Part shown: positions 1 to 64,000 of the stretch, piece after piece | Numbering within the stretch: position 1 is the first letter of the stretch | How the letters are laid out: every line of letters begins with the position of its first letter | Source of the DNA: Novosphingobium sp. PC22D | GTDB lineage: Bacteria > Pseudomonadota > Alphaproteobacteria > Sphingomonadales > Sphingomonadaceae | Direction of reading: 5' to 3' | Length of the DNA stretch: 64,000 nt | Assembly (NCBI RefSeq): GCF_002556635.1 | Contig: NZ_MWMO01000003.1 | Location: forward strand, 1-64,000 | Program-made: the position numbers and the translations under genes | The notes under the pieces: generated by a model | Told to the model about the DNA's origin: nothing | Databases searched by the model: none | Seen by the model: the letters and a program-made list of their open reading frames with translations, nothing else

Positions 1-16
1 AACCTTGTGATTTCGA

Positions 17-421
17 TTACTTGGACTTCGATAAAACCCACGCTTTCCTGCGGGCTTCAGCGTTCTTCACCGGCGACCAGCTATCGAGCTGGTCGCGCAA
101 CTGGACCAGGCTGGTGATCCGCTCGTTGAGCATGGCCCGCCAGTCCTGGCTCAAGGTCTGCCACTGGCGCGCGGTGATGGGCACCGAAGGGAACTTGTCG
201 AGATGCTCCTTGATCAGCGTCAGCGGCACGCCCGCGCGCTGGGCGATCCGGATGATGGCGACGCGCCGCAGTATCCCGCGGTCATAGCGCCGCTGGTTGC
301 CCCCGGTCCGCCACCCCTGGAGCAAGCCCTTTTTCTCGTAGAAGTGGATCGTTGATATGGCAACGCCGCTGCGCTGCGCCACCTCGCCCACTGTAAGTGT
401 CTGTTTTCCCGAAGTTGCCAT
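17..421 (-). CDS. SoxR-like MerR-family transcriptional regulator without Fe-S cysteines
   Basis: A MerR-type activator of 134 residues. The N-terminal winged helix-turn-helix (TVGEVAQRSGVAISTIHFYE, about residues 9-28) and the following GNQRRY stretch match SoxR closely, as do the dimerisation-helix region and the LRDQLD segment that in SoxR leads directly into the [2Fe-2S] ligands. That four-cysteine cluster is absent: the protein ends SWSPVKNAEARRKAWVLSKSK with no cysteine. I chose the start at 421 (MATSGK) because the longer start at 442 only adds a low-complexity MVLVLVF leader. The gene is divergent from an RND efflux operon, and the intergenic region carries a SoxR-type operator, so control of the pump is the natural inference. 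It may sense by direct ligand binding or another route instead of redox. Family assignment is firm; the signal sensed is unknown. Confidence 0.88.
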   Translation of the reverse strand: MATSGKQTLTVGEVAQRSGVAISTIHFYEKKGLLQGWRTGGNQRRYDRGILRRVAIIRIAQRAGVPLTLIKEHLDKFPSVPITARQWQTLSQDWRAMLNERITSLVQLRDQLDSWSPVKNAEARRKAWVLSKSK

Positions 422-531
422 AAAGACCAAAACCAAAACCAATGTTCAGGTTTGAGCTAGGCGGGATGTCCTGCCGATGCAAGGGGCCGCATGATCGCAA
501 GAGCCGGTCTGGAAAATCGAAAAAATCGATA

Positions 532-562
532 TTGACCTGAACTATAGTTGAGGTTGTAGAGG
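532..562 (+). promoter_or_regulatory. SoxR/MerR-type operator-promoter for the efflux operon
   Basis: A TTGACC -35 element (532-537) is followed, after a 19-bp spacer, by a weak TAGAGG -10 (557-562). Inside the spacer lies the near-perfect dyad CCTGAACTATAGTTGAGG (536-553, one mismatch). The overlong 19-bp spacer spanned by a dyad is the hallmark of MerR-family activated promoters, and the sequence resembles the known SoxR box (CCTCAAGTTAACTTGAGG). It points toward the efflux genes starting at 628/792. Operator assignment is from sequence likeness; the transcription start is inferred. Confidence 0.8.
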
Positions 563-627
563 GGGTGCCGGCTCGCTTCCCCGGTGAGCAATTCCGCCAC
601 CTGCGGAGCAATATTCGAGGAGCCGAC

Positions 628-795
628 ATGAATCTGCTTTACGAACCGCTCGACCCATCGTCGGGAAGGCCGCGCGATGTCTTCGCCGCCGTTATCAAGC
701 CGTCGTTGCAGAGGCTTCATGCCAAGTCCGGCGTCGGTCGGTTATGGGGCCACGTCGCGGGATTCGGTTCAGTGCGGAGGGAGTTAAGGAAATGA
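628..795 (+). CDS. small leader ORF translationally coupled to the efflux adaptor
   Basis: An open frame of 55 codons starts at ATG 628 behind a well-placed AGGAG (618-622, 5-nt spacing). Its TGA stop (793-795) overlaps the adaptor start ATG (792-794) as ATGA. It is rich in Arg, Ser and Leu (MNLLYEPLDPSSGRP at the start) and resembles no family I recognise. It has no signal peptide or membrane segment. Its position, as the first ORF after the SoxR-type promoter, suggests either a leader peptide coupling translation of the adaptor or a decayed regulator remnant. It is called from ribosome-binding site and overlap alone. Confidence 0.5.
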   Translation: MNLLYEPLDPSSGRPRDVFAAVIKPSLQRLHAKSGVGRLWGHVAGFGSVRRELRK

Positions 796-1925
796 CGGGG
801 GCAGATTCAGTGGAGGAAAATCCGCGCGATCGTTTCGGGCCGAAGGCGCGCAACATCGTGCTGGCCGTCGTCGCCCTGGCGGTACTGCTCGGGCTGCTGT
901 TCGCCTGGCGCGCCATGCGCAACGGCGGAGGGCCGATGCCGCCGCGTCAGGCGGTTCCGGTCGCGGCTCTGGTGGCGACGCCCCGGGACGTGCCGAACGC
1001 GCTGGAAGCGGTGGGTACGCTGACGGCGGTGCGCGAAGTGACGCTGTCGCCCGAAGCCGCCGGACGCGTTTCCGCGATCCGGTTCAAGGCCGGCAACTAC
1101 GTCGGCTCGGGATCGCTGCTGGTCCAGCTCTATGACGGCCCCGAGCGGGCTGATCGCAAGGCGGCGCTGGCCAGCGCCAAGTATGCGCGCCTGCAGCTCG
1201 AGCGGACCGAAAAGCTCATTCCTTCGGGCGCCGAATCGCGTGAACTGCTCGAGCAGCGTCGCGCCGAACGCGATCAGGCGGTCGCCGCGGTTGAACAGAT
1301 CGATGCCCGCATCCGCCAGAAGCAGGTGCGCGCGCCGTTCGCGGGACGGCTCGGCATCCGCCGGGTCGATCTCGGCCAGTACCTCAATCCGGGCGACCCG
1401 GTCGCGACACTGACCGCGCTCGACAGCCTCTACGTCGAGTTTGCCGTTCCCCAGCAGGAGCTGACGCGACTGGAGCCGGGTACGACGGTCAGCGTCAGTT
1501 CCGATGCCTATCCCGGCCGCCGGTTCACCGCGCGCGTGAACGCGGTCGAGCCGGTCATCGACGGGGACACCCGCAACGTGACCGTGCAGGCGGTGATGCG
1601 CAATCCCGACCAGGCGCTGCGCCCGGGCATGTATGTCACGGCGGCGCTCGCTCTCCCCCCGCGCAAGGGGGCCATCGTCGTACCGGCCACGGCGATCCAG
1701 ACTTCGGCGCAGGGTGACAGCGTGGTCATCATCCGCGGCAAGACGCCGAAGAAGACGGGCAAGGCGGAAATCGTTCCGGTCAAGACCGGCGCAAGACTAG
1801 GAAACTCGGTGATCGTCACCCAGGGCATTGAGCCCGGAGACGTCGTGGTGGCGCAAGGGCAACTGCGCGTTCAGCCCGGGGCCGAAGTGAAGGTCACCCA
1901 GATCGTTCCGCTCGAGAGAAAGTGA
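792..1925 (+). CDS. RND efflux periplasmic adaptor subunit (MexH-like)
   Basis: Membrane fusion protein of 377 residues linking an inner-membrane RND pump to its outer-membrane channel. An N-terminal membrane anchor spans about residues 20-40. It is followed by the biotinyl-lipoyl half motifs (VTLSPEAAGRVSAIRFKAG and VRAPFAGRLGIRRVDLGQYL), a helical hairpin between them (about 110-155), then beta-barrel and membrane-proximal domains. I chose ATG 792 over the longer frame from 744 because AAGGA lies immediately upstream and the ATGA overlap couples it to the preceding small ORF. The stop is 1 nt before the pump gene, so adaptor, pump and outer-membrane factor form one operon. The pump partner is of the MexI type. 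The substrate cannot be read from the sequence. Confidence 0.93.
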   Translation: MTGADSVEENPRDRFGPKARNIVLAVVALAVLLGLLFAWRAMRNGGGPMPPRQAVPVAALVATPRDVPNALEAVGTLTAVREVTLSPEAAGRVSAIRFKAGNYVGSGSLLVQLYDGPERADRKAALASAKYARLQLERTEKLIPSGAESRELLEQRRAERDQAVAAVEQIDARIRQKQVRAPFAGRLGIRRVDLGQYLNPGDPVATLTALDSLYVEFAVPQQELTRLEPGTTVSVSSDAYPGRRFTARVNAVEPVIDGDTRNVTVQAVMRNPDQALRPGMYVTAALALPPRKGAIVVPATAIQTSAQGDSVVIIRGKTPKKTGKAEIVPVKTGARLGNSVIVTQGIEPGDVVVAQGQLRVQPGAEVKVTQIVPLERK

Positions 1926-1926
1926 C

Positions 1927-4900
1927 ATGGCCTTTACCGACACCTTCATCAGGCGGCCAATTCTGGCCATCGTCGTCAGCCTGCTCATTCTGCTCGTCGG
2001 ACTGAGCGCGGTCTTCGGGCTGCAGATCCGCCAGTATCCGCGGATGGAAAGCGCCACGATCACCATAGACACCTCGCTTCCCGGCGCCACGCAGGACGTC
2101 ATGCAGGGGTTCGTGACCACGCCGATCGCGCAGGAGATCGCGACCGCCAACGGGATCGAGTATCTGACCTCGACTTCCAAGCCGGGCAAGAGCCACATCG
2201 CCGCGAAGCTGGTCCTCAATGCCGACGCCGACCGCTCGATGACCGAGATCCTCTCGAAGGTCCAGCAGGTGAAGTATCGCCTTCCCGAAGGCACCACCGA
2301 CCCGGTCATCGCCAAGATCACCGACGGCGCTTCGGCGGTTCAGTACATCAGCTTCGCCAGCGAGAAGCTGGATTCCTCGCAGATCGTCGATTTCGTCAAC
2401 CGCGTGGCGCGGCCGCTGATCACGTCGGTCCCCGGTGTCGCCTCCGTCGAGGTGAACGGCGGCGCGCCGCTCGCGATGCGCATCTGGGTCGACCCCGACA
2501 AGCTGGCGGGGCGCGGCCTGACGGCGAGCGACATCGCCGGCGCGCTGCGTGGAAACAACGTCCAGGCCGCCCCGGGCCAGCTCAAGGGCGAGAGCACCGC
2601 GATCAACATCACCGCCGCCACCGATCTCAAGGACGTCGAATCGTTCCGTCAGATGGTGATCAAGAGCAGCGACGGCAGTCTCGTCCGGCTCGGCGATGTC
2701 GCAACGGTCGAACTCGGCGGGCAGAACTACGATGCGGTGGCGCTCGGCGCCGGCAGGCCCGGCATCCTGGTCGCGATCTCGCCGACTCCGGACGGAAATC
2801 CCCTCGAGATCGTGAAGAACGTGAACGAGCTGATCCCGCGCCTGCAACGCTCGGCGCCGGCGGGGTTGACGGTGGAGAGCATGTTCGACCGTGCCCGCTT
2901 CGTCGATGCCTCCATCGAGGAAGTCGAGCATACGCTGATCGAAGCCATCATCATCGTGATCGTCGTGATCTTCCTGTTCCTGGGAACGGTGCGTGCGGTG
3001 ATCATTCCGGTCGTGACCATTCCCCTGTCGTTGCTCGGAACCGCGGCGGTCATGTTGATGTTCGGCTTTTCGCTGAACCTTCTCACCTTGTTGGCGATGG
3101 TGCTGGCGATCGGTCTGGTGGTTGACGACGCCATCGTCGTGGTCGAGAACATCCACCGGCATATCGAGGAGGGCAGTAAGCCGATCGATGCGGCGCTGTT
3201 GGGCGCCCGGGAGATCGTGGGGCCGGTGATCGCGATGACGATCACGCTCGCCGCCGTCTACGCTCCGATCGGCCTGATGGGCGGGCTGACCGGCGCGCTG
3301 TTTCGCGAGTTCGCGTTCACTCTTGCCGGATCGGTGATCGTGTCGGGCGTAATCGCGCTGACCTTGTCGCCGATGATGAGCAGCAAGCTGCTGCACAACA
3401 AGATGGGCGAGAGCAAACTAGAGAAGCGGATCGAGCGCACCATGCACGGTCTGACGAAGCGCTACGACCGCGTGCTGGGCCATACGCTCTCGTCCCGAGG
3501 CGCGGTGCTTATCGCGGGCGTGGTAATCCTAGGGGCGACGGTGGTGTTCTTCACCGGGGCCAAGCGCGAACTCGCGCCGCCCGAGGATATGGGCTACGTC
3601 TTCACCCAGACCAAGGCCCCGCAATATGCCAACGTCGATTACACCGCGCACTTCAGCGGCGAAGTCGAGAAGTTGTTCCACGACATCGCCGAGTACGACG
3701 GAAGCTTCTTCGCGATCGGCGGGGCGAACGGTGCCAACATCGGCTTCGGCGGCATCATCCTCTCGCCCTGGGACGAGCGCACGCGCACGGCGAACGACGT
3801 CCAGCAGGATCTGACAGCGTCCACCGGAAGCGTGACCGGCGTCTACACCACGGTCTTTCAGGACAGTCCGCTCCCGGCGGGAAGCGGCGGCCTGCCGGTG
3901 CAGATGGTGATCCGCTCGTCCGATGAATTCTCCGAAATCTACCAGACGCTCCAGCAGGTCACAGGCGCGGCCTGGGGCAGCGGCCTGTTCGCCTTCGTCG
4001 ACAGCGACCTCGCGTTCGACAGCCAGGACGCGCACATCAGCATCGATCGGGCCAAGGCCGGAGAGCTGGGCATCAGTATGTCCGAAATCGCCGATACGCT
4101 CGCGCTGCTGGTCGGGGAAAACTACGTCAATCGCTTCAACTGGTACGACCGCTCCTACGACGTCATCACGCAAGTCCCGCAGGACAAGCGCCTGACGCCC
4201 GAGAACCTGGGTCAGTTCTACGTGAAGGCAGGATCGGGCCGCCTGGTGCCGCTCTCCACCGTCGTGAGCATCGAGATCAATCCGCAACCGAACCAGTTGC
4301 CCCAGTTCAACCAGATGAACTCGGCCACGCTTTCGGCGGTGCTGATGCCGGGCGTGACGATGGGCCAGGCGGTCGACTTCCTGCAAAGCCAGGACCTGCC
4401 TCCCGGCATGACCGTCGACTGGCTCTCGAACAGCCGCCAATACGTGCATGAGGGTAATCAGCTCACGATCTCCTTCGGGTTTGCCCTGATCGTCATCTTC
4501 CTGGTCCTGGCCGCCCAGTTCGAAAGCTTTCGCGACCCGCTGGTGATCCTCGTCACGGTTCCGCTGGCGGTGTCGGGCGCGCTGGTCCCGCTCTATCTCG
4601 GGTTCACGACGCTCAACATCTACACCCAGATCGGCCTCGTGACGCTGATCGGCCTGATCTCGAAGCACGGTATCCTGATGGTCTCCTTCGCCAACGAGAT
4701 GCAGCGCGATCACGGCTGGAGCCGCGTCGAGGCGATCCGCCATGCCGCCGCGGTACGTATGCGCCCGGTGCTGATGACGACCGCGGCGATGGTAGCCGGG
4801 CTCGTACCGTTGATCTTCGCGGCCGGAGCGGGCGCGGCCAGTCGCTATGCCATCGGCATCGTCGTGGTGATGGGCATGCTCGTCGGCACGTTGTTCACGC

Positions 4901-4998
4901 TGTTCGTTCTGCCGACGATCTACACCTTCGTATCCGCCGACCACCGGGCAAAGGCGCATACCGACGAAACGCAAATCGGGGAGACCGGCCATGCGTAA
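1927..4998 (+). CDS. RND multidrug efflux transporter permease (MexI/AcrB family)
   Basis: Inner-membrane proton-driven efflux pump of 1023 residues, the usual length for hydrophobe/amphiphile RND permeases. It has an N-terminal TM (FIRRPILAIVVSLLILLVGL), a large periplasmic loop, the central TM bundle with the proton-relay aspartates in AIGLVVDDAIVVVENI, a second periplasmic loop, and a C-terminal bundle including LIGLISKHGILMV. The opening MAFTDTFIRRPILAIVVS resembles Pseudomonas MexI, the pump of the SoxR-controlled mexGHI-opmD operon (remembered, not searched), which fits the divergent SoxR-like gene and operator upstream. Its 3' end overlaps the outer-membrane factor by 8 nt. Redox-cycling dyes, quinones or phenazine-like compounds are plausible substrates by analogy only. 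Confidence 0.95.
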   Translation: MAFTDTFIRRPILAIVVSLLILLVGLSAVFGLQIRQYPRMESATITIDTSLPGATQDVMQGFVTTPIAQEIATANGIEYLTSTSKPGKSHIAAKLVLNADADRSMTEILSKVQQVKYRLPEGTTDPVIAKITDGASAVQYISFASEKLDSSQIVDFVNRVARPLITSVPGVASVEVNGGAPLAMRIWVDPDKLAGRGLTASDIAGALRGNNVQAAPGQLKGESTAINITAATDLKDVESFRQMVIKSSDGSLVRLGDVATVELGGQNYDAVALGAGRPGILVAISPTPDGNPLEIVKNVNELIPRLQRSAPAGLTVESMFDRARFVDASIEEVEHTLIEAIIIVIVVIFLFLGTVRAVIIPVVTIPLSLLGTAAVMLMFGFSLNLLTLLAMVLAIGLVVDDAIVVVENIHRHIEEGSKPIDAALLGAREIVGPVIAMTITLAAVYAPIGLMGGLTGALFREFAFTLAGSVIVSGVIALTLSPMMSSKLLHNKMGESKLEKRIERTMHGLTKRYDRVLGHTLSSRGAVLIAGVVILGATVVFFTGAKRELAPPEDMGYVFTQTKAPQYANVDYTAHFSGEVEKLFHDIAEYDGSFFAIGGANGANIGFGGIILSPWDERTRTANDVQQDLTASTGSVTGVYTTVFQDSPLPAGSGGLPVQMVIRSSDEFSEIYQTLQQVTGAAWGSGLFAFVDSDLAFDSQDAHISIDRAKAGELGISMSEIADTLALLVGENYVNRFNWYDRSYDVITQVPQDKRLTPENLGQFYVKAGSGRLVPLSTVVSIEINPQPNQLPQFNQMNSATLSAVLMPGVTMGQAVDFLQSQDLPPGMTVDWLSNSRQYVHEGNQLTISFGFALIVIFLVLAAQFESFRDPLVILVTVPLAVSGALVPLYLGFTTLNIYTQIGLVTLIGLISKHGILMVSFANEMQRDHGWSRVEAIRHAAAVRMRPVLMTTAAMVAGLVPLIFAAGAGAASRYAIGIVVVMGMLVGTLFTLFVLPTIYTFVSADHRAKAHTDETQIGETGHA

Positions 4999-6451
4999 GG
5001 TCCGCAGCAAGATCGCCGTGCTCGCCGCGCTCCTGACAAGCGCGTGCGCAGCCGGCCCCGATTACCAACGGCCACAGGCGCCGTCATCGTCCGCTGGCGC
5101 CTTCGTCACCCGGGCGGAGGGTACCGATCCCACACAGCCGCTTCCGAACGACTGGTGGCGGCTCTACGACGATCCGGTGCTCGACAATCTGGTCGAACAG
5201 GCCCTGTCCGCGAACACCGACCTGCGCGTCGCCGCGGCCAATCTCGCCCGGGCCCGTGCGGTCCTGAGCGAGGCGCGCGCCGGGCGTCTGCCTTCCACGA
5301 CGCTGTCGGGCGGCGGCTCCTACGGCGATACCGCGAGGGTCGGCGGTGATCAGGGCGGCGGCTTCGTAAACCTCAACGACACGCAGTGGTCGACCAACGC
5401 CTCGGCTTCGGTCTCGTGGGAAGCGGACCTGTTCGGCCGGATCGGCCGCAGCATCGAGGCTGCGCGTGCCGATGCCGAGGCGGTCGTGGCCGCGCGCGAC
5501 GGCGTGCGGGTACTGGTCGCGGCGGAAACCACGCGCGCCTATCTCAACGCCTGCTCCTATGCCTATGCGCTCGAGACGGCCCGCCGCTCCTCCGAAATCA
5601 GCGAAAACAGCCTCAAGCTCGTCTCGGAGCGCGAGGAGGTCGGAGCGGCGAGCGGGCGCGATGTCGAGCGCGCCGGCGCGGCCGCGGCCACCGCGCGCGC
5701 GGCGGTGCCGATGATGGAAGGCCAGCGGCGGGTCGCGCTCCTCGAACTCGCCGCCCTGCTGGGCCGGACGCCGGATGCGATCCCCGAGGGCGCGCTGGCC
5801 TGCATGCTCCCGAAGCCGCCGGCCTCGGTCCTGCCGATCGGTGACGGCACCGCGCTCCTGCGCCGCCGCCCCGACTTGCGCGAGGCCGAGCGGCGGCTGG
5901 CGGCGGATACGGCGCGGATCGGCGTGGCCACGGCCGATCTCTATCCCCGCGTCAGCCTGGGCGGCTCGGGCAACTTCTTCCGCAACGACGACGTGAAGGG
6001 CAGCGATTCCTTCTCGTTCTCGCTCGGCCCGCTGATCTCCTGGAGCTTCCCCAACATCACCGTCGCCAGAGCCCGCATTCGCCAGGCGCGGGCGCAGTCC
6101 GAGGCTTCGCTCGCGACATTCGACGGCCGGGTCCTCACGGCTCTCAAGGAAGTCGAGCAGGCCCTGACGCGCGTCGACACCGGCCAGCGCCGGCTCGATG
6201 CCCTGCTGGAGGCCAAGGAGCGCTCCGAGCACGCCTGGCGCCTCGACGACCAGCGTTATCGCGCCGGATCGGTCTCCTATCTCGACGTCCTCGTGGCGCA
6301 GGGCGAAATGCTCGACGCGCGGGCCGCCTACGCGGATGGGTTGCAGGCCTTGTCCTCCGACCGGGTAGACCTGTTCAAGGCGTTGGGCGGTGGTTGGGGC
6401 GTCTCCGCGCAAGGCGACGCGGCCGAAGCGCCGGTGCAAGGCGAAAACTGA
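4991..6451 (+). CDS. RND efflux outer-membrane lipoprotein (NodT/OprM family)
   Basis: Outer-membrane channel protein of 486 residues. It begins with a lipoprotein signal peptide (lipobox LTSAC, lipidated Cys19), then the typical AGPDYQRPQAP start of mature NodT-family factors and two repeated helical OEP domains (motifs NTDLRVAAANLARARAVLSE and RRRPDLREAERRLAADTARI). It forms the trimeric exit duct for the adaptor and pump encoded just upstream. It overlaps the pump gene by 8 nt, indicating translational coupling. No operon member follows, since the next gene starts about 210 nt on. Confidence 0.94.
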   Translation: MRKVRSKIAVLAALLTSACAAGPDYQRPQAPSSSAGAFVTRAEGTDPTQPLPNDWWRLYDDPVLDNLVEQALSANTDLRVAAANLARARAVLSEARAGRLPSTTLSGGGSYGDTARVGGDQGGGFVNLNDTQWSTNASASVSWEADLFGRIGRSIEAARADAEAVVAARDGVRVLVAAETTRAYLNACSYAYALETARRSSEISENSLKLVSEREEVGAASGRDVERAGAAAATARAAVPMMEGQRRVALLELAALLGRTPDAIPEGALACMLPKPPASVLPIGDGTALLRRRPDLREAERRLAADTARIGVATADLYPRVSLGGSGNFFRNDDVKGSDSFSFSLGPLISWSFPNITVARARIRQARAQSEASLATFDGRVLTALKEVEQALTRVDTGQRRLDALLEAKERSEHAWRLDDQRYRAGSVSYLDVLVAQGEMLDARAAYADGLQALSSDRVDLFKALGGGWGVSAQGDAAEAPVQGEN

Positions 6452-6665
6452 CGTGGCAGGAGAGGCCCCGGCGCGGAACTTGCGTCGGGACCCTTGCCGG
6501 GATCGGCTCGCCATCGCGTGAGATAGGTGGCGCTTGTGCCGTCGCGGCTCGTGCGAACGTCCAGCACCGGATTGCGCTTTGACGATAGAATGTGTCGTTT
6601 GAGTGTTGCAAAATGCGCTCGGCCCATTCCATACTCGCCGCTCCCGGGACGCAAGCGAGGACGAG

Positions 6666-8258
6666 ATGGCGAAACTGACCCGCGCATTCCTTTTGCCGAT
6701 AGCCACCCTTTCGCTCGCGGCACCCGTGGCGGTGTTCGCGCAGGACTCCGCGCCCGACAAGAAGCCCGTGGAATCGGTCGACAAGCAGCATCGCGAGGAC
6801 GTGAATGCCTCCGCGGCGCAAGGCTGGGCCTCGGCGCCGGTGGAGGAACGCGAGGTTTCCAGCCGGCACAGCGTTTCGGTGGGCGGCCGCAACCTTGCCT
6901 ATACCGCGACGGCCGGCACGCTCACGCTGCGCACGCTCGAGGGCAAGCCGACCGCGAGCATGTTCTACGTCGCCTATACGCTCGACGGAAAGCCGGCGGG
7001 CACCAGGCGCCCCGTCACCTTCCTCTACAACGGCGGACCGGGCTCGCCGAGCTTCTGGCTGCACATGGGCTCGTTTGCGCCGGTCCGGCTGGAAACGGGC
7101 GATCCGGTCACGATCGGGCCGCCGCCCTATCGTTATGGCCCCAATCCGCAGACGCTGCTCGACAAGACGGACCTCGTCTTCCTCGATGCGATCGGCGCGG
7201 GCTATTCGCGCCCGCTCGGCGATGCGAAGCCGCAGGATTTCTACGGCGTCGACCAGGACGTCAACGCCTTCGCCACGGCCATCCAGCGCTACATCACCCG
7301 GTACGAGCGCTGGAACAGTCCGAAGTTCGTCCTCGGCGAGAGCTACGGCACGTTGCGCTCGGGCGCGCTGGCCTATGAAATGCAGCAGCGCGGCATGGCG
7401 CTCAATGGCGTCATCCTGCTTTCCTCGATCATGAACTACGGCTACCGCCAGCCGGGCCTCGATCAGGTCTACATCAACTACTTGCCCAGCTACGCCGCGA
7501 CCGCCTGGTATCACAACAAGCTGCCGGACAGGCCTGCGGACGTTGCGAGCGTGGTCGAGCGCGCCCGCCAGTTCGCGCTGGGGCCTTACGCTTCGGCGCT
7601 TGCCAAGGGGCAGTCGATCTCTCCCGAGGAACGCCGCGCGGTGGCCGAGCAATTGAGCGCGCTCACCGGTCTTTCGACCGACTTCATCATCCGCGCCAAT
7701 CTGCGGGTGGATCTCTATCGCTTCCAGAAGGAGCTCTTGCGCGACCAGCGCCTGTCGGTGGGCCGCTTCGATTCGCGCTATACCGGGCCGGACAGCGACG
7801 CGGCGGGCGAGGGGCCCGACAGTGACAAGTCGAGCGACGCCATCTCCGGCGCGTTCATCGCCAGCTTCCGCGACTATCTCGGCCGCGAGCTGGGCTATCG
7901 CTCCGACATGCCTTACCGGCTGAGCGCGCGCGACGCCGAAGGCTGGACGTGGAACTGGCAGCACAAGGCGGCGGGCGGCAACTGGCCGCAGAACAATCCC
8001 AACACCGCCGTCGACCTTGCGGCGGCCATGCGTGAAAATCCCTATCTCAAGGTCCTCTCGCTCAACGGCTACTACGACATGGCGACGCCGTTCTTCGGCA
8101 CCGAGAACGATCTCGGGCATATGATGCTCGAACCGCGCGAGCAGCAGAACCTCGTTTTCCGCTACTACCATGGCGGGCACATGACCTACGTGAACCCCGA
8201 GGCGCTGGCCGAGCAGAAGGCCGACATCGCCGCCTTCATCGACTCGGCGGTGCGCTGA
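6666..8258 (+). CDS. secreted serine carboxypeptidase-like protein (peptidase S10)
   Basis: Predicted exported protein of 530 residues in the S10 carboxypeptidase clan, which removes C-terminal residues from peptides at acidic pH. A signal peptide is clear (LTRAFLLPIATLSLAAPVAV, cleaved near AVFAQ). The oxyanion-hole motif NGGPGSPSFWLHMG, the nucleophile motif GESYGT (Ser226) and the C-terminal NGYYDMATP and YYHGGHMTY (His505) stretches supply a full Ser-Asp-His set. I chose ATG 6666 because the signal peptide begins there; the frame is open back to 6603. It converges with the PLD gene, with stops only 4 nt apart. S10 enzymes are best known from eukaryotes but occur in several bacterial groups. 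A peptide-scavenging role is inferred. Confidence 0.88.
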   Translation: MAKLTRAFLLPIATLSLAAPVAVFAQDSAPDKKPVESVDKQHREDVNASAAQGWASAPVEEREVSSRHSVSVGGRNLAYTATAGTLTLRTLEGKPTASMFYVAYTLDGKPAGTRRPVTFLYNGGPGSPSFWLHMGSFAPVRLETGDPVTIGPPPYRYGPNPQTLLDKTDLVFLDAIGAGYSRPLGDAKPQDFYGVDQDVNAFATAIQRYITRYERWNSPKFVLGESYGTLRSGALAYEMQQRGMALNGVILLSSIMNYGYRQPGLDQVYINYLPSYAATAWYHNKLPDRPADVASVVERARQFALGPYASALAKGQSISPEERRAVAEQLSALTGLSTDFIIRANLRVDLYRFQKELLRDQRLSVGRFDSRYTGPDSDAAGEGPDSDKSSDAISGAFIASFRDYLGRELGYRSDMPYRLSARDAEGWTWNWQHKAAGGNWPQNNPNTAVDLAAAMRENPYLKVLSLNGYYDMATPFFGTENDLGHMMLEPREQQNLVFRYYHGGHMTYVNPEALAEQKADIAAFIDSAVR

Positions 8259-8262
8259 GGGT

Positions 8263-9489
8263 CTAGTCGCCGGCGGGGACGGCGAGGCGGCTGCACGCTT
8301 CCTCCAACGAGGCGGCATAGGCGCTCGTCCAGAGCTGTTCCTGCAGCGCGCGCAGCCGCTTGGCCATCACGGCGTCGCGCAGCACCACCTCGACGTTGCG
8401 CGAGGTGTCGAGATAACCGCCCTCCCAATTGCTCGTGCCGACCCAGGCGATGGCGTCGTCGATGGTCATGACCTTGGTGTGGACCACGCGCGCATAGGGA
8501 ATCTCGCCCGAGGAAAGTTGCGGGATCGTCGCAACGCGAATCTCGACACCGGGCGCGGCGGAGAGGGCGAGGAGCCCCGGCAGCCGGCGCTCGGTCAGCG
8601 CCCAGTCCGCGATCAGCAGCCGCACTTTCACTCCGCGCGCCGCCGCCGCGCGCAGAGCGTCGTCGATGACGCGATAGTCTCCGCCGCCAAACGCGGTGGT
8701 CGAATATTGCATCACCTCGGCCACGATCTCGCGCTCCGCCGCGCCGATCAGGCTGACGAGCGCGGACTGCGAATCGCCGACACCGGGCGGGTTGTACGCA
8801 TTGGGGCTCGCCACGAGCATGGCGCGCCGCCTCGGGGGCACATAAGTCTCCGCGCGCACCGGCGGGGCCGTCTCGCCCGCGGCGATGCGGGCCTGCGCCC
8901 GCCAGTCCTGTTCGAAGATCGCCTGGAGCCGCCGCGCGATCGAGCGGTCGGTGATGCGCAGCCCGGTCTCGTCGATCTGCGAGAGCGCGCGCCAGTCGAA
9001 GTTCTGGCTCCCGACATAGCCTTCGCGCCCGTCGATGACGAAGACCTTGGCATGGATGATGCCCGCGCCCGCCACGTCGCCCCAGGCGAGCGTGCGGAAC
9101 TCGAGATTGGGGATGCGCTTGAGCCGGTCGATCGTCGCGGGATCGGACATCGCCTCGCCCTTCTTCTCCATCAGGAAGCGAATCCGGACGCCGCGCCTGC
9201 CAGCGGCTTCGAGCGCCTCCATCACCGGATCGAGCGCTTCGCCGGGTTCGCCGGTGACGTAGAATTGCTCGATGGCGATGTCGTGCCGGGCGCGGGCGAT
9301 CATCTCGGTCCACACCGCGACCGGCTCGCGCAGATCGGGCGTCGCCAGCGTCGTTTCGGCTGGCGCATTGTGAACCAGCTCGAAGCCGGGCACCGAGAAC
9401 TCGGCGCACACCGGGGCGGGCAGGGCGGCCAGCACCGCGGCGAGCGCGGAGAGCAGCGGCCCGATCCTCCTGTGGAGCATCGCGCTCAT
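8263..9489 (-). CDS. exported phospholipase D-like protein with two HKD motifs
   Basis: Secreted or periplasmic PLD-superfamily protein of 408 residues. A signal peptide (RRIGPLLSALAAVLAALPAPVCA) precedes two copies of the catalytic HxKxxxxD motif: HAKVFVIDGREGYVGSQN and HTKVMTIDDAIAWVGTSN. This is the arrangement of cardiolipin synthase, phospholipase D and some nucleases. I chose ATG 9489 because its TCAT overlap with the upstream ThrE-like gene reads ATGA on the coding strand and the signal peptide follows at once. It is the last gene of a three-gene coupled unit. Whether it cuts phospholipid, transfers phosphatidyl groups or degrades nucleic acid cannot be told from sequence. Confidence 0.88.
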   Translation of the reverse strand: MSAMLHRRIGPLLSALAAVLAALPAPVCAEFSVPGFELVHNAPAETTLATPDLREPVAVWTEMIARARHDIAIEQFYVTGEPGEALDPVMEALEAAGRRGVRIRFLMEKKGEAMSDPATIDRLKRIPNLEFRTLAWGDVAGAGIIHAKVFVIDGREGYVGSQNFDWRALSQIDETGLRITDRSIARRLQAIFEQDWRAQARIAAGETAPPVRAETYVPPRRRAMLVASPNAYNPPGVGDSQSALVSLIGAAEREIVAEVMQYSTTAFGGGDYRVIDDALRAAAARGVKVRLLIADWALTERRLPGLLALSAAPGVEIRVATIPQLSSGEIPYARVVHTKVMTIDDAIAWVGTSNWEGGYLDTSRNVEVVLRDAVMAKRLRALQEQLWTSAYAASLEEACSRLAVPAGD

Positions 9490-9962
9490 TCGGGGGCGCG
9501 GCGGCGTTTGAGGAACTGGGGCGGAATGGCGAGCCCGGTGCCCATCGCGCCGAGAATGAAGATCACCCGCAGCAAGGCGATCAGCGGCTCGCCGAGCGCG
9601 GCCCCTGCGACATCCTGCTCCTGCGAAGTCAGGGCGAGGAAGCCGAGGACGGCGCGCTCGAAATAGGCGCCGGGAACCATGGCGATGCATCCCGCCAGCG
9701 CCAGCAGGTTCGATGCCTGGCGGAATTCGGGCCGGGGCAGCCACACGAGTGTCGCGGTCATGAGCGCGGCGAAGAAGGTCGCGGCCTCGAGCGTCCAGCC
9801 GATTTCCTGGCAAAGCGTGCGCACGGTGAGCGCACCGGCACCGAGCCCGGCGCAGCGCACCAGATCGCGCGGCGCGAAGTTGAACAGCACGCCGAAACCC
9901 GCTGCCGCGATCGCTCCGAACAGCGCCTGATGGGCGACGTGGAGGATGTCGGCCGGGCTCAT
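9486..9962 (-). CDS. ThrE-type exporter, C-terminal membrane domain (ThrE_2)
   Basis: A 158-residue membrane protein with about four to five hydrophobic helices, matching the ThrE_2 (DUF3815) half of threonine/serine exporters. It starts at ATG 9962 inside an ATGA overlap with the preceding ThrE_1 gene, and its stop forms an ATGA overlap with the PLD gene. In many bacteria the two ThrE halves are separate genes, so this is a natural split and not a frameshift. Together the two products should form one inner-membrane exporter. The substrate could be threonine/serine or another small molecule. Confidence 0.85.
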   Translation of the reverse strand: MSPADILHVAHQALFGAIAAAGFGVLFNFAPRDLVRCAGLGAGALTVRTLCQEIGWTLEAATFFAALMTATLVWLPRPEFRQASNLLALAGCIAMVPGAYFERAVLGFLALTSQEQDVAGAALGEPLIALLRVIFILGAMGTGLAIPPQFLKRRRAPE

Positions 9963-10813
9963 TGCAGCACGCCCAGCACCGCCTCGGCGCACCAGATTCC
10001 CACCGACGCGAAGATCATCAGCATCGCCACCGTCACGGCGCGGGCACTGCCGACCGTCGGAAAGCCGTCGATGATGTCGGTCTGGGCGTTGGTCGCGGGA
10101 ACCCCGGGCACGAGCAGCAGGGTCGCCGCGATCGAGGCGAGACGCACACTCGCCGATCCCGCCACCGCCGAGAGCAGGCCGCCGATTCCCGCCGCCACGA
10201 AGGCGACGATCGCGGCCATCACGAACAGGTTGGTCCCGCGATGAAGCAACAGGTGCCGCGCGTACTGGCCGATCGCGCCGCCGATGAACACGGGCACGAC
10301 CGCGAGCCAGTCCATCCCGAGCAGCCGTCCGAACGCCATGCACGCAGCACCCACCCCGAGCGCGACGACCAGCGGCGCGTGTCTGGGCGTCTCGGCCACG
10401 AGGGCATCGAGCCGCGCGCGTACCGTTTCCCAATGCCCGCCGTGGGCGGCGACGTCCTCGACCAGTTCGCGCACCGCCCGGTCGAGCCGATGATTGACGA
10501 GATGGCGGCCGACCGGGCGCATCCTCGTTACGCGATGCCCGCCGCCCGAGACGGTGAGCGTGAGCGAGGCAAAGCCCGCGCGCATTCCGATCGGTCGCGC
10601 GCCGAGACCGCGCGCCACGGTCAGCGCGCCTTGCTCGATCACTCGCACCGAGGCACCGCATTCCATCAGCACGCGGCCGAAGGCGATCGCGGTGTCGGCG
10701 ATCTTCTCAAGGTCGTGGTAAAGCAACTTCGCGGCTGCCGGCGTGCCGCCGGGTTCGGGATATTCGGAAGGAACGGCAAGCGGGCCCGCCATATTGCCGG
10801 AATCTGCCGTCAT
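9959..10813 (-). CDS. ThrE-type exporter, N-terminal domain (DUF1212)
   Basis: A 284-residue DUF1212/ThrE_1 protein. A soluble N-terminal region of about 120 residues carries the family signature around CGASVRVIEQGALTVARGLG, with MRPVGRHLV further on. Five hydrophobic segments follow from about residue 145. It partners with the ThrE_2 protein encoded directly downstream with a 4-nt overlap. Gene order ThrE_1, ThrE_2, PLD-like protein, all coupled by overlaps, suggests one transcript. Annotated family members export threonine and serine. The link to the exported PLD-like protein is by context only. Confidence 0.87.
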   Translation of the reverse strand: MTADSGNMAGPLAVPSEYPEPGGTPAAAKLLYHDLEKIADTAIAFGRVLMECGASVRVIEQGALTVARGLGARPIGMRAGFASLTLTVSGGGHRVTRMRPVGRHLVNHRLDRAVRELVEDVAAHGGHWETVRARLDALVAETPRHAPLVVALGVGAACMAFGRLLGMDWLAVVPVFIGGAIGQYARHLLLHRGTNLFVMAAIVAFVAAGIGGLLSAVAGSASVRLASIAATLLLVPGVPATNAQTDIIDGFPTVGSARAVTVAMLMIFASVGIWCAEAVLGVLQ

Positions 10814-10980
10814 CGCATCGGGTCCTCGTGGCCGGTAGCGGGATTATGCAGGGCCAGGCCCGGAGCAGCAAGCGCGGGCTGCGCGCGGGGCAATCCGGTG
10901 ATCGGTCGATAGGCGCAGGTGCGCCCGGTCGCGCGGCGCGATGCCCCGTTCGCCGGGGCGCCGCGAAATGGCGCGGGCGG

Positions 10981-11205
10981 TCAGCCCGGAGTCGAACTTT
11001 TGCCGCTGCTGAGGTCGATAGCGGTCCGCAGGCGCTCTGCGGTGGAAAGCGCCTTTTCCTGCTCGCCTTCGTCGCAATCCGATTCGACCACGTCTTCCAG
11101 CCGGTCCGCGGCCTTGCCGAGCAGGCTCTTCAGCGCCTCGTTCTCGGCGCGCACATTGCCCAGCTTGTGCTTGAGCTCGCGGTTTTCCTCGTTGTTCGCG
11201 TCCAC
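10981..11205 (-). CDS. small coiled-coil hypothetical protein
   Basis: A frame of 74 codons rich in Glu, Lys, Asn and Leu, with a heptad-like coiled coil (ENRELKHKLGNVRAENEALK, about residues 6-25) and an acidic middle (DVVESDCDEGEQ). I prefer the GTG start at 11205, which has GGGGA about 7 nt upstream; a TTG start at 11232 is also open. It lies between the ThrE operon and the GreB-like gene, all on the minus strand. No known family is recognised. Composition and the absence of a better overlapping frame support it as real. Confidence 0.6.
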   Translation of the reverse strand: MDANNEENRELKHKLGNVRAENEALKSLLGKAADRLEDVVESDCDEGEQEKALSTAERLRTAIDLSSGKSSTPG

Positions 11206-11271
11206 GCCGTTATCCCCGAATGCCCTGCCCAAAGCATACCGATTGTGCCGCCGATTCCAAGCGATCCGAAA

Positions 11272-11757
11272 TCATCGTTCCGGATAAGCGATCGCGATCA
11301 CTTCCCACTCCTTTTCGCCCGAGGGCAGGCGCACGGTCCGCAAATCGCCGACGGAGGCGCCGCGCAGCGCGCGCGACAGGGGCGCGCCCCAGCCGATCCG
11401 CCCGGTGCTCGCGTCCTGCTCGTCGTCGCCGACGATCATCACTTCCTTGTGGACGTCGTCCTCGTCGGCGATGGTGACCCGCGCGCCGAAATAGACGCGC
11501 GAGCGGTCTTCCTGCGCGGCCGGGTCGACGACGCGCAGCGCCTTCATCCGCCGCGCGAGATGCGCCAGTTCCCGATCGATCTCGCGCATGCGCTTGCGGC
11601 CGTAGAGGTAGTCGCCGTTTTCCGAGCGGTCGCCGTTTCCCGCGGCCCAACTCACGATCTCGACGATCTCGGGTCGCTCGCGGGACAGGAGATGATCGTA
11701 GCGCGCGCGCAGCGCGGAAAGGCCTTGGGGCGTGATCGGGGGACCGGCGGGTTTCAT
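11272..11757 (-). CDS. greB: transcription elongation factor GreA/GreB family
   Basis: Protein of 161 residues that rescues backtracked RNA polymerase by stimulating transcript cleavage. The N-terminal coiled-coil region contains NGDRSENGDYLYGRKRMREI, which carries the two acidic residues of the Gre tip (Asp and Glu in GDRSENGDY). The C-terminal FKBP-like domain ends RIGWGAPLSRALRGASVGD and KEWEVIAI. The KRMREIDRELAHLARRMKAL helix is more GreB-like than GreA-like. I chose ATG 11757 (MKPAGPPITPQGL); the longer frame to 11913 adds an implausible Ser/Ala-rich leader overlapping the transglycosylase gene. Confidence 0.88.
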   Translation of the reverse strand: MKPAGPPITPQGLSALRARYDHLLSRERPEIVEIVSWAAGNGDRSENGDYLYGRKRMREIDRELAHLARRMKALRVVDPAAQEDRSRVYFGARVTIADEDDVHKEVMIVGDDEQDASTGRIGWGAPLSRALRGASVGDLRTVRLPSGEKEWEVIAIAYPER

Positions 11758-11812
11758 CGGCGCGATGATAGGCGAGCCCGGCGAGGCGGGCCAGCCTGTC
11801 GTGTCGGCGGGC

Positions 11813-13780
11813 TCAGCCCGGGGTGCGCTTGCCGAGGTAGCGGCTGAGCGGATTATCGCCCTTGTAGAATCCGCGTTCGGGATAGAGCGCTTCGTAGACC
11901 ACGGCGTTCTCAAGCACGCGCTGGACGTAGTTCTTGGTCTCGTAGATCGGAATCCGCTCGATCCAGTCGACCCATTCGACCGAGCCGGTACGCGGGTCGC
12001 CGTTGGCGCGCAGCCACTTGTTCACGTTGCCGGGGCCCGCGTTGTAGGCCGCGACCGCGAGCGGATAGGCACCGCCGTAGTAATCCATCATCCGCGCGAA
12101 ATAGCCGTTGCCGAGCTGGATGTTGTAGCTCGGATCGCTGATCAGCGCCGACCTGTCGTACGAAAGACCGAGCTTTCCGGCCTGCTCGCGCGCGGTGCCG
12201 GGCATGAGCTGCATCAGTCCGCTCGCGCCGGCATGGCTCACCGCGTTCTGCGCGAACTGGCTTTCCTGACGCGCGAGCGCGTGGACCATGATCCAGTTCG
12301 ATCCGGGCGGCGTCACCAGGGTCGGGAAGGCGATCTTGCCGAACTCGGTATAGCCCTGCGCATGCGCGTTCTGACCCAGGATCACGCCGAGGTCGCGCCG
12401 CCCGATCTCGCGCGCGAGATCGGCGACGAGGACGTGGTCGACCTCGGTTTCGGCCTGGTCCGAAATCTCGCGGAAGAACTGGACGGTCGTGCGCCAGTCG
12501 GAATCGCGCGCGACTTCGCGCACCGCATTGGTAAGAGGCCGCGCCGCGAACTCGGCCGCGTCATCGCGCGAGGGGCGCGCCTTGGGCGTGACGTCGAGAT
12601 TGGGGATCGGGCGTCCGAGCCGCTCGAGCGAGAGCTGGCCATAAAAGTACTCGGGATACTCGGCGGCCATCTCGAAATAACGCTTGGCGCCGTCGCGGTC
12701 TCCGGCTTGCGCCAGCGCGCGTCCCGCCCAGTAGAAGCCCTTGGAGCGGGTGCCCGGCGTCTGCGCGGCGGCGCCGTAGCGGTAGAACAGCGGCGCGGCG
12801 CGGCGTGCATCACCCAGATTCCACAGCGCCTTGGTGCCGCCCAGCCACATCAGCGAGGTGTAGTCGTCGCGCAGGCGATAGCTCAGCGTCGAGATGTCGG
12901 TGCCCGGTTCGAAGGCGTCGTCGATCTGCGAGGCGATCCGCACGGCCGGGTCCGAACCCGCCCCGCGCGCGGCGGTGAGCAGTTCCTTCACCCACTTCTC
13001 GGGCTCGGGGACCGGCTCCTTGAGCGGCGGGCGGTTGGCCAGCAGGTTGATCGCCGAGCCCAGGTTGCCCGATTTGCGGGCCTGGACGACGCGGTTGTAG
13101 ACGTAACCCGGATCGCGCATCGCATCGCCATCGAGCGTAATGCCGAGGCTGCCCGGACCCGAGCCCTGCGCCAGCGCCAGCCGCTCCATGAACAGGTTGC
13201 GCTTGCTCGCCGACACAAACGAGATCTGCCGCTCGGCCTGCGTCGTATCGCCTTGCCAGAGCAGCGCGTCCATCCGCGCGTCGTGATCGCGCGAGTCGAG
13301 TTCCTTGCGAAAGTAGGTGAGAATGGTCGCTTCGTCGTTGGCCGAGAGCGTGCCCATCCGCCAGGCCTTGCGCGCCCATTCCTTGGCGTCGTTGGTGCGG
13401 CCGCTCAGCATCAGCGAAGTGGCGTAACGTCCGGCGGCCTCGCTCGACAGCGGGGGAAAGCGGTCGAAGAAGGCGACGAGCGTTCCGGCATCGGGCGATT
13501 CGCGGTCGAGCGCGCTTTCGGCGTAGCCGCGCAGCTTCTCTTCCTGCGGGAAGCCGGGATAAGTGATCAGAAAGCTCGCGTAGGAGCCGAAAGGCATGGA
13601 ACTGGACGCGCTGAGCTGACGCCAGCGATCGATCGCCTGGCGCATCGCCATGTCGTGGCTCTGCATCAGGCGGGCCTTGGCGAGATCCCACTCGCGGCCC
13701 TCCTGGCAACGGGCGGGGGTGGAAACGCAGGCGGCTGTCAGCAACAGCATCAATGTCGAGGCACGCAGCATGCTGGACAT
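11813..13780 (-). CDS. soluble lytic murein transglycosylase (Slt family)
   Basis: Exported peptidoglycan lytic transglycosylase of 655 residues, which cleaves glycan strands to 1,6-anhydro-muropeptides. The signal peptide ends in a possible lipobox (LLTAACVS). A long alpha-superhelical, TPR-like region (about 40-470) precedes the catalytic SLT domain, recognised by the catalytic Glu in ALARQESQF, the GLMQLMPGTA motif and AYNAGPGNVNKW. I chose the start at 13780 (MSSMLRAST), where the signal peptide begins; the open frame extends to 14752 only as a shadow of dapA. It is divergent from dapA, so two genes of peptidoglycan turnover and diaminopimelate synthesis share the intergenic region. Confidence 0.93.
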   Translation of the reverse strand: MSSMLRASTLMLLLTAACVSTPARCQEGREWDLAKARLMQSHDMAMRQAIDRWRQLSASSSMPFGSYASFLITYPGFPQEEKLRGYAESALDRESPDAGTLVAFFDRFPPLSSEAAGRYATSLMLSGRTNDAKEWARKAWRMGTLSANDEATILTYFRKELDSRDHDARMDALLWQGDTTQAERQISFVSASKRNLFMERLALAQGSGPGSLGITLDGDAMRDPGYVYNRVVQARKSGNLGSAINLLANRPPLKEPVPEPEKWVKELLTAARGAGSDPAVRIASQIDDAFEPGTDISTLSYRLRDDYTSLMWLGGTKALWNLGDARRAAPLFYRYGAAAQTPGTRSKGFYWAGRALAQAGDRDGAKRYFEMAAEYPEYFYGQLSLERLGRPIPNLDVTPKARPSRDDAAEFAARPLTNAVREVARDSDWRTTVQFFREISDQAETEVDHVLVADLAREIGRRDLGVILGQNAHAQGYTEFGKIAFPTLVTPPGSNWIMVHALARQESQFAQNAVSHAGASGLMQLMPGTAREQAGKLGLSYDRSALISDPSYNIQLGNGYFARMMDYYGGAYPLAVAAYNAGPGNVNKWLRANGDPRTGSVEWVDWIERIPIYETKNYVQRVLENAVVYEALYPERGFYKGDNPLSRYLGKRTPG

Positions 13781-13885
13781 TTTTGCAAAAGGCTCCTTAT
13801 CAGGCGCTGAACGATGGCTCGCGTCGCGCCCCTTTGGCATCGCGGATCGGGTCGAAGTCATGAACCAAATGCAGGGGCAAAGTCC

Positions 13886-14767
13886 ATGTTCTCGGGATCG
13901 ATACCGGCGCTCGTCACGCCATTTCGCGATGGCGCGTTCGATGAGCCGGCGTTCCGCGCGCTGGTCGACTGGCAGATAGAAAGCGGCTCGAGCGCGCTGG
14001 TTCCCTGCGGCACCACCGGCGAGAATTCCACGCTTTCGAACGCGGAACACCATCGCGTGATCGAAGTCTGCATCGAGCAGGCGGCGGGCCGCGTCCCGGT
14101 GATCGCGGGGTGCGGCAGCAACGATACGATGAACGCACTTCTCCACATGAATTTTTCGAAGAAGTGTGGCGCCGCCGCCGCCCTGGTCGTCGCGCCCTAT
14201 TACAACAAGCCCAGCCAGGCGGGGCTCATCGCCCATTTCTCCTATCTCGTGGAGCATAACGACCTGCCGATCGTGCTCTACAACGTGCCCGGACGCACCG
14301 TCACCGACCTGCAGCCTGAGACGGTTTGCGAACTCGCGACTCGCTATCCCGACCGGATCGTTGGCATCAAGGACGCGAGCGGCGATCTCAGCCGCGTTAC
14401 CGACCACCGCATGGGGATCGGCAAGGACTTCTGCCAGCTTTCGGGCGAGGACGAACTGGCGCTGCCGTTCAATGCCGCGGGCGGAGTGGGTTGTATCTCC
14501 GTTACCGCGAACGTCGTGCCCCGGCTCTGTGCCGATTTTCAGGCCGCCTGCGCCGCGGACGATCTGGCCGAGGCGCGCCGGATCAACGACCTGCTCTATC
14601 CGCTGCACTACGCGATGTTCGAGGATTCCTCGCCCGGGCCCTGCAAGTACGCCCTGAGCAAGGTGCGCCCGGACATCGCCAACGAACTGCGGCTTCCGCT
14701 CGTGCCGTGCGGCGAGGCCGCGATGAAGGCCGTCGACGCGGCGCTTGCGCACGCCGAACTGGCCTGA
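13886..14767 (+). CDS. dapA: 4-hydroxy-tetrahydrodipicolinate synthase
   Basis: Cytoplasmic enzyme of 293 residues that condenses pyruvate with aspartate semialdehyde, the first committed step of diaminopimelate and lysine synthesis. Characteristic features are the early SIPALVTPF, the substrate motif CGTTGEN, VVAPYYNKPSQAG, LYNVPGRT, and the Schiff-base lysine in GIKDASGD (Lys162). I chose ATG 13886, preceded by AGGGG, because family members start just before SIPALVTPF. A hairpin just after the stop serves this gene and the convergent GST gene. Confidence 0.96.
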   Translation: MFSGSIPALVTPFRDGAFDEPAFRALVDWQIESGSSALVPCGTTGENSTLSNAEHHRVIEVCIEQAAGRVPVIAGCGSNDTMNALLHMNFSKKCGAAAALVVAPYYNKPSQAGLIAHFSYLVEHNDLPIVLYNVPGRTVTDLQPETVCELATRYPDRIVGIKDASGDLSRVTDHRMGIGKDFCQLSGEDELALPFNAAGGVGCISVTANVVPRLCADFQAACAADDLAEARRINDLLYPLHYAMFEDSSPGPCKYALSKVRPDIANELRLPLVPCGEAAMKAVDAALAHAELA

Positions 14768-14773
14768 GCAAAA

Positions 14774-14799
14774 CGTCCGGGCGCATCCGCGCCGGGACG
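14774..14799. terminator. bidirectional hairpin terminator between dapA and the GST gene
   Basis: An inverted repeat fills the 33-bp gap between two convergent genes: CGTCCgGGCGC (14774-14784), a 4-nt loop, and GCGCCgGGACG (14789-14799). On the minus strand it is followed by TTTTGC, so it looks like an intrinsic terminator for the GST gene. On the plus strand there is no T tract. Confidence 0.7.
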
Positions 14800-14800
14800 G

Positions 14801-15394
14801 TCAGGCCTCTTCGAGCAGGCCTTCGTGCTCCATCGCCTTGCGCACCGCGGGCCGCTGCTTCACCCGATCCTGGAACGCGCGCAGCGATGCGGGCAGATCG
14901 AGGTCGAAATGTTCGGTCCAGGTCGAGATCACGAAGAGATAGGCATCGGCCACGGTGAAGCGCTCGCCGAACAGGAACGGCCCGTCGATCGTGTCGGCAA
15001 TCTCGCCGAAGCGCTTGTCCAGCATCTTGCTCGCCTTCGCTTTTTCCTCTTCCGAGCCCTCGGCGAAGAACGGGGCGAAGTTCTTGTGGAGCTCTGATCC
15101 GGTAAACGCGAGCGCTTCGAGCATGCGGGTCCGGCCCAGGGGTCCTTCGGGGACAAGCTTTGGCGCCTGCTGTCCGATCCAGTCGAGGATCGCCACGTTC
15201 TCTGTCAGAAGAGAGCCGTCGTCCAACTCGAGGGCGGGGACATAACCCTTGGGATTCACGGCGAAAAAGTCGTTCCCGTGCTCGGTCTTGCCGGTCGAAA
15301 GGTCGACCCGCTCATGCTCGAATGGCAAGCCGGCCTCGTGCAGCGAGATGTGGTCGGACAGGCTGCAAGCGCCCGGCGCGTAGTAGAGTTTCAT
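14801..15394 (-). CDS. glutathione S-transferase
   Basis: A 197-residue cytosolic GST. The N-terminal thioredoxin-like domain has MKLYYAPGACSLSDHI with the Ser/Cys region of beta-class enzymes, NPKGYVPALELDDG with the cis-proline, and the glutathione-binding LTENVAIL. The helical C-terminal domain contains GERFTVADAYLF. The match to bacterial beta-class GST (GstA) is good, so glutathione conjugation or peroxide detoxification is likely. The start at 15394 has a strong AAAGGAGG ribosome-binding site on the coding strand. Confidence 0.93.
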   Translation of the reverse strand: MKLYYAPGACSLSDHISLHEAGLPFEHERVDLSTGKTEHGNDFFAVNPKGYVPALELDDGSLLTENVAILDWIGQQAPKLVPEGPLGRTRMLEALAFTGSELHKNFAPFFAEGSEEEKAKASKMLDKRFGEIADTIDGPFLFGERFTVADAYLFVISTWTEHFDLDLPASLRAFQDRVKQRPAVRKAMEHEGLLEEA

Positions 15395-15560
15395 GGCTTT
15401 TGCCTCCTTTGGCTTTGTCTCTCCAACGGTCGGGGACCGCTCAGCGATCCCGACAAGGCGGCGGGGCGGGGGCATATCGCGACGGATGGCCGGAAGGCTT
15501 GCCTGAACACGCGTTCAGCGCGATGATCGGCCTGCACGGGAAACGACAGGAGGATGGCCA

Positions 15561-15995
15561 ATGGCAACGCTTGCCGCCGAGAAGAGCTGGACCGACCGCG
15601 ACGCCGCGACCGGCGTTTATGCGCGCAAGGTCCTCGCCTATGTCGATGCGATCAAGGAAACGGTGGAGCGCGCCAAGGCGCCCGGGTTCGACGCGTCGGG
15701 CTGGGACGAGGTTGCGGCCATGCTCGACACCGAGAAGTTCCGGCGTGTCGGCAACGACAAGGCCGAGATGGGCTGGCCGGTCTACCGGGATCTCCTCATG
15801 CAATGGGGCACGACCACCGAGTTCTGGTCCGAATTCCGACGCATCAGCGAGGTCGGGAGCCGCGTGTTCCTCGAGCTTACCGAGCACAACCGGCCGGTCG
15901 GGGGCGAGGATGTGGTGGTTCATTCCTGCACTGTCTATGAGTTCGACGAGGCGGGAAAGCTGGTCCACCTCGACATCTATCTCCAGCACGACTGA
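15561..15995 (+). CDS. NTF2/SnoaL-like domain protein
   Basis: Hypothetical protein of 144 residues with the look of the SnoaL-like/NTF2 fold: an N-terminal helical part (ATGVYARKVLAYVDAIKETV), a tryptophan-rich middle (GTTTEFWSEFRRI), and C-terminal strands ending VYEFDEAGKLVHLDIYLQ, typical of the family. An ideal AGGAGG (15548-15553) sits 7 nt before ATG 15561. A second ATG at 15554 overlaps the ribosome-binding site in another frame and is not used. No signal peptide. Function unknown; members include ketosteroid isomerases and small hydrolases. Confidence 0.75.
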   Translation: MATLAAEKSWTDRDAATGVYARKVLAYVDAIKETVERAKAPGFDASGWDEVAAMLDTEKFRRVGNDKAEMGWPVYRDLLMQWGTTTEFWSEFRRISEVGSRVFLELTEHNRPVGGEDVVVHSCTVYEFDEAGKLVHLDIYLQHD

Positions 15996-16108
15996 CGCTC
16001 GTCAGCGCCCGGTGCGGCCCGCAGAGGCGATCCCGTCGGTGACCCGGGAACGGTCCACGACAATGTGACGATTTATTTTTGGCCGGGGCATCCCTACATG
16101 GCCCCACC

Positions 16109-16591
16109 ATGGCACGGCCCCAGCACAAGACATTCGACAAGCAGAAAAGCGTCGCGGAGAACCGACGGGCGCGGTTCGACTATCATATCGACGAAACCTT
16201 CGAGGCCGGAATCGCGCTCACCGGCACGGAAGTGAAGTCGCTTCGGTTCGGCGAGGGCTCGATCGCGGAAGCCTATGCCGACATCCAGAACGGCGAATGC
16301 TGGCTGGTGAACTCGAACGTTCCCGAGTTCAGCCACGGCAATCGCTTCAACCACGAGCCCAAGCGGCCTCGCAAACTGCTGCTGCACGAGCGCGAGATCG
16401 CGCGGCTGCAAGGCGCGGTCGAGCGAAAGGGCATGACCCTCGTTCCGCTCTCGATCTATTTCAACAGCCGCGGGCGCGCCAAGGTCGAACTTGCGCTTGC
16501 GCGCGGCAAGAATGCGGCTGACAAGCGCCACACCATCAAGGAGCGCGACTGGAAGCGCGAGCAGGGCCGCCTGCTGCGGGAGCACCGATGA
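16109..16591 (+). CDS. smpB: SsrA-binding protein (trans-translation)
   Basis: The 160-residue RNA-binding partner of tmRNA, which rescues ribosomes stalled on truncated mRNAs. Diagnostic segments include [58 protein letters not shown] and the C-terminal tail [19 protein letters not shown] that enters the empty mRNA channel. I chose ATG 16109 (MARPQHKTF); the frame back to 16079 has no proper start. It overlaps the next gene as ATGA (16588-16591), opening a smpB / DUF2062 / cckA block. Confidence 0.97.
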
Positions 16592-17169
16592 GCAGATTCC
16601 TGACCAGGCTCTCGCGCTGGTTTCACAAGCAGATGCCGACGCACCATCAACTCGCGGAGAACCGCCTGACGCGTCCGTTCGCCCGCCGCACCGAGTTGTT
16701 CCGCTTCACGCGCCGCTCGGTGCCGCGCGGAGTCGCGGTGGGTCTGTTCATCGGTATCTTCGCGCTCATTCCCGGCATCCAGATCGTTGGTGCGGCGCTG
16801 CTGTGCGTGCCCTCGCGCGGCAACATTCCGATTGCCGCGGCGATGACGTTCCTTTCGAACCCCGGCACGACGCCGCTGATCATCGCGGCCTCGATCTGGG
16901 TCGGCAACCTGCTTGGCTTCCACGCCGACCTTACGACATTCTACACGCTCTACGAAAGCGGAGCGGGGCTGCGCGAGTGGACCTACTGGATGCTCTCCAA
17001 CGCCGCGCCCGCCCTGGTCGTCGGGCTTTTCGTGATTTCGACGGTATGCTCGGCGCTCGGCTACCTGCTCGCGTCGTGGTTCTGGCGTGCCTGGATCGGC
17101 CGCAAGCACAGGGCCCGGCTTGCGCGGGTGCCGATCATCCACCGCAAAGATCACAAGCATGTCGATTGA
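16588..17169 (+). CDS. DUF2062 membrane protein
   Basis: A 193-residue inner-membrane protein of the DUF2062 family. A basic N-terminus ([12 protein letters not shown]) precedes the family core [17 protein letters not shown] and [20 protein letters not shown], with about three transmembrane segments and a basic C-terminus. No biochemical role is established that I know of. It overlaps smpB by ATGA and cckA by 11 nt, so it is co-translated with both, a position that hints at a conserved envelope or cell-cycle association. Confidence 0.88.
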
Positions 17170-19594
17170 GGGCGATGCGCGGCGCGAATGGACCGACTGG
17201 CTCGGGATCGCCGCCGCGCTCGCCGCGAGTACCGGGCTCGTCTGGCTGGCGAGCCGCGACCCGGTTCTGACCGCTGTCTTCACGGGCGGGCTTCTGGTCT
17301 TCGTCGTCGTGTTCGCCACCATGGCGCTGCGCCGCGCGGTCGAGACCGCCCAGGATTTCGCGATGCCCGACTGGTCGGTTACCGTCGCGGCGATCGAGCG
17401 GCCCGATACAGCGGTCGCGGTCGCAGATCGCGCCGGACGGCTGGTCTGCGCCAATGCGCGCTATCGCGAGTGGCTCGGCGCGGCCCACGCGCCGCCCCGC
17501 GCGGCTCCGGGTGATGCGGCGGGCGGCGGCGTGGGCGAGGCACTCGCCAATGCCGCCAGGGCCGCCTGGCGCGACGGCAGGGCGACGATCGAATCGCTCG
17601 ACAGTCCGGTGGCGGACGGTCCATCGCTCTGGCGGGTCGAAGTGGAGCGCGCCGGGCGCGGCGAGGATCACCTTATCTGGCGCTTCGTCCCCGACACCGC
17701 CGACGACCCGGTGGCGGAGCTCGTGCGGCGGCTCGACGGCAAGGCCGGCCGCACGCTCGCCAAGGCGGGCATATCGGCCGCGCTGGTCGATCCCGACGGG
17801 ATCATCCGCGCCGCCAGCGCGGGCTTTGCCGAGCGCGCCACCGGCGATCCTTTCATCGACACGACCGGGCAGGAGTTCGTCTCGCTGCTCCACCAGGACG
17901 AGGACGGGCGCATCGCCTGGGCGAGCGAAGGCGAGGGCGGGCCGCTGCTCACGCTCTACTACATCCCCATCGCCGATCCCGACACGGGCAAGGACCCCGA
18001 TCCCGAAACGACGCCGTCGCTGCTGCTGGTCGCCGATGCCGGGATCGGCGTGGGTGGCGGCAACGATCAGGGCGCCGCCGCGGTGCCGCACCTCGAATCG
18101 ATGCTGGGACAATTGCCGCTCGGGCTCGCCATGGCCAATCGCGACGGACGCCTACTCTTCGCCAATCCTGCCTTCATGCGCGCCGCCGGCCGCGAGGGGC
18201 AGGTCCCACCGACCTACCCGACCGATCTCGTCGTGCGCGAGGACAAGCGCGCGCTGTCCGAGGCAGTGCGCCGCTTCGGACAGGGCCCGGCGACCGCCGG
18301 CGACATCGCCATCCGCCTGAACGCGCAGCCCGACGATCCGGTCTCGCTCAGCCTTGCGGGCGTGCGCGGGCTCGGCGAGCCGGCGGTGCTGCTGGGCCTG
18401 ACCGACACCTCTGAGGAAACGCGCCTGCGCCGCCAGGTCGCGCAGGCGACCAAGATGCAGGCGGTCGGCCAGCTCGCGGGCGGCGTCGCGCATGATTTCA
18501 ACAACGTGCTCACCGCGATCATGGGCACCTGCGACCTCATGCTGATGCGCCACACGCCGGGCGATTCGGACTACGACGACATCCAGCAGATTCGCGCCAA
18601 CTCGAACCGCGCGGCGGCGCTCACCCGCCAGCTTCTCGCCTTCTCGCGCCAGCAGACGCTGCGGCCCGAGGTGATCCAGCTTCCCGATATCGTCTCCGAG
18701 ACCTCGCACATGCTCAAGCGGCTGGTCGGCGAGCGCATCCGCTTCGAGGTCACCCACGATCGCGATCTCGGCTCGGTCCGCGCCGATCCGCAGCAGCTCG
18801 GGCAAGTGATCATGAACCTCGTCGTCAACGCGCGCGACGCGATCCACGCGCGCGGCGACGGCAAGGGGCATATCGCGATCCGCACCCGGCGCGTGAGCGT
18901 GGCCGAAGTGCGCGCCATGCGCAGCGAGATCATCCCGGCGGGCGAGTACACCGCGCTCGTCGTCGAGGACGACGGCGGCGGCATTCCGCCCGAGCATCTC
19001 GGCAAGATCTTCGAGCCGTTCTTCACCACCAAGGAACAGGGCAAGGGTACCGGCCTGGGGCTTTCCACCGTCTACGGTATCGTCAAGCAGTCGGGCGGTT
19101 TCATCTTCGCCGATTCGGAAGCGGGCAAGGGCACGCGCTTCACCGTCTACCTGCCGGTCTTCCATGTTCCGTCCGGCTCCGCGCCGAGCGCGCCTGTCGC
19201 CGAAGTGCGCCACGAATGGGCTGGTGGCGGCCGGATCCTGCTGGTCGAGGACGAAGATCCGGTCCGCCTGATCGCCGAGCGTGCGCTTTCGCGCCAGGGC
19301 TACGAAGTCGTCGCCGCGCGCGACGGCGAGGAGGGGCTCGATCACGTCGCCAACGGGGGGGTGTTCGATCTCGTCGTGAGCGACGTCGTCATGCCCAGCA
19401 TGGACGGCCCGACCATGGCGCGCGAGATCCGCAAAGTCGCCCCGGCGATGCCGCTGCTGTTCATGTCCGGCTATGCCGAAGAGCAGTTGCGCAAGGAAAT
19501 CGGTATCGAACGCGCCTGGTTCATGCCCAAGCCGTTCTCGGTGCAGCAACTTTCGGAAAAGGTTGGCGAGGTCCTGGCGCTGTCGGCCGAGTGA
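17159..19594 (+). CDS. cckA: cell-cycle hybrid histidine kinase CckA
   Basis: Membrane-bound hybrid histidine kinase/phosphatase of 811 residues at the top of the CckA-ChpT-CtrA/CpdR phosphorelay of alphaproteobacteria. Two N-terminal TM segments (about 12-30 and 38-55) are followed by PAS-like regions, then the HisKA motif [17 protein letters not shown] with phospho-acceptor His445, the HATPase N and G boxes ([31 protein letters not shown]), and a C-terminal receiver ([12 protein letters not shown], acceptor Asp742 in [12 protein letters not shown], Lys in MPKPF). The HDFNN form of the H box and the C-terminal receiver are typical of CckA. I chose ATG 17159; it overlaps DUF2062 by 11 nt. CpdR, a downstream target, is encoded at 32290-32664. 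Confidence 0.94.
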
Positions 19595-19714
19595 CCGCGT
19601 GATGTCGCCAGGCCGGAGCAATCCTTCCAAGCTCGGGCAAAACCCACAGGAATTAGGCCGTCGCGCTTGAAGGCCGCTGCGGCGGTTGCATAAGGTGCGG
19701 TAAGAATAGAGTAA

Positions 19715-19731
19715 TCGTTCCCCTCTTGTTC
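19715..19731 (+). promoter_or_regulatory. LexA (SOS) box of recA, GTTC-N7-GTTC type
   Basis: About 75-90 nt upstream of the recA start stands a direct repeat GTTC, seven bases, GTTC, the operator recognised by alphaproteobacterial LexA. A further GAAC lies a few bases downstream and forms an inverted repeat with the second GTTC. Coordinates are good to about one base. It should repress recA until DNA damage. Confidence 0.7.
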
Positions 19732-19803
19732 TATGAGAACAAATGCGATACGAAGCGCGTGATGTTGACCTTTCCGGTCGGCTCTAGCGAAAGGGGAAGT
19801 GAC

Positions 19804-20874
<1,071 letters not shown>

Positions 20875-20943
20875 TCGCGTCCTGACGGGACATAGCCGTC
20901 ACGCGGGCAGACGAACGGATCGCGCGAGAAGGGGAGCCGCTGC

Positions 20944-22224
20944 ATGCTGATGAGCCGACGCCGGATGGTCGCAGCCTCGGGACTGCTGGCCGCAGGTTTC
21001 GCCGTCAGTCACGGCTCGCCGCTCTTCGCCGCAATCGACGACGAGGCCTCCGATCTCTCGCCGATCACCGGCGGCATAGCGCCGATCGGCAAGGCCGAGC
21101 GCGAGGCGCGCCTGGCCCGGGCCCGCGCGCTGATGGACGGGAACGGAATCGACGCGATCGTGCTCGAGCCGGGCTCGAGCATGGTCTATTTCACCGGTGT
21201 GCGCTTGTGGCGGTCCGAGCGGCTCGCCGCGGCGGTGATCCCGGCAAGCGGGCCGCCGGTGATCGTGACGCCGTTCTTCGAACGACCCTCGGTCGCCGAA
21301 TCGCTCGAGATCGATGCCGAGATCCTTGTCTGGCAGGAAGACGAAAGCCCGACCGCGCTCATCGCGCGGCATCTGACCGAGGCTGGCCTGGCCCGGGCGC
21401 GGATCGGCTTCGAGGCGACGGTCCGGTTCTTCGCTAGCGACGGCCTGGCCAGGGCCCTGCCCGGCCTGACGATGGTCTCGGCCGATCCCGTCGTGCGCGG
21501 TTGCCGGATGCGCAAGACCGCCCCGGAGATCGCGCTCATGCAGGCGGCCAGCGACGTGACGATCGCGGCCTATGCCTGGACGATCCCCCGCATCCGCGAG
21601 GGCATGACCAATGTCGAGATCTCGCGCCTGATGGACGCCGCGACGCGAAGCCTGGGCGGTTCGCCCGAATTCTCGATGGTCCTCATCGACGAAGCGGCGG
21701 CCTATCCGCACGGCACGGGCAAGCCGCAAGTGGTGCGCGAGGGCTCGACCGTGCTGTTCGATTGCGGCTGCACCGTCGCCGACTACCAGTCCGATATCTC
21801 GCGGACCGTGTTTCACGGCGATCCCGATCCGGCGGCGCTGGAGACCTGGCACCTGGTGCGGCGCGGACAGGATACGGCCTTCGCGGCGGCCCGGCTCGGC
21901 GCGCCGGCCGGATCGATCGACGATCGCGTTCGCGAACTCTACGAGCGCAGCGGGCTAGGGCCGGGGTATCGTCTTCCCGGCCTTTCGCATCGCACTGGGC
22001 ACGGTATCGGCATGGACGGTCACGAGCCCGTCAATCTCGTCCACGGCGAGGAGACGCCGCTTGCGCCCGGAATGTGCTTTTCCAACGAGCCGGGCATCTA
22101 TCGCCCCGGGCATTTCGGCGTGCGCCAGGAAGACTGCTTTCATATGACCGAGACGGGCCCCCAGTGGTTCACCGTTCCCCCGGAAAGTCCCGATCAACTC
22201 GTCGGCTCGCCTGATCGTGAATAG
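20944..22224 (+). CDS. exported M24 family Xaa-Pro peptidase-like protein
   Basis: A 426-residue M24 (aminopeptidase P/prolidase-like) metallopeptidase. The N-terminus SRRRMVAASGLLAAGFAVSHG has a twin-arginine-like signal, suggesting folded export of the metalloenzyme. A creatinase N-terminal domain (MDGNGIDAIVLEPGSSMVYF) precedes the pita-bread catalytic domain with all five metal ligands in order: FDCGCTVADYQSDISR (two Asp), GHGIGMDGHE (His), SNEPGIY (Glu) and RQEDC (Glu). It cleaves X-Pro peptides. A second in-frame ATG (20950) two codons on is an equally likely start. It lies between recA and alaS without obvious functional link. Confidence 0.9.
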   Translation: MLMSRRRMVAASGLLAAGFAVSHGSPLFAAIDDEASDLSPITGGIAPIGKAEREARLARARALMDGNGIDAIVLEPGSSMVYFTGVRLWRSERLAAAVIPASGPPVIVTPFFERPSVAESLEIDAEILVWQEDESPTALIARHLTEAGLARARIGFEATVRFFASDGLARALPGLTMVSADPVVRGCRMRKTAPEIALMQAASDVTIAAYAWTIPRIREGMTNVEISRLMDAATRSLGGSPEFSMVLIDEAAAYPHGTGKPQVVREGSTVLFDCGCTVADYQSDISRTVFHGDPDPAALETWHLVRRGQDTAFAAARLGAPAGSIDDRVRELYERSGLGPGYRLPGLSHRTGHGIGMDGHEPVNLVHGEETPLAPGMCFSNEPGIYRPGHFGVRQEDCFHMTETGPQWFTVPPESPDQLVGSPDRE

Positions 22225-22286
22225 TGCTCAGTCTGACCGGCTGAATCCGCTTGTCGCTCCGGCGCGCAGCAACTAACTGCCCGTTC

Positions 22287-24941
22287 ATGCAGACGACCAA
22301 CGACATCCGCCGGTCCTTTCTCGACTATTTCGCCGCGAATGGCCACGAGGCCGTGCAATCGGCGCCGCTCGTGCCGTACAACGACCCGACGCTGATGTTC
22401 GTCAACGCGGGCATGGTGCCGTTCAAGAATGTCTTCACTGGTCTCGAGAAGCGCGCCACGCCGCGCGCGACGTCGTCGCAGAAGTGCGTGCGCGCGGGCG
22501 GCAAGCACAACGATCTCGACAACGTCGGCTACACTGCGCGCCACCACACTTTCTTCGAGATGCTCGGCAACTTCTCGTTCGGCGATTATTTCAAGGAACA
22601 GGCGATCCACCACGCCTGGACTTTACTGACTGGCGAGTGGGGCCTCGACAAGAGCAAGCTTCTCGCCACCGTCTACCATACTGACGACGAGGCGTTCGAC
22701 CTGTGGAAGAAGATCGCGGGCTTGCCCGAGGATCGTATCATCCGCATCGCCACCAAGGACAACTTCTGGGCGATGGGCGACGACGGCCCGTGCGGACCCT
22801 GCTCGGAAGTGTTCTACGATCATGGCGAGCATATCCCCGGCGGTCCTCCGGGCAGCCCCGACGAGGACGGCGACCGCTTTATCGAGATCTGGAACCTGGT
22901 GTTCATGCAGTTTGAGCAGGCCGCCGGCGAGATCGTCGGCGATTTGCCCAAGCCCTCGATCGATACGGGCATGGGCCTCGAGCGCATCTCGGCGGTGATG
23001 CAGGGCGTCCACGACAATTACGACATCGATACCTTCAAGATCCTCATCGCCGCGTCGGAAAGCCTCACCGGCGTCGGCGCCGAAGGAGATGCGCGCGCCA
23101 GCCACCGCGTCATCGCCGATCACCTGCGCTCGACTAGCTTCCTGCTCGCCGACGGCGTGCTGCCCTCGAATGAGGGGCGCGGCTATGTCCTGCGGCGGAT
23201 CATGCGCCGCGCGATGCGGCACGCGCATCTGCTGGGCGCGAGCGAGCCGTTGATGCACCGGCTCGTGCCCGCGCTTGTCGCGGAGATGGGACAGGCCTAT
23301 CCCGAACTCGGCCGCGCGCAGCCGCTCATTGAGGAAACGCTCGAGCGCGAGGAAATCCAGTTCCGTCGCACGCTCGCGAACGGGCTCAAGCTGCTCGACG
23401 AAGCGACCGCGACGATGGGCGAGGGCGGTGAACTGCCCGGCGAAACCGCCTTCCGGCTCTACGACACCTATGGCTTTCCCTACGATCTCACCGAGGATGC
23501 CTTGCGCGCGCGCGGCATCAGCGTCGATCGCGAGGGCTTCGACGCGGCGATGGCGCGGCAGAAGGCCGCGGCCCGCGCCGCCTGGAAGGGCTCGGGTCAG
23601 GCGGCCGACAACGAGATCTGGTTCGATATCGCCGAGCGCGAGGGCGCGAGCGAGTTCACCGGCTACACCTCGACGTCGGGCGAGGGCCGCGTCGTCGCGA
23701 TCGTCAGGGACGGCGCCGAAGTGCGCGCGGCGAACCCGGGCGACGCGGTCGTCGTCCTGACCAACCAGACCCCGTTCTACGGCGAGAGCGGCGGTCAGGT
23801 CGGCGATGCCGGGACGATCACCGACGGCAAGGGCCTCAAGCTGATCGTCGCCGATACGTCCAAGCCGCTCGGGCGGCTCCACGCGATGGCCGGAACGGTG
23901 GAGGCGGGAACGATCACGGTGGGCGAGACCGTCCATCTCGAGGTCGACGTCGAGCGGCGCGACGCGGTGCGCGCCAACCACTCGGCCACGCACTTGCTCC
24001 ATGCGGCATTGCGCAATCGCCTCGGCGATCACGTCACGCAGAAGGGTTCGCTCGTGGCGCAGGACCGCCTGCGCTTCGACTTCTCGCATCCCAAGGCGCT
24101 CGATGCCGAAGACATCGCTGCGATCGAGGCCGAAGTGAATGCCGAGATCCGTCACAACGAGCCGGTGCTCACCCGGCTGATGACCCCCGACGATGCGATC
24201 GCGGCGGGCGCGATGGCGCTGTTCGGCGAGAAGTACGGAGACGAGGTCCGCGTGCTCTCGATGGGTAGAATGGGCGAGGGTGGCCGCAACTATTCGGTCG
24301 AGCTTTGCGGTGGCACCCACGTCAGCGCGACGGGCGACATCGGCGTGTTCCGCATCGTGTCGGAGAGCGCGGTCAGTTCTGGCGTGCGGCGGATCGAGGC
24401 GCTGACCGGCGAAGGCGCCCGGCGCTGGCTGGTCGAGCGCGAGGAAGCGCTCAAGGCTACGGCTGCGGTGCTCAAGACGACGCCCGAGGACGTCGGCGCG
24501 CGCGTCGCGGCGCTGCTCGAGGAGCGCCGCAAGCTCGAGCGCGAACTTGCCGAGGCGAAAAAGGCGCTGGCGCTCGGTGGTGGCGGTGTCGCGGCGGCGG
24601 GCCCGGTCGACGAGGACGTCGGCGGGGTGCCGTTCTCGGGACAAGTGCTCGAAGGGCTTGACCCCAAGGAACTGCGCGGCTTGCTCGACCAGGCCAAGCA
24701 GCGCATGGGCTCGGGCGTTGCCGCGATCGTCGCGGTCAACGAGGGCAAGGCGAGTATCGCCGCGGGCGTTACCGACGACCTCACCGGCAAGATCAGCGCG
24801 GTCGATCTGGTGCGCAAGGGCGTCGAGGCGCTCGGAGGCAAGGGCGGCGGCGGCCGCCCCGACATGGCGCAAGGCGGCGGTCCGGATGGCGGCAAGGCTG
24901 TCGAGGCGATCGCGGCGGTCAAGGCGGCGATCGCGGGCTGA
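22287..24941 (+). CDS. alaS: alanyl-tRNA synthetase
   Basis: Class II aminoacyl-tRNA synthetase of 884 residues charging tRNA-Ala. The catalytic core begins [20 protein letters not shown] with [19 protein letters not shown]. The editing domain carries the zinc-binding [12 protein letters not shown] and CGGTH motifs. The C-terminal C-Ala/DHHA1 domain includes a Gly-rich stretch ([16 protein letters not shown]) that binds tRNA. Length and domain order are complete. I chose ATG 22287; the frame from 22251 adds an unconserved extension. The recA-alaS order is common in sphingomonads. Confidence 0.98.
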
Positions 24942-25063
24942 GGCGCGGGATCGCGCCAAGGCACCGGCAAGGGTGGCGAGATTTCGGCTCCACAGGCCTT
25001 CGGTGTGGTGATATCTTCCGGCTAGGCTTTGGCTGGCGGACTTAGCGGTCCGGGAGAGAACCG

Positions 25064-25591
25064 ATGCACCGAATCCGACTGCCCGCGGCGCTTGTCGTGC
25101 TCATCGCCGTTCCGTCGCTGGCGCAGGAAAAGGCGCCTCGGGACCCGCCGCGACCGGTGCCGGCGCCAGCGCCGTATCCGATTGCGCGCGCGGTCAAATA
25201 CCCCGAACCCGTCACGCTGGAGGTCGAGGTGCGCGACGGCAAAACGCTTCTCTGGTCCGGAAGTCTGATGGTCGGGGGACCTCGCAGCGCCAGTTTCAGC
25301 CAGTCGAAGAACGAATACTTGCCGCCATGCCCGGGTGAGGAGGAACTTACGAGCTGGGCCGCCCAGAACGGTCGCAGGACGTCGCTGCGGATCTCGATCA
25401 GTCCCGGGAGCCGCCATGCGCTACCCGATTCGTTTCGAGTCTCGATCAACTACGATTCCCCGAGCGACGATTGCGGGCAGCGCGGTTCGAACACGCTCGG
25501 TCTGGAGCGGGTGGTCACGCTTCAGCCCCGCACGAGCGACACGATTCGAGCCGGGAGCGGCCTGATGCTGAAGCTGAAGCGGCGCGACTGA
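25064..25591 (+). CDS. exported hypothetical protein
   Basis: A 175-residue protein with a signal peptide (LPAALVVLIAVPSLA, cleaved before QEK), a Pro-rich linker (PPRPVPAPAPYP), and a mature domain of beta-strand character (VTLEVEVRDGKTLLWSG, SFRVSINYDSPSDDCG) with two cysteines (in PPCPGEE and DDCGQ) that could form a disulfide. A good GGGAGAG ribosome-binding site precedes the ATG. I recognise no family. A periplasmic location is likely; it converges with the antiporter gene. Confidence 0.75.
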   Translation: MHRIRLPAALVVLIAVPSLAQEKAPRDPPRPVPAPAPYPIARAVKYPEPVTLEVEVRDGKTLLWSGSLMVGGPRSASFSQSKNEYLPPCPGEEELTSWAAQNGRRTSLRISISPGSRHALPDSFRVSINYDSPSDDCGQRGSNTLGLERVVTLQPRTSDTIRAGSGLMLKLKRRD

Positions 25592-25639
25592 CGCGGTTCA
25601 GGGGTTCGCGCTCTTGGATCGGGCTCTTCGATCCGGCGT

Positions 25640-27412
25640 TCAGGCCGTTTCTTCCTGCATGATCGCCGACTTGAGCTTCGGCCGGGAATCGAGGTGGCCT
25701 TCTTCCTTGATCATGTCGCGCATCTGGTCGCGCTTTTCGTGGATCGAGGCGATCACCGGGCCCATCGGCACGCCGAGGTCCACCAGCACCGCTTCCGACA
25801 ATTGCAGAGAGCTTTCGAGCGTTTCGGGCACCGCGTGGCTGGCGCCGACGCGGTAGAGCTCGGCGGCGTGCTTGGCGTCGCGCGCGCGCGCGATGATCGG
25901 CATGTCGGGGAACTGGATGCGCAGCCTGCGGACCAGGCGCTGCGCCGCGACGGGCTCGTCCATCGTCAGGATCACGGCGGTGGCCTTGTCCGCGCCGAGC
26001 CGGACGAGCGCGTCGGCCCGCGCCGCGTCTCCGAAGACCACGCTGTAGCCTTCCCGCAAGCCTTCGCTGACGAGATCGGTATCGCTGTCGACGGCGACAT
26101 AGGGCTTGTCGTGCGTCTGGAGCATGTCGGCAACGAGCCGGCCGACACGGCCGAAGCCGACGACGATCGCGCGGCCCCGGGCCGCATCCTCGCTCGCGCC
26201 GGCCACTTCCACGCCATCGACGCGCCGGCCCATAGCCTTCCCGGCCAGCGCGAGGAGCGGCGTCACCGTGAGGCCGATGGCGGTGACGATCTGCCAGAAC
26301 TGCGCGGTGCCCGGTTGGATGAGCTGGGCGCTGGTCGCCGCCGCGAGAACGATCAGCGTCGTCTCCGACGGGCTCGACATGAGGATGCCGGTCTCGGTCG
26401 CGGTGCCGCGCCGCGCGCCCATCAGCCGCAGCAACAGTCCCGTGACGCAGGCCTTTAGCGCGATCACGGTGATCGTGGCGATGAGGATCGGCACGATGTT
26501 GTCGGCAACCACGTTGATGTCGATGCTCATGCCGATCGTGATCAGGAACACGCCGAGAGCGAGGCCCTTGAACGGCTCCGTGATCTGTTCGACCTCGCCG
26601 TGATATTCGGTCTCCGCGATCAGCAGGCCCGCGATCAGCGCGCCGACGATCGGCGAGAGGCCGACCGCGGCGGTCGCGAGCGAGGCCACGATGACCACGA
26701 GCAGGCTGGCGGCAAGGAACAGTTCGGGGCTCTTGGTGCGCGCCGCCTGCGCGAAGAGGCGCGGCAGCAGGTAGCGGCCCAAGACCAGCAGCGCGACGAC
26801 CACCACCGTGCCGAGGATGAGCGTGTTGGCAAATCCGCTCCAGCCCCCTTCGGCGTGCGGGGCGAGCGCGCCGAGCAGGAAGATGATCGGCACCAGCGCG
26901 ATATCCTCGAACAGCAGCATCGAGAGCGCGGCGCGGCCGACGGGCGTGCTGGTGCTGGTGATCTTGAGCACCAGCGCGGTCGACGACAGCGCGAGCGCGA
27001 GCCCCAGCGCCAGCGCGCCGTCGAAGCTCTGCCCGATCGCAGCGAACATGAAGGTCAGCGAACTGCCGATCACGATCAGTTCGAGCGAGCCCAGTCCGAA
27101 GACCAGCCGGCGCATCTGCCACAGGCGCTTGAACGAAAGCTCGAGGCCGATCGAGAACAGCAGCAGGATGATGCCGAACTCGGCGAAGACCTCCAGCCCG
27201 CCCGGATCGGTAATGGTGATGTAGGACAGCCAGGGATAGTCGAACACGTAACGGCCGAGACCGAAGGGCCCGACGAGCAGCCCGACGAGGATGAACCCGA
27301 TCACCGGCGTGATCCGGAATCGGTTGAACACGGGGATGACGATGCCCGCCGCGCCAAGAATGACGAGTGCATCTGACATTACGGGCGAGTAGAGTTCGGC
27401 AGATCCGGCCAT
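25640..27412 (-). CDS. monovalent cation:proton antiporter with RCK domain (KefB/CPA2 family)
   Basis: Inner-membrane CPA2-type antiporter of 590 residues. About 12-13 transmembrane helices (residues 12-385) carry the family's GLELSFKRLW and TSPVGRAALSMLLFEDIALVP-type stretches. They are followed by a cytosolic RCK/TrkA-N Rossmann domain (IVVGFGRVGRLVADML, GDAARADALVRLGA) that gates transport by nucleotide or glutathione adduct binding. It lies close to KefB/KefC potassium efflux systems and the YbaL type. I chose the start at 27412 because GAGG precedes it; MSDALVILG at 27379 is an alternative. No KefF/KefG ancillary protein is adjacent. Confidence 0.92.
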   Translation of the reverse strand: MAGSAELYSPVMSDALVILGAAGIVIPVFNRFRITPVIGFILVGLLVGPFGLGRYVFDYPWLSYITITDPGGLEVFAEFGIILLLFSIGLELSFKRLWQMRRLVFGLGSLELIVIGSSLTFMFAAIGQSFDGALALGLALALSSTALVLKITSTSTPVGRAALSMLLFEDIALVPIIFLLGALAPHAEGGWSGFANTLILGTVVVVALLVLGRYLLPRLFAQAARTKSPELFLAASLLVVIVASLATAAVGLSPIVGALIAGLLIAETEYHGEVEQITEPFKGLALGVFLITIGMSIDINVVADNIVPILIATITVIALKACVTGLLLRLMGARRGTATETGILMSSPSETTLIVLAAATSAQLIQPGTAQFWQIVTAIGLTVTPLLALAGKAMGRRVDGVEVAGASEDAARGRAIVVGFGRVGRLVADMLQTHDKPYVAVDSDTDLVSEGLREGYSVVFGDAARADALVRLGADKATAVILTMDEPVAAQRLVRRLRIQFPDMPIIARARDAKHAAELYRVGASHAVPETLESSLQLSEAVLVDLGVPMGPVIASIHEKRDQMRDMIKEEGHLDSRPKLKSAIMQEETA

Positions 27413-27650
27413 ATGGCCTCACTATCCCACATCTCAGCGGTTTGTCACCGCCGGGAGTGTGCGATTGCGGAATAAAGGGGAGGGGGCCGGACAGGCACGA
27501 GCGCATCGTGGTCATGATTGCGTGACGAAACAGGGTTCATGTCCGCACGGCTGGAGACAGCCGCCCATTACGTTTAATATTCTCATCAATAATTCAGCTC
27601 TATTATGACTCCTGTTAGTTGGTAATTCGAGTTTTTCCGAGGCTGGCCAA

Positions 27651-28901
27651 GTGATCCGAAAATCTGCACTCCTGCTCGATTTCGATAATGTCTTTTCCGG
27701 TATATGGTCCCTCGACCAGGCGTTGGGAGAAAGGTTTGCGACCGAGCCGGTGGAATGGCTCCAGGCCCTCACCACGAGTTTCATCGATGCTGGCGCGCGA
27801 CGCTTCCTCACGCTTCGCTGCTATCTCAATCCGTCGGGTTATGTCGTCTTGCCGCAAACCGGGGAGCGCTATCACTTCGCACGCCTGCGGCCGGCATTCA
27901 TGCGCGCCGGGTTCGAGGTGATCGACTGCCCTGCGCTTACGCGCGCGAACAAGAACGCAGCCGACATCCGGATGGTTCTCGATGCCATCGACCTGCTCGA
28001 TCACCGCACGCGCTACGACGAGTTCCTCATCGCTTCGGGAGATTCCGATTTCACGCCGCTCCTGCGCCGGATTCGGGCGGACGACAGGCTGACCGGCATC
28101 ATCAGCCCCGGCAACCTGGCGAGCGCCTATGCGTCGCTCGCCGACATGATCCTGGGGTTCGATGAACTCCAGGCCCTGCTTCGTCCGGACGAGGCGAACG
28201 CAGCGGTATCGGAACCCGACGATGCCCGGGAGTTCGTCGAGCCGAACGAAAAGCTGCGCGTCCGCTTCGTTGAGTTCGTCTCAAAAGCCTACGCCGATGC
28301 ATCCAAGCCGATGAACCTGGCAAGTCTCGCGCACGCAACAAACCGCGAAGTGCCGGAAGCCAAGGCCTCGAAATGGCTCGGGCACGGCACCTTTGTATCG
28401 GCTCTGGAATCGCTATCGCTGCCCGGTGCGGCCATCACCAACCAGTACCTGTGGGACACGGACCGGCATCTCGATCCTGCGAGTGGGGAACGCCTTGACC
28501 TGCCGCCAGCGTGCCTGACCCTGGTTCGCGAACTGTCGGTTCCCCCGCTCGAGACCGCCAAATGGACATCGATATTCGAAGCTCTCGCCCGATACGCTGT
28601 CGAGCATGACTTCAACCTTGCGCAATCGACCGGTTGGACCCGCGACTATCTCACTCAGCGCGGTACCGAGGTTTCTCGAAAGGCGCTCGAATATGTCGTA
28701 CGCGGAACGCAGATGGGCGGTGCGCCATTGAACGCGGTTCCGCCTCCCGATGCCAACGCGATTGCCAATGCATTCCTGGGCAACCTGATTGCGAGGGGTC
28801 TCGCTGCCGCTGTCGAATTGTCGCGCGAAGACGAAGACGCGCTTGCGGGGTGGATGGGGCTCGCGATGATTGACGCCGGCCACCAGCAAGGGATTGCCTA
28901 G
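27651..28901 (+). CDS. NYN-domain putative RNase with LOTUS-like C-terminal domains
   Basis: A 416-residue protein. The N-terminal PIN-like NYN/LabA domain keeps the acidic metal-binding set: Asp10 and Asp12 in LLLDFDNVF, Asp105 in NKNAADIRMVLDA, Asp131 and Asp133 in ASGDSDFTPLLRRI. This fold is an endoribonuclease in characterised relatives. The remainder (about 200-355) contains two helical stretches resembling OST-HTH/LOTUS RNA-binding domains (KLRVRFVEFVSKAYADA and SIFEALARYAVEHDF to SRKALEYVVRG); this part is inference. The start is GTG 27651, preceded by CGAGG. The upstream region is unusually AT-rich for this genome. It stands alone between the antiporter and tonB genes. RNA processing, or defence against foreign RNA, are possible roles. 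Confidence 0.8.
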   Translation: MIRKSALLLDFDNVFSGIWSLDQALGERFATEPVEWLQALTTSFIDAGARRFLTLRCYLNPSGYVVLPQTGERYHFARLRPAFMRAGFEVIDCPALTRANKNAADIRMVLDAIDLLDHRTRYDEFLIASGDSDFTPLLRRIRADDRLTGIISPGNLASAYASLADMILGFDELQALLRPDEANAAVSEPDDAREFVEPNEKLRVRFVEFVSKAYADASKPMNLASLAHATNREVPEAKASKWLGHGTFVSALESLSLPGAAITNQYLWDTDRHLDPASGERLDLPPACLTLVRELSVPPLETAKWTSIFEALARYAVEHDFNLAQSTGWTRDYLTQRGTEVSRKALEYVVRGTQMGGAPLNAVPPPDANAIANAFLGNLIARGLAAAVELSREDEDALAGWMGLAMIDAGHQQGIA

Positions 28902-28971
28902 TGGTCCGATTCAGACATCCGAAAACCTCCGCGGCGCGGTTGCACTCGAATACCGATATCTTTTCAATCCG

Positions 28972-29751
28972 CTAGTCCTCGCGCGGATAGAACCAGCCGT
29001 GGTTCTCCTCGACCCAGGAGGCGACCGGACGTCCGCGCGCGTCTTCGGCGGGGCGAAAGCGGTAGCGCTCGCGGATCAGCGGGCACGGAGTCGCGTCGAC
29101 GCGGGGGTCGCCGCTCGAGCGCGATACCCGGCAGGCGCTGACGCGGCCGTCGGTCTCGACGCGGAACCGCACGCCGACATCCCCGCCAACGCGATCGCGG
29201 CGCAAGTCGCGGTCGAGGTCGTTGAACTTGAGGCGACCGCGCAAGTGTTCGGGCGGCGTGACGGCCGTGTCGCCGCCGCGTCCGCCGGTACCGCCGGTAC
29301 CCCGGCCGTCGCCATGGTCTCCCGCGCCTTCACCCGGGCCGGCCCGGTCGGAAGCGCCGGTGTTCTGCGCCGCGCCCGTGCCGGCATTCGGCGCCGCGAC
29401 CACGGGCGGCTTGATCAGCGGCGGCAGCACGGGGGCGACGATCTGCGTCGCCTCGTTCTTGAGGTTGCGCTTGCCCGCCTCGTCCTTGGGCGCGGGCTCC
29501 TTCGCCGGACTGCGCACGGCGCTTTCGGCCGGAGAAGAGGGCGGCGGGCTTGGCGTGGGAGACGGGGCGGGCTCGGGCCGTTTGGGAGAGAGGCTCAGCG
29601 TGGTGAGCGCCCGGCGCACCTCGTGCGGCTCCGGCAGGAACGAGAGGCCGGAGATGAGCGCCCAGCCGATCAGGGCAACGGCCGCCGCCGAGGCGAGCGC
29701 GCTGCTCCAGCGCTCGGCGCCGGAGGATTGATTTCCCGCAAGCCGTGACAT
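28972..29751 (-). CDS. TonB-like energy transducer
   Basis: A 259-residue single-pass protein. One TM segment lies at about residues 20-40 (ALASAAAVALIGWALISGLS), then a Pro/Ser-rich periplasmic linker (PEPAPSPTPSPPPSSPAES), a Gly/Asp-rich low-complexity stretch (about 140-165), and a C-terminal TonB-like domain (GDVGVRFRVETDGRVSACRV, RSSGDPRVDATPCPLIRERY, RFRPAEDARG). Such proteins couple the proton-motive force to outer-membrane receptors. No ExbB/ExbD or receptor gene is adjacent. It lies downstream of icd on the same strand but beyond a strong terminator. Confidence 0.8.
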   Translation of the reverse strand: MSRLAGNQSSGAERWSSALASAAAVALIGWALISGLSFLPEPHEVRRALTTLSLSPKRPEPAPSPTPSPPPSSPAESAVRSPAKEPAPKDEAGKRNLKNEATQIVAPVLPPLIKPPVVAAPNAGTGAAQNTGASDRAGPGEGAGDHGDGRGTGGTGGRGGDTAVTPPEHLRGRLKFNDLDRDLRRDRVGGDVGVRFRVETDGRVSACRVSRSSGDPRVDATPCPLIRERYRFRPAEDARGRPVASWVEENHGWFYPRED

Positions 29752-29844
29752 CAGCTTGATATGCTGGGCTTTCGCGCCAGTTCAAGGCGGCGGGCGGATG
29801 CGCGGCCCCGGGCCCGTACCCGTTTCGCACGCTTCAAAAGAAGA

Positions 29845-29870
29845 AAGGCCCCTCCCGAGGGAAGGGCCTT
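29845..29870 (-). terminator. intrinsic terminator of icd
   Basis: AAGGCCC (29845-29851) and GGGCCTT (29864-29870) form a 7-bp stem, with an inner stem from the CTCCCGAGGGA stretch. Read on the minus strand it is followed by TCTTCTTTT, the U-rich tail of an intrinsic terminator. It lies about 30 nt past the icd stop and insulates tonB. Confidence 0.82.
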
Positions 29871-29900
29871 CCTTGGCGATCACGTGATGCCGGGCGCGGC

Positions 29901-31130
29901 TCAGCCGAGGCCCTGCTTCGCCATTTCCTTCTCGAGATTCTCGACGATCGCCTCGAAGAACTGTTCGGTGGTCATCCAAGATTGCTCGGGGCCGATCAGC
30001 AGCGCGAGGTCCTTGGTCATCTTGCCGCTCTCGACCGTCTCGACGCAGACGCGCTCGAGCGTTTCGGCGAACTTGGTGACGTCGGGCGTACCGTCGAACT
30101 TGCCGCGGTACATCAGGCCGCGCGTCCAGGCGAAGATCGAGGCGATCGGGTTGGTCGAGGTCGCCTTGCCCTGCTGGTGCTGGCGATAGTGGCGGGTGAC
30201 GGTGCCGTGCGCGGCCTCGGCCTCGACGGTCTTGCCGTCGGGCGCCATCAGCACCGAGGTCATCAGGCCGAGCGAGCCGAAGCCCTGCGCGACGGTGTCG
30301 GACTGCACGTCGCCGTCGTAGTTCTTGCAGGCCCAGACGAACTTGCCCGACCACTTTAGCGCCGAGGCGACCATGTCGTCGATCAGGCGGTGCTCGTAGA
30401 CGATGCCGGCATCCTTGAACTTCTCGGCGAAGCCCTCGGTGTCGAACACTTCCTGGAACAGGTCCTTGAACCGGCCGTCGTAGGCCTTCATGATCGTGTT
30501 CTTGGTCGAAAGGTACACCGGCCACTTGAGGCCGAGACCATAGTTGAACGAGGCGCGGGCGAAGTCGCGGATCGAATCGTCGAGGTTGTACATCGCCATG
30601 GCGACGCCCGAGCTGGGGAAGTCGAACACGTCGAGGTCGAGCTTCTCGCCGTTGTCGCCGTCGAACACGAGGCGCAGCTTGCCGGGGCCCGGGATCAGCG
30701 TGTCGGTGGCGCGGTACTGGTCGCCGAACGCGTGACGGCCGACCACGATCGGGTCGGTCCAGCCCGGCACCAGCCGCGGCACGTTCGAGATCACGATCGG
30801 CTCGCGGAAAACGACGCCGCCTAGGATGTTGCGGATCGTGCCGTTGGGGGAGCGCCACATCTTCTTGAGGCTGAATTCCTCGACGCGGGCCTCGTCCGGG
30901 GTGATCGTCGCGCACTTCACGCCGACGCCGCAGGCCTTGATCGCGTTGGCGGAATCGACGGTCACCTGATCGTCCGTCGCATCGCGGTTCTCGATCGAAA
31001 GGTCGAAGTACTGGAGGTCGATGTCGAGATAAGGCAGGATCAAGCGTTCCCGGATCCACTGCCAGATAATCCTGGTCATTTCGTCGCCGTCGATCTCGAC
31101 GACCGGGTTCTGAACCTTGATCTTTGCCAT
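29901..31130 (-). CDS. icd: NADP-dependent isocitrate dehydrogenase
   Basis: TCA-cycle enzyme of 409 residues, oxidatively decarboxylating isocitrate to 2-oxoglutarate with NADP. It is the eukaryote-like homodimeric subfamily common in alphaproteobacteria: [20 protein letters not shown] at the start, [17 protein letters not shown] (substrate Ser/Asn/Arg), [20 protein letters not shown], and [20 protein letters not shown], which carries the NADP-binding loop. Full length. It ends shortly before a clear intrinsic terminator and is divergent from the crotonase gene. Confidence 0.97.
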
Positions 31131-31265
31131 GCTTGGTTGCTCCGTGGGGATGGAAATTGCCCGGTCTCTTAGGCATCGCTCCCGTGCTTAGCAAGGCAAG
31201 TGTCTGCTGGACATCGCTAGGGAGAATTGCGCAAAATCCCGTCAAACACGACTTGGGAGAGAGCA

Positions 31266-32030
31266 ATGAATAGCGAAGAGGTTCTGGTCGAGGCCGAGGA
31301 CGGCGTGCTCGTGGTCACGATCAATCGGCCCGAGCAGCGAAACGCGATGACCAGGCAGGCCGCCGAGGCGATCGCGGCGGCCATGGATCGGCTCGATGCC
31401 GAGTTCGACTTGCGCTGTGCGATCCTGTCCGGCGCGGGTGGCACGTTCTGCGCCGGGATGGACCTCAAGGGCTTCCTGAAGGGAGAATATCCCGTCGCCG
31501 GCAACCGCGGTTTCGGCGGACTGACGAGTTGGACGCCCAGGAAACCGGTGATTGCCGCGGTGGACGGCCATGCGCTGGCGGGCGGGATGGAACTCGCGCT
31601 GGCCTGCGACATGATCGTCGCCAACGTCGATGCCCGGTTCGGTATTCCCGAAGCCAAGCGCGGCATGGTCGCGGGCGGAGGCGGCATGGTCCGCCTGCCG
31701 CGCCTAGTGCCGCGCACGCTGGCGATGGAACTGGCCCTGACCGGCGAGCCGCTCGACGCACGGCGGGCCCATGCGCTCGGTCTCGTCAACCGGCTGACCG
31801 AAGGGCCGGCGCTGGAAGGCGCGCGCCAGCTCGCCGCCGCCGTCGCGGTGAACGGACCGCTCGCGATCGCGGCGTCGAAAGCGGTGATCCGCGACTCCTG
31901 GCTCTGGCCGGACGACGATATCAACGCGCACCAGAACGCTTACATCGCCCATGTCTTCGATTCGGAAGACGCCAAGGAGGGCGCGCGCGCCTTTGCCGAG
32001 AAGCGGCCGCCGCAGTGGCAGGGCAAGTAG
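31266..32030 (+). CDS. enoyl-CoA hydratase/isomerase (crotonase) family protein
   Basis: A 254-residue crotonase. The oxyanion-hole segment is GTFCAGMDLKGFLKG and the second is AAVDGHALAGGMELALACDM. The C-terminal part (RDSWLWPDDDINAHQ, AFAEKRPPQWQGK) is typical of acyl-CoA hydratases. The usual catalytic Glu pair is partly replaced: PEAKRGMVAGGGGMVRLPRL keeps the first Glu but has Gly where the second often lies, so the reaction could be isomerase- or hydratase-like on another acyl-CoA. I chose ATG 31266 with GGAGAGAG upstream. Followed by a perfect hairpin terminator. Confidence 0.88.
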   Translation: MNSEEVLVEAEDGVLVVTINRPEQRNAMTRQAAEAIAAAMDRLDAEFDLRCAILSGAGGTFCAGMDLKGFLKGEYPVAGNRGFGGLTSWTPRKPVIAAVDGHALAGGMELALACDMIVANVDARFGIPEAKRGMVAGGGGMVRLPRLVPRTLAMELALTGEPLDARRAHALGLVNRLTEGPALEGARQLAAAVAVNGPLAIAASKAVIRDSWLWPDDDINAHQNAYIAHVFDSEDAKEGARAFAEKRPPQWQGK

Positions 32031-32065
32031 TCCGGGCAAGCTGGAAAGTGGCCGCGAAAAGCAAA

Positions 32066-32089
32066 GACCCGCCGCTTTCGCGGCGGGTC
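32066..32089. terminator. hairpin terminator between the crotonase gene and tRNA-Val
   Basis: Perfect 10-bp stem GACCCGCCGC (32066-32075) and GCGGCGGGTC (32080-32089) with a TTTC loop. There is no long T tract on the plus side; AAAG precedes it, giving CTTT on the minus side. It can terminate both the crotonase transcript and the convergent tRNA transcript. Confidence 0.75.
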
Positions 32090-32112
32090 CTCAGGCCGTT
32101 ACCGGCTGCAAA

Positions 32113-32187
32113 TGGTGGGCGTAGCAAGGATTGAACTTGCGACCCCTACGATGTCAACATAGTGCTCTACCACTGAGCTATACGCCC
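32113..32187 (-). tRNA. tRNA-Val (anticodon GAC)
   Basis: On the minus strand the sequence folds as a standard tRNA. The acceptor stem GGGCGTA pairs with the 3' TACGCCC, and CCA is encoded (complement of 32113-32115). The D arm is GCTCAGTGGTAGAGC. The anticodon stem CTATG/CGTAG carries the loop TTGACAT with anticodon GAC. The T arm contains the TTCAATCC-type loop. GAC reads valine codons GUC and GUU, common in this GC-rich genome. No sign of an integrated element at its 3' end. Confidence 0.95.
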
Positions 32188-32289
32188 GGGCCATTTGCGT
32201 GCGCCTTCGGGTATTCCCCTCGGCGGAAGCGCCACATAGCGTCGTGCCAGTCGCTATGCAAGCGGGTTTGCGGCGCAAATTTTCGCCGG

Positions 32290-32664
32290 TCAGATCCACG
32301 CCTGTTCGGAATGTCCGAAGACCCGCTGCACTTCGAGCACGAGGTCGCGCAAGTGGAACGGCTTGGAGAGCACCTTGGCCTGCGGCGCCTCGCGGCTGGC
32401 GCGCAGGCTGACCGCGGCGAAGCCGGTGATGAACATGATCTTGGTGGCGGGCGAGATGCGCGCGCATTGCTGGGCGAGTTCGATCCCGTCCATCTCGGGC
32501 ATCACGATGTCGGAGAGCAGAAGGTCGAATTTTTCCTGCTCCAGGCAAGGTATCGCGTCGGTTCCGCGATCGACGGCAACCACCTCGTAGCCCGCGTTTT
32601 CCAGCGCGCGTTCGAGGTAGGTGCGCATGGCCGGATCGTCTTCGGCAAGCAGGATTCGGATCAT
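32290..32664 (-). CDS. cpdR: single-domain response regulator CpdR
   Basis: A stand-alone receiver domain of 124 residues with acidic pocket Asp9/Asp10 (LLAEDD), phospho-acceptor Asp52 (LLLSDIVMPEMDG), Thr80 (IMFITGF) and Lys101 (VLSKPFH). Length and sequence match CpdR, which, when unphosphorylated, primes ClpXP for degradation of cell-cycle proteins in Caulobacter and relatives. Its phosphate comes from CckA through ChpT, and CckA is encoded in this window at 17159-19594. The C-terminal tail HSEQAWI is short. The gene is monocistronic. Confidence 0.9.
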   Translation of the reverse strand: MIRILLAEDDPAMRTYLERALENAGYEVVAVDRGTDAIPCLEQEKFDLLLSDIVMPEMDGIELAQQCARISPATKIMFITGFAAVSLRASREAPQAKVLSKPFHLRDLVLEVQRVFGHSEQAWI

Positions 32665-32818
32665 GTCCCTCTCGTGTGAAGCTGAGGTGTGGTTCCAGGT
32701 CGCCGTTACCCGCGTCGGCGCTCGCCAGGAGACATAGCATCAAGGAGTTAAAAATCTTGGCCGGGTTTGACGGTGCCCGGCTTTGACACAGATGTTCGAA
32801 AAGGTCAGGAAATGTCCG

Positions 32819-33769
32819 ATGAATCCCATTGGCGGCGAGAACGATTCGCAAAGGCGCGACTGCGGGGCGATTCCCGGCGCGCCGGGGATTCCCGCCTTCA
32901 GTCTGTTCGGCCCCGACCCTTCGAGAATTCCGGTAATGATCGCGGTTCCGCACGCTGGACGGGTCTATCCGCGCGCGCTGCTGCGCGACATGCGCCACGC
33001 CGATCTCGCCGCGCTCAAGCTCGAGGACCGCTACGCCGACCGACTGGCGCATGCCGTGGCCCGCGAAACCGGCGCGGCGCTTCTGATCGCCAATGCGCCG
33101 CGCGCGATGATCGATCTCAACCGCGCGCCTGACGATGTCGACTGGGAGATGTTCCCGCGCGGTTCGGCCGGCGAACGCATGCAGCGCGCGCCGAGCCGCA
33201 GGGCGCGCAGCGGCCTGGGACTGATCCCGCGCCGGCTCTCCGGTATCGGCGAAATCTGGCGTCGGCGTCAGGACCTGGCCGACCTCGATGCGCGCATCGC
33301 CGGTGTCCATGGCCCTTATCACGAAACGCTCGCGAGCACTCTGGCGCAGTTGCAGGCGCGTTGGGGCGCGGCGCTGCTGCTCGATCTCCATTCGATGCCG
33401 CCGCTCGCGTCCAACGGTGGAAGGGGCGGCCCGCACTTCGTCATCGGCGACCGTTTCGGAGCCTCGTGCCACGGCGGCATCACCGCCGCCGCCTTTTCTT
33501 GCTTCCACGGAGCGAATCAGGAAGCCGCGCATAACCGACCCTATGCGGGCGGCTATGTGCTCGAACGCCATTCGGACACGTCGCGCGGATTGCACGCGAT
33601 CCAGCTCGAGATCGACCGGAGTCGTTACCTCGACAGCAGGCTTGCGGAGCCAGGGCCCGGATTCGATGATGTCGCGGCCTTGCTGACGAACCTGGTGCGC
33701 GATCTCGCGCAGGAGGTCTCGCAGCTCGGCCAGCTTGGCGACGAGGGTATGCGGCAAGCGGCCGAATAG
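32819..33769 (+). CDS. N-formylglutamate amidohydrolase family protein
   Basis: A 316-residue member of the N-formylglutamate amidohydrolase (HutG-like) family, which releases formate from N-formylglutamate in histidine degradation. Conserved parts include VMIAVPHAGRVYP, EDRYADRLAHAVARETGA, NAPRAMIDLNRAPDD, the metal-site LLLDLHSMPPL, HNRPYAGGYVLERH and ihaIQLEIDRSRYLD. I chose ATG 32819, preceded by AGGAAA; ATG 32792 in the same frame is the alternative. No other hut gene is nearby, so the substrate may be another N-formyl or N-acyl amino acid. Confidence 0.85.
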   Translation: MNPIGGENDSQRRDCGAIPGAPGIPAFSLFGPDPSRIPVMIAVPHAGRVYPRALLRDMRHADLAALKLEDRYADRLAHAVARETGAALLIANAPRAMIDLNRAPDDVDWEMFPRGSAGERMQRAPSRRARSGLGLIPRRLSGIGEIWRRRQDLADLDARIAGVHGPYHETLASTLAQLQARWGAALLLDLHSMPPLASNGGRGGPHFVIGDRFGASCHGGITAAAFSCFHGANQEAAHNRPYAGGYVLERHSDTSRGLHAIQLEIDRSRYLDSRLAEPGPGFDDVAALLTNLVRDLAQEVSQLGQLGDEGMRQAAE

Positions 33770-33829
33770 GCGCGCAAGCGCTTGCGCTCAGGCGGGTTTA
33801 CCCAAGCAAGTCAGACACTTGCCTTCTTA

Positions 33830-33985
33830 TAAAGAAACCACCTCGCGCGATGCGCGAGGTGGCCAAGGTTCAGGGAGGAGGTGCACGAAGTGCACCGAAT
33901 CTCATCAGGCCATGAGGGTAGCACTGACAAGACGTCCTCGAATATATGCGAGGAGGGGGGCAGTTACAAGCCCCCGCATTGTCCT
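33830..33985 (-). ncRNA. probable trans-acting small RNA with a CCUCCUCCC motif
   Basis: Five consecutive stem-loops fill this stretch: 33956-33975, 33936-33953, 33901-33916, GGTGCAC/GTGCACC 33880-33896, and CCACCTCGCGC/GCGCGAGGTGG 33838-33862. Read on the minus strand, the last stem is followed by TTTCTTTAT, an intrinsic terminator, which sets the strand and 3' end. Between the last two stems the minus strand reads CCUCCUCCC (33881-33873), an anti-Shine-Dalgarno motif known from several alphaproteobacterial small RNAs (the cuckoo and alpha-r type families). It lies about 65 nt after sapC on the same strand, so it could be processed from the sapC 3' UTR or have its own promoter. The 5' end is uncertain. 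Confidence 0.6.
33905..33979 (-). CDS. possible 24-codon small ORF within the structured RNA
   Basis: An ATG at 33979 with GGAGAGG about 8 nt upstream opens a frame of 24 codons encoding a short hydrophobic-basic peptide (begins MRGLVTAPLL, ends SATLMA). It overlaps the first three hairpins of the predicted small RNA. Some alphaproteobacterial small RNAs arise from transcripts that also encode tiny proteins. This is speculative: length is below what coding statistics can support. Confidence 0.25.
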   Translation of the reverse strand: MRGLVTAPLLAYIRGRLVSATLMA

Positions 33986-34040
33986 TGCCTCTCCAACGGT
34001 CGCGCGGCGCGGGCGCCGCGCCGCGTTCTCCCGCGAAAAA

Positions 34041-34811
34041 TCAGACCTGCTGCGCGAGCTGCTGCGGCGCCTTGCCCTGCTTGACCTGGCGGCCGAAGAT
34101 GTCACGCACCAGTTCGAGCGAGAAGAGGTGGGCGTAGAGCAGCGCGAGGATGCCGTTGCGGTTCCACTCGCGCAGGATGTCGCCGCGCACTTCACGCAGC
34201 TTCTTCTCGTCGACCATGCGGAAACCGCGATAGGTGAAGGGCTTGCCTTCGGCTTCGATGGTCAGTTCGCCGTCCATCATCAGGTCGTTCTTCTTGAGGA
34301 CATCGAGGAACTGGCCGGTCTTGGCGCCGGCGGTCTCGAAGTTCTCGCAGAACTTGAGCGTCTGCTGGCAGGATTCGCTGGGTTCGCCGTTTTCGAACAA
34401 GGGGCGGCCCTCGTCGAACTCGCCGACCAGTTCGCTGGTCGGATCGAAGCAGAGCGAGAGGTCTTCCTTCTCGGGATTGATCTTCGCAAGCAGGAACGGA
34501 TAGCGGCGGACGTAGGCGGGGACGTAGACCGGGGTGTTCATCGTGCCGTCGTCGTCGAAGAAGACGTTGACGCCTTCGTTCATGCCCATCAGCGCGAGCG
34601 GAACCGGGTTCTCGCCAGCGGAGAATACGATCGGGAAGTGGCGCTGCGCTTGCGGAAACTCCTCGACGGTCAACGGCACCGCGTGCGTGTTGACGAGCCA
34701 GGCGGCCTTGTCGGTGGAGCGGGTCTTGTAGTTGGCGTGTTCCTGCGTGTTGAGCGGGATCAGGTCCTTGTAGAAAAGCGGAAGCGAAGCGGTCTTCGGC
34801 GCACTGGCCAT
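34041..34811 (-). CDS. SapC family protein
   Basis: A 256-residue SapC-family protein (named after an S-layer gene cluster component). It begins APKTASLPLFYKDLIPLNTQ and contains FPIVFSAGENPVPLALMGMN, VPAYVRRYPFLL and FCENFETAGAKTGQFLDVLKK, all typical of this family in sphingomonads and Caulobacter relatives. It has no signal peptide or membrane segment. A cytoplasmic role in surface-layer or envelope biogenesis is suggested only by the family name. It is monocistronic apart from the possible small RNA downstream. Confidence 0.9.
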   Translation of the reverse strand: MASAPKTASLPLFYKDLIPLNTQEHANYKTRSTDKAAWLVNTHAVPLTVEEFPQAQRHFPIVFSAGENPVPLALMGMNEGVNVFFDDDGTMNTPVYVPAYVRRYPFLLAKINPEKEDLSLCFDPTSELVGEFDEGRPLFENGEPSESCQQTLKFCENFETAGAKTGQFLDVLKKNDLMMDGELTIEAEGKPFTYRGFRMVDEKKLREVRGDILREWNRNGILALLYAHLFSLELVRDIFGRQVKQGKAPQQLAQQV

Positions 34812-34912
34812 CTTTAACTCTCCGGGAATTTGGGAAGTCGACTGGCGCGTGCCTTTAGGCGGTCAGGACTTGTCGCGCAAGCTTGGCGCTTCGGGCTGTT
34901 CTCGCGGCGCGC

Positions 34913-36343
34913 TCAGATCAGCTTGCCGGGATTGAGGAGGCCGGCCGGATCGAGCGCGTCCTTGACGCCGCGCATCATCCGCAGGGCGACCGGATCGCCG
35001 AGCCGCTGCAATTCGTCGCGCTTCAGTTGCCCGATGCCGTGCTCGGCCGAGATCGAACCGCCCCAGCTCGTGACCAGATCGTGGACCTGCCGGCTGATCG
35101 CCTTGCCGTCACTCCGATGCCAGGCAGCGGCGTCCGTCACCTGCGGGGCGATGACGTGAAGATGGACGTTGCCGTCGCCCAGGTGCCCGAAGGCGACCAC
35201 TTCGGTTCCCGGCCATGCCTGCTCGATCTGCGGTCCGACCGCGTCGATGAATTCGGGCATGCGCTCGACGGGCACCGAGATATCGTGCTGGACCGCGGGG
35301 CCGCGTGCGCGCTCGGCTTCCGAGATCGACTCGCGCAAAAGCCAGAACGCCTCGGCCTGGCTTTCGCTGGCGGCGATCGCGGCGTCGGCGACGAGGTCGC
35401 GATCGAAGGCCGCAGCCATCATCGTCTCGCACCGTTCGGCCAGGCTTTCGGCATCGCCGCGGTCGGCGACGACTTCGATCAGCACGTACCATGGATAGGC
35501 ATCGGCGAGCGGCGCGCGGGTATCTGGCACGTGGGCGAGCACCGCTTCCATGCTGGCATGCGGAATGATCTCGAAGCCTTCGAGCGCGTCGCCGGCGTAA
35601 TCCTCGCAATGGAGCAAGAGGGAACGGGCGGCCTGCAACGAAGGCAGTCCGGCCCAGACCACGGAGCGCTCGGCGATGGCGGGGCTCAGGCGCAGCGTCG
35701 CTGCGGTGACGATGCCGAGCGTGCCTTCCGAGCCGATGAACAATTGTTTGAGGTCGAAGCCGCGGTTGTCCTTCTTGAGCGGGGTCAGCATCGAGTAGAC
35801 GCTGCCGTCCGCGAGCACCGCCTCCAGGCCGAGCACCAGCGCGCGCATCGAGCCGTGGCGCAGGACCTGGCAGCCCCCGGCGTTGGTCGAGATCAGGCCG
35901 CCGACCGTCGCCGAGCCCTTGCCGCCAAGCGTGAGCGGGAAGCGCAAATCCTGCGCCTCGACCGCTTCGTGCAGCGTCTGGAGCACGACGCCCGCCTCGC
36001 ACACGGCCTTGCGGCCCTGCGTGTCGATCTCGCGAATGGCGTTCATCCGGCGCAGCGATAGCAGCACGGCGTCGCCCGAAGTATCCGGAGTCGCGCCGCC
36101 GGACATGCCCGAGTTGCCCCCCTGCGGCACCAGCGGAACGCCGTGGGCGGCGCACAGACGGACGAGTTCGGCCAGTTCGGCGGTGTTCGCGGGGGAGGCG
36201 AGCGCGCGGGCGCGCCCGGTGAAGCGGCCCCGCCAGTCGGTCAGCCAGGGCGCCATCGTCTCCGGGTCGTCGGTCAGTCCGCGCGGGCCGAGGCGCGCGC
36301 TCGCGGCTTCCAGAAACGGGCTGGCTTTGGTCTTTGTCGTCAT
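34913..36343 (-). CDS. FAD-linked 2-hydroxyacid dehydrogenase (D-2-hydroxyglutarate/D-lactate type)
   Basis: A 476-residue flavoprotein of the VAO/GlcD family. The PCMH FAD-binding domain has VPLVPQGGNSGMSGG (pyrophosphate loop), GKGSATVGGLISTNAGG and SEGTLGIVTAATLRL. The C-terminal cap domain carries the catalytic and metal motifs GHLGDGNVHLHV, SAEHGIGQLKRDEL and the end ALDPAGLLNPGKL. This combination fits D-2-hydroxyglutarate dehydrogenase, D-lactate dehydrogenase or GlcD. The exact substrate is not decided by sequence. Divergent from an exported hypothetical protein. Confidence 0.9.
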   Translation of the reverse strand: MTTKTKASPFLEAASARLGPRGLTDDPETMAPWLTDWRGRFTGRARALASPANTAELAELVRLCAAHGVPLVPQGGNSGMSGGATPDTSGDAVLLSLRRMNAIREIDTQGRKAVCEAGVVLQTLHEAVEAQDLRFPLTLGGKGSATVGGLISTNAGGCQVLRHGSMRALVLGLEAVLADGSVYSMLTPLKKDNRGFDLKQLFIGSEGTLGIVTAATLRLSPAIAERSVVWAGLPSLQAARSLLLHCEDYAGDALEGFEIIPHASMEAVLAHVPDTRAPLADAYPWYVLIEVVADRGDAESLAERCETMMAAAFDRDLVADAAIAASESQAEAFWLLRESISEAERARGPAVQHDISVPVERMPEFIDAVGPQIEQAWPGTEVVAFGHLGDGNVHLHVIAPQVTDAAAWHRSDGKAISRQVHDLVTSWGGSISAEHGIGQLKRDELQRLGDPVALRMMRGVKDALDPAGLLNPGKLI

Positions 36344-36463
36344 TGCGGATGCTCCATCGCATGGCCCCGGCGATATTTCCAGATCAGTCAGGTTAAGCGA
36401 CGGTTCAAGCTATTGCGGTATGGGTCTGGCCAAGCCATTGGGCATCCGGGGACCGAACCATTC

Positions 36464-37072
36464 ATGAATCTCGTTGCCGTCTTGCTTGCGCCGTTCGCGC
36501 TGCTGCTGCCAGCAGCGGGCGGCGTGGAGGCGCGTGATGAGGCCGTGGAGACCGGTCGTGCCGACTGGCCGTTCGATCCGGCGGGCGCGCCCGCGCCGAT
36601 GGCCTATCCCGATGAGCCGGTTGCCGGCGACGCGCCGCATTGGCCGACGATCCTGTCCGGCACCGGCTTCGAGCCCGATCCTGCCTGGCAGATCCGGATC
36701 GAGCGGCGCATGACCATCCGGATCACGCCGCTGGCGCCGCAGCCGCGCCGCACCGACATGCTGTTCGGCGTGCCCAACCGCGAGATCGGCCCGCACTTCG
36801 TCGAGCGCAAGATGGGTAAGTGCCTGACGGTCTCGGGAATCTCGGGTGTCCAGCCCAACGGCGGCAACCGTTTGCTGCTATTCATGCGCGACCAGCGGAT
36901 CGTGAGCGCCGAGCTGGAGCGCTCATGCACCTCGCGAGACTTCTATTCCGGCTTCTATCTGTCGAAAAGCAACGACGGCAAGCTGTGCGTCGATCGCGAC
37001 ACGTTGCTTTCGCGCAGCGGCGTCAACTGCAAGCTCTCGAGCATCCGGCAACTCGTCGAGGTCAGCGACTAG
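36464..37072 (+). CDS. exported hypothetical protein
   Basis: A 202-residue protein with an N-terminal signal peptide (NLVAVLLAPFALLLPAAGG, cleaved near VEA). The mature part has a conserved-looking middle (RIERRMTIRITPLAP, FVERKMGKCLTVSGIS) and four cysteines (KCLT, RSCTS, KLCVD, NCKLS) that could form two disulfides in the periplasm. I chose ATG 36464 because the signal peptide starts there; the open frame upstream to 36143 is antisense to the flavoprotein gene. No family recognised with confidence. Confidence 0.72.
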   Translation: MNLVAVLLAPFALLLPAAGGVEARDEAVETGRADWPFDPAGAPAPMAYPDEPVAGDAPHWPTILSGTGFEPDPAWQIRIERRMTIRITPLAPQPRRTDMLFGVPNREIGPHFVERKMGKCLTVSGISGVQPNGGNRLLLFMRDQRIVSAELERSCTSRDFYSGFYLSKSNDGKLCVDRDTLLSRSGVNCKLSSIRQLVEVSD

Positions 37073-37105
37073 GAACACGAGGCGCGGCGGTCGCAGCATC
37101 GCTTG

Positions 37106-37624
37106 CTATGCGTCGGCGGCGTGGCCTTTGAGGGCAAGTCCGGTCTCGAAGAATACGTCGGTCATCTGCAACCTGCCGTAATCGGTCAGCCGCACATTCG
37201 CGTATTCCCTGCCGTCGCGCGGGCAGAGTTCGACGAAGCCGAAGTTCCTCAGCAACCCGAGCCAGCGGTGGACAAGGGCGCGGGCGAGGCCGGTCTCGAT
37301 GCGAATGCCGGTCTCGGACTCGCGATTGTCGCGCCGTTCGAACAGGAGCAGCAGGATCGACCAGGCGGGCCCCTCTATCCAACGGGGATCGAAGCTTTCC
37401 TTGCGCTTGCGCTGAAGCGTGCGCGCGATGCGCAGAAGCCCGTCGACATCGGGCATTTCGGCAAGTTGCCAGCGGCTCTGGTCGGCGGCCGAAACGCCGC
37501 CTCGGCCTTCGGGCGACTCGCCCTCCGAGAGCCGCGCGCGCAGATCAGCGACTTCGCATCGCAGTCGCCGCAATTCTGTGTGGATGAGGGAGCGCTGCTC
37601 GCTCTCGTGGCGGGACTTCGTCAT
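37106..37624 (-). CDS. winged-helix (MarR-like) DNA-binding protein
   Basis: A 172-residue protein. The N-terminal half is a charged helix with coiled-coil character (SEQRSLIHTELRRLRCEVAD). The C-terminal half resembles a winged helix: helices around GPAWSILLLLFERRDN and LARALVHRWLGLLRNFGFVE, then a wing strand (REYANVRLTDYGRLQM). This pattern suggests a small transcriptional regulator. I chose the start at 37624 (MTKSRHESE); a GTG at 37711 would add a Pro/Ala-rich leader. A long hairpin lies just upstream (37698-37731). The target is unknown. Confidence 0.7.
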   Translation of the reverse strand: MTKSRHESEQRSLIHTELRRLRCEVADLRARLSEGESPEGRGGVSAADQSRWQLAEMPDVDGLLRIARTLQRKRKESFDPRWIEGPAWSILLLLFERRDNRESETGIRIETGLARALVHRWLGLLRNFGFVELCPRDGREYANVRLTDYGRLQMTDVFFETGLALKGHAADA

Positions 37625-37999
37625 GGGCGGAGCCGCTTCAGGCAGAGCGGGTCGCGGCGCGTGCGCCAGATGCGCCACCGTCACAAGCGGCCATCGGTGC
37701 GGCACCGTCACGCATCGTGCACGGCGCCGCAGCTATCGGATCTATCGACATGCATCTCTCCTGCGATCGCGAGGCGAGACGGGCAGAGTGATGCTACACC
37801 GCCGGCGGGGACGCGTCGATATGTCTTGCAACGTGTGGTCCGAAGGGACGCTCGCCTTGGGCCGCGCCATCGAATTGCCCGATCCGCAGCCATTTCCTTG
37901 ACTTTTGCGCCGATATCCTCAAAGGGCCACCGCAAGGATCGCTTAGGGGATCGCACCAGCACGGGCCCGGCCCGGCTCCGCGACCGCAAGGCTAGGTCC
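37625..37999. other. 375-bp intergenic region between divergent wHTH and DEAD-box genes
   Basis: No convincing gene. It contains a long imperfect hairpin (37698-37731) next to the wHTH gene and otherwise serves as the promoter and leader region of the DEAD-box helicase. TTGACT near 37898 could be a -35 element, but no matching -10 at normal spacing is visible. The open frames here are continuations of shadows. Confidence 0.5.
37698..37731. repeat. imperfect inverted repeat (hairpin or operator)
   Basis: Nested complementary arms: TGCGG/CCGCA outside, CCGT/ACGG next, CACG/CGTG inside, with a 2x2 internal loop, one bulged C and a 3-nt loop. It lies 74 nt upstream of the winged-helix gene start and about 270 nt upstream of the DEAD-box gene, so it could be an autoregulatory operator or an RNA structure in a leader. 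Confidence 0.5.
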
Positions 38000-39400
38000 A
38001 TGATGGCACTTTCCGGAAAAATCGCACCGCCTATGAGTTTCGCCGATCTCGGCCTTTCAGACGAATTGCTGCAAGCGGTTACCACCGCCGGCTACGACAC
38101 GCCCACGCCGATCCAGGCTCAGGCGATCCCTTCAGTGCTGATGATGCGCGACCTGATCGGGATCGCGCAGACCGGCACGGGCAAGACCGCGAGCTTCGTT
38201 CTGCCGATGATCGACATCCTCGCGCATGGCCGTCGCCGCGCGCTTATGCCGCGTTCGCTGATCCTTGAGCCGACCCGCGAGCTCGCCGCGCAAGTCGCCG
38301 AGAACTTCGAGAAGTACGGCAAGAACCACGATCTCAAGATGGCGCTGCTGATCGGCGGCGTGCAGATGGGTGACCAGATCAAGGCGCTGCAGGACGGCGT
38401 CGATGTGCTGATCGCGACGCCGGGTCGCCTGATGGACCTGTTCGAGCGGGGCAAGATCCTGCTGACCGGCTGCGACCTGCTGGTGATCGACGAGGCGGAC
38501 CGGATGCTCGACATGGGGTTCATTCCCGATATCGAGAACATCTGCACCAAGTTGCCGGCCGCGCGGCAGACTTTGCTGTTCTCGGCGACGATGCCGCCGC
38601 CGATCGAAAAGCTGGCCGCCAAGTTCCTCTCGAATCCGAAGAAGATCGAGGTCGCGCGCGCGGCGACGGCGAACGTCAACATCGCGCAGCACAAGGTCTT
38701 CCTCGATCAGCGCAAGAAGCGCGAGGCGCTGCGCACGCTGCTCAGGACCGATGACGTCAAGACAGCGATCGTCTTCTGCAATCGCAAGACGACGGTGCGC
38801 GAGCTCAACAAGAGCCTGCAGGGCCATGGATTCGCCAGTGGCGAGATCCACGGTGACATGGACCAGTCCGCCCGGCTCGCCGAGTTGAAGCGGTTCAAGG
38901 ACGGCCAGGTCAATATCCTCGTCGCTTCCGACGTCGCGGCGCGCGGACTCGATATCAAGGGCGTGAGCCACGTGTTCAACTTCGACACGCCCTGGCACCC
39001 CGACGACTACGTCCACCGGATCGGCCGCACCGGACGCGCCGGGGCGACCGGGCGCGCCTTCACGTTCGTTTCGGCCGCCGATGCCGAGGCGATCGAGAAC
39101 GTCGAGAAGCTGACCAAGGTCGAGATCCCGGTCTTCACCCTGGATTCCTCCGCCAAGGCGCCGCCGAAGCAAGACGCCCCGCAGGACAAGCCGGCGAAGC
39201 AGAAGAGTTCGGCACAATCATCCCGCCAGCGCAAGTCGGAAACGCCGGTGGAGGCCGAGACCGAAACGCGGGCCGCGAAGCCCGAACCCCGGTCGAGACC
39301 GCCGCGCCGCCGCGAGCGCGAGCCTGAGCCCGAAGCGGTTGAGGACGGCGCCTGGAACGGCCCCATCCCGGGCTTCCTGCAAGTCTCCGCGCTGGCCTGA
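38000..39400 (+). CDS. DEAD-box ATP-dependent RNA helicase (RhlE-like)
   Basis: A 466-residue RNA helicase with all core motifs: Q motif (GYDTPTPIQAQAIP), I (AQTGTGKT), Ia (PTREL), Ib (TPGR), II (DEAD in LLVIDEADRMLDMGF), III (SAT), IV (IVFCNRK), V (VASDVAARGLDI) and VI (HRIGRTGRAG). The C-terminal extension after about residue 385 is Lys/Arg/Glu/Pro-rich and disordered, ending in the short NGPIPGFLQVSAL, as in RhlE-type proteins of this order. Probable role in ribosome assembly or mRNA turnover. I chose ATG 38000; a second ATG follows directly. Confidence 0.93.
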   Translation: MMALSGKIAPPMSFADLGLSDELLQAVTTAGYDTPTPIQAQAIPSVLMMRDLIGIAQTGTGKTASFVLPMIDILAHGRRRALMPRSLILEPTRELAAQVAENFEKYGKNHDLKMALLIGGVQMGDQIKALQDGVDVLIATPGRLMDLFERGKILLTGCDLLVIDEADRMLDMGFIPDIENICTKLPAARQTLLFSATMPPPIEKLAAKFLSNPKKIEVARAATANVNIAQHKVFLDQRKKREALRTLLRTDDVKTAIVFCNRKTTVRELNKSLQGHGFASGEIHGDMDQSARLAELKRFKDGQVNILVASDVAARGLDIKGVSHVFNFDTPWHPDDYVHRIGRTGRAGATGRAFTFVSAADAEAIENVEKLTKVEIPVFTLDSSAKAPPKQDAPQDKPAKQKSSAQSSRQRKSETPVEAETETRAAKPEPRSRPPRRREREPEPEAVEDGAWNGPIPGFLQVSALA

Positions 39401-39459
39401 CTCCGCTTCGCTCGGCGCGGGCTTGACGTGCGCCCGGGCCCGTGCGGAATCCGGCAGCG

Positions 39460-40998
39460 TCAGACCGCCGCGAACTGGTACATCATCTCGACGTAGCCCA
39501 TCGTCGCGTCGACGATCCCGGCGACCTTGGGATTGCTCGATTCAACGACATAGTATTCGTCCGGCGCATGCGCGCCCGAGCCGTGCCCGAGGCCGAAGTG
39601 ACCTGCGGGAATCGAGAGCGGCGGCGCGGTGAAAGTCGCGCCCGGCCATGAGCCCGCGAGCCGGGGATTGAGGCTCGCGGTCACGCCCAGCGCCTTGTAG
39701 GTGGCGAGTTCGGCCTGGATCAGCCGGCTGTCCTCGGCGGTCTCCGTCGGATCGTAGCCGCCCGAAAAATTCGTTTCGACGTCGGTGAATCCGCGCTTGT
39801 CGAGGTGCGCGCGCAGCTTGCGTTCGGCTTCGGCGCGGGTCTGGTTCGGCACGAGCCGCAGATCCAGCTTGGCCACCGCGCGGCCGGGCAGGATCGTCTT
39901 GCCGCCGGGCCCGGTGTAGCCGCCGACCAGTCCTTCGATGTTGACCGTGGGCTGGCTCGCGAGCCGTTCGAGCGCCTGGTTGTAGGGCAGGTCGTCGATC
40001 CAGTGCGTCACGCCCAGCGAAGCCATTTCCTTGGCCTCGTCGGATGTGGCGGCGACCTGGGCGATGAGGTCCTTCTCGCGCTGCGTCAGCGCTCGCACGT
40101 TCTCGAACCATCCGTCGATCGCGGCCGTGTTCCCGTCGGGCGTGACGAGCGTCTGCAGAGCCTGGATCAGCCGCCATGCGGGCGAATCGACCATGGCCTT
40201 GCGGCTCGAATGGATGTCGCCCTTGGGGCCGCGCCCCCATTTTTCGCCGCTGGCGACGAGTTCGAGCTCGACCACGCCCTTCGAGCCGAGGTTGACTTCG
40301 ACTTCGCCGTCCGGTCCCTGCCAGCTCGCGGGGATGAAGATGCCGCCGGCCTTCCTGAGCGCGGGCATGACGTCGGCGTGCGTGGCGAGCTGCTTGAAGT
40401 GCGGCGAGCCGATCTCCTCCTCGCCCTCGCAGATCAGCACGAGGTTGACCGGCGGCTTGACCTTGGCCGCCTTCATCGCGTGGAGCGAGGCGAGCAGCGT
40501 GGCTTCCGGTCCCTTCTGATTGACCGCGCCGCGCCCGACGATCGCCTTGCCCCAGTTCGGCTTGTCGACGATCCGCGCCTCGAGCGGCGGCGAGGACCAC
40601 TCGGCCGGGTCGAACTGCTTGACGTCGTACATGAAATAGATGCCGAGCGTGGTCGGCGCGCCGTTGTCCATCACGCCGAACACGCCGGGATGGCCATCGG
40701 TCGGGATGATCTTGACGTCCGTGAACCCGGCATCGCTCGCGAGCTGCGCCATGTATTTCGCACCCTCGGCCATGTTGCGGTTTTCCGCCGCGATCGAGGG
40801 CAGCGCGATCCAGTCCTGGATGCGCTTCACGCTGGCCTCGCGCTGGGCGAGCGCGGCGGCGCGAATCCGCGCCCTGACGTCGTCGGCCGCGAAGGCCGCG
40901 CCGCTCGATGCCAGCGCCATCCCGGCTCCCACCAGCATGGACGAGCGCAGCATGGCCCGGCGATCGAATTGCGCGAAATTCCCAAAGCCGTCCGTCAT
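39460..40998 (-). CDS. exported M20-family metallohydrolase with two altered metal ligands
   Basis: A 512-residue M20/M25/M40 peptidase-like protein with a twin-arginine-like signal (FDRRAMLRSSMLVGAGMALASSGAAFA). The fold is clear: EGEEEIGSPHF (general base and metal Glu), a dimerisation/lid domain (about 240-370) and GLGHGSGAHAPDEYYV (C-terminal His ligand). But the normal first ligand motif GHxDV reads FMYDV, with Met123 in place of His, and the bridging Asp in GRGxxDxKG reads GRGAVNQKG, with Asn160. The protein may bind one metal, bind metals differently, or have lost peptidase activity. The coding frame is intact and codon use normal, so decay is unlikely. It converges with the helicase gene. 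Confidence 0.85.
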   Translation of the reverse strand: MTDGFGNFAQFDRRAMLRSSMLVGAGMALASSGAAFAADDVRARIRAAALAQREASVKRIQDWIALPSIAAENRNMAEGAKYMAQLASDAGFTDVKIIPTDGHPGVFGVMDNGAPTTLGIYFMYDVKQFDPAEWSSPPLEARIVDKPNWGKAIVGRGAVNQKGPEATLLASLHAMKAAKVKPPVNLVLICEGEEEIGSPHFKQLATHADVMPALRKAGGIFIPASWQGPDGEVEVNLGSKGVVELELVASGEKWGRGPKGDIHSSRKAMVDSPAWRLIQALQTLVTPDGNTAAIDGWFENVRALTQREKDLIAQVAATSDEAKEMASLGVTHWIDDLPYNQALERLASQPTVNIEGLVGGYTGPGGKTILPGRAVAKLDLRLVPNQTRAEAERKLRAHLDKRGFTDVETNFSGGYDPTETAEDSRLIQAELATYKALGVTASLNPRLAGSWPGATFTAPPLSIPAGHFGLGHGSGAHAPDEYYVVESSNPKVAGIVDATMGYVEMMYQFAAV

Positions 40999-41061
40999 GT
41001 CGTGCGTCCCCCTTGCGGCCTGCGCTCAGCATGGGACAAGGCGGCAGGGGATGGCAAGCGC

Positions 41062-43359
41062 TCAGGCGGGTCTGACGAAACTGTCTATCAGTCGCTTGCG
41101 GCCGGCCTGTTCGAAATCGATCTCGAGCTTGTTGCCTTCCTGCCCGGCGACGGTGCCGTAGCCGAACTTTTCGTGGAACACGCGGTCGCCGATGGCGATA
41201 TCGGTGCGCGGCTTGGCGGCGAAGCTCGCGGCGCTGCGCGTGTTCTCGGCGACGCGGCGCGGCGTCGCGTCATACTCCCTGGCGGCCGCGCGCTGCCAGC
41301 CGGGCCCGCGCGTGACCACGCGCGAGGGCTGCGCGCGCGCGACGTCGGCGAAGGGATCGGAATGCTCGGACCATTGCGCCCGCCACAGCGAGGCGCCGCC
41401 CGTCAGCGTGGTTTCGCTTTCGACGTGGTCCTCGGGCAGCTCGGCGACGAACCGCGAGGGGATCGAGCTTGTCCATTGCCCGTAGATGCGCCGGTTGGCG
41501 GCGTGCAGGATCGTGCAGCGCCGCCGCGCGCGGGTGATGGCGACATAGGCGAGGCGGCGCTCCTCCTCGAGGCTGGCGAGCCCGCCTTCGTCGAGCGATC
41601 GCTGCGAGGGGAACACGCCTTCCTCCCAGCCCGGCAGGAAGACATGATCGAATTCCAGCCCCTTGGCGGCGTGCATGGTCATGATCGTGACCTTCTCGGT
41701 GTCGTCCGCCGCGTCGTTGTCCATGACGAGGCTGACGTGCTCGAGGAAGTCGCCGAGGGTGACGTATTCCTCCATCGCGCGCGCCAGTTCGGTGAGGTTC
41801 TCGAGCCGTCCGGCCGCTTCGGTCGACTTTTCCGCCTGCAGGGCGTCGGTATAGCCCGATTCGTCGAGCACGGTGCGCATCAGGTCCGCCGGGCTCTCGC
41901 CCGTCGCGAGCTCGCGCCAGCGCGAGAAGTCGCGCATCAAGGCCAGCAGCGTGTTGCGCGCGCGAGCCGGCAACTCGTCGGTGTCGACGATCTCGATCGC
42001 CGCCGCCGCCAGCGGAATGCCGCGCCGCCGCGCCAGCACGTGCAGCTTTTCGAGCGCCTTGGCGCCGAGTCCGCGCTTGGGCGTGTTGTAGATGCGCTCG
42101 AAGGCGAGATCGTCCGCGGGCTGGGCGATCACGCGCAGATAGGCCAGCGCGTCGCGGATCTCGGCGCGTTCGTAAAAGCGGAAGCCGCCGATGATGCGGT
42201 AGCCGAGCCCGATCTGGATGAAGCGGTCCTCGAACTCGCGCGTCTGGTACTGCGCGCGCACGAGGATCGCGACCTGATCGAGCGGCGCGCCCTCGCGCTC
42301 CAGCCGCTCGATCTCGTCGCCGACCCGGCGCGCCTCCTCGGGCGCGTCCCACACGCCGATCACGCGCAACGGATCGCCGGGATGGCGCTCGGTCCACAAG
42401 GTCTTGCCGAGCCGCTGGCTGTTCTCGCTGATCAGTCCCGAGGCCGCGGCGAGGATCTGCGGGGTCGAGCGGTAGTTCTGTTCGAGCCGGATTACCTTGG
42501 CGCCGGGAAAATCCTTCTCGAACCGCAGGATATTGGCAACTTCCGCACCGCGCCACGAATAGATCGACTGGTCGTCGTCGCCCACCACGCAGATGTTGCG
42601 GCGCTCCTGCGCGATCAGCCGCAGCCACAGGTACTGGACCTGATTGGTGTCCTGGTATTCGTCGACCATCACGTATTTGAAACGCTGGCGATAATGTTCG
42701 AGCACTTCACGCTCGGTGCGCAGGATGTTGAGCATGTGCAGCAGCAGGTCGCCGAAATCGCACGCGTTCAGCGCCTTTAGCCGGTCCTGGTAGAGCTTGT
42801 AGAAGCGCTGGCCCTTGCCGTTCGCGTAAGCCTCGTTCTCGGCCGCGTCGAGATCGCCGGGATTGAGCCCGCGGTTCTTCCAGCGATCGATGCAGCCGGC
42901 AAGCTGGCGCGCGGGCCAGCGCTTTTCGTCGAGCCCCTCGGACTGGATGAGCTGCTTGAGCAGGCGAAGCTGATCGTCGGTGTCGATGATCGTGTAGTTG
43001 GGTTGCAGCCCCACCAGCTCGGCATGACGGCGCAGCATCTTGGCCGCGATCGAATGGAAGGTTCCGAGCCAGGGCATGCCCTCCACCGCCGGCCCGATGA
43101 GCTGGCCGACGCGCTCGCGCATTTCGCGCGCGGCCTTGTTGGTGAAGGTGACGCACAGGATTTCGGATGGCCAGGCGAGCCGGGCACGCACGAGATGCGC
43201 AAGCCGCGCGGTCAGCGCGGCGGTCTTGCCCGTGCCCGCGCCCGCGAGCATCAGCACCGGCCCCTCGGTCGTGAGAACGGCCTCGCGCTGCGGGGCGTTC
43301 AGGCCCTGGATAAGAGGGTCGTCGGAGGCAGCGGGCAGGGGGGCAGGCGGTGCGTTCAC
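41062..43359 (-). CDS. uvrD: ATP-dependent DNA helicase UvrD/PcrA
   Basis: Superfamily 1A 3'-5' helicase of about 765 residues acting in nucleotide-excision and mismatch repair. Motifs in order: LNAPQREAVLTTEGPVLMLA (Q motif), AGAGTGKTAAL (Walker A), VTFTNKAAREM (Ia), MVDEYQDTN (II), VGDDDQSIYSWRGA (III), LEQNYRST (IV), MTMHAAKGLEFDHVFLPG (V) and YVAITRARRR (VI). A Tudor-like C-terminus (FGYGTVAGQEGNKLEIDF) binds RNA polymerase in relatives. I favour the GTG start at 43359 (N-A-P-P-A-P-L-P); the ORF is open to 43422, where it would overlap the next gene. Confidence 0.95.
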   Translation of the reverse strand: MNAPPAPLPAASDDPLIQGLNAPQREAVLTTEGPVLMLAGAGTGKTAALTARLAHLVRARLAWPSEILCVTFTNKAAREMRERVGQLIGPAVEGMPWLGTFHSIAAKMLRRHAELVGLQPNYTIIDTDDQLRLLKQLIQSEGLDEKRWPARQLAGCIDRWKNRGLNPGDLDAAENEAYANGKGQRFYKLYQDRLKALNACDFGDLLLHMLNILRTEREVLEHYRQRFKYVMVDEYQDTNQVQYLWLRLIAQERRNICVVGDDDQSIYSWRGAEVANILRFEKDFPGAKVIRLEQNYRSTPQILAAASGLISENSQRLGKTLWTERHPGDPLRVIGVWDAPEEARRVGDEIERLEREGAPLDQVAILVRAQYQTREFEDRFIQIGLGYRIIGGFRFYERAEIRDALAYLRVIAQPADDLAFERIYNTPKRGLGAKALEKLHVLARRRGIPLAAAAIEIVDTDELPARARNTLLALMRDFSRWRELATGESPADLMRTVLDESGYTDALQAEKSTEAAGRLENLTELARAMEEYVTLGDFLEHVSLVMDNDAADDTEKVTIMTMHAAKGLEFDHVFLPGWEEGVFPSQRSLDEGGLASLEEERRLAYVAITRARRRCTILHAANRRIYGQWTSSIPSRFVAELPEDHVESETTLTGGASLWRAQWSEHSDPFADVARAQPSRVVTRGPGWQRAAAREYDATPRRVAENTRSAASFAAKPRTDIAIGDRVFHEKFGYGTVAGQEGNKLEIDFEQAGRKRLIDSFVRPA

Positions 43360-43478
43360 ATGCGAACAACTAGGGAACGCGTTGTCGCGGCGCAAGGTCG
43401 GTTCGTCGCACCAGCGGAACAATGAACGGCTTCAATCGTCGATTCGGCATCGTGACGAACAATAATCGGAGAGACGTT

Positions 43479-44243
43479 ATGCGTAGTATCCTTCTTGCCG
43501 GCGCCGGCGCGATCGCGCTTGTGGGTGTGCCGGCCGCCCAGGCCCAGATGACCGACACGACCGTCGAGACGGCCACTTCCCCGGACACCATGGTGACCGA
43601 GACGACCACGACCGTCACCGAGCCTGCTCAGCCCGCACCTGACTCGAGCGTGCCGGGCTCCACCAATGCCGTGAGCGACAAGCGCGGCGGGTATGAAATG
43701 ACGCCGCAGCAGACCAGCGTCTACAAGACCTGGACGGTCGAAAAGCGCGCCGACTACGATGCCTGGCCGGTAAGTTATCAGGAATATTACTGGACGCTCG
43801 ATCCGGGCCAGCAGCAGGGCTATTGGGCGCTGACCCCCGATCAGCGCGGCAAGATCTACCAGATGTCGCCAGAGCAGCGCGCGATCGCCTGGAAGTCGGT
43901 CCGACAGCAGCTTGCGGGCGCGACGCCGACCACGCCGCCGGGGCAGGCCAATCCTCCGGGGCAGGGCATTCCGACCAACGGCGTGCCGAATCCGAAGATG
44001 GCCAACCAGGCGGTTCAGCCGGCGATGCCCAAGGACGAGAGCTATCAGGGCGGCCCTTACAAAGGCGCGCTGACGCCGCCGCCGGCGGACGCGATGAACA
44101 AGGACTACCCGGTCTGCAAGGGCGACGTGCAGGATAGCTGCGTCAACCCGCGCGAAGCCGGGATGAACTGGGGCAATCGCCCGCTCGATCACTGGCCGGG
44201 GCAGCCCGCCAGCGAGATGAAAGAAGACGATCTGGGCGGTTGA
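43479..44243 (+). CDS. exported protein with C-terminal NPREAG/PLDHWPG motif
   Basis: A 254-residue secreted or periplasmic protein. A signal peptide (RSILLAGAGAIALVGVPAAQA) is followed by a Thr-rich stretch (about 27-50), a Tyr/Trp/Gln-rich middle with short repeats (TWTVEKRADYDAWPVSYQEY, DPGQQQGYWALTPDQRGKIY) reminiscent of sphingomonad surface proteins, and a Pro-rich region. The final 40 residues contain DSCVNPREAGMNWGNRPLDH and WPGQPASE. The same motif ends the next gene product. I chose ATG 43479 behind CGGAGAG; the frame from 43422 adds a non-signal extension. Function unknown. Followed by a strong terminator. Confidence 0.78.
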   Translation: MRSILLAGAGAIALVGVPAAQAQMTDTTVETATSPDTMVTETTTTVTEPAQPAPDSSVPGSTNAVSDKRGGYEMTPQQTSVYKTWTVEKRADYDAWPVSYQEYYWTLDPGQQQGYWALTPDQRGKIYQMSPEQRAIAWKSVRQQLAGATPTTPPGQANPPGQGIPTNGVPNPKMANQAVQPAMPKDESYQGGPYKGALTPPPADAMNKDYPVCKGDVQDSCVNPREAGMNWGNRPLDHWPGQPASEMKEDDLGG

Positions 44244-44264
44244 GCGCCCGACAGGCAGCCGATG

Positions 44265-44292
44265 GGGGCGCCGCGCGAGCGGCGCCCCTTTT
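44265..44292 (+). terminator. intrinsic terminator after the NPREAG-motif protein gene
   Basis: Perfect 10-bp stem GGGGCGCCGC (44265-44274) and GCGGCGCCCC (44279-44288), closed by a GCGA tetraloop and followed by TTTTCGTTTT. A textbook Rho-independent terminator 22 nt after the stop. Confidence 0.9.
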
Positions 44293-44361
44293 CGTTTTGC
44301 GTCATGCCAATCGAACCGGCATAGTCCGGCCAACGCGCAAGACCGCATGGGAGTGCTGCCA

Positions 44362-44625
44362 GTGAAGAAGCTCAACTTCGCCATCGCCGCGAGCGCCGCA
44401 ATGTTCATGGGCGGGGTCGCCGTCGCCGATCACGACATGCCCAAGGCCGAAGTGGTCGAAAAGGACGCCAGGGGCCGGCCGACCAAGGTCATGATCGAGG
44501 GCAAGGAATACGTCGTGTGCACCAGCGACGGTCAGGACGGCTGCATAAATCCGCGCGAGGCGGGTCTCAAGTTCGGCAACACCCCGCTCGACCACTGGCC
44601 GGGCAAGCCCGCCAGCGAGGACTAG
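44362..44625 (+). CDS. small exported protein with the same C-terminal NPREAG/PLDHWPG motif
   Basis: An 87-residue protein with a signal peptide (KKLNFAIAASAAMFMGGVAVA) and a short mature part. Its C-terminal half, DGCINPREAGLKFGNTPLDH then WPGKPASED, repeats the end of the preceding gene product almost position for position. I favour the GTG start at 44362 because GGGAG lies 8 nt upstream and the signal peptide starts there; ATG 44347 in the same frame is the alternative. The terminator between the two genes implies a separate promoter. Two cysteines (VVCTSDGQDGC) are conserved with the paralogue. Family not recognised. Confidence 0.78.
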   Translation: MKKLNFAIAASAAMFMGGVAVADHDMPKAEVVEKDARGRPTKVMIEGKEYVVCTSDGQDGCINPREAGLKFGNTPLDHWPGKPASED

Positions 44626-44631
44626 GCGCGG

Positions 44632-45174
44632 CTACTCCTTGCGCAGCAGATGCAAGCGCGCGCGGCCGACATCGCGCGTCGCGTCGGCAGTGAAGCCTTT
44701 GACCGTAATCCCCTCGCCGCGCGCGGTCTCGATGCTCACCCAGGTCGCGGGCGCGATCCAGCCGAGACGTGCGAGCTTGTCGAGCGCGACCGCCCCGGCG
44801 CCGGTGTCGTAGGGCGGGTCCATCATGACGAGGTCGAGCGGCGCATTGGCGGGGCCGACCGCCAGCGCCGAAGTCGCGCGCACGTCACAGCGCGATTGCG
44901 CGCGCAGGTTGGCGATATTGGTGCGGATCGCGCGGATCGCGCCCGCGTCCTGCTCGACGAAGAGGCAATGTGCCGCGCCGCGCGACAGCGCCTCCAGACC
45001 CAGCGCGCCCGATCCCGCGAAGAAATCGCCCACGCGCAAGTCCTCGAAGGCGCCGAGTCGGCTCGCCAGCATCGAGAACAGCGTCTCGCGAGTGCGGTCG
45101 GCGGTGGGACGCGTGGCATCGCCCTGCGGCGCCATGAGCTTGCGCCCGCGCCATTCGCCAGCAACGATCCTCAG
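44632..45174 (-). CDS. rsmD: 16S rRNA (guanine-966-N2) methyltransferase, apparent CTG start
   Basis: A 180-residue SAM-dependent methyltransferase modifying G966 of 16S rRNA. The N-terminus RIVAGEWRGRKLMAP, RPTADRTRETLFSML, motif I VGDFFAGSGALGLEALSRGA and the catalytic VMMDPPYDTG are diagnostic. No ATG, GTG or TTG lies near the conserved start; the frame is open to an ATG at 45390, deep inside rluB. The best candidate is CTG 45174, which gives the normal family N-terminus (LRIVAGEW), sits about 9 nt after GGGAGG, and overlaps the rluB stop as CTGA, the same geometry as the many ATGA junctions here. An ATC start one codon earlier is a weaker option. Confidence 0.85.
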   Translation of the reverse strand: MRIVAGEWRGRKLMAPQGDATRPTADRTRETLFSMLASRLGAFEDLRVGDFFAGSGALGLEALSRGAAHCLFVEQDAGAIRAIRTNIANLRAQSRCDVRATSALAVGPANAPLDLVMMDPPYDTGAGAVALDKLARLGWIAPATWVSIETARGEGITVKGFTADATRDVGRARLHLLRKE

Positions 45175-46091
45175 GATGGCCGGCCTCCCTTCGTGGCAGT
45201 GCCCTTGAGCTGGGCGCGGAACCGCTCGATCTGCTTGCGATCGATCTCGACCGCAGCCCCGCGCGGAAGCTCGTCGAGCGCGAAGGGACCGTAACCCACC
45301 CGGATCAGTCGGCTGACCTGCAGCCCGAGGTGCTCGAGAACGCGGCGAATCTCGCGGTTCTTGCCTTCGGTGATGGTCATCTCGATCCACTGGTTGCGCC
45401 CGGTCCGCCGCTCCATGTTGGCGTCGATCCTGCCATAGTGCATGCCTTCGATCTCGATCCCGTCGATCAGGTCCTCGAGTTGGGCCTGGGTGATGTCGCC
45501 GAAGGTGCGCGCCCGATAAGTGCGCGGGACCTGCGTCGCGGGCAGTTCGAGCTCGCGCTTGAACTCGCCGTCGTTGGTGAGCAGCAGCAGCCCCTCGGTG
45601 TTGAGGTCGAGCCGGCCGACCGGCATCACCCGCGGCACGTCGGGGGGCAGCGCGTTGCGCAGCGCGGTATAGATCGTCGGACGGCCCGCCGGATCGCGCT
45701 CGGCGGTGATCAGACCGGCGGGCTTGTTGAAGGCGAACAGCCGCGTCGCCTCGGGTGCGCGCACCGGCTTGCCGTCGACCGTGACGCCGCGCAGGTTGGG
45801 CAACACGGTGGCAGGCGTGGTCACGACTTCCCCGCCGAGCTTCACCCGCCCCTCGGCGATCAGCCGCTCGGATTCGCGCCGGCTGGCGACGCCCGCGCGC
45901 GCGAGCAGCTTGGCGATGCGTTCGCCTTCGCGCGGGGGGCCGTCGCTCGACCCGGCAGGTACGCCGGCCGCCTTCGCCGCGCCCGCTGGACGGCGCGGCG
46001 CGCCGGGCCTGCCCGGCCGCCCCTGACCGGGGCTGCGGGAACGCCGTACGGGCGGGCGCTTGCCGCCGGACCTTTCGGGAGGTTTTGCCAT
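45171..46091 (-). CDS. rluB: 23S rRNA pseudouridine synthase (RluB/RsuA family)
   Basis: A 306-residue pseudouridine synthase. A basic, Pro/Gly-rich N-terminal tail of about 55 residues precedes the S4 RNA-binding domain (RIAKLLARAGVASRRESERL). The catalytic domain carries the active-site Asp in GRLDLNTEGLLLLTNDGE and the family end EMTITEGKNREIRRVLEHLG. It probably converts U2605 of 23S rRNA (RluB) and not 16S U516 (RsuA). It is coupled to rsmD through a CTGA overlap, giving an rRNA-modification pair. Divergent from the AmpG-like gene. Confidence 0.93.
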   Translation of the reverse strand: MAKPPERSGGKRPPVRRSRSPGQGRPGRPGAPRRPAGAAKAAGVPAGSSDGPPREGERIAKLLARAGVASRRESERLIAEGRVKLGGEVVTTPATVLPNLRGVTVDGKPVRAPEATRLFAFNKPAGLITAERDPAGRPTIYTALRNALPPDVPRVMPVGRLDLNTEGLLLLTNDGEFKRELELPATQVPRTYRARTFGDITQAQLEDLIDGIEIEGMHYGRIDANMERRTGRNQWIEMTITEGKNREIRRVLEHLGLQVSRLIRVGYGPFALDELPRGAAVEIDRKQIERFRAQLKGTATKGGRPS

Positions 46092-46187
46092 GCGCGGCCC
46101 TTAGCTGTTGATCGCGCGTTCATCCAGCCTTCCCATTGTCGGGCATGACGCTAAGCATCGGGTTCAGGCACAGATCGGGAGCAAGGC

Positions 46188-47528
46188 TTGGAAAGCGACA
46201 CGACAGCAGCACCGCGCCGCAGCGTGCTGGACTCGATCAAGCCGTACCTCGAAAAGGAATCGATCGCGGCGTTTCTGCTCGGTCTTTCGTCGGGCTATCC
46301 CTTCGCGCTGCTCGCCGCGACGCTGACCACGCGCCTGGCGCAGGATGGCATTGAAAAATCAACGATTACAGCGTTCACGCTCGCCTTCTTCGTCTACAAC
46401 TTCAAGCCTCTCTGGGCCTGGGTGATCGATGGCCTGCACATCCCCGTGCTGGGCCGCCTCGGTCAGCGCGTTGCCTGGATGCTGGTGACCGGCGTGCTGG
46501 TGATAGCCGCGACGGTGAATCTGGCACTCGTCAATCCCGCACAGGATATCGGCGGAACGGTCGCGGCAGCCGTGCTGCTCGGGCTGGCGGGCGCCAGCTT
46601 CGATATCGTCATCGACGCCTACCGGATCGAGACGTTGAAGCCCTACCAGCTCGGCGTGGGATCGGGCATGAGCCAGTACGGCTGGCGGATCGGCTCGGCG
46701 GGAGCGGGCTCGCTCGCGCTCGTGGTCGCCGCGCGCAGCGACTGGCACTGGGCCTATGCGATCTGCGCGGTCTTCGCCTTGCCCGCGATCCTGACCGCGC
46801 TGGTGCTCGGCGAGCCGCCGCGCCACAAGGTCTCGCACGAGCGGCGCGGTATGACCGAGATCTGGGCTTCGATCGCGGGGCCCTTCGTCGAGTTCTTCCA
46901 ACGCTCGGGCGCGTGGCTCGTGCTGGCCTTCATTCTCGTCCACAAGATCGGCGACACGCTGGCCAATCTCACCTTCCGCCTTCTGTTCGACGACCTCGGC
47001 TTCAGCAACGACGAGATCGCTATCTACGATGTCGGCGTCGGCTTCTGGGCGCTGATCGTGGGCGTCTTCGTGGGCGGCGTGATCTACGCGCGGCTCGGAC
47101 TCAAGCGCTCGGTGCTGATCGCGTTGGTGCTCATGGCCATCTCGAACCTCAGCTTCGCGATGCTCGCGGCGGCGGGGCACAGCAACTGGGGCATGGCCGC
47201 CGCGATCGGCTTTGAGAACTTCGCCAGCGGCTATGGCGGCGTGGTCGTGGTCGCCTATTTCTCGGCGCTGTGCGACTTGCGCTTCACAGCCGCGCAATAC
47301 GCGCTGATCTCGGCGGGCGCGAGTGCGGTGGGGCGCCTGCTTACCGGCACCACGGCGGGCGCGCTGATCGAGGCGATGGGCTACGTGAACTTCTACCTGC
47401 TCACGACGATCGCGGCCTTGCCCGGGATCGCGCTGTTCTGGTGGATGATGCGCACCGGCCTCGTCGACGCCGCGATGGGTACGGCGGGAGAAGTCGGCGA
47501 AGGCGACGCGCGCGCCGACCCAGCCTAG
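46188..47528 (+). CDS. AmpG-like MFS permease
   Basis: A major-facilitator protein of 446 residues with about 12 transmembrane helices. The N-terminal pattern IAAFLLGLSSGYPFALLAAT, TITAFTLAFFVYNFKPLWAW and DGLHIPVLGRLGQRVAWML is characteristic of AmpG, which imports 1,6-anhydro-muropeptides for recycling. A cytoplasmic loop near residue 220 divides the halves. The start is TTG 46188 (ESDTTAAPRR) with GGGAGCAAGG upstream; no ATG or GTG is closer. It would recycle the products of transglycosylases such as the one encoded at 11813-13780. Its stop overlaps the folC stop by 4 nt, convergently. Confidence 0.9.
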   Translation: MESDTTAAPRRSVLDSIKPYLEKESIAAFLLGLSSGYPFALLAATLTTRLAQDGIEKSTITAFTLAFFVYNFKPLWAWVIDGLHIPVLGRLGQRVAWMLVTGVLVIAATVNLALVNPAQDIGGTVAAAVLLGLAGASFDIVIDAYRIETLKPYQLGVGSGMSQYGWRIGSAGAGSLALVVAARSDWHWAYAICAVFALPAILTALVLGEPPRHKVSHERRGMTEIWASIAGPFVEFFQRSGAWLVLAFILVHKIGDTLANLTFRLLFDDLGFSNDEIAIYDVGVGFWALIVGVFVGGVIYARLGLKRSVLIALVLMAISNLSFAMLAAAGHSNWGMAAAIGFENFASGYGGVVVVAYFSALCDLRFTAAQYALISAGASAVGRLLTGTTAGALIEAMGYVNFYLLTTIAALPGIALFWWMMRTGLVDAAMGTAGEVGEGDARADPA

Positions 47529-48826
47529 TCGGGCGGTTCGTCGTTCAGCCGCAGAATCTCGCCTGCAAGGTAGAGCGAGCCCGCGACCAGCACCGGAAGG
47601 CCGTCGTCGGGCAGGGCGGCGAGAGCCTGGGCGACATCGGCAGCGGCACTTGCCTGCGGACCGAAGGCGCCGGGGCCGTGGGCCTCGTGTCCCGGAACGT
47701 CGACGGCCTGGATACTCGCGATGGAATCCGCGAGCGGAGCGATCAGCGCGGCCGGGTCCTTGTTCGCCAGCATGCCGATCACGAGATGCAGCTTCTGACC
47801 CGCGAAGTGGCGCGCGATCGCGGCGCCGGCGTCGGGGTTGTGGCCCCCGTCGAGCCAGACCTCGCGATGGCCCACCAAATCGCGCAAGGGTCCTGAGGAG
47901 AGCAATTGCAGCCGCGCGGGCCAGCGGGCGCCGCGCATCGCTTGGGCAAGCGCCTCGCTTGGCACGCTTACCCTGTCCTGATGGCGCAGCAGCGCCACCG
48001 CCAGTGCCGCATTCGCTCCCTGGTGCGCACCGGGCAGGACCGGGAGCGGCAGGCTGAGTGCGCCATGGCGGTCGCTGTATTCGATGGTGTCGCCGGTGGC
48101 CGCGTCCCAGTCTCGCCCGCGCATGTGCAGCGGCGCGCCCGCGACCATGGCGGCGCGCTCGATCTCCAGTTCGGCGGCGGGCGGATAGGCAAGCGTCACC
48201 AGCGGCACGCCCGGTTTGACGATGCCCGCCTTCTCGAAGGCGATGCGCGCGATCGGGTCGGTCGGGGCCCCGTCCTCGGGCGCGAGCAGGAAGGCCTCGT
48301 GGTCGATCCCGAGTGAGGCGATACCGCAGGCGGCGGGGTGATCGAGCACGTTGGTCGCATCGAAGCGCCCGCCGAGCCCGACCTCGATCACGCAGGCTTC
48401 GGCAGGTTCGCGCGCGAAGGAAAGGAGGGCGGCAGCCGTTGTCACCTCGAAGAAGCTGGGCGCCAGCCCCACCCGCTCGGCCGCGTCGAGCGTTTCCGCC
48501 AGCAGCGCGGCAAGCGCGTCGTCGCCGATCAGTTCGCCCGCCACGCGGATCCGCTCGTTGTAGCGGACCAGGTGCGGGCTGGTGAAGACGTGAACACGCT
48601 GCCCCGCGGCCTCGATCGCGGCGCGCAGGAAGGCGCAGGTCGAGCCCTTGCCATTGGTCCCGGCGACATGAAAGGTCGGGGGTAGGCTGCGGTGCGGATC
48701 GCCCAGCGCCGCGAGCAGGGCGCGAATGGTGTCGAGCCCGAGCCGGCCCTGCGGCAGTGAAAGCGCGCCGAGCCGGTCGAGCTGCGCCTGCACCGCCGCG
48801 CTCTCGGACGTCGCGAAGTCGCGCAA
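47525..48826 (-). CDS. folC: dihydrofolate/folylpolyglutamate synthase
   Basis: Mur-ligase-fold enzyme of 433 residues that adds glutamate to dihydropteroate and tetrahydrofolate. Motifs: ATP loop FHVAGTNGKGSTCAFLRAAI, FTSPHLVRYNERIRVAGELI, EVGLGGRFDATNVL, the catalytic-loop FEKAGIVKPGVPLVTLAY and WLDGGHNPDAGAAI. It follows trpA with no gap. TTG 48826 is the nearest accepted start; CTG 48832, which overlaps the trpA stop as CTGA, is also possible. In related genomes accD often lies between trpA and folC; here there is no room for it. Confidence 0.93.
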   Translation of the reverse strand: MRDFATSESAAVQAQLDRLGALSLPQGRLGLDTIRALLAALGDPHRSLPPTFHVAGTNGKGSTCAFLRAAIEAAGQRVHVFTSPHLVRYNERIRVAGELIGDDALAALLAETLDAAERVGLAPSFFEVTTAAALLSFAREPAEACVIEVGLGGRFDATNVLDHPAACGIASLGIDHEAFLLAPEDGAPTDPIARIAFEKAGIVKPGVPLVTLAYPPAAELEIERAAMVAGAPLHMRGRDWDAATGDTIEYSDRHGALSLPLPVLPGAHQGANAALAVALLRHQDRVSVPSEALAQAMRGARWPARLQLLSSGPLRDLVGHREVWLDGGHNPDAGAAIARHFAGQKLHLVIGMLANKDPAALIAPLADSIASIQAVDVPGHEAHGPGAFGPQASAAADVAQALAALPDDGLPVLVAGSLYLAGEILRLNDEPPD

Positions 48827-48828
48827 GG

Positions 48829-49605
48829 TCAGCGCGCCGTGTGGACGGCCTCGGCCAGGGCCTCGGTCAGCTCGCGGATCGCGGCGGGCGCGGCCTCGCC
48901 GTGCTGCTTGACGAGGTCGACCAGCGCCGAACCCACGACGACGCCATCGGCGACCCGGGCGATCTCGCGCGCCTGATCGGGCGTGCGCACGCCGAAACCC
49001 ACCGCGACGGGCAGGTCGCTCGCCGACTTGAGACGGGCGACCGCCTCCTCGATCGAGGCCTGCGCCGCCTGCTGCATGCCCGTGATGCCCGCGACCGAGA
49101 CGTAGTAGAGAAAGCCCGAAGAGCCTTCGAGCACGGCGGGAAGCCGCGCCGCGTCCGTGGTGGGGGTCGCCAGCCGGATCATCGCCACGCCCGCTTCGCG
49201 CAGCGCCGGGCCGAGTTCGGCGTCCTCCTCGCTCGGGATGTCCACGCAGATCACGCCGTCGACGCCTGCCTTGGCGCATTCGGCCGCGAACCATTCGGGC
49301 CCGCGAATGGTCATCGGGTTGGCATAGCCCATTAGCACCAGCGGCACCTCCGGGTGCCGCGCGCGGAAAGACCGCGCCATGTTCAGGATATCGGCGGTGC
49401 GTGTGCCCTTGGCGAGGCTGCGGATGTTCGCCTGCTGGATCGCCGGGCCATCGGCCATCGGATCGGTGAAGGGCATGCCCAGTTCGATCACATCGGCCCC
49501 GCCTTCGACCAGCGCATCGAGGTTCGCGGCGGTGTCGCCGTCTCCGGCGGTGATGAAGCACACGAGCGCCGGACCCTTGCCGAACGCCTTCTCGAAGCGC
49601 GTCAT
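48829..49605 (-). CDS. trpA: tryptophan synthase alpha subunit
   Basis: TIM-barrel enzyme of 258 residues that cleaves indole-3-glycerol phosphate to indole. Catalytic Glu and Asp are in the motifs ADVIELGMPFTDPMADGPAI and GVDGVICVDIPSEED. Loop 6 (LATPTTDAARL) and the phosphate site (VGFGVRTPDQA and VVGSALVD) are intact. It starts 2 nt after the trpB stop, so the two subunits, which form an alpha2-beta2 complex channelling indole, are co-translated. Followed without gap by folC. Confidence 0.97.
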   Translation of the reverse strand: MTRFEKAFGKGPALVCFITAGDGDTAANLDALVEGGADVIELGMPFTDPMADGPAIQQANIRSLAKGTRTADILNMARSFRARHPEVPLVLMGYANPMTIRGPEWFAAECAKAGVDGVICVDIPSEEDAELGPALREAGVAMIRLATPTTDAARLPAVLEGSSGFLYYVSVAGITGMQQAAQASIEEAVARLKSASDLPVAVGFGVRTPDQAREIARVADGVVVGSALVDLVKQHGEAAPAAIRELTEALAEAVHTAR

Positions 49606-49607
49606 GG

Positions 49608-50849
<1,242 letters not shown>

Positions 50850-50949
50850 GCGCGAGCGCTTGGCAGAGGGCCTCGCGCTTGTCCAGATCGACGAAAAGCG
50901 GACTCGCGATCGACCAACGACACACAACGACCGATCAACGGCATGTTGT

Positions 50950-50973
50950 GATATTTCTCACTCTGGAAATATC
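50950..50973. promoter_or_regulatory. perfect inverted repeat GATATTTC-N8-GAAATATC
   Basis: Two exact 8-bp arms (50950-50957 and 50966-50973) separated by 8 bp stand in the intergenic region between divergent trpB and the small outer-membrane protein gene, about 100 nt from each start. AT-rich arms in a GC-rich genome and the 16-bp centre-to-centre spacing suggest a dimeric regulator site. A leader hairpin is the alternative. Confidence 0.55.
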
Positions 50974-51067
50974 GAAAAACTGGCGTAGTGGCATTGACGG
51001 CAAGAACAAACGAGCCGCCGGAACGATAATGGGTCTCCGGAAACTGTAAGTTAAGAAAGACAATACG

Positions 51068-51553
51068 ATGCGTAATCTTGTTTCCAGTATTGCTGCTGCT
51101 GCTCTTACTGTTGGTGTATTCGTCGCTGCAACCGGTCCCGCGTCTGCAAACGAAGCGCGTGTCGAGGCGCGGGGCGGCGTGGTTTGGAACGGCAACGACA
51201 ATAGCGAGGCCGTCGCGGGTCTCGCCGCAGGCTACGATTTCGATCTCGGCGACACGCTTTTCGCCGGTCCCGAAGTCTCCGCCGAAAAGATTCTCGACGA
51301 CGACACCCGCGTTTCGTTCGGCTTCGGCGGCCGCGTCGGCGCGAAGCTGGGCGAGAAGGGCAGGCTCTTCGTCGCCTCGACATGGCAGACCAAGCCGTGC
51401 GCGGGCTGCGAGGAGTTCGTCACGCTGGGCGGCGGCTACCAGCACAAGTTCGCCGGCAATCTCTACGGCAAGGTCGAATACCGCCACTTGTTCGTGGGCG
51501 ACGGCTTTCCCGACGCCGATACGGCGTTCGTCGGCCTCGGCATGACGTTCTGA
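51068..51553 (+). CDS. small outer-membrane beta-barrel protein
   Basis: A 161-residue exported protein. A signal peptide (LVSSIAAAALTVGVFVAATGPASA, cleaved before NEAR) is followed by alternating hydrophobic/polar strands (ARVEARGGVVWNGN, EAVAGLAAGYDFDLG, KFAGNLYGKVEYRHLF) and ends in TAFVGLGMTF, with the terminal aromatic residue that signals BAM-mediated insertion. It looks like the small opacity-protein/OmpA-barrel-like porins of sphingomonads. Two close cysteines (PCAGC) are unusual for a barrel. Followed by an intrinsic terminator. It interrupts the trpF-trpBA neighbourhood on the opposite strand. Confidence 0.85.
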   Translation: MRNLVSSIAAAALTVGVFVAATGPASANEARVEARGGVVWNGNDNSEAVAGLAAGYDFDLGDTLFAGPEVSAEKILDDDTRVSFGFGGRVGAKLGEKGRLFVASTWQTKPCAGCEEFVTLGGGYQHKFAGNLYGKVEYRHLFVGDGFPDADTAFVGLGMTF

Positions 51554-51579
51554 CCGGGCATTTTGCTTGCGAGGTTTAC

Positions 51580-51606
51580 GGGCGGTCCTGCGGGGCCGCC
51601 CTTTTT
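51580..51606 (+). terminator. intrinsic terminator of the outer-membrane protein gene
   Basis: GGGCGG(T)CC and GG(G)CCGCCC arms with a TGCG loop (51580-51601), followed by TTTTT. It lies 27 nt after the stop. Confidence 0.88.
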
Positions 51607-51790
51607 CGTGGCGGCGTGGACGATTCGCAGACGCCGGGACGAGTCTTGGCAACGGTTCGAAGGTTGCGAGAGTCGTGGGGGTGGGGAAGGGGGTCCGACC
51701 GCTATGTCGTCGTATCAGGGACGTCACTGCCGGGTGAAGACCATACGGAGCGGACGTCGTTTGAGCCGGGGGGCGGCCTTTCCGCGCTGC

Positions 51791-52432
51791 TTAGGCGTTC
51801 CGCGCGGCGCGGCAGAAGGCGGCGATCAGGTCTGGGTCCTTCACGCCGGGCGCGGTCTCGACGCCGGAGGACGTATCGACCAGCGGCGCCTGCGTCAGGC
51901 GCACCGCCTCGGCAACGTTTTCGGGATTGAGACCGCCCGCAAGGCCCCAGGCGAGCGGCCCGCGCCAGCCCGCGACGAGGCGCCAGTCAAAGCTCAGACC
52001 CATGCCGCCGGGAAGCGTGCCCTTGGGCGTCTTGGCGTCGAACAGGATCATGTCGGCCGCCCCGGCATACGTCCGGGCGCGCGCGACGTCGGCCTCGCCC
52101 GTCACCGCGAGTGCCTTCCACACGGGAATGCCGAAACGGGCGCGGAGCTGGGCGGCGCGCCCGGGCGTTTCGCTGCCGTGGAGCTGAAGCGCCTCCAGCC
52201 GCCCGGCGTCCACGGCCTGCGCGATCGTCGCGTCGTCCGCATCGACGAAGAGGCCGACCCGCCCGATCCGCCCCTGGCTGCGCGCGGCGAGATCGGCGGC
52301 GCGCGCACTGCCGACGAAGCGGGGGCTCTTCTCGAAGAACACGAGCCCGGCGAAATCGGCGCGCGCGCGGATCGCGGCGTCGAGGGCGTCGGCGGTCGAT
52401 ATCCCGCAGATTTTGGTGGCGGGGCTGGACAT
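51791..52432 (-). CDS. trpF: phosphoribosylanthranilate isomerase
   Basis: TIM-barrel enzyme of 213 residues performing the Amadori rearrangement in tryptophan synthesis. Catalytic Cys in TKICGISTADAL, catalytic Asp in LFDAKTPKG, and the phosphate site WGLAGGLNPENVAEA and VDTSSGVETAPGVKD are all present. It stands alone on its strand, separated from trpB by a divergent outer-membrane protein gene, so it needs its own promoter. Divergent from a lipoprotein gene. Confidence 0.96.
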   Translation of the reverse strand: MSSPATKICGISTADALDAAIRARADFAGLVFFEKSPRFVGSARAADLAARSQGRIGRVGLFVDADDATIAQAVDAGRLEALQLHGSETPGRAAQLRARFGIPVWKALAVTGEADVARARTYAGAADMILFDAKTPKGTLPGGMGLSFDWRLVAGWRGPLAWGLAGGLNPENVAEAVRLTQAPLVDTSSGVETAPGVKDPDLIAAFCRAARNA

Positions 52433-52490
52433 CTGTTTGCCGTATCCTCGAATTGAATTATTCAGGGCTTGTGTGAGGGATATGCGCGCG

Positions 52491-52913
52491 ATGAATCGAA
52501 TTGCACGGCTTCTAGTGATGGCGGCGTTCGCCGCAAGTCTCGCAAGCTGCGGTGTCCAGCAATCTATCGACGATGCCAAGGCAGAGATTTCGACGTTCCA
52601 TGCCGACCTTGATGCGCGCAACTTTGACGCGATCTGGGACGAGGTCGCGCCGGACATGCGCAGCGCGACGCAGAAGTCGCAATTCGTGGCTATCCTGGAG
52701 GCGGTCAACCGCAAGCTCGGTCGCGTGGTCGGGAGCAAGCAGGTCGGGTGGAACTCCAACGTCAGCACCAGCGGAAGTTTCGTCACGGTGACGATGGAAA
52801 CGAAATTCCAGAAGGGCTCGGGGGTCGAGACTTTCATCTACCGCAAGGTCGAGGACGACCGTCTGGCGCTGGCCGGCTACAATATCCAGTCGCAGGAAAT
52901 GATGCTCAACTAG
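52491..52913 (+). CDS. lipoprotein, DUF4019-like
   Basis: A 140-residue lipoprotein with lipobox LASC near residue 20 (NRIARLLVMAAFAASLASCG). The mature domain (helix STFHADLDARNFDAIWDEVA, then strands ending VTVTMETKFQKGSGVETFIY and LALAGYNIQS) resembles the DUF4019 pattern of small periplasmic lipoproteins. GAGGGA at 52475-52480 is 10 nt before ATG 52491, the preferred start; ATG 52482 in the same frame is too close. Function unknown. Confidence 0.75.
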   Translation: MNRIARLLVMAAFAASLASCGVQQSIDDAKAEISTFHADLDARNFDAIWDEVAPDMRSATQKSQFVAILEAVNRKLGRVVGSKQVGWNSNVSTSGSFVTVTMETKFQKGSGVETFIYRKVEDDRLALAGYNIQSQEMMLN

Positions 52914-52949
52914 GCTCGGGCGACGTCAGCCCGCTCTGCCTTGCGCAGT

Positions 52950-53702
52950 TCACGGACTGAGTTCGAACTGTACCGTCACGTTGGCGCTCAGTTCGAGTTC
53001 GCCAGTCGCGACCGGAGGGGGCGGCGCGGCGACCGCGTCCATTGCGGCCTTGCGGTACATGACAGGCTGCGGCGCATAGCCTCCGCTCTCGCTGATCGAG
53101 ACGACCCGCGCCACGCGCAGGCCGGCGGCTCGTGCATAGAGTTCGGCGCGCTGGCGGGCCTTGGCCATCGCCTTGGTTCGCGCCTCGTCGAGCGCGGCAT
53201 CGGAATCGTCGACCTGGAAATTCGGCCCGTTCACCTGGTTGGCGCCCGCGCTCACCAGCGCGTCGATCACCTTGCCGTATTCACCGAGCTTGCGCTGCTT
53301 GACCGAGACGGTGTTGTTGGCCTGATAGCCGACGATCTGGCGGTCCTCGTTCTCGTAGCTGCCGTCGGGCATCCTTCGCGGCTGCGCATAGACCGGATTG
53401 AGGTTGAGGTTGCTGGTCTGGATGTCGCGCTCGGCAATGCCGGTCTTGCGCAGCGCGGCGATCACCGCGGCCATGCGCGTCGAATTTTCGGACAGCGCCG
53501 CGCTGGCGGTCTTGCCCTGGGTCGTCACGCCCGCGCTGAACAGCGCCAAGTCGGGTTCGCGGGTAGTCTCGCCGCTCGCGGTGACGGTAAGCAGTGTATG
53601 CCCCTCGGCGATCGTGGGAACCGGCGCCGCCATCTGCGCGAGGGCGGGCAAGGGCGCCGACGCGGCGAGCAGCGCCGCGGCGAACGAGGGTACGAACTTC
53701 AT
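52950..53702 (-). CDS. exported SIMPL-domain (DUF541) protein
   Basis: A 250-residue periplasmic SIMPL/DUF541 protein with a signal peptide (KFVPSFAAALLAASAPLPALA). Family marks are VTASGETTREPDLALFSAGV, RDIQTSNLNLNPVYA, GYQANNTVSVKQRKLG, and the C-terminal ARQRAELYARAAGLRVARVV. Relatives such as BP26 (Brucella) and YggE form oligomers linked to oxidative or envelope stress, by unknown mechanism. Monocistronic. Confidence 0.92.
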   Translation of the reverse strand: MKFVPSFAAALLAASAPLPALAQMAAPVPTIAEGHTLLTVTASGETTREPDLALFSAGVTTQGKTASAALSENSTRMAAVIAALRKTGIAERDIQTSNLNLNPVYAQPRRMPDGSYENEDRQIVGYQANNTVSVKQRKLGEYGKVIDALVSAGANQVNGPNFQVDDSDAALDEARTKAMAKARQRAELYARAAGLRVARVVSISESGGYAPQPVMYRKAAMDAVAAPPPPVATGELELSANVTVQFELSP

Positions 53703-53775
53703 GGGCCAACTTCCTCCAGGCTCTCTCCGGGAGGAACGCGTTGGACCACGGCGAGTTTCGCGAAACTGAACGAAG

Positions 53776-54453
53776 CTAGAGCGTGGCCTCGATCGCGCGG
53801 GCGGCGGCGAGCGGATCCGGCGCGCGGCTGATCGGGCGGCCGATCACGAGCGCGCTCGCGCCGGCATCGCGGGCCTCGCGCGGGGTGACCGTACGCTTCT
53901 GGTCGCCCGCCTTGCCATCCGCCGGGCGCAGGCCGGGCACGACGAAGAAGCCTTCCTTCCACTGCTTGTGGACCGCCTCGACCTCGTGGCCCGAGCAGAC
54001 GATGCCGTCGATCCCCGCCGAATGCGCGAGTTCGGCAAGCCGCAGCGCCTGGTCATGCGCGCTACAGCCGATCCCGGTGGCAGCGAGGTCTTTCTCGTCG
54101 AGGCTGGTGAGCACGGTGACGGCGACGACCTTGCAGTTCTCACCGGCGGCGGCCTTGGCGTCTTCCATCATCGCCCGCCCGCCGGCGGCATGGACGGTCA
54201 CGATCGAGGGTTCGAGCACGTGGATGGACTGCATCGCGCCCGCCACCGTGTTGGGGATGTCGTGCAGCTTGAGGTCCAGAAAGATCGGGAGGCCGATCTT
54301 GTGGATCTCGTGCACCCCGTGATGGCCGTGCGCGCAGAAGAACTCGAGCCCCAGCTTGATCCCGCCGATATGCCCCGCGACCTTGCGCGCCAGCGCTTCC
54401 GCGGCATCCAGGCGCGGCAGGTCGAGTGCGAGGAATACCGGATTGTGAGTCAT
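53776..54453 (-). CDS. pyrF: orotidine-5'-phosphate decarboxylase
   Basis: TIM-barrel enzyme of 225 residues that makes UMP. Catalytic Asp-Lys-Asp-Asp array in LPIFLDLKLHDIPNTV; early FLALDLPRLDAAEAL and GIKLGLEFF; C-terminal phosphate loop GLRPADGKAGDQKR and ASALVIGRPIS. Its ATG overlaps the LapA-like gene stop as ATGA, coupling the two. In sphingomonads pyrF usually follows a lapA-like gene and precedes trpF; here the SIMPL and lipoprotein genes intervene. Confidence 0.97.
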   Translation of the reverse strand: MTHNPVFLALDLPRLDAAEALARKVAGHIGGIKLGLEFFCAHGHHGVHEIHKIGLPIFLDLKLHDIPNTVAGAMQSIHVLEPSIVTVHAAGGRAMMEDAKAAAGENCKVVAVTVLTSLDEKDLAATGIGCSAHDQALRLAELAHSAGIDGIVCSGHEVEAVHKQWKEGFFVVPGLRPADGKAGDQKRTVTPREARDAGASALVIGRPISRAPDPLAAARAIEATL

Positions 54454-54797
54454 TGCGGGTCTTTCGTGCTGGTTTCGTGGGATTCGGTTGGCGCCGGTGC
54501 GAGTGAAGCCGGGCTTGGGCTCGGCGAGGAGCTGGCGGTCATCGCGCGCAGCGAGTTCTCGAGCGCGGCGATGCGGCGGTTCATCCGCCAGCGTCCGGCG
54601 CGGTGGAGCATCCACATCGGCACCGAGCCGAGCAGGAAGAACAACAGCGCGACGATTCCGACCGGCCATTCGAAATGGAGATAGTTTCCATCCGACAATG
54701 GCCACAGATTTACCGGCGCGGTGGTCCAGTTCATGGCGATGAACGCGACGAGCAATGCCGTCAGCGCAATCCAGAGGATCGTCCTTATGACCTGCAT
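54450..54797 (-). CDS. LapA-domain membrane protein
   Basis: A 115-residue inner-membrane protein of the LapA (lipopolysaccharide assembly protein A, DUF1049) type, with two TM helices: about residues 2-22 (VIRTILWIALTALLVAFIAM) and 42-62 (PVGIVALLFFLLGSVPMWML). A cytosolic helix (WRMNRRIAALENSLRAM) and a Ser/Pro tail follow. In E. coli LapA works with LapB in LpxC control. GGAGGGAAC precedes the start at 54797. Coupled to pyrF by a 4-nt overlap. Confidence 0.85.
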   Translation of the reverse strand: MQVIRTILWIALTALLVAFIAMNWTTAPVNLWPLSDGNYLHFEWPVGIVALLFFLLGSVPMWMLHRAGRWRMNRRIAALENSLRAMTASSSPSPSPASLAPAPTESHETSTKDPQ

Positions 54798-54906
54798 GTT
54801 CCCTCCTGTCTTCATCGGGGATGCTAGGCAAAGCGCGCCGAAATGGGAAGGCATCGTTGCCCGGTGCGCTGCCGCTGACCGGCAGGCGAGGGCGCGCGGA
54901 CGGTGT

Positions 54907-56217
54907 TCAGCCGAAGACCCGGTCGAAAATGCGATCGACTTCCTTGAAGTGATAGTCGAGGTTGAACTTCTCCTCGAGCTGCGCGTCGGTGAGCGCGGCG
55001 GAGACGTCCGGATCGGCCTTGAGCAGCGCCACCAGCGAGAGCTGGCCATCCGATTCCCAGACCTTCATCGCGTTGCGCTGGACGAGGCGATAGCTCTCGT
55101 CGCGCGAGAGCCCCGCCTGGGTGAGCGCCAGCAGCACGCGCTGCGAATGGACGAGGCCGCCCATGCGATCGAGGTTCTTCTGCATCCGCTCGGGATAGAC
55201 CAGCAGCTTGTCGATCACGCCGGTGAGCCGGGCCAGCGCGAAGTCGAGCGTGATCGTCGCGTCCGGGCCGATGAAGCGCTCGACCGAGGAGTGCGAGATA
55301 TCGCGCTCGTGCCACAAGGCGACGTTCTCCATCGCCGGCAGGGCATAGCTGCGGATCATCCGCGCTTGTCCGGTCAGGTTCTCGGTCAGCACCGGATTGC
55401 GCTTGTGCGGCATGGCGGACGAGCCCTTCTGGCCGGGCGAGAAGTATTCTTCGGCCTCGAGCACTTCGGTGCGCTGCAAATGCCGCACTTCGATCGCGAG
55501 CCGCTCGATCGAACTCGCGATCACGCCGAGCGTGGCGAAATACATCGCATGGCGGTCGCGCGGGATGACCTGGGTTGAGACCGGCTCGACCTCGAGCCCG
55601 AGCTGGCCGGCGACGTAGGCCTCGACCGAGGGATCGACGTTGGCGAAAGTGCCCACCGCGCCCGAGATCGCGCAGGTCGCCACTTCCGCGCGGGCCGCCA
55701 CGAGCCGCGCCCTGGCGCGCGAGAACTCGGCGTAGGCCTGCGCCATCTTGAGCCCGAAAGTGACCGGCTCGGCGTGGATGCCGTGGCTGCGCCCGATGGT
55801 TGGTGTGTACTTGTGCTCCTCGGCCCGCCGCTTGATCGCTGCGAGCAGCGCGTCGAGGTCTTCCAGCAGGATGTCGGCGGCGCGGGTGAGCTGGACGTTG
55901 AGCGTGGTATCGAGCACGTCCGAACTGGTCATACCCTGGTGCATGAAACGCGCTTCGGGCCCGACCTGCTGCGCCACCCAGTCGAGGAAGGCGATGACGT
56001 CGTGTTTGGTCACGGCCTCGATCGCGTCGATCGCGGCGACGTCGATCGCCGGGTTCTTCGCCCACCAGTCCCACAGTGCCTTGCCCGCGCTTTCGGGAAC
56101 GACGCCGAGCTCGCCCATCTTGACCGCCGCATGCGCCTCGATCTCGAACCAGATGCGATAGCGGGCTTCGGGCTCCCAGATCGCGGACATCGCGGGACGG
56201 GCGTAGCGGGGGACCAT
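54907..56217 (-). CDS. purB: adenylosuccinate lyase
   Basis: Fumarase-superfamily enzyme of 436 residues catalysing two beta-eliminations in purine synthesis. Signature segments are VPRYARPAMSAIWEPEARYR, TSSDVLDTTLNVQL, the catalytic-His segment IGRSHGIHAEPVTFGLK, and the mobile loop GQKGSSAMPHKRNPVLTEN with the catalytic Ser. I chose the start at 56217 (MVPRYARP), where the family begins; the ORF extends to 56274 without conservation. Divergent from an exported hydrolase. Confidence 0.97.
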   Translation of the reverse strand: MVPRYARPAMSAIWEPEARYRIWFEIEAHAAVKMGELGVVPESAGKALWDWWAKNPAIDVAAIDAIEAVTKHDVIAFLDWVAQQVGPEARFMHQGMTSSDVLDTTLNVQLTRAADILLEDLDALLAAIKRRAEEHKYTPTIGRSHGIHAEPVTFGLKMAQAYAEFSRARARLVAARAEVATCAISGAVGTFANVDPSVEAYVAGQLGLEVEPVSTQVIPRDRHAMYFATLGVIASSIERLAIEVRHLQRTEVLEAEEYFSPGQKGSSAMPHKRNPVLTENLTGQARMIRSYALPAMENVALWHERDISHSSVERFIGPDATITLDFALARLTGVIDKLLVYPERMQKNLDRMGGLVHSQRVLLALTQAGLSRDESYRLVQRNAMKVWESDGQLSLVALLKADPDVSAALTDAQLEEKFNLDYHFKEVDRIFDRVFG

Positions 56218-56341
56218 GTTCGACTCCTTGGGACTGGCGCGCATGCCGCTAGGGGGCGCGGGCGGGCATGGCAAGTCTCACGGGAGCCTTCGTGCGCACT
56301 GCGCGCTATGGTGAGAAGATGCAGCTTATGGGGAAGGGCCG

Positions 56342-57364
56342 ATGACGAGAAGTTTCCTATCGCTCGTTGCGGCGGCGCTGGCGCTCTCGGCGCCGACCGG
56401 CGCCGTTGCCGAGATCAAGGCGCCGGTCGTGCCGCTCGGCACCGATCTCGAGGCTTTCGACTACCCCTGGCCGGTGAAGCGGATGCCCATCCGCATCGGC
56501 ACGACCGAAGGGCAGATGAGCTACATGGACGTGCGGCCCGAGACGCCCAATGGCAGGACCGCGATCCTGCTCCACGGCAAGAACTTCTGCGGCGCGACCT
56601 GGGAGCACACCGCGCGGGCGCTGGCGGGAGCGGGCTACCGCGTGCTGATCATGGACCAGATCGGCTTTTGCAAATCCTCCAAGCCGCGCGACGCGCAGTA
56701 CAGCTTCGCGATGATGGCCGATGCGACGCATCGGGTGATGGCGCGCGAGGACGTGGCGCGCGCCATCGTCATCGGTCATTCGACCGGCGGGATGCTGGCG
56801 ATGCACTTCGCGCAGATGTTTCCCGAGGCGACCGAGCGGCTGGTGCTGATCAACCCGCTCGGGCTCGTCGACCGCATGGCCGAGGGCGTACCCTATCTGC
56901 CGCTCGACAAGCTGATCGAGCAGGAGCGCGGCAAATCCGCCGAAACGATCAAGGCCTATCAGCTCTCGACCTACTACCATGGCAACTGGGAACCGCGCTA
57001 CGACCGGTGGGTGGCGATGCTCGCCGGGCAATACGCCACCGACGACGACGACGCGGTCGAAATCGCGCAGGCCAAGACCGCCGAGATGATCCTGACGCAG
57101 CCCGCATCGCACGGCTTCGCGCGGATGCGCATGCCGGTCACGCTGTTCATCGGCATGCGCGATACGACCACCTTCGGGAAGGGGCAGGCGCCGGACGAGG
57201 TCAAGGCGCGGTTGCGCCCGATCCCCGAGGTCGCGCCTCAGGCGGCAGAACGGATGCCCGATGCGCGGCTGGTGACATTCTCCGATTTCGGCCACTCTCC
57301 GCAGGTCGAGGCACCCGAAGTGTTTGAAAAGGCCTTGCTCGCCGATCTCGACCGCGCCCGCTGA
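56342..57364 (+). CDS. exported alpha/beta-hydrolase
   Basis: A 340-residue alpha/beta-hydrolase with a signal peptide (FLSLVAAALALSAPTGAVA). Catalytic elements: oxyanion region ILLHGKNFCGATWE, nucleophile elbow VIGHSTGGML (Ser), acid near FIGMRDTTTF, and His in FSDFGHSPQVEAPE. The HGKNF form of the HG motif is typical of a periplasmic subfamily. Substrate unknown, probably an ester, amide or lactone outside the cytoplasm. Confidence 0.9.
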   Translation: MTRSFLSLVAAALALSAPTGAVAEIKAPVVPLGTDLEAFDYPWPVKRMPIRIGTTEGQMSYMDVRPETPNGRTAILLHGKNFCGATWEHTARALAGAGYRVLIMDQIGFCKSSKPRDAQYSFAMMADATHRVMAREDVARAIVIGHSTGGMLAMHFAQMFPEATERLVLINPLGLVDRMAEGVPYLPLDKLIEQERGKSAETIKAYQLSTYYHGNWEPRYDRWVAMLAGQYATDDDDAVEIAQAKTAEMILTQPASHGFARMRMPVTLFIGMRDTTTFGKGQAPDEVKARLRPIPEVAPQAAERMPDARLVTFSDFGHSPQVEAPEVFEKALLADLDRAR

Positions 57365-57418
57365 TCGGGCTCGGATGACAAGGCGCCTGTCCCACCGCGC
57401 CGATCCGGGCCGTCTAGG

Positions 57419-58153
57419 TCAGCGGTCGCGGACGCCTTCGAGGTCGATCCGGATCTCGCCGCTCACGGCGCCTTTGGGATCGAACGAACGCTCGACGATG
57501 CAGCCGTTGCCGTCCGCGCCGAGCAGGACCACGCTCGAACAGCGCGTGCCGTAATCGGGATCGCGGATGAAAACCGGGCTGAAGCGCTGTTCGGGGCCCT
57601 CGCTGTCGGGCTCGGGCGGAAGCGGCGTCTCGTCGGCAAGCGCGGCAAAGAGCGGATCGAGCGCGTCGCCGCCTTGCGCGAGCCACTCGGAAAGCGCCGA
57701 GGCGAGCCGCGCGGTCTTGGGCCATGGCGTGTCGAACGCACCGTTCGAGACACCATGGATGCCCGGCGCGAGGGGCGTGGCCTTCGCGCTCGGCCAGTTG
57801 GTCAGGTGTTCGCAGCGCCCTGCGTCGCCGCGTAGCAGATGGAACGGGTTCATCGCCGCATGGTCGCCGTCGGGCCGCGCCCGCAGCCAGTCGCTCACCA
57901 GCGCGCCGCGCGAGGCCATCTCGGGCTTGGGATAGCCCGGCCTGCGGAAATTGGTGACGAGCCCGAAGCGCCCGCGCGTGGTGACGCCGAGCCATGTCCC
58001 GCCCGCGCGCAAGTCGCGCCCGGCAATGACCCCGCTGCCGTCGTCCCAGCGGGCGAGCGGGGCGGTGGGGCGCGCGTGGAACTCGTCGCGGTTGGCGATG
58101 ATCGCCACTCGCCAGCGCGGATGCGCCAGCCACGCGATCGCGGCGACGCACAT
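57419..58153 (-). CDS. NRDE family protein (TANGO2-like, DUF833)
   Basis: A 244-residue cytoplasmic protein with the invariant N-terminal MCVAAIAWLAHPRWRVAIIA followed by NRDE, the signature of the NRDE/TANGO2 family. Further family marks are RDLRAGGTWLGVTTRGRFGL, LVTNFR, and the C-terminal TRCSSVVLL. The N-terminal Cys2 after the initiator Met is an Ntn-hydrolase-like feature. The family is linked to haem trafficking in eukaryotes; the bacterial role is unclear. Its start overlaps the radC stop by one base (TGATG). The same frame stays open far upstream, but only as a shadow of radC and ydbH. Confidence 0.9.
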   Translation of the reverse strand: MCVAAIAWLAHPRWRVAIIANRDEFHARPTAPLARWDDGSGVIAGRDLRAGGTWLGVTTRGRFGLVTNFRRPGYPKPEMASRGALVSDWLRARPDGDHAAMNPFHLLRGDAGRCEHLTNWPSAKATPLAPGIHGVSNGAFDTPWPKTARLASALSEWLAQGGDALDPLFAALADETPLPPEPDSEGPEQRFSPVFIRDPDYGTRCSSVVLLGADGNGCIVERSFDPKGAVSGEIRIDLEGVRDR

Positions 58154-58902
58154 CAGATCAGGCCCTTGGCTTTCAGCGAGACGTGGCCCTGACGGCCTAT
58201 GATGAGGTGATCGTGCACGGTCACGCCGAGCAGGCGACCGGCCTCGGCGATGCGGTTGGTGATGTCGATATCGGCGCGGCTCGGCTCGGCCGAGCCCGAG
58301 GGATGGTTGTGGACGAGAATCAGCGCGGTGGCGCCGATGTCCATCGCCTTGTGGATCACCTTGCGCGGGTGAATTGCCGCTTCGTCGACGTCGCCGTCGG
58401 CGACGCAGTCGTCGAGGATCAGCATGTTGCGCGCGTTGAGGTAGAGCACGCGCACGCGCTCGTGCGTGAGGTCGGCCATGTCGACCATGAGATAGTCGAC
58501 CAGCGCCTGCCACGAGCCGATCACCGGCCTCTCGCGCACTTCTTGACGGACCAGCCGCCGCACGGCGACCGCGACGACCTTGAGCGCGGCGGCGCTTGCT
58601 TCGCCCATGCCGGGATGCGCCTGAAGCGTGTTCGCATCGGCGTTGAGCACGCCGGCGAGCGAGCCGAATCGCGCGATCAGCGAGCGCGCCAGCGGCTTCA
58701 TGTCGCGCCGGGGAACCGCGCCCATCAGCAGGAATTCTATGACCTCGTGGTCGGCGAGCGCGTCCTCGCCCCCGGTAAGCAGGCGCTTGCGCAGCCGCGC
58801 GCGATGGCCGCTGGCGTCCTGACCCGCGTCGATCGCCTCCCGGCGGGGGTTCTGCTCGTCGAAAAGTTGGCGCTCGTCTGGCATGGGTCTGTTCAACTGC
58901 AT
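58153..58902 (-). CDS. radC: RadC family JAMM-domain protein
   Basis: A 249-residue RadC protein. An N-terminal helix-hairpin-helix UPF0758 domain (PLARSLIARFGSLAGVLNAD, HPGMGEASAAAL) precedes the MPN/JAMM domain with metal motif HNHPSGSAEPSRAD and the preceding ILVHNHPSG strand. Despite the name, a direct role in recombination repair is not established; the JAMM site suggests a metallopeptidase-like or nuclease-like activity. I chose the start at 58902, preceded by GGAAAGG; 58884 is an alternative with no ribosome-binding site. Its 5' end overlaps the ydbH leader region divergently. Confidence 0.9.
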   Translation of the reverse strand: MQLNRPMPDERQLFDEQNPRREAIDAGQDASGHRARLRKRLLTGGEDALADHEVIEFLLMGAVPRRDMKPLARSLIARFGSLAGVLNADANTLQAHPGMGEASAAALKVVAVAVRRLVRQEVRERPVIGSWQALVDYLMVDMADLTHERVRVLYLNARNMLILDDCVADGDVDEAAIHPRKVIHKAMDIGATALILVHNHPSGSAEPSRADIDITNRIAEAGRLLGVTVHDHLIIGRQGHVSLKAKGLI

Positions 58903-58930
58903 TGCCTTTCCGGCCTTTGACGCGCAAGTG

Positions 58931-61900
58931 ATGGAGCGCATGGCGCAGGAGGAATACAAGGAATATCCCGAAGCCGGGCGGGGTATCGACAGGCGCCATC
59001 GCTCGCGAGGGTGCCTGCTGCTCGCGTCGCTTTCGCTGATCGTCGCGCTGGTGCTCGTCTATCTGTGGATCCAGCGCGAACGGATCGCCGACGACTACAT
59101 CTCGCAGCAGCTCGAAAGCATGGGACTGCCCGCGACCTACGACATTGCCGAGATCGGCCCTGACCGGCAGGTCGTGCGCAATCTCGTGGTGGGCAATCCC
59201 GAGCGGCCCGATCTGACCATCGAGGAAATCGTGCTCAATACCCGGATCGGCTTCGGGCTGCCGGGCATTGGCCGAATCACGCTCGTCAAACCCCGGCTCT
59301 ACGGCAGCTTTCGCGATGGCGCGGCAAGCTTCGGCAGTCTCGACGCCGTGCTCAAGGGCGGCGGTGACGAGCCGTTCCGCATGCCCGACCTCGATCTGGG
59401 CATCGTCGACGGCAGGGCGCTGATCGAAACCGACTACGGACGCGTCGGCCTCAAGCTCGACGGTGAGGGCGGCTTGCGTGGCGGCTTCGAGGGCGAACTG
59501 GCGGCAGTGGCGCCCGCGCTGGCGCAGGGCGAATGCCGGACGGGCCGCACGACGCTCTACGGCAAGGTTTCGGTTTCGCGCGAGAAGCCTCGCTTCGCCG
59601 GGCCCTTGCGGATCGACGGGGCGCGGTGCCCGCAGCTTCCGCTGCGCCTTGGCCGCACCGTGCTCGATGCCGATCTGGTGGTCGACAAGTCGCTCGACGG
59701 TCTCGAAGGCAAGCTCGGCCTCGTCGCGGGGCCGGTGGCCTATGGTCCGAACCGCGTCGAGGGAACGCAGGGGACGGTGGCCTTCTCGTACCGCGCCGGC
59801 GCGCTCAACGCCCGTTACGACCTCGTGGCGCCCGGCGTCGCCAGCCCGCAGGCGCGCCTCTCGCGCCTGGCGGTGCAGGGCCGCCTGCGCACGCTCGACG
59901 GGGTCTCCCGGCTCGAGATCGAAAGCGACGTGCAGGGCAGCGGGGTCGCGGGCGGCGAGGCGCTGTTTGATGCGCTGGCGAGCGTCGTGGAGGCGGGGAA
60001 GGGCACCTTGCTCGTGCCCGTCACGGCGCAAGTGCGCAGCGCGCTTGACCGCGAATCGCGCGGCAGCGAATTCGACGGCAGCCTGATCCTGCGCAAGACC
60101 GAGGAGGGCACCACGCTCGTGGTGCCGCGCGCCAACCTGCGCGGCGGCAGCGGCGCGACCCTCCTCGCGGTCTCGCGTTTCCAGATGCTCGTCGGGGCCG
60201 ATGGCGGTCTGCCCCGGCTCGCCGGCAACTTCGCGACCGGCGGCGTCGGGCTTCCCGCGGTCTCGGGGAGAATGGAGCGCAACGACGACGACCGCCTCGT
60301 GCTGCGCGTCCGCATGCCTGAATATGCCGCGGGCGATGCCCGCCTGGCGCTGCCCTCGCTCACGGTGGTTCAGGCGCGCGACGGGGCCTTCGCGCTCAAG
60401 GGCGAAGCGCGGCTGAGCGGCCGGCTGCCGGGAGGCAGCGCGCGCGATCTCGTCCTGCCGATCGACGGGCGGATCGCCGACGACGGCAGTTATGCGTTCT
60501 GGCGCAAGTGCGTCGAAGTCCGCTTCGACCAGCTCACGGTCGCCAACCTGACGCTCGATCGCCAGCGCCTGCCGCTTTGCCCGCCGCGCGGCCGCGCCAT
60601 CGTCAGCGGAGGCGGAGGGCCGCTTCGCGTCGCGGCGGGCACTTCGGGGCTCAACCTGTCGGGGCGGTTGGGCGGGACGCCGATCCGGATCGCCAGCGGC
60701 CCGGTCGGCATGGCCTGGCCGGGGGCGCTGACCGCGCGCGCGCTCGAAGTGGCGCTGGGGCCTGCGGCGACGGCCTCGCATTTCCGCATCGCCGACCTCA
60801 GGGCTCGCCTCGGCGACGATATTGCCGGAACCTTCGAACGCTCCGACGTCACGCTCGCCGCGGTCCCGCTCGACATCCTCGAGGCCGCGGGAACGTGGCG
60901 CTACGCGGATGGCGTGCTGACGCTGGGCGAAGGCTCGTTCCGGCTCGAGGACCGCGAACAGGTCGACCGGTTCAAGCCGCTGATCGCGCGCGACGCCAGC
61001 CTGCGCCTCGCCGACAACCGTATCGATGCCGAGGCGCTGCTGCGCGAGCCGCAAAGTGATCGGCAAGTGGTTCGCGCCACGATCCGCCACGATCTGGCGA
61101 CTGGAACGGGCCACGCCGATCTCGATGTGCCGGGCGTGGTCTTCGATGCCGCGCTGCAGCCCGACACGCTCACCTATCTCGCGCTCGGCGTTATCGCCAA
61201 TGCCGAAGGGGCCGTGTCCGGCAGAGGCCGCATCGACTGGAACGAGCAGGCGGTCACCTCGCGCGGCCGGTTCTCCACCGACCGCCTGGATTTCGCGGCG
61301 GCGTTCGGGCCGGTCAAGGGACTGGCGGGCACCGTCGAATTCAGCGACCTGCTCGGCCTCGTGACGCCGCCTGGGCAGACCTTGCGGGTCGCTTCGGTCA
61401 ATCCGGGTATCGAGGTGAACGACGGGATCGTGAAGTTCGGTCTGCGTCCGGGCCACGTCGTCGCGGTCGAGGGCGCGGACTGGCCCTTCTTCGGCGGCAC
61501 GCTCCATCTCGAGCCCGTGACGATGACCATCGGCGCGGAAGAGACCCGGCGCTATGTGCTGGTGATCAGCGGGCTCGACGCGGCGCGCTTCATCGAGCGG
61601 ATGGAGCTGGCGAACCTCTCCGCCAGCGGCACCTTCGACGGGCGCATGCCCCTGGTCTTCGACAAGGACGGCGGTCGGATCGAGGGCGGCGCGCTCGAAT
61701 CGCGCGAACCGGGCGGCAACGTCTCCTACGTCGGCGAGCTGACGTACAAGGACCTCTCCACGATGGCCAACTTCGCCTTCGATACGCTGCGCTCGCTCGA
61801 TTACCGGCGCATGGAGATCGGCATGGACGGCGCGCTCGAGGGCGAGATCCTCACCCGCGTGAAGATCTTCGGCGTCCGGCAGGGCGAGGGCGCGCGGAAG

Positions 61901-62158
61901 AACTTCCTCACCCGGCGCATCGGCAAGCTGCCGATCCAGTTCAACGTCAACCTGCGCGCGCCGTTCTTCCAGCTCGTGAGTTCGTTCAAGTCGCTCTATG
62001 ATCCGTCCTATATCCGCGATCCGCGCACGCTCGGCCTCATCGGCGAAGACGGCGAGCCGAGGAACCCGGCGGCTTCCCCGCCGAACCCCGGCGGCACGGC
62101 GAATCCCGCCGCTCCCCAACCGACCATTCAGCCTCCTGAAAGCGAGGATATGCCATGA
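58931..62158 (+). CDS. ydbH: YdbH-family intermembrane phospholipid transport protein
   Basis: An AsmA-like protein of about 1075 residues. A cytoplasmic basic N-terminus precedes a single TM (GCLLLASLSLIVALVLVYLW, about 28-47). A very long periplasmic beta-rich region (repeated RxLYGSF, GxxxVLNTRIGFGLP-type strands) is predicted to form a hydrophobic groove spanning toward the outer membrane. The C-terminus (NGPFFQL-like LRAPFFQLVSSFKSLYDPSY) and a Pro-rich tail end the protein. In E. coli YdbH, TamB and YhdP are redundant phospholipid conduits. Identity is strengthened by ynbE and ydbL directly downstream, the first with an ATGA overlap. Start 58931 or 58940; both upstream ATGs lack a signal. 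Confidence 0.9.
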   Translation: MERMAQEEYKEYPEAGRGIDRRHRSRGCLLLASLSLIVALVLVYLWIQRERIADDYISQQLESMGLPATYDIAEIGPDRQVVRNLVVGNPERPDLTIEEIVLNTRIGFGLPGIGRITLVKPRLYGSFRDGAASFGSLDAVLKGGGDEPFRMPDLDLGIVDGRALIETDYGRVGLKLDGEGGLRGGFEGELAAVAPALAQGECRTGRTTLYGKVSVSREKPRFAGPLRIDGARCPQLPLRLGRTVLDADLVVDKSLDGLEGKLGLVAGPVAYGPNRVEGTQGTVAFSYRAGALNARYDLVAPGVASPQARLSRLAVQGRLRTLDGVSRLEIESDVQGSGVAGGEALFDALASVVEAGKGTLLVPVTAQVRSALDRESRGSEFDGSLILRKTEEGTTLVVPRANLRGGSGATLLAVSRFQMLVGADGGLPRLAGNFATGGVGLPAVSGRMERNDDDRLVLRVRMPEYAAGDARLALPSLTVVQARDGAFALKGEARLSGRLPGGSARDLVLPIDGRIADDGSYAFWRKCVEVRFDQLTVANLTLDRQRLPLCPPRGRAIVSGGGGPLRVAAGTSGLNLSGRLGGTPIRIASGPVGMAWPGALTARALEVALGPAATASHFRIADLRARLGDDIAGTFERSDVTLAAVPLDILEAAGTWRYADGVLTLGEGSFRLEDREQVDRFKPLIARDASLRLADNRIDAEALLREPQSDRQVVRATIRHDLATGTGHADLDVPGVVFDAALQPDTLTYLALGVIANAEGAVSGRGRIDWNEQAVTSRGRFSTDRLDFAAAFGPVKGLAGTVEFSDLLGLVTPPGQTLRVASVNPGIEVNDGIVKFGLRPGHVVAVEGADWPFFGGTLHLEPVTMTIGAEETRRYVLVISGLDAARFIERMELANLSASGTFDGRMPLVFDKDGGRIEGGALESREPGGNVSYVGELTYKDLSTMANFAFDTLRSLDYRRMEIGMDGALEGEILTRVKIFGVRQGEGARKNFLTRRIGKLPIQFNVNLRAPFFQLVSSFKSLYDPSYIRDPRTLGLIGEDGEPRNPAASPPNPGGTANPAAPQPTIQPPESEDMP

Positions 62159-62427
62159 ACTCCCCACGATTGACCCACCTGCATCCGCCTGCAAGAAGCG
62201 AGCGCATGACGGCAGACGGGATGCGGCAGGGCCAATCGGGCCGACGTGCACGGCGTGCGGCGGCGATGCTGGTGCTGGGAGCGACGATGCCGGCGGGCTG
62301 CATTTCGGTGAATGCGCCCGACAAGCCGATCGTCATCGAACTCAACATCAACATCACCCAGGAAGTCATTTACCGTCTCGCCGAAGACGCTTCGAACACG
62401 ATCCAGAGCAACCCGGACATCTTCTGA
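62155..62427 (+). CDS. ynbE: YnbE-like outer-membrane lipoprotein
   Basis: A 90-residue lipoprotein. The signal segment RRAAAMLVLGATMPAGC ends in a lipobox with lipidated Cys, and the short mature part (VNAPDKPIVIELNINITQEV, then a helix ending NTIQSNPDIF) closely follows E. coli YnbE. In E. coli YnbE multimers bind the C-terminal end of YdbH to complete the bridge to the outer membrane. The ATGA overlap with ydbH (62155-62158) favours the first ATG; an internal ATG at 62206 nearer the signal peptide is also possible. Confidence 0.88.
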   Translation: MNSPRLTHLHPPARSERMTADGMRQGQSGRRARRAAAMLVLGATMPAGCISVNAPDKPIVIELNINITQEVIYRLAEDASNTIQSNPDIF

Positions 62428-62438
62428 TGAGGAGCACC

Positions 62439-62831
62439 ATGCAGACCACCCGTTTCGCCCGTTTCGGTATCGCCCTCGGTGCCGCGGCCCTGGCCGTGGG
62501 CGCGATCGCGGGGCCCGCCCTGGCGCGCGATCCGGCCTACGAAGCCGCGCGCGCGGCCGGCAAGGTCGGAGAGAAGATGGACGGCTACATCGGCATCGTC
62601 GGTTCCGGGGACGCCGATCTGCGCAAGATGGTCGACGACATCAACATCAAGCGCAAGGCGGTCTACGCGCAGAAGGCGCAGGAGCAGCACGCGACGGTCG
62701 AGCAGTACGCCTTCACCTCGGGCTGCCTGCTGATCTCGCAGACCAAGCCGGGCGAGAAGTACCAGGCTCCGGACGGGAGCTGGAAGACCCGCGGCGCCGG
62801 AGCCCCCGAGCGCGACAGCCGCTGTCCCTGA
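62439..62831 (+). CDS. ydbL: YdbL-like periplasmic protein (DUF1318)
   Basis: A 130-residue exported DUF1318 protein. Signal peptide GIALGAAALAVGAIAGPALA. The mature protein has the family pattern AARAAGKVGEKMDGYIG, DLRKMVDDINIKRKAVYAQK and a C-terminal GCLLISQTKPGEKYQAPDGS with two cysteines. YdbL is thought to assist YnbE-YdbH assembly in enterics. AGGAG (62430-62434) precedes ATG 62439; an ATG at 62427 overlapping the ynbE stop as TGATG is also in frame. Confidence 0.88.
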   Translation: MQTTRFARFGIALGAAALAVGAIAGPALARDPAYEAARAAGKVGEKMDGYIGIVGSGDADLRKMVDDINIKRKAVYAQKAQEQHATVEQYAFTSGCLLISQTKPGEKYQAPDGSWKTRGAGAPERDSRCP

Positions 62832-62884
62832 TCGGGGCCGCCGCCCTGCACATCTGATCTTATCGGGGGCCGCGTATCTCCAGC

Positions 62885-63115
62885 TTGCTGAAGACGATCG
62901 TCCGGGACTTTCGCTGGGTTCACTTGTCGCTCGGCATCATGGGAAACTTCACGTTCCTGGTCGGCAGTATCCTGTTCCTCCCCTCGTTTTCCGAGTGGCA
63001 GACGACGGGCGTGGTGTTGTTCATCGTGGGCTCGGCGCTGATGTTCGTGGGCGCGCTGGGCGAGTTCGTGCTGAAGGCGATTCCCTCGCTGTCGGAAGAC
63101 GATGGCGCTGCCTGA
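62885..63115 (+). CDS. small membrane protein, YrhK-like
   Basis: A 76-residue protein with two predicted transmembrane helices (HLSLGIMGNFTFLVGSILFL and TGVVLFIVGSALMFVGALGE) joined by a short polar turn with a Trp, resembling the YrhK domain. The only in-frame start before the first helix is TTG 62885 (or CTG 62888), with no good ribosome-binding site, so the start is uncertain. It follows ydbL by about 50 nt on the same strand. Function unknown. Confidence 0.65.
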   Translation: MLKTIVRDFRWVHLSLGIMGNFTFLVGSILFLPSFSEWQTTGVVLFIVGSALMFVGALGEFVLKAIPSLSEDDGAA

Positions 63116-63158
63116 TATGCCCTTCGGGATAATCGCCGCATCGCACGATCCGCACCGG

Positions 63159-63187
63159 TTGACTCCTAGGTACCCCCAACCTAAGGG
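63159..63187 (+). promoter_or_regulatory. possible promoter upstream of the atp genes
   Basis: TTGACT (63159-63164), a 17-bp spacer, and TAAGGG (63182-63187). Only the -35 is good. A CCCCC/GGGGG dyad overlaps the -10 side. Plausible start point for the atpI-atpB transcript, on position alone. Confidence 0.3.
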
Positions 63188-63249
63188 GGCGACGCCCTCG
63201 GCGGGCAGCCGTTGTTGGTGTCAAACGTTCCTGGGGTCAGGAGGATGGC

Positions 63250-63570
63250 ATGAGCGACGAGCCAAACGCACGAGAACCTGTCGGTGAAGATGCGCGGATC
63301 GACGCGCTCGACGAGCGGCTCAAGGCCGCCCGAGAGCGGGAAGAAAAGCGTAACAAGCCGGCCGCAGGCGCGGAAACGGACGAGAATTATCGTGCCGGCA
63401 ACCGTGTCCTTGCGGACCTCATCGGCGGGATTGTCGGCGGCGCGTTCATTGGCTGGGTGATTGATCACTTCGCCGGGACGACGCCCTGGGGTCTGTTGGT
63501 GATGCTGTTCCTCGGGATAGTGGTCGCCTTCAGGAACATTATCCGGATGTCGAACCGGCGCCCTGACTGA
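63250..63570 (+). CDS. atpI: ATP synthase accessory protein AtpI
   Basis: A 106-residue membrane protein encoded at the head of F0 operons. A charged N-terminal helix (ARIDALDERLKAAREREEKR) is followed by two TM segments: LADLIGGIVGGAFIGWVIDH and GLLVMLFLGIVVAFRNIIRM. This matches AtpI/F0F1 subunit I, which helps assemble the c-ring. AGGAGG lies about 6 nt before the ATG. atpB follows 68 nt later. Confidence 0.92.
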   Translation: MSDEPNAREPVGEDARIDALDERLKAAREREEKRNKPAAGAETDENYRAGNRVLADLIGGIVGGAFIGWVIDHFAGTTPWGLLVMLFLGIVVAFRNIIRMSNRRPD

Positions 63571-63638
63571 TTCCCGCGGGGGTGGGGACCACAAGGGGCG
63601 CTGTCGCGCATGTAAGGCAAGGCAAAGAGGGCGAGCAC

Positions 63639-64000
63639 GTGGCAGCCGAATCTGGCAAAGTCGATCCGATGCACCAGTTCACCATCGAGCCCTTGTTCGG
63701 CTCGGGCGGCTGGGAAATCGCGGGCTACAACATCGCCTTCACGAATTCCTCGCTGTGGATGATGATTTCGGCCGCGGTGCTGTTCGTCTTCGTCGCCGGC
63801 GGCCTGAAGCGTGAACTCGTGCCCGGGCGCTGGCAGATGGCGGTCGAGAGCTTCACCGGCTTCGTGGATTCGATGCTCGCGGCCAATATCGGCCCGGCGG
63901 GCAAGAAGTACGTGCCTTACGTCTTCTCGCTGTTCATGTTCATTCTCTTCGCAAACGTGCTTGGCCTGCTGCCGCTGGCTGTCGTGCCCGGCCTTCACGC
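63639..64000 (+). CDS. atpB: F0F1 ATP synthase subunit a (5' part, cut by window end)
   Basis: The first 120 codons of the F0 a subunit, which forms the proton half-channels. It begins (GTG) A-A-E-S-G-K-V-D-P-M-H-Q-F-T-I-E-P, then a first TM (NSSLWMMISAAVLFVFVAGG) and RWQMAVESFTGFVDSML, NIGPAGKKYVPYVFSLFMFI, FANVLGLLP, all typical of AtpB. Start GTG 63639 gives the usual sphingomonad N-terminus; ATG 63669 is the alternative. The stop lies beyond position 64000. Confidence 0.93.
   Translation, partial: MAAESGKVDPMHQFTIEPLFGSGGWEIAGYNIAFTNSSLWMMISAAVLFVFVAGGLKRELVPGRWQMAVESFTGFVDSMLAANIGPAGKKYVPYVFSLFMFILFANVLGLLPLAVVPGLH

Follow-up and report, generated by a model that had tools for sequence, protein, structure and literature searches.

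The closest described counterparts of the element reported here are the alpha-r8 small RNAs (MmgR, SuhB and SisA). Most species are described as having one alpha-r8 RNA adjoining the gene for N-formylglutamate amidohydrolase (FGase), and the RNA so placed in Caulobacter is sisA; the traits given for the group are intrinsic termination and a weak hairpin followed by an unpaired UUUCCUCCCU (PMC12559287). The same report describes repression of a TonB-dependent receptor mRNA by SisA, whose core pairs upstream of the start codon as judged by compensatory mutations, and places further receptors among its targets. S. meliloti sm8 is listed as suhB, between SMc04042 and SMc04043 (PMC2573895). MmgR is presented as an Hfq-dependent RNA that keeps PHB accumulation in check and whose direct targets had yet to be identified at the time of review (PMC7143759, PMC8401924). 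In Sphingopyxis granuli TFA, a SuhB of 61 nt is reported to act by Hfq-dependent repression at a 5' UTR (PMC6563040). Alpha-r8 RNAs occur in many alphaproteobacteria and probably block the ribosome-binding sites of nutrient-uptake genes.

The element studied here occupies the minus strand between sapC and the convergent FGase gene, within a stretch of 64,000 nt (the window, meaning the whole stretch of DNA analyzed). As the original prediction proposed, this place very probably holds a gene for a minus-strand regulatory small RNA beside sapC. Its predicted unpaired anti-Shine-Dalgarno core is set in a conserved, covarying structure. The features of the locus are the following.

32290-32664, minus strand: cpdR, a cell-cycle response regulator gene and conserved near neighbor (NF046022, 194.9 bits, cut-off 180).
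32783-33769, plus strand: FGase gene, convergent, conserved neighbor (PF05013, 203.9 bits).
33827-33934, minus strand: predicted small RNA of about 108 nt with three hairpins, single copy (fold, covariance model, promoter).
33827-33835, minus strand: U-rich tail, interrupted by C (sequence, alignment).
33836-33864, minus strand: hairpin 3, predicted intrinsic terminator stem, 13 bp (terminator scan, covariation).
33865-33879, minus strand: predicted unpaired linker UCCUCCCUGAACCUU, the anti-Shine-Dalgarno core, between hairpins 2 and 3 (fold, motif count).
33880-33896, minus strand: hairpin 2, 7 bp, UUC loop (fold, covariation).
33899-33933, minus strand: hairpin 1, 10 + 4 bp, C-rich loop CCCUCA at 33918-33913 (fold, covariation).
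33905-33979, minus strand: 24-codon open reading frame spanning the promoter and the 5' hairpin, judged spurious (open reading frame).
33941-33946, minus strand: putative -10 box TATATT, spacer 17 (promoter scan).
33964-33969, minus strand: putative -35 box TTGTAA (promoter scan; the -35 begins with TTG in 101 of 133 homologues).
34041-34811, minus strand: sapC, upstream of the RNA on the same strand (PF07277, 233.6 bits).

The window FGase scores 95.2 bits against NCBIfam TIGR02017, under the cut-off of 278.75, and its stop codon lies 57 nt from the predicted 3' end of the RNA. Within this gap, a small hairpin with a T-rich tail on the plus strand (33806-33822) may be the FGase terminator.

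A single sigma-70-like promoter, TTGTAA-N17-TATATT, was found between 33700 and 34100 (minus strand, 33969-33941; 9/12 matches), against a mean of 0.1 in shuffled versions of that sequence. Equivalents occur in the homologues, where the best -10 lies at most 6 nt from the equivalent distance to the core in 104 of 133 sequences and where the mean match of 7.9/12 is a modest excess over the 6.9 of mononucleotide shuffles. This fits the dedicated promoter that had been offered as one origin of the RNA. If transcription begins some seven bases beyond the -10 box, the predicted 5' end is 33934. Since this promoter overlaps the first two of the five hairpins originally drawn, the predicted transcript has about 108 nt and three hairpins; the structured, U-tailed minus-strand element is present at its proposed place, and those first two hairpins (33935-33975) are more likely promoter DNA than RNA structure. 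Indeed, their 56 nt have a modest z of -2.35 (3 of 200 shuffles as good), compared with -51.6 kcal/mol and z -8.2 for the 108-nt transcript (33934-33827; none of 200 shuffles as stable) and -79.5 kcal/mol and z -7.2 for the 161 nt initially delimited (0/200 as good). The U-tail of the window RNA is broken by C, and most homologues have six U. The -35 box sits within an inverted repeat, GGGGGCTTGTAACTGCCCCC (33956-33975), which may be the site of a regulator; a search of all fetched loci for a single strict form of this dyad found none.

The motif on which the original prediction centered is a 9-mer (CCTCCTCCC, that is, CCUCCUCCC) at 33881-33873 on the minus strand, said to be exposed between the final two hairpins. 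Seven of its bases are predicted to be free (unpaired probability, 0.95 to 0.99), and the leading two C belong to the stem of hairpin 2 (0.00). As a hallmark, the 9-mer alone is not unusual: it occurs once in the window against 0.80 expected, and 59 of 134 homologues carry it unchanged. What sets the element apart from chance is its structure, conservation, covariation, and synteny rather than the motif. Across the 134 homologues, the opening nine bases of CTCCCTGAACC (CTCCCTGAA), with which the core starts, have a mean unpaired probability of only 0.68 (5th percentile, 0.37), and in 133 of them the 5' part of the RNA carries three or more consecutive C, with a mean unpaired probability of 0.97. 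The antisense of the core, GGGAGGAGGTG, looks like a GTG start with its ribosome-binding site and opens a 67-codon frame on the plus strand (33881-34084); such sites may lead to spurious gene predictions on the strand facing these RNAs.

A BLASTN search with the element found matches in 111 of 149 genomes of its own family, the Sphingomonadaceae; in one of these, G012, the sole match falls beyond the portion of the query that corresponds to the RNA. A core 20-mer occurs without mismatch in at least 120 records of the named genome collection; almost all of the 80 matches listed are titled Sphingomonadales or its genera, and a few are labelled more broadly or differently (Alphaproteobacteria, for instance, or an actinobacterial title in the case of L079). 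We assembled 150 homologue loci, the window itself included, from 120 chosen by the exact core 20-mer and the best 30 by BLAST; some are near-duplicates, and several are cut by contig ends. The 149 usable sequences were reduced to 134 by removal of near-duplicates; L024, L040, and L041 were dropped for unusual layout, and 75 were picked at <80% identity. Seven with odd layout (L051, L087, L108, L117, L145, L150, and L151) were left out by hand, so the share of paired cells in the resulting 68-sequence alignment (A1) may be raised. In all 68 rows CCTCCCTGAACCTTGGCCACC is identical, an invariance due partly to selection, since 120 of the 150 loci were chosen by the exact core 20-mer; none of the pairs changed on both sides involves the 21 invariant bases.

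The check for covariation among sphingomonad homologues that had been proposed gave a strong result. Changes on both sides were seen in 24 of 31 pairs, with 87.9% of cells paired against 36 to 48% in slid control structures, and none of 500 shuffles reached any of five measures. The pairing scheme was that of the window RNA, an advantage for it over slid versions; the 269 cells with double changes nevertheless exceed the at most 119 of the slid versions by a large margin. By hairpin, pairs changed on both sides number 11 of 12 modelled in hairpin 1 (72.3% of cells paired), 7 of 7 in hairpin 2 (94.5%), and 6 of 12 modelled in hairpin 3 (99.0%), and the 5' hairpin is thus supported by covariation in sphingomonads. 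The covariance model built from the 68 homologues, R1, has one full-length match in the source genome (33827-33939, 106.3 bits) and finds the RNA in 226 of 296 genomes of the Sphingomonadales (213 of 273 of good quality); among the 226 are 57 genomes from other families of the order, which score more weakly. In a class-wide sample searched with strict filters, 28 of 385 genomes matched, four in the family itself and 24 outside the order.

FGase adjacency, the locus trait of alpha-r8, is present at the window RNA and in 138 of the 150 homologue loci, and cpdR lies within the fetched stretch in 121. The 13-bp stem and U-rich tail provide the intrinsic terminator, and a hairpin, an unpaired CCUCCCU, and a terminator follow in the same order as in MmgR/SuhB. 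The window core CCUCCUCCCU, standing where MmgR has UUUCCUCCCU, shares 8 of 10 letters with it, at a position that fits; the two differing bases are paired in hairpin 2, and eight are free. The exact 10-mer occurs in 8 of 134 homologues and is not exact in the window. Beyond the core, the window RNA differs from RF00519 in its extra 5' hairpin with a C-rich loop, and its predicted length of about 108 nt compares with the 77 nt given for MmgR (PMC7143759). Like SisA as described in Caulobacter, it stands beside FGase while its sibling copies are dispersed, and it has an anti-Shine-Dalgarno core.

Against the Rfam suhB model (RF00519), the window RNA scores 29.5 bits (E 1.5e-4), below the 41-bit gathering cut-off, and it is therefore outside RF00519 as the curators' threshold defines it. 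Ten of 20 homologue loci of its family score 27.7 to 36.2 bits, and none of the 20 exceeds 41. In 59 family genomes searched with the suhB model, eight of the matches listed fall at places found by BLASTN, all below the cut-off (30.2 to 34.4 bits), and the listed matches above the cut-off lie elsewhere. Outside the family the picture differs: 19 of the 20 R1 loci scanned (of 25) outside the order, and 18 of 20 scanned (of 21) in other families of the Sphingomonadales, are Rfam suhB above the cut-off. FGase is present in 17 of these 21 loci and in 17 of the 25 outside the order (8 without), six of the latter also having cpdR. That a model built solely from sphingomonads finds FGase-linked Rfam suhB RNAs in other orders argues for homology with alpha-r8, and the suhB/mmgR relationship that was to be tested through Rfam is supported by these matches and by FGase synteny.

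Taken with the locus, terminator, and layout traits and the eight shared core letters, this makes the window RNA, very likely, a syntenic homologue of alpha-r8 that has diverged in sphingomonads, is still linked to FGase, and would act in trans as an anti-Shine-Dalgarno repressor; the promoter-like sequence, structure, covariation, synteny, and homology are read directly from the DNA. The RNA has drifted so far in this group that the standard Rfam cut-off misses it. Upstream of the Rfam-covered part, a fold with z < -1 was seen in 62 of the 68 sphingomonad sequences and in 19 of the 25 R1 loci outside the order, the latter proportion being biased, as hairpin 1 is part of the model that retrieved those loci; a C-rich loop in the 5' hairpin occurs in few of the 25 (e.g., L172 to L174). 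Among the papers searched, we found none on an FGase-linked RNA in Sphingomonas; a broader literature search on sphingomonad small RNAs had no sphingomonad title among the matches listed, and a text search of a Zymomonas small RNA paper (PMC7064620) found no link to the window RNA.

The sphingomonads also carry dispersed suhB copies. In the source genome, four copies exceed the cut-off and a fifth scores 40.4 bits (L031 to L035), all at other loci. An exact TTCGCACTTGC stands about 25 to 35 nt upstream of the Rfam match in all five and in 19 of 29 copies from other genomes (L226 to L254). Of the 291 fetched loci, these 24, all dispersed suhB copies, are the only ones with the motif, which keeps a nearly constant distance and looks like a shared promoter element; the window RNA is without it. 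In this the sphingomonad copies, which often share TTCGCACTTGC, differ from Caulobacter SisA-D, whose promoters are described as unrelated and sharing no motif (PMC12559287). The SuhB described in strain TFA is a sphingomonad RNA under the same Rfam name as the family of the window RNA, and by its 61-nt length alone it would fit the dispersed copies L031 to L035 rather than the window RNA.

The original prediction mentioned cuckoo and alpha-r types, and a distinct small RNA, alpha-r14/NfeR1-like or cuckoo/CcsR-like, might resemble MmgR through convergence on CCUCCC; we consider this improbable. Alpha-r14 (NfeR1) and alpha-r15 (AbcR) are described as having three hairpins with anti-Shine-Dalgarno motifs, which in alpha-r14 are unpaired in all hairpin loops (PMC7143759), and the two C-rich unpaired sites of the window RNA recall such loop motifs. 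However, its core is in a linker, and only hairpin 1 has a C-rich loop. Sub-threshold ar14 (RF02344) matches occur in 4 of 20 homologue loci (27.4 to 32.5 bits), but with 23.4 bits the window is far under the 58.8-bit cut-off. Among its eight Rfam matches up to E 10 there is no cuckoo, CcsR, or ar15 name, which presumes for the first that Rfam includes a cuckoo model, and the neighbors differ from those of alpha-r14 and alpha-r15. Cuckoo/CcsR RNAs are described as often found with a DUF1127 protein gene (PMC10253847), whereas the upstream protein here is SapC and FGase lies downstream. Moreover, FGase/cpdR synteny is common to suhB RNAs of other orders and is not expected from convergence.

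Slightly less credible still is a derivation from the sapC 3' UTR, or a terminator element, with feedback on sapC, as had been suggested from the position downstream of sapC on the same strand. Although sapC lies within the fetched stretch in 139 of the 150 loci, it is 0.7 to 3.7 kb off in some (e.g., L043, L060, L061, and L104) while the RNA stays at FGase, and the RNA is preceded by a promoter-like sequence of its own that has counterparts in the homologues, which speaks against a 3' UTR origin. Neighbors were further compared in 30 hand-picked R1-positive genomes: 21 from other families, out of the 57 listed, and nine from the same family. The nine own-family loci, chosen for weak or several R1 matches, comprise four with sapC, FGase, and cpdR, three with sapC and without FGase, and two with neither. 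No sapC was found in the 21 loci from other families or in the 25 R1 loci outside the order, each with flanks of about 1.5 kb; in these loci, as in the nine, neighbors scored missing may lie further off. The RNA-sapC linkage is thus seen only in the Sphingomonadaceae. Pairing of the core with the start regions of sapC (-10.1 kcal/mol) and cpdR (-10.6 kcal/mol) is unremarkable, and the start of the single phasin gene found, a function linked to MmgR, pairs poorly (-8.6 kcal/mol), so neither sapC feedback, which had been extended to envelope genes, nor a phasin link is supported.

It is also hardly probable that the element serves the convergent FGase gene as an antisense or terminator element without targets in trans. 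FGase is the most widely shared neighbor of the RNA, but the predicted RNA stops short of the FGase stop codon, its core is conserved, unpaired, and anti-Shine-Dalgarno, and the dispersed suhB copies sit away from the FGase locus. A short coding RNA can be practically discounted, since the open frame of 24 codons noted as overlapping the RNA (33979-33905) starts upstream of the -35 box and so is untranslatable from the predicted RNA, and its homologous stretch is promoter-like sequence plus a covarying hairpin.

For the FGase-linked alpha-r8 homologue, the analogy with SisA and MmgR implies an Hfq-dependent trans repressor, and we infer transcription, Hfq binding, repression, and targets on this basis. 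A sigma-70-type promoter would drive an RNA of about 108 nt with three hairpins, ending at the intrinsic terminator. The unpaired CCUCCCUGAACC would pair with the Shine-Dalgarno regions of several mRNAs, probably on Hfq, leading to repression, and the C-rich loop of hairpin 1 may make a second mRNA contact. Following the Caulobacter precedent, the likeliest targets would be TonB-dependent receptors and other nutrient-uptake genes; receptor targets are reported as shown for SisA and are proposed here.

Candidate targets were sought among 30 of the 73 Plug-domain matches of the source genome and by an exact-pattern search, in place of a genome-wide prediction. The exact complement of the core, TTCAGGGAGG, occurs at seven sites in the genome, and the reversed pattern at one. 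Of the seven, one is in the RNA gene, two precede start codons of long open reading frames, and four are not at recognizable starts. One of the two at start codons belongs to a TonB-dependent receptor gene with three ATGs in succession and is 5 nt from the first of them (L289, G000:C15), and the other lies 6 nt before the start of NrsF (L287, G000:C3). Both putative ribosome-binding sites are exactly complementary to 10 bases of the core, making these two genes candidate targets. Across the 30 receptor start regions, pairing with the core was not significantly better than in 32 crude controls (P = 0.068), nor was pairing with the hairpin 1 loop (P = 0.38), and the receptor regions had stronger Shine-Dalgarno sites than the controls; we do not count this comparison as support, because it is not significant and the controls are poor window gene calls. 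Three exact core-complement sites (L286, L288, and L291) were also considered, by folding, as candidates for a CrfA-like sponge; of these, L288 falls within a long open reading frame.

Sphingomonads are widely studied for pollutant degradation and for their association with plants. The RNA described here gives them a candidate riboregulator that is conserved, keeps to one locus, and escapes the Rfam cut-off. Since Rfam labels the dispersed copies "suhB," comparisons of SuhB between sphingomonads, rhizobia, and Caulobacter by label only may pair non-equivalent copies. We tentatively speculate that in sphingomonads the ancestral FGase-linked alpha-r8 RNA became a two-site regulator, with a C-rich loop in its 5' hairpin and a lengthened core (CCUCCCUGAACC), that the MmgR-like role may have passed to the dispersed, TTCGCACTTGC-driven copies, and that the old copy might now control other mRNAs, such as those for TonB-dependent receptors and sigma/NrsF stress control.
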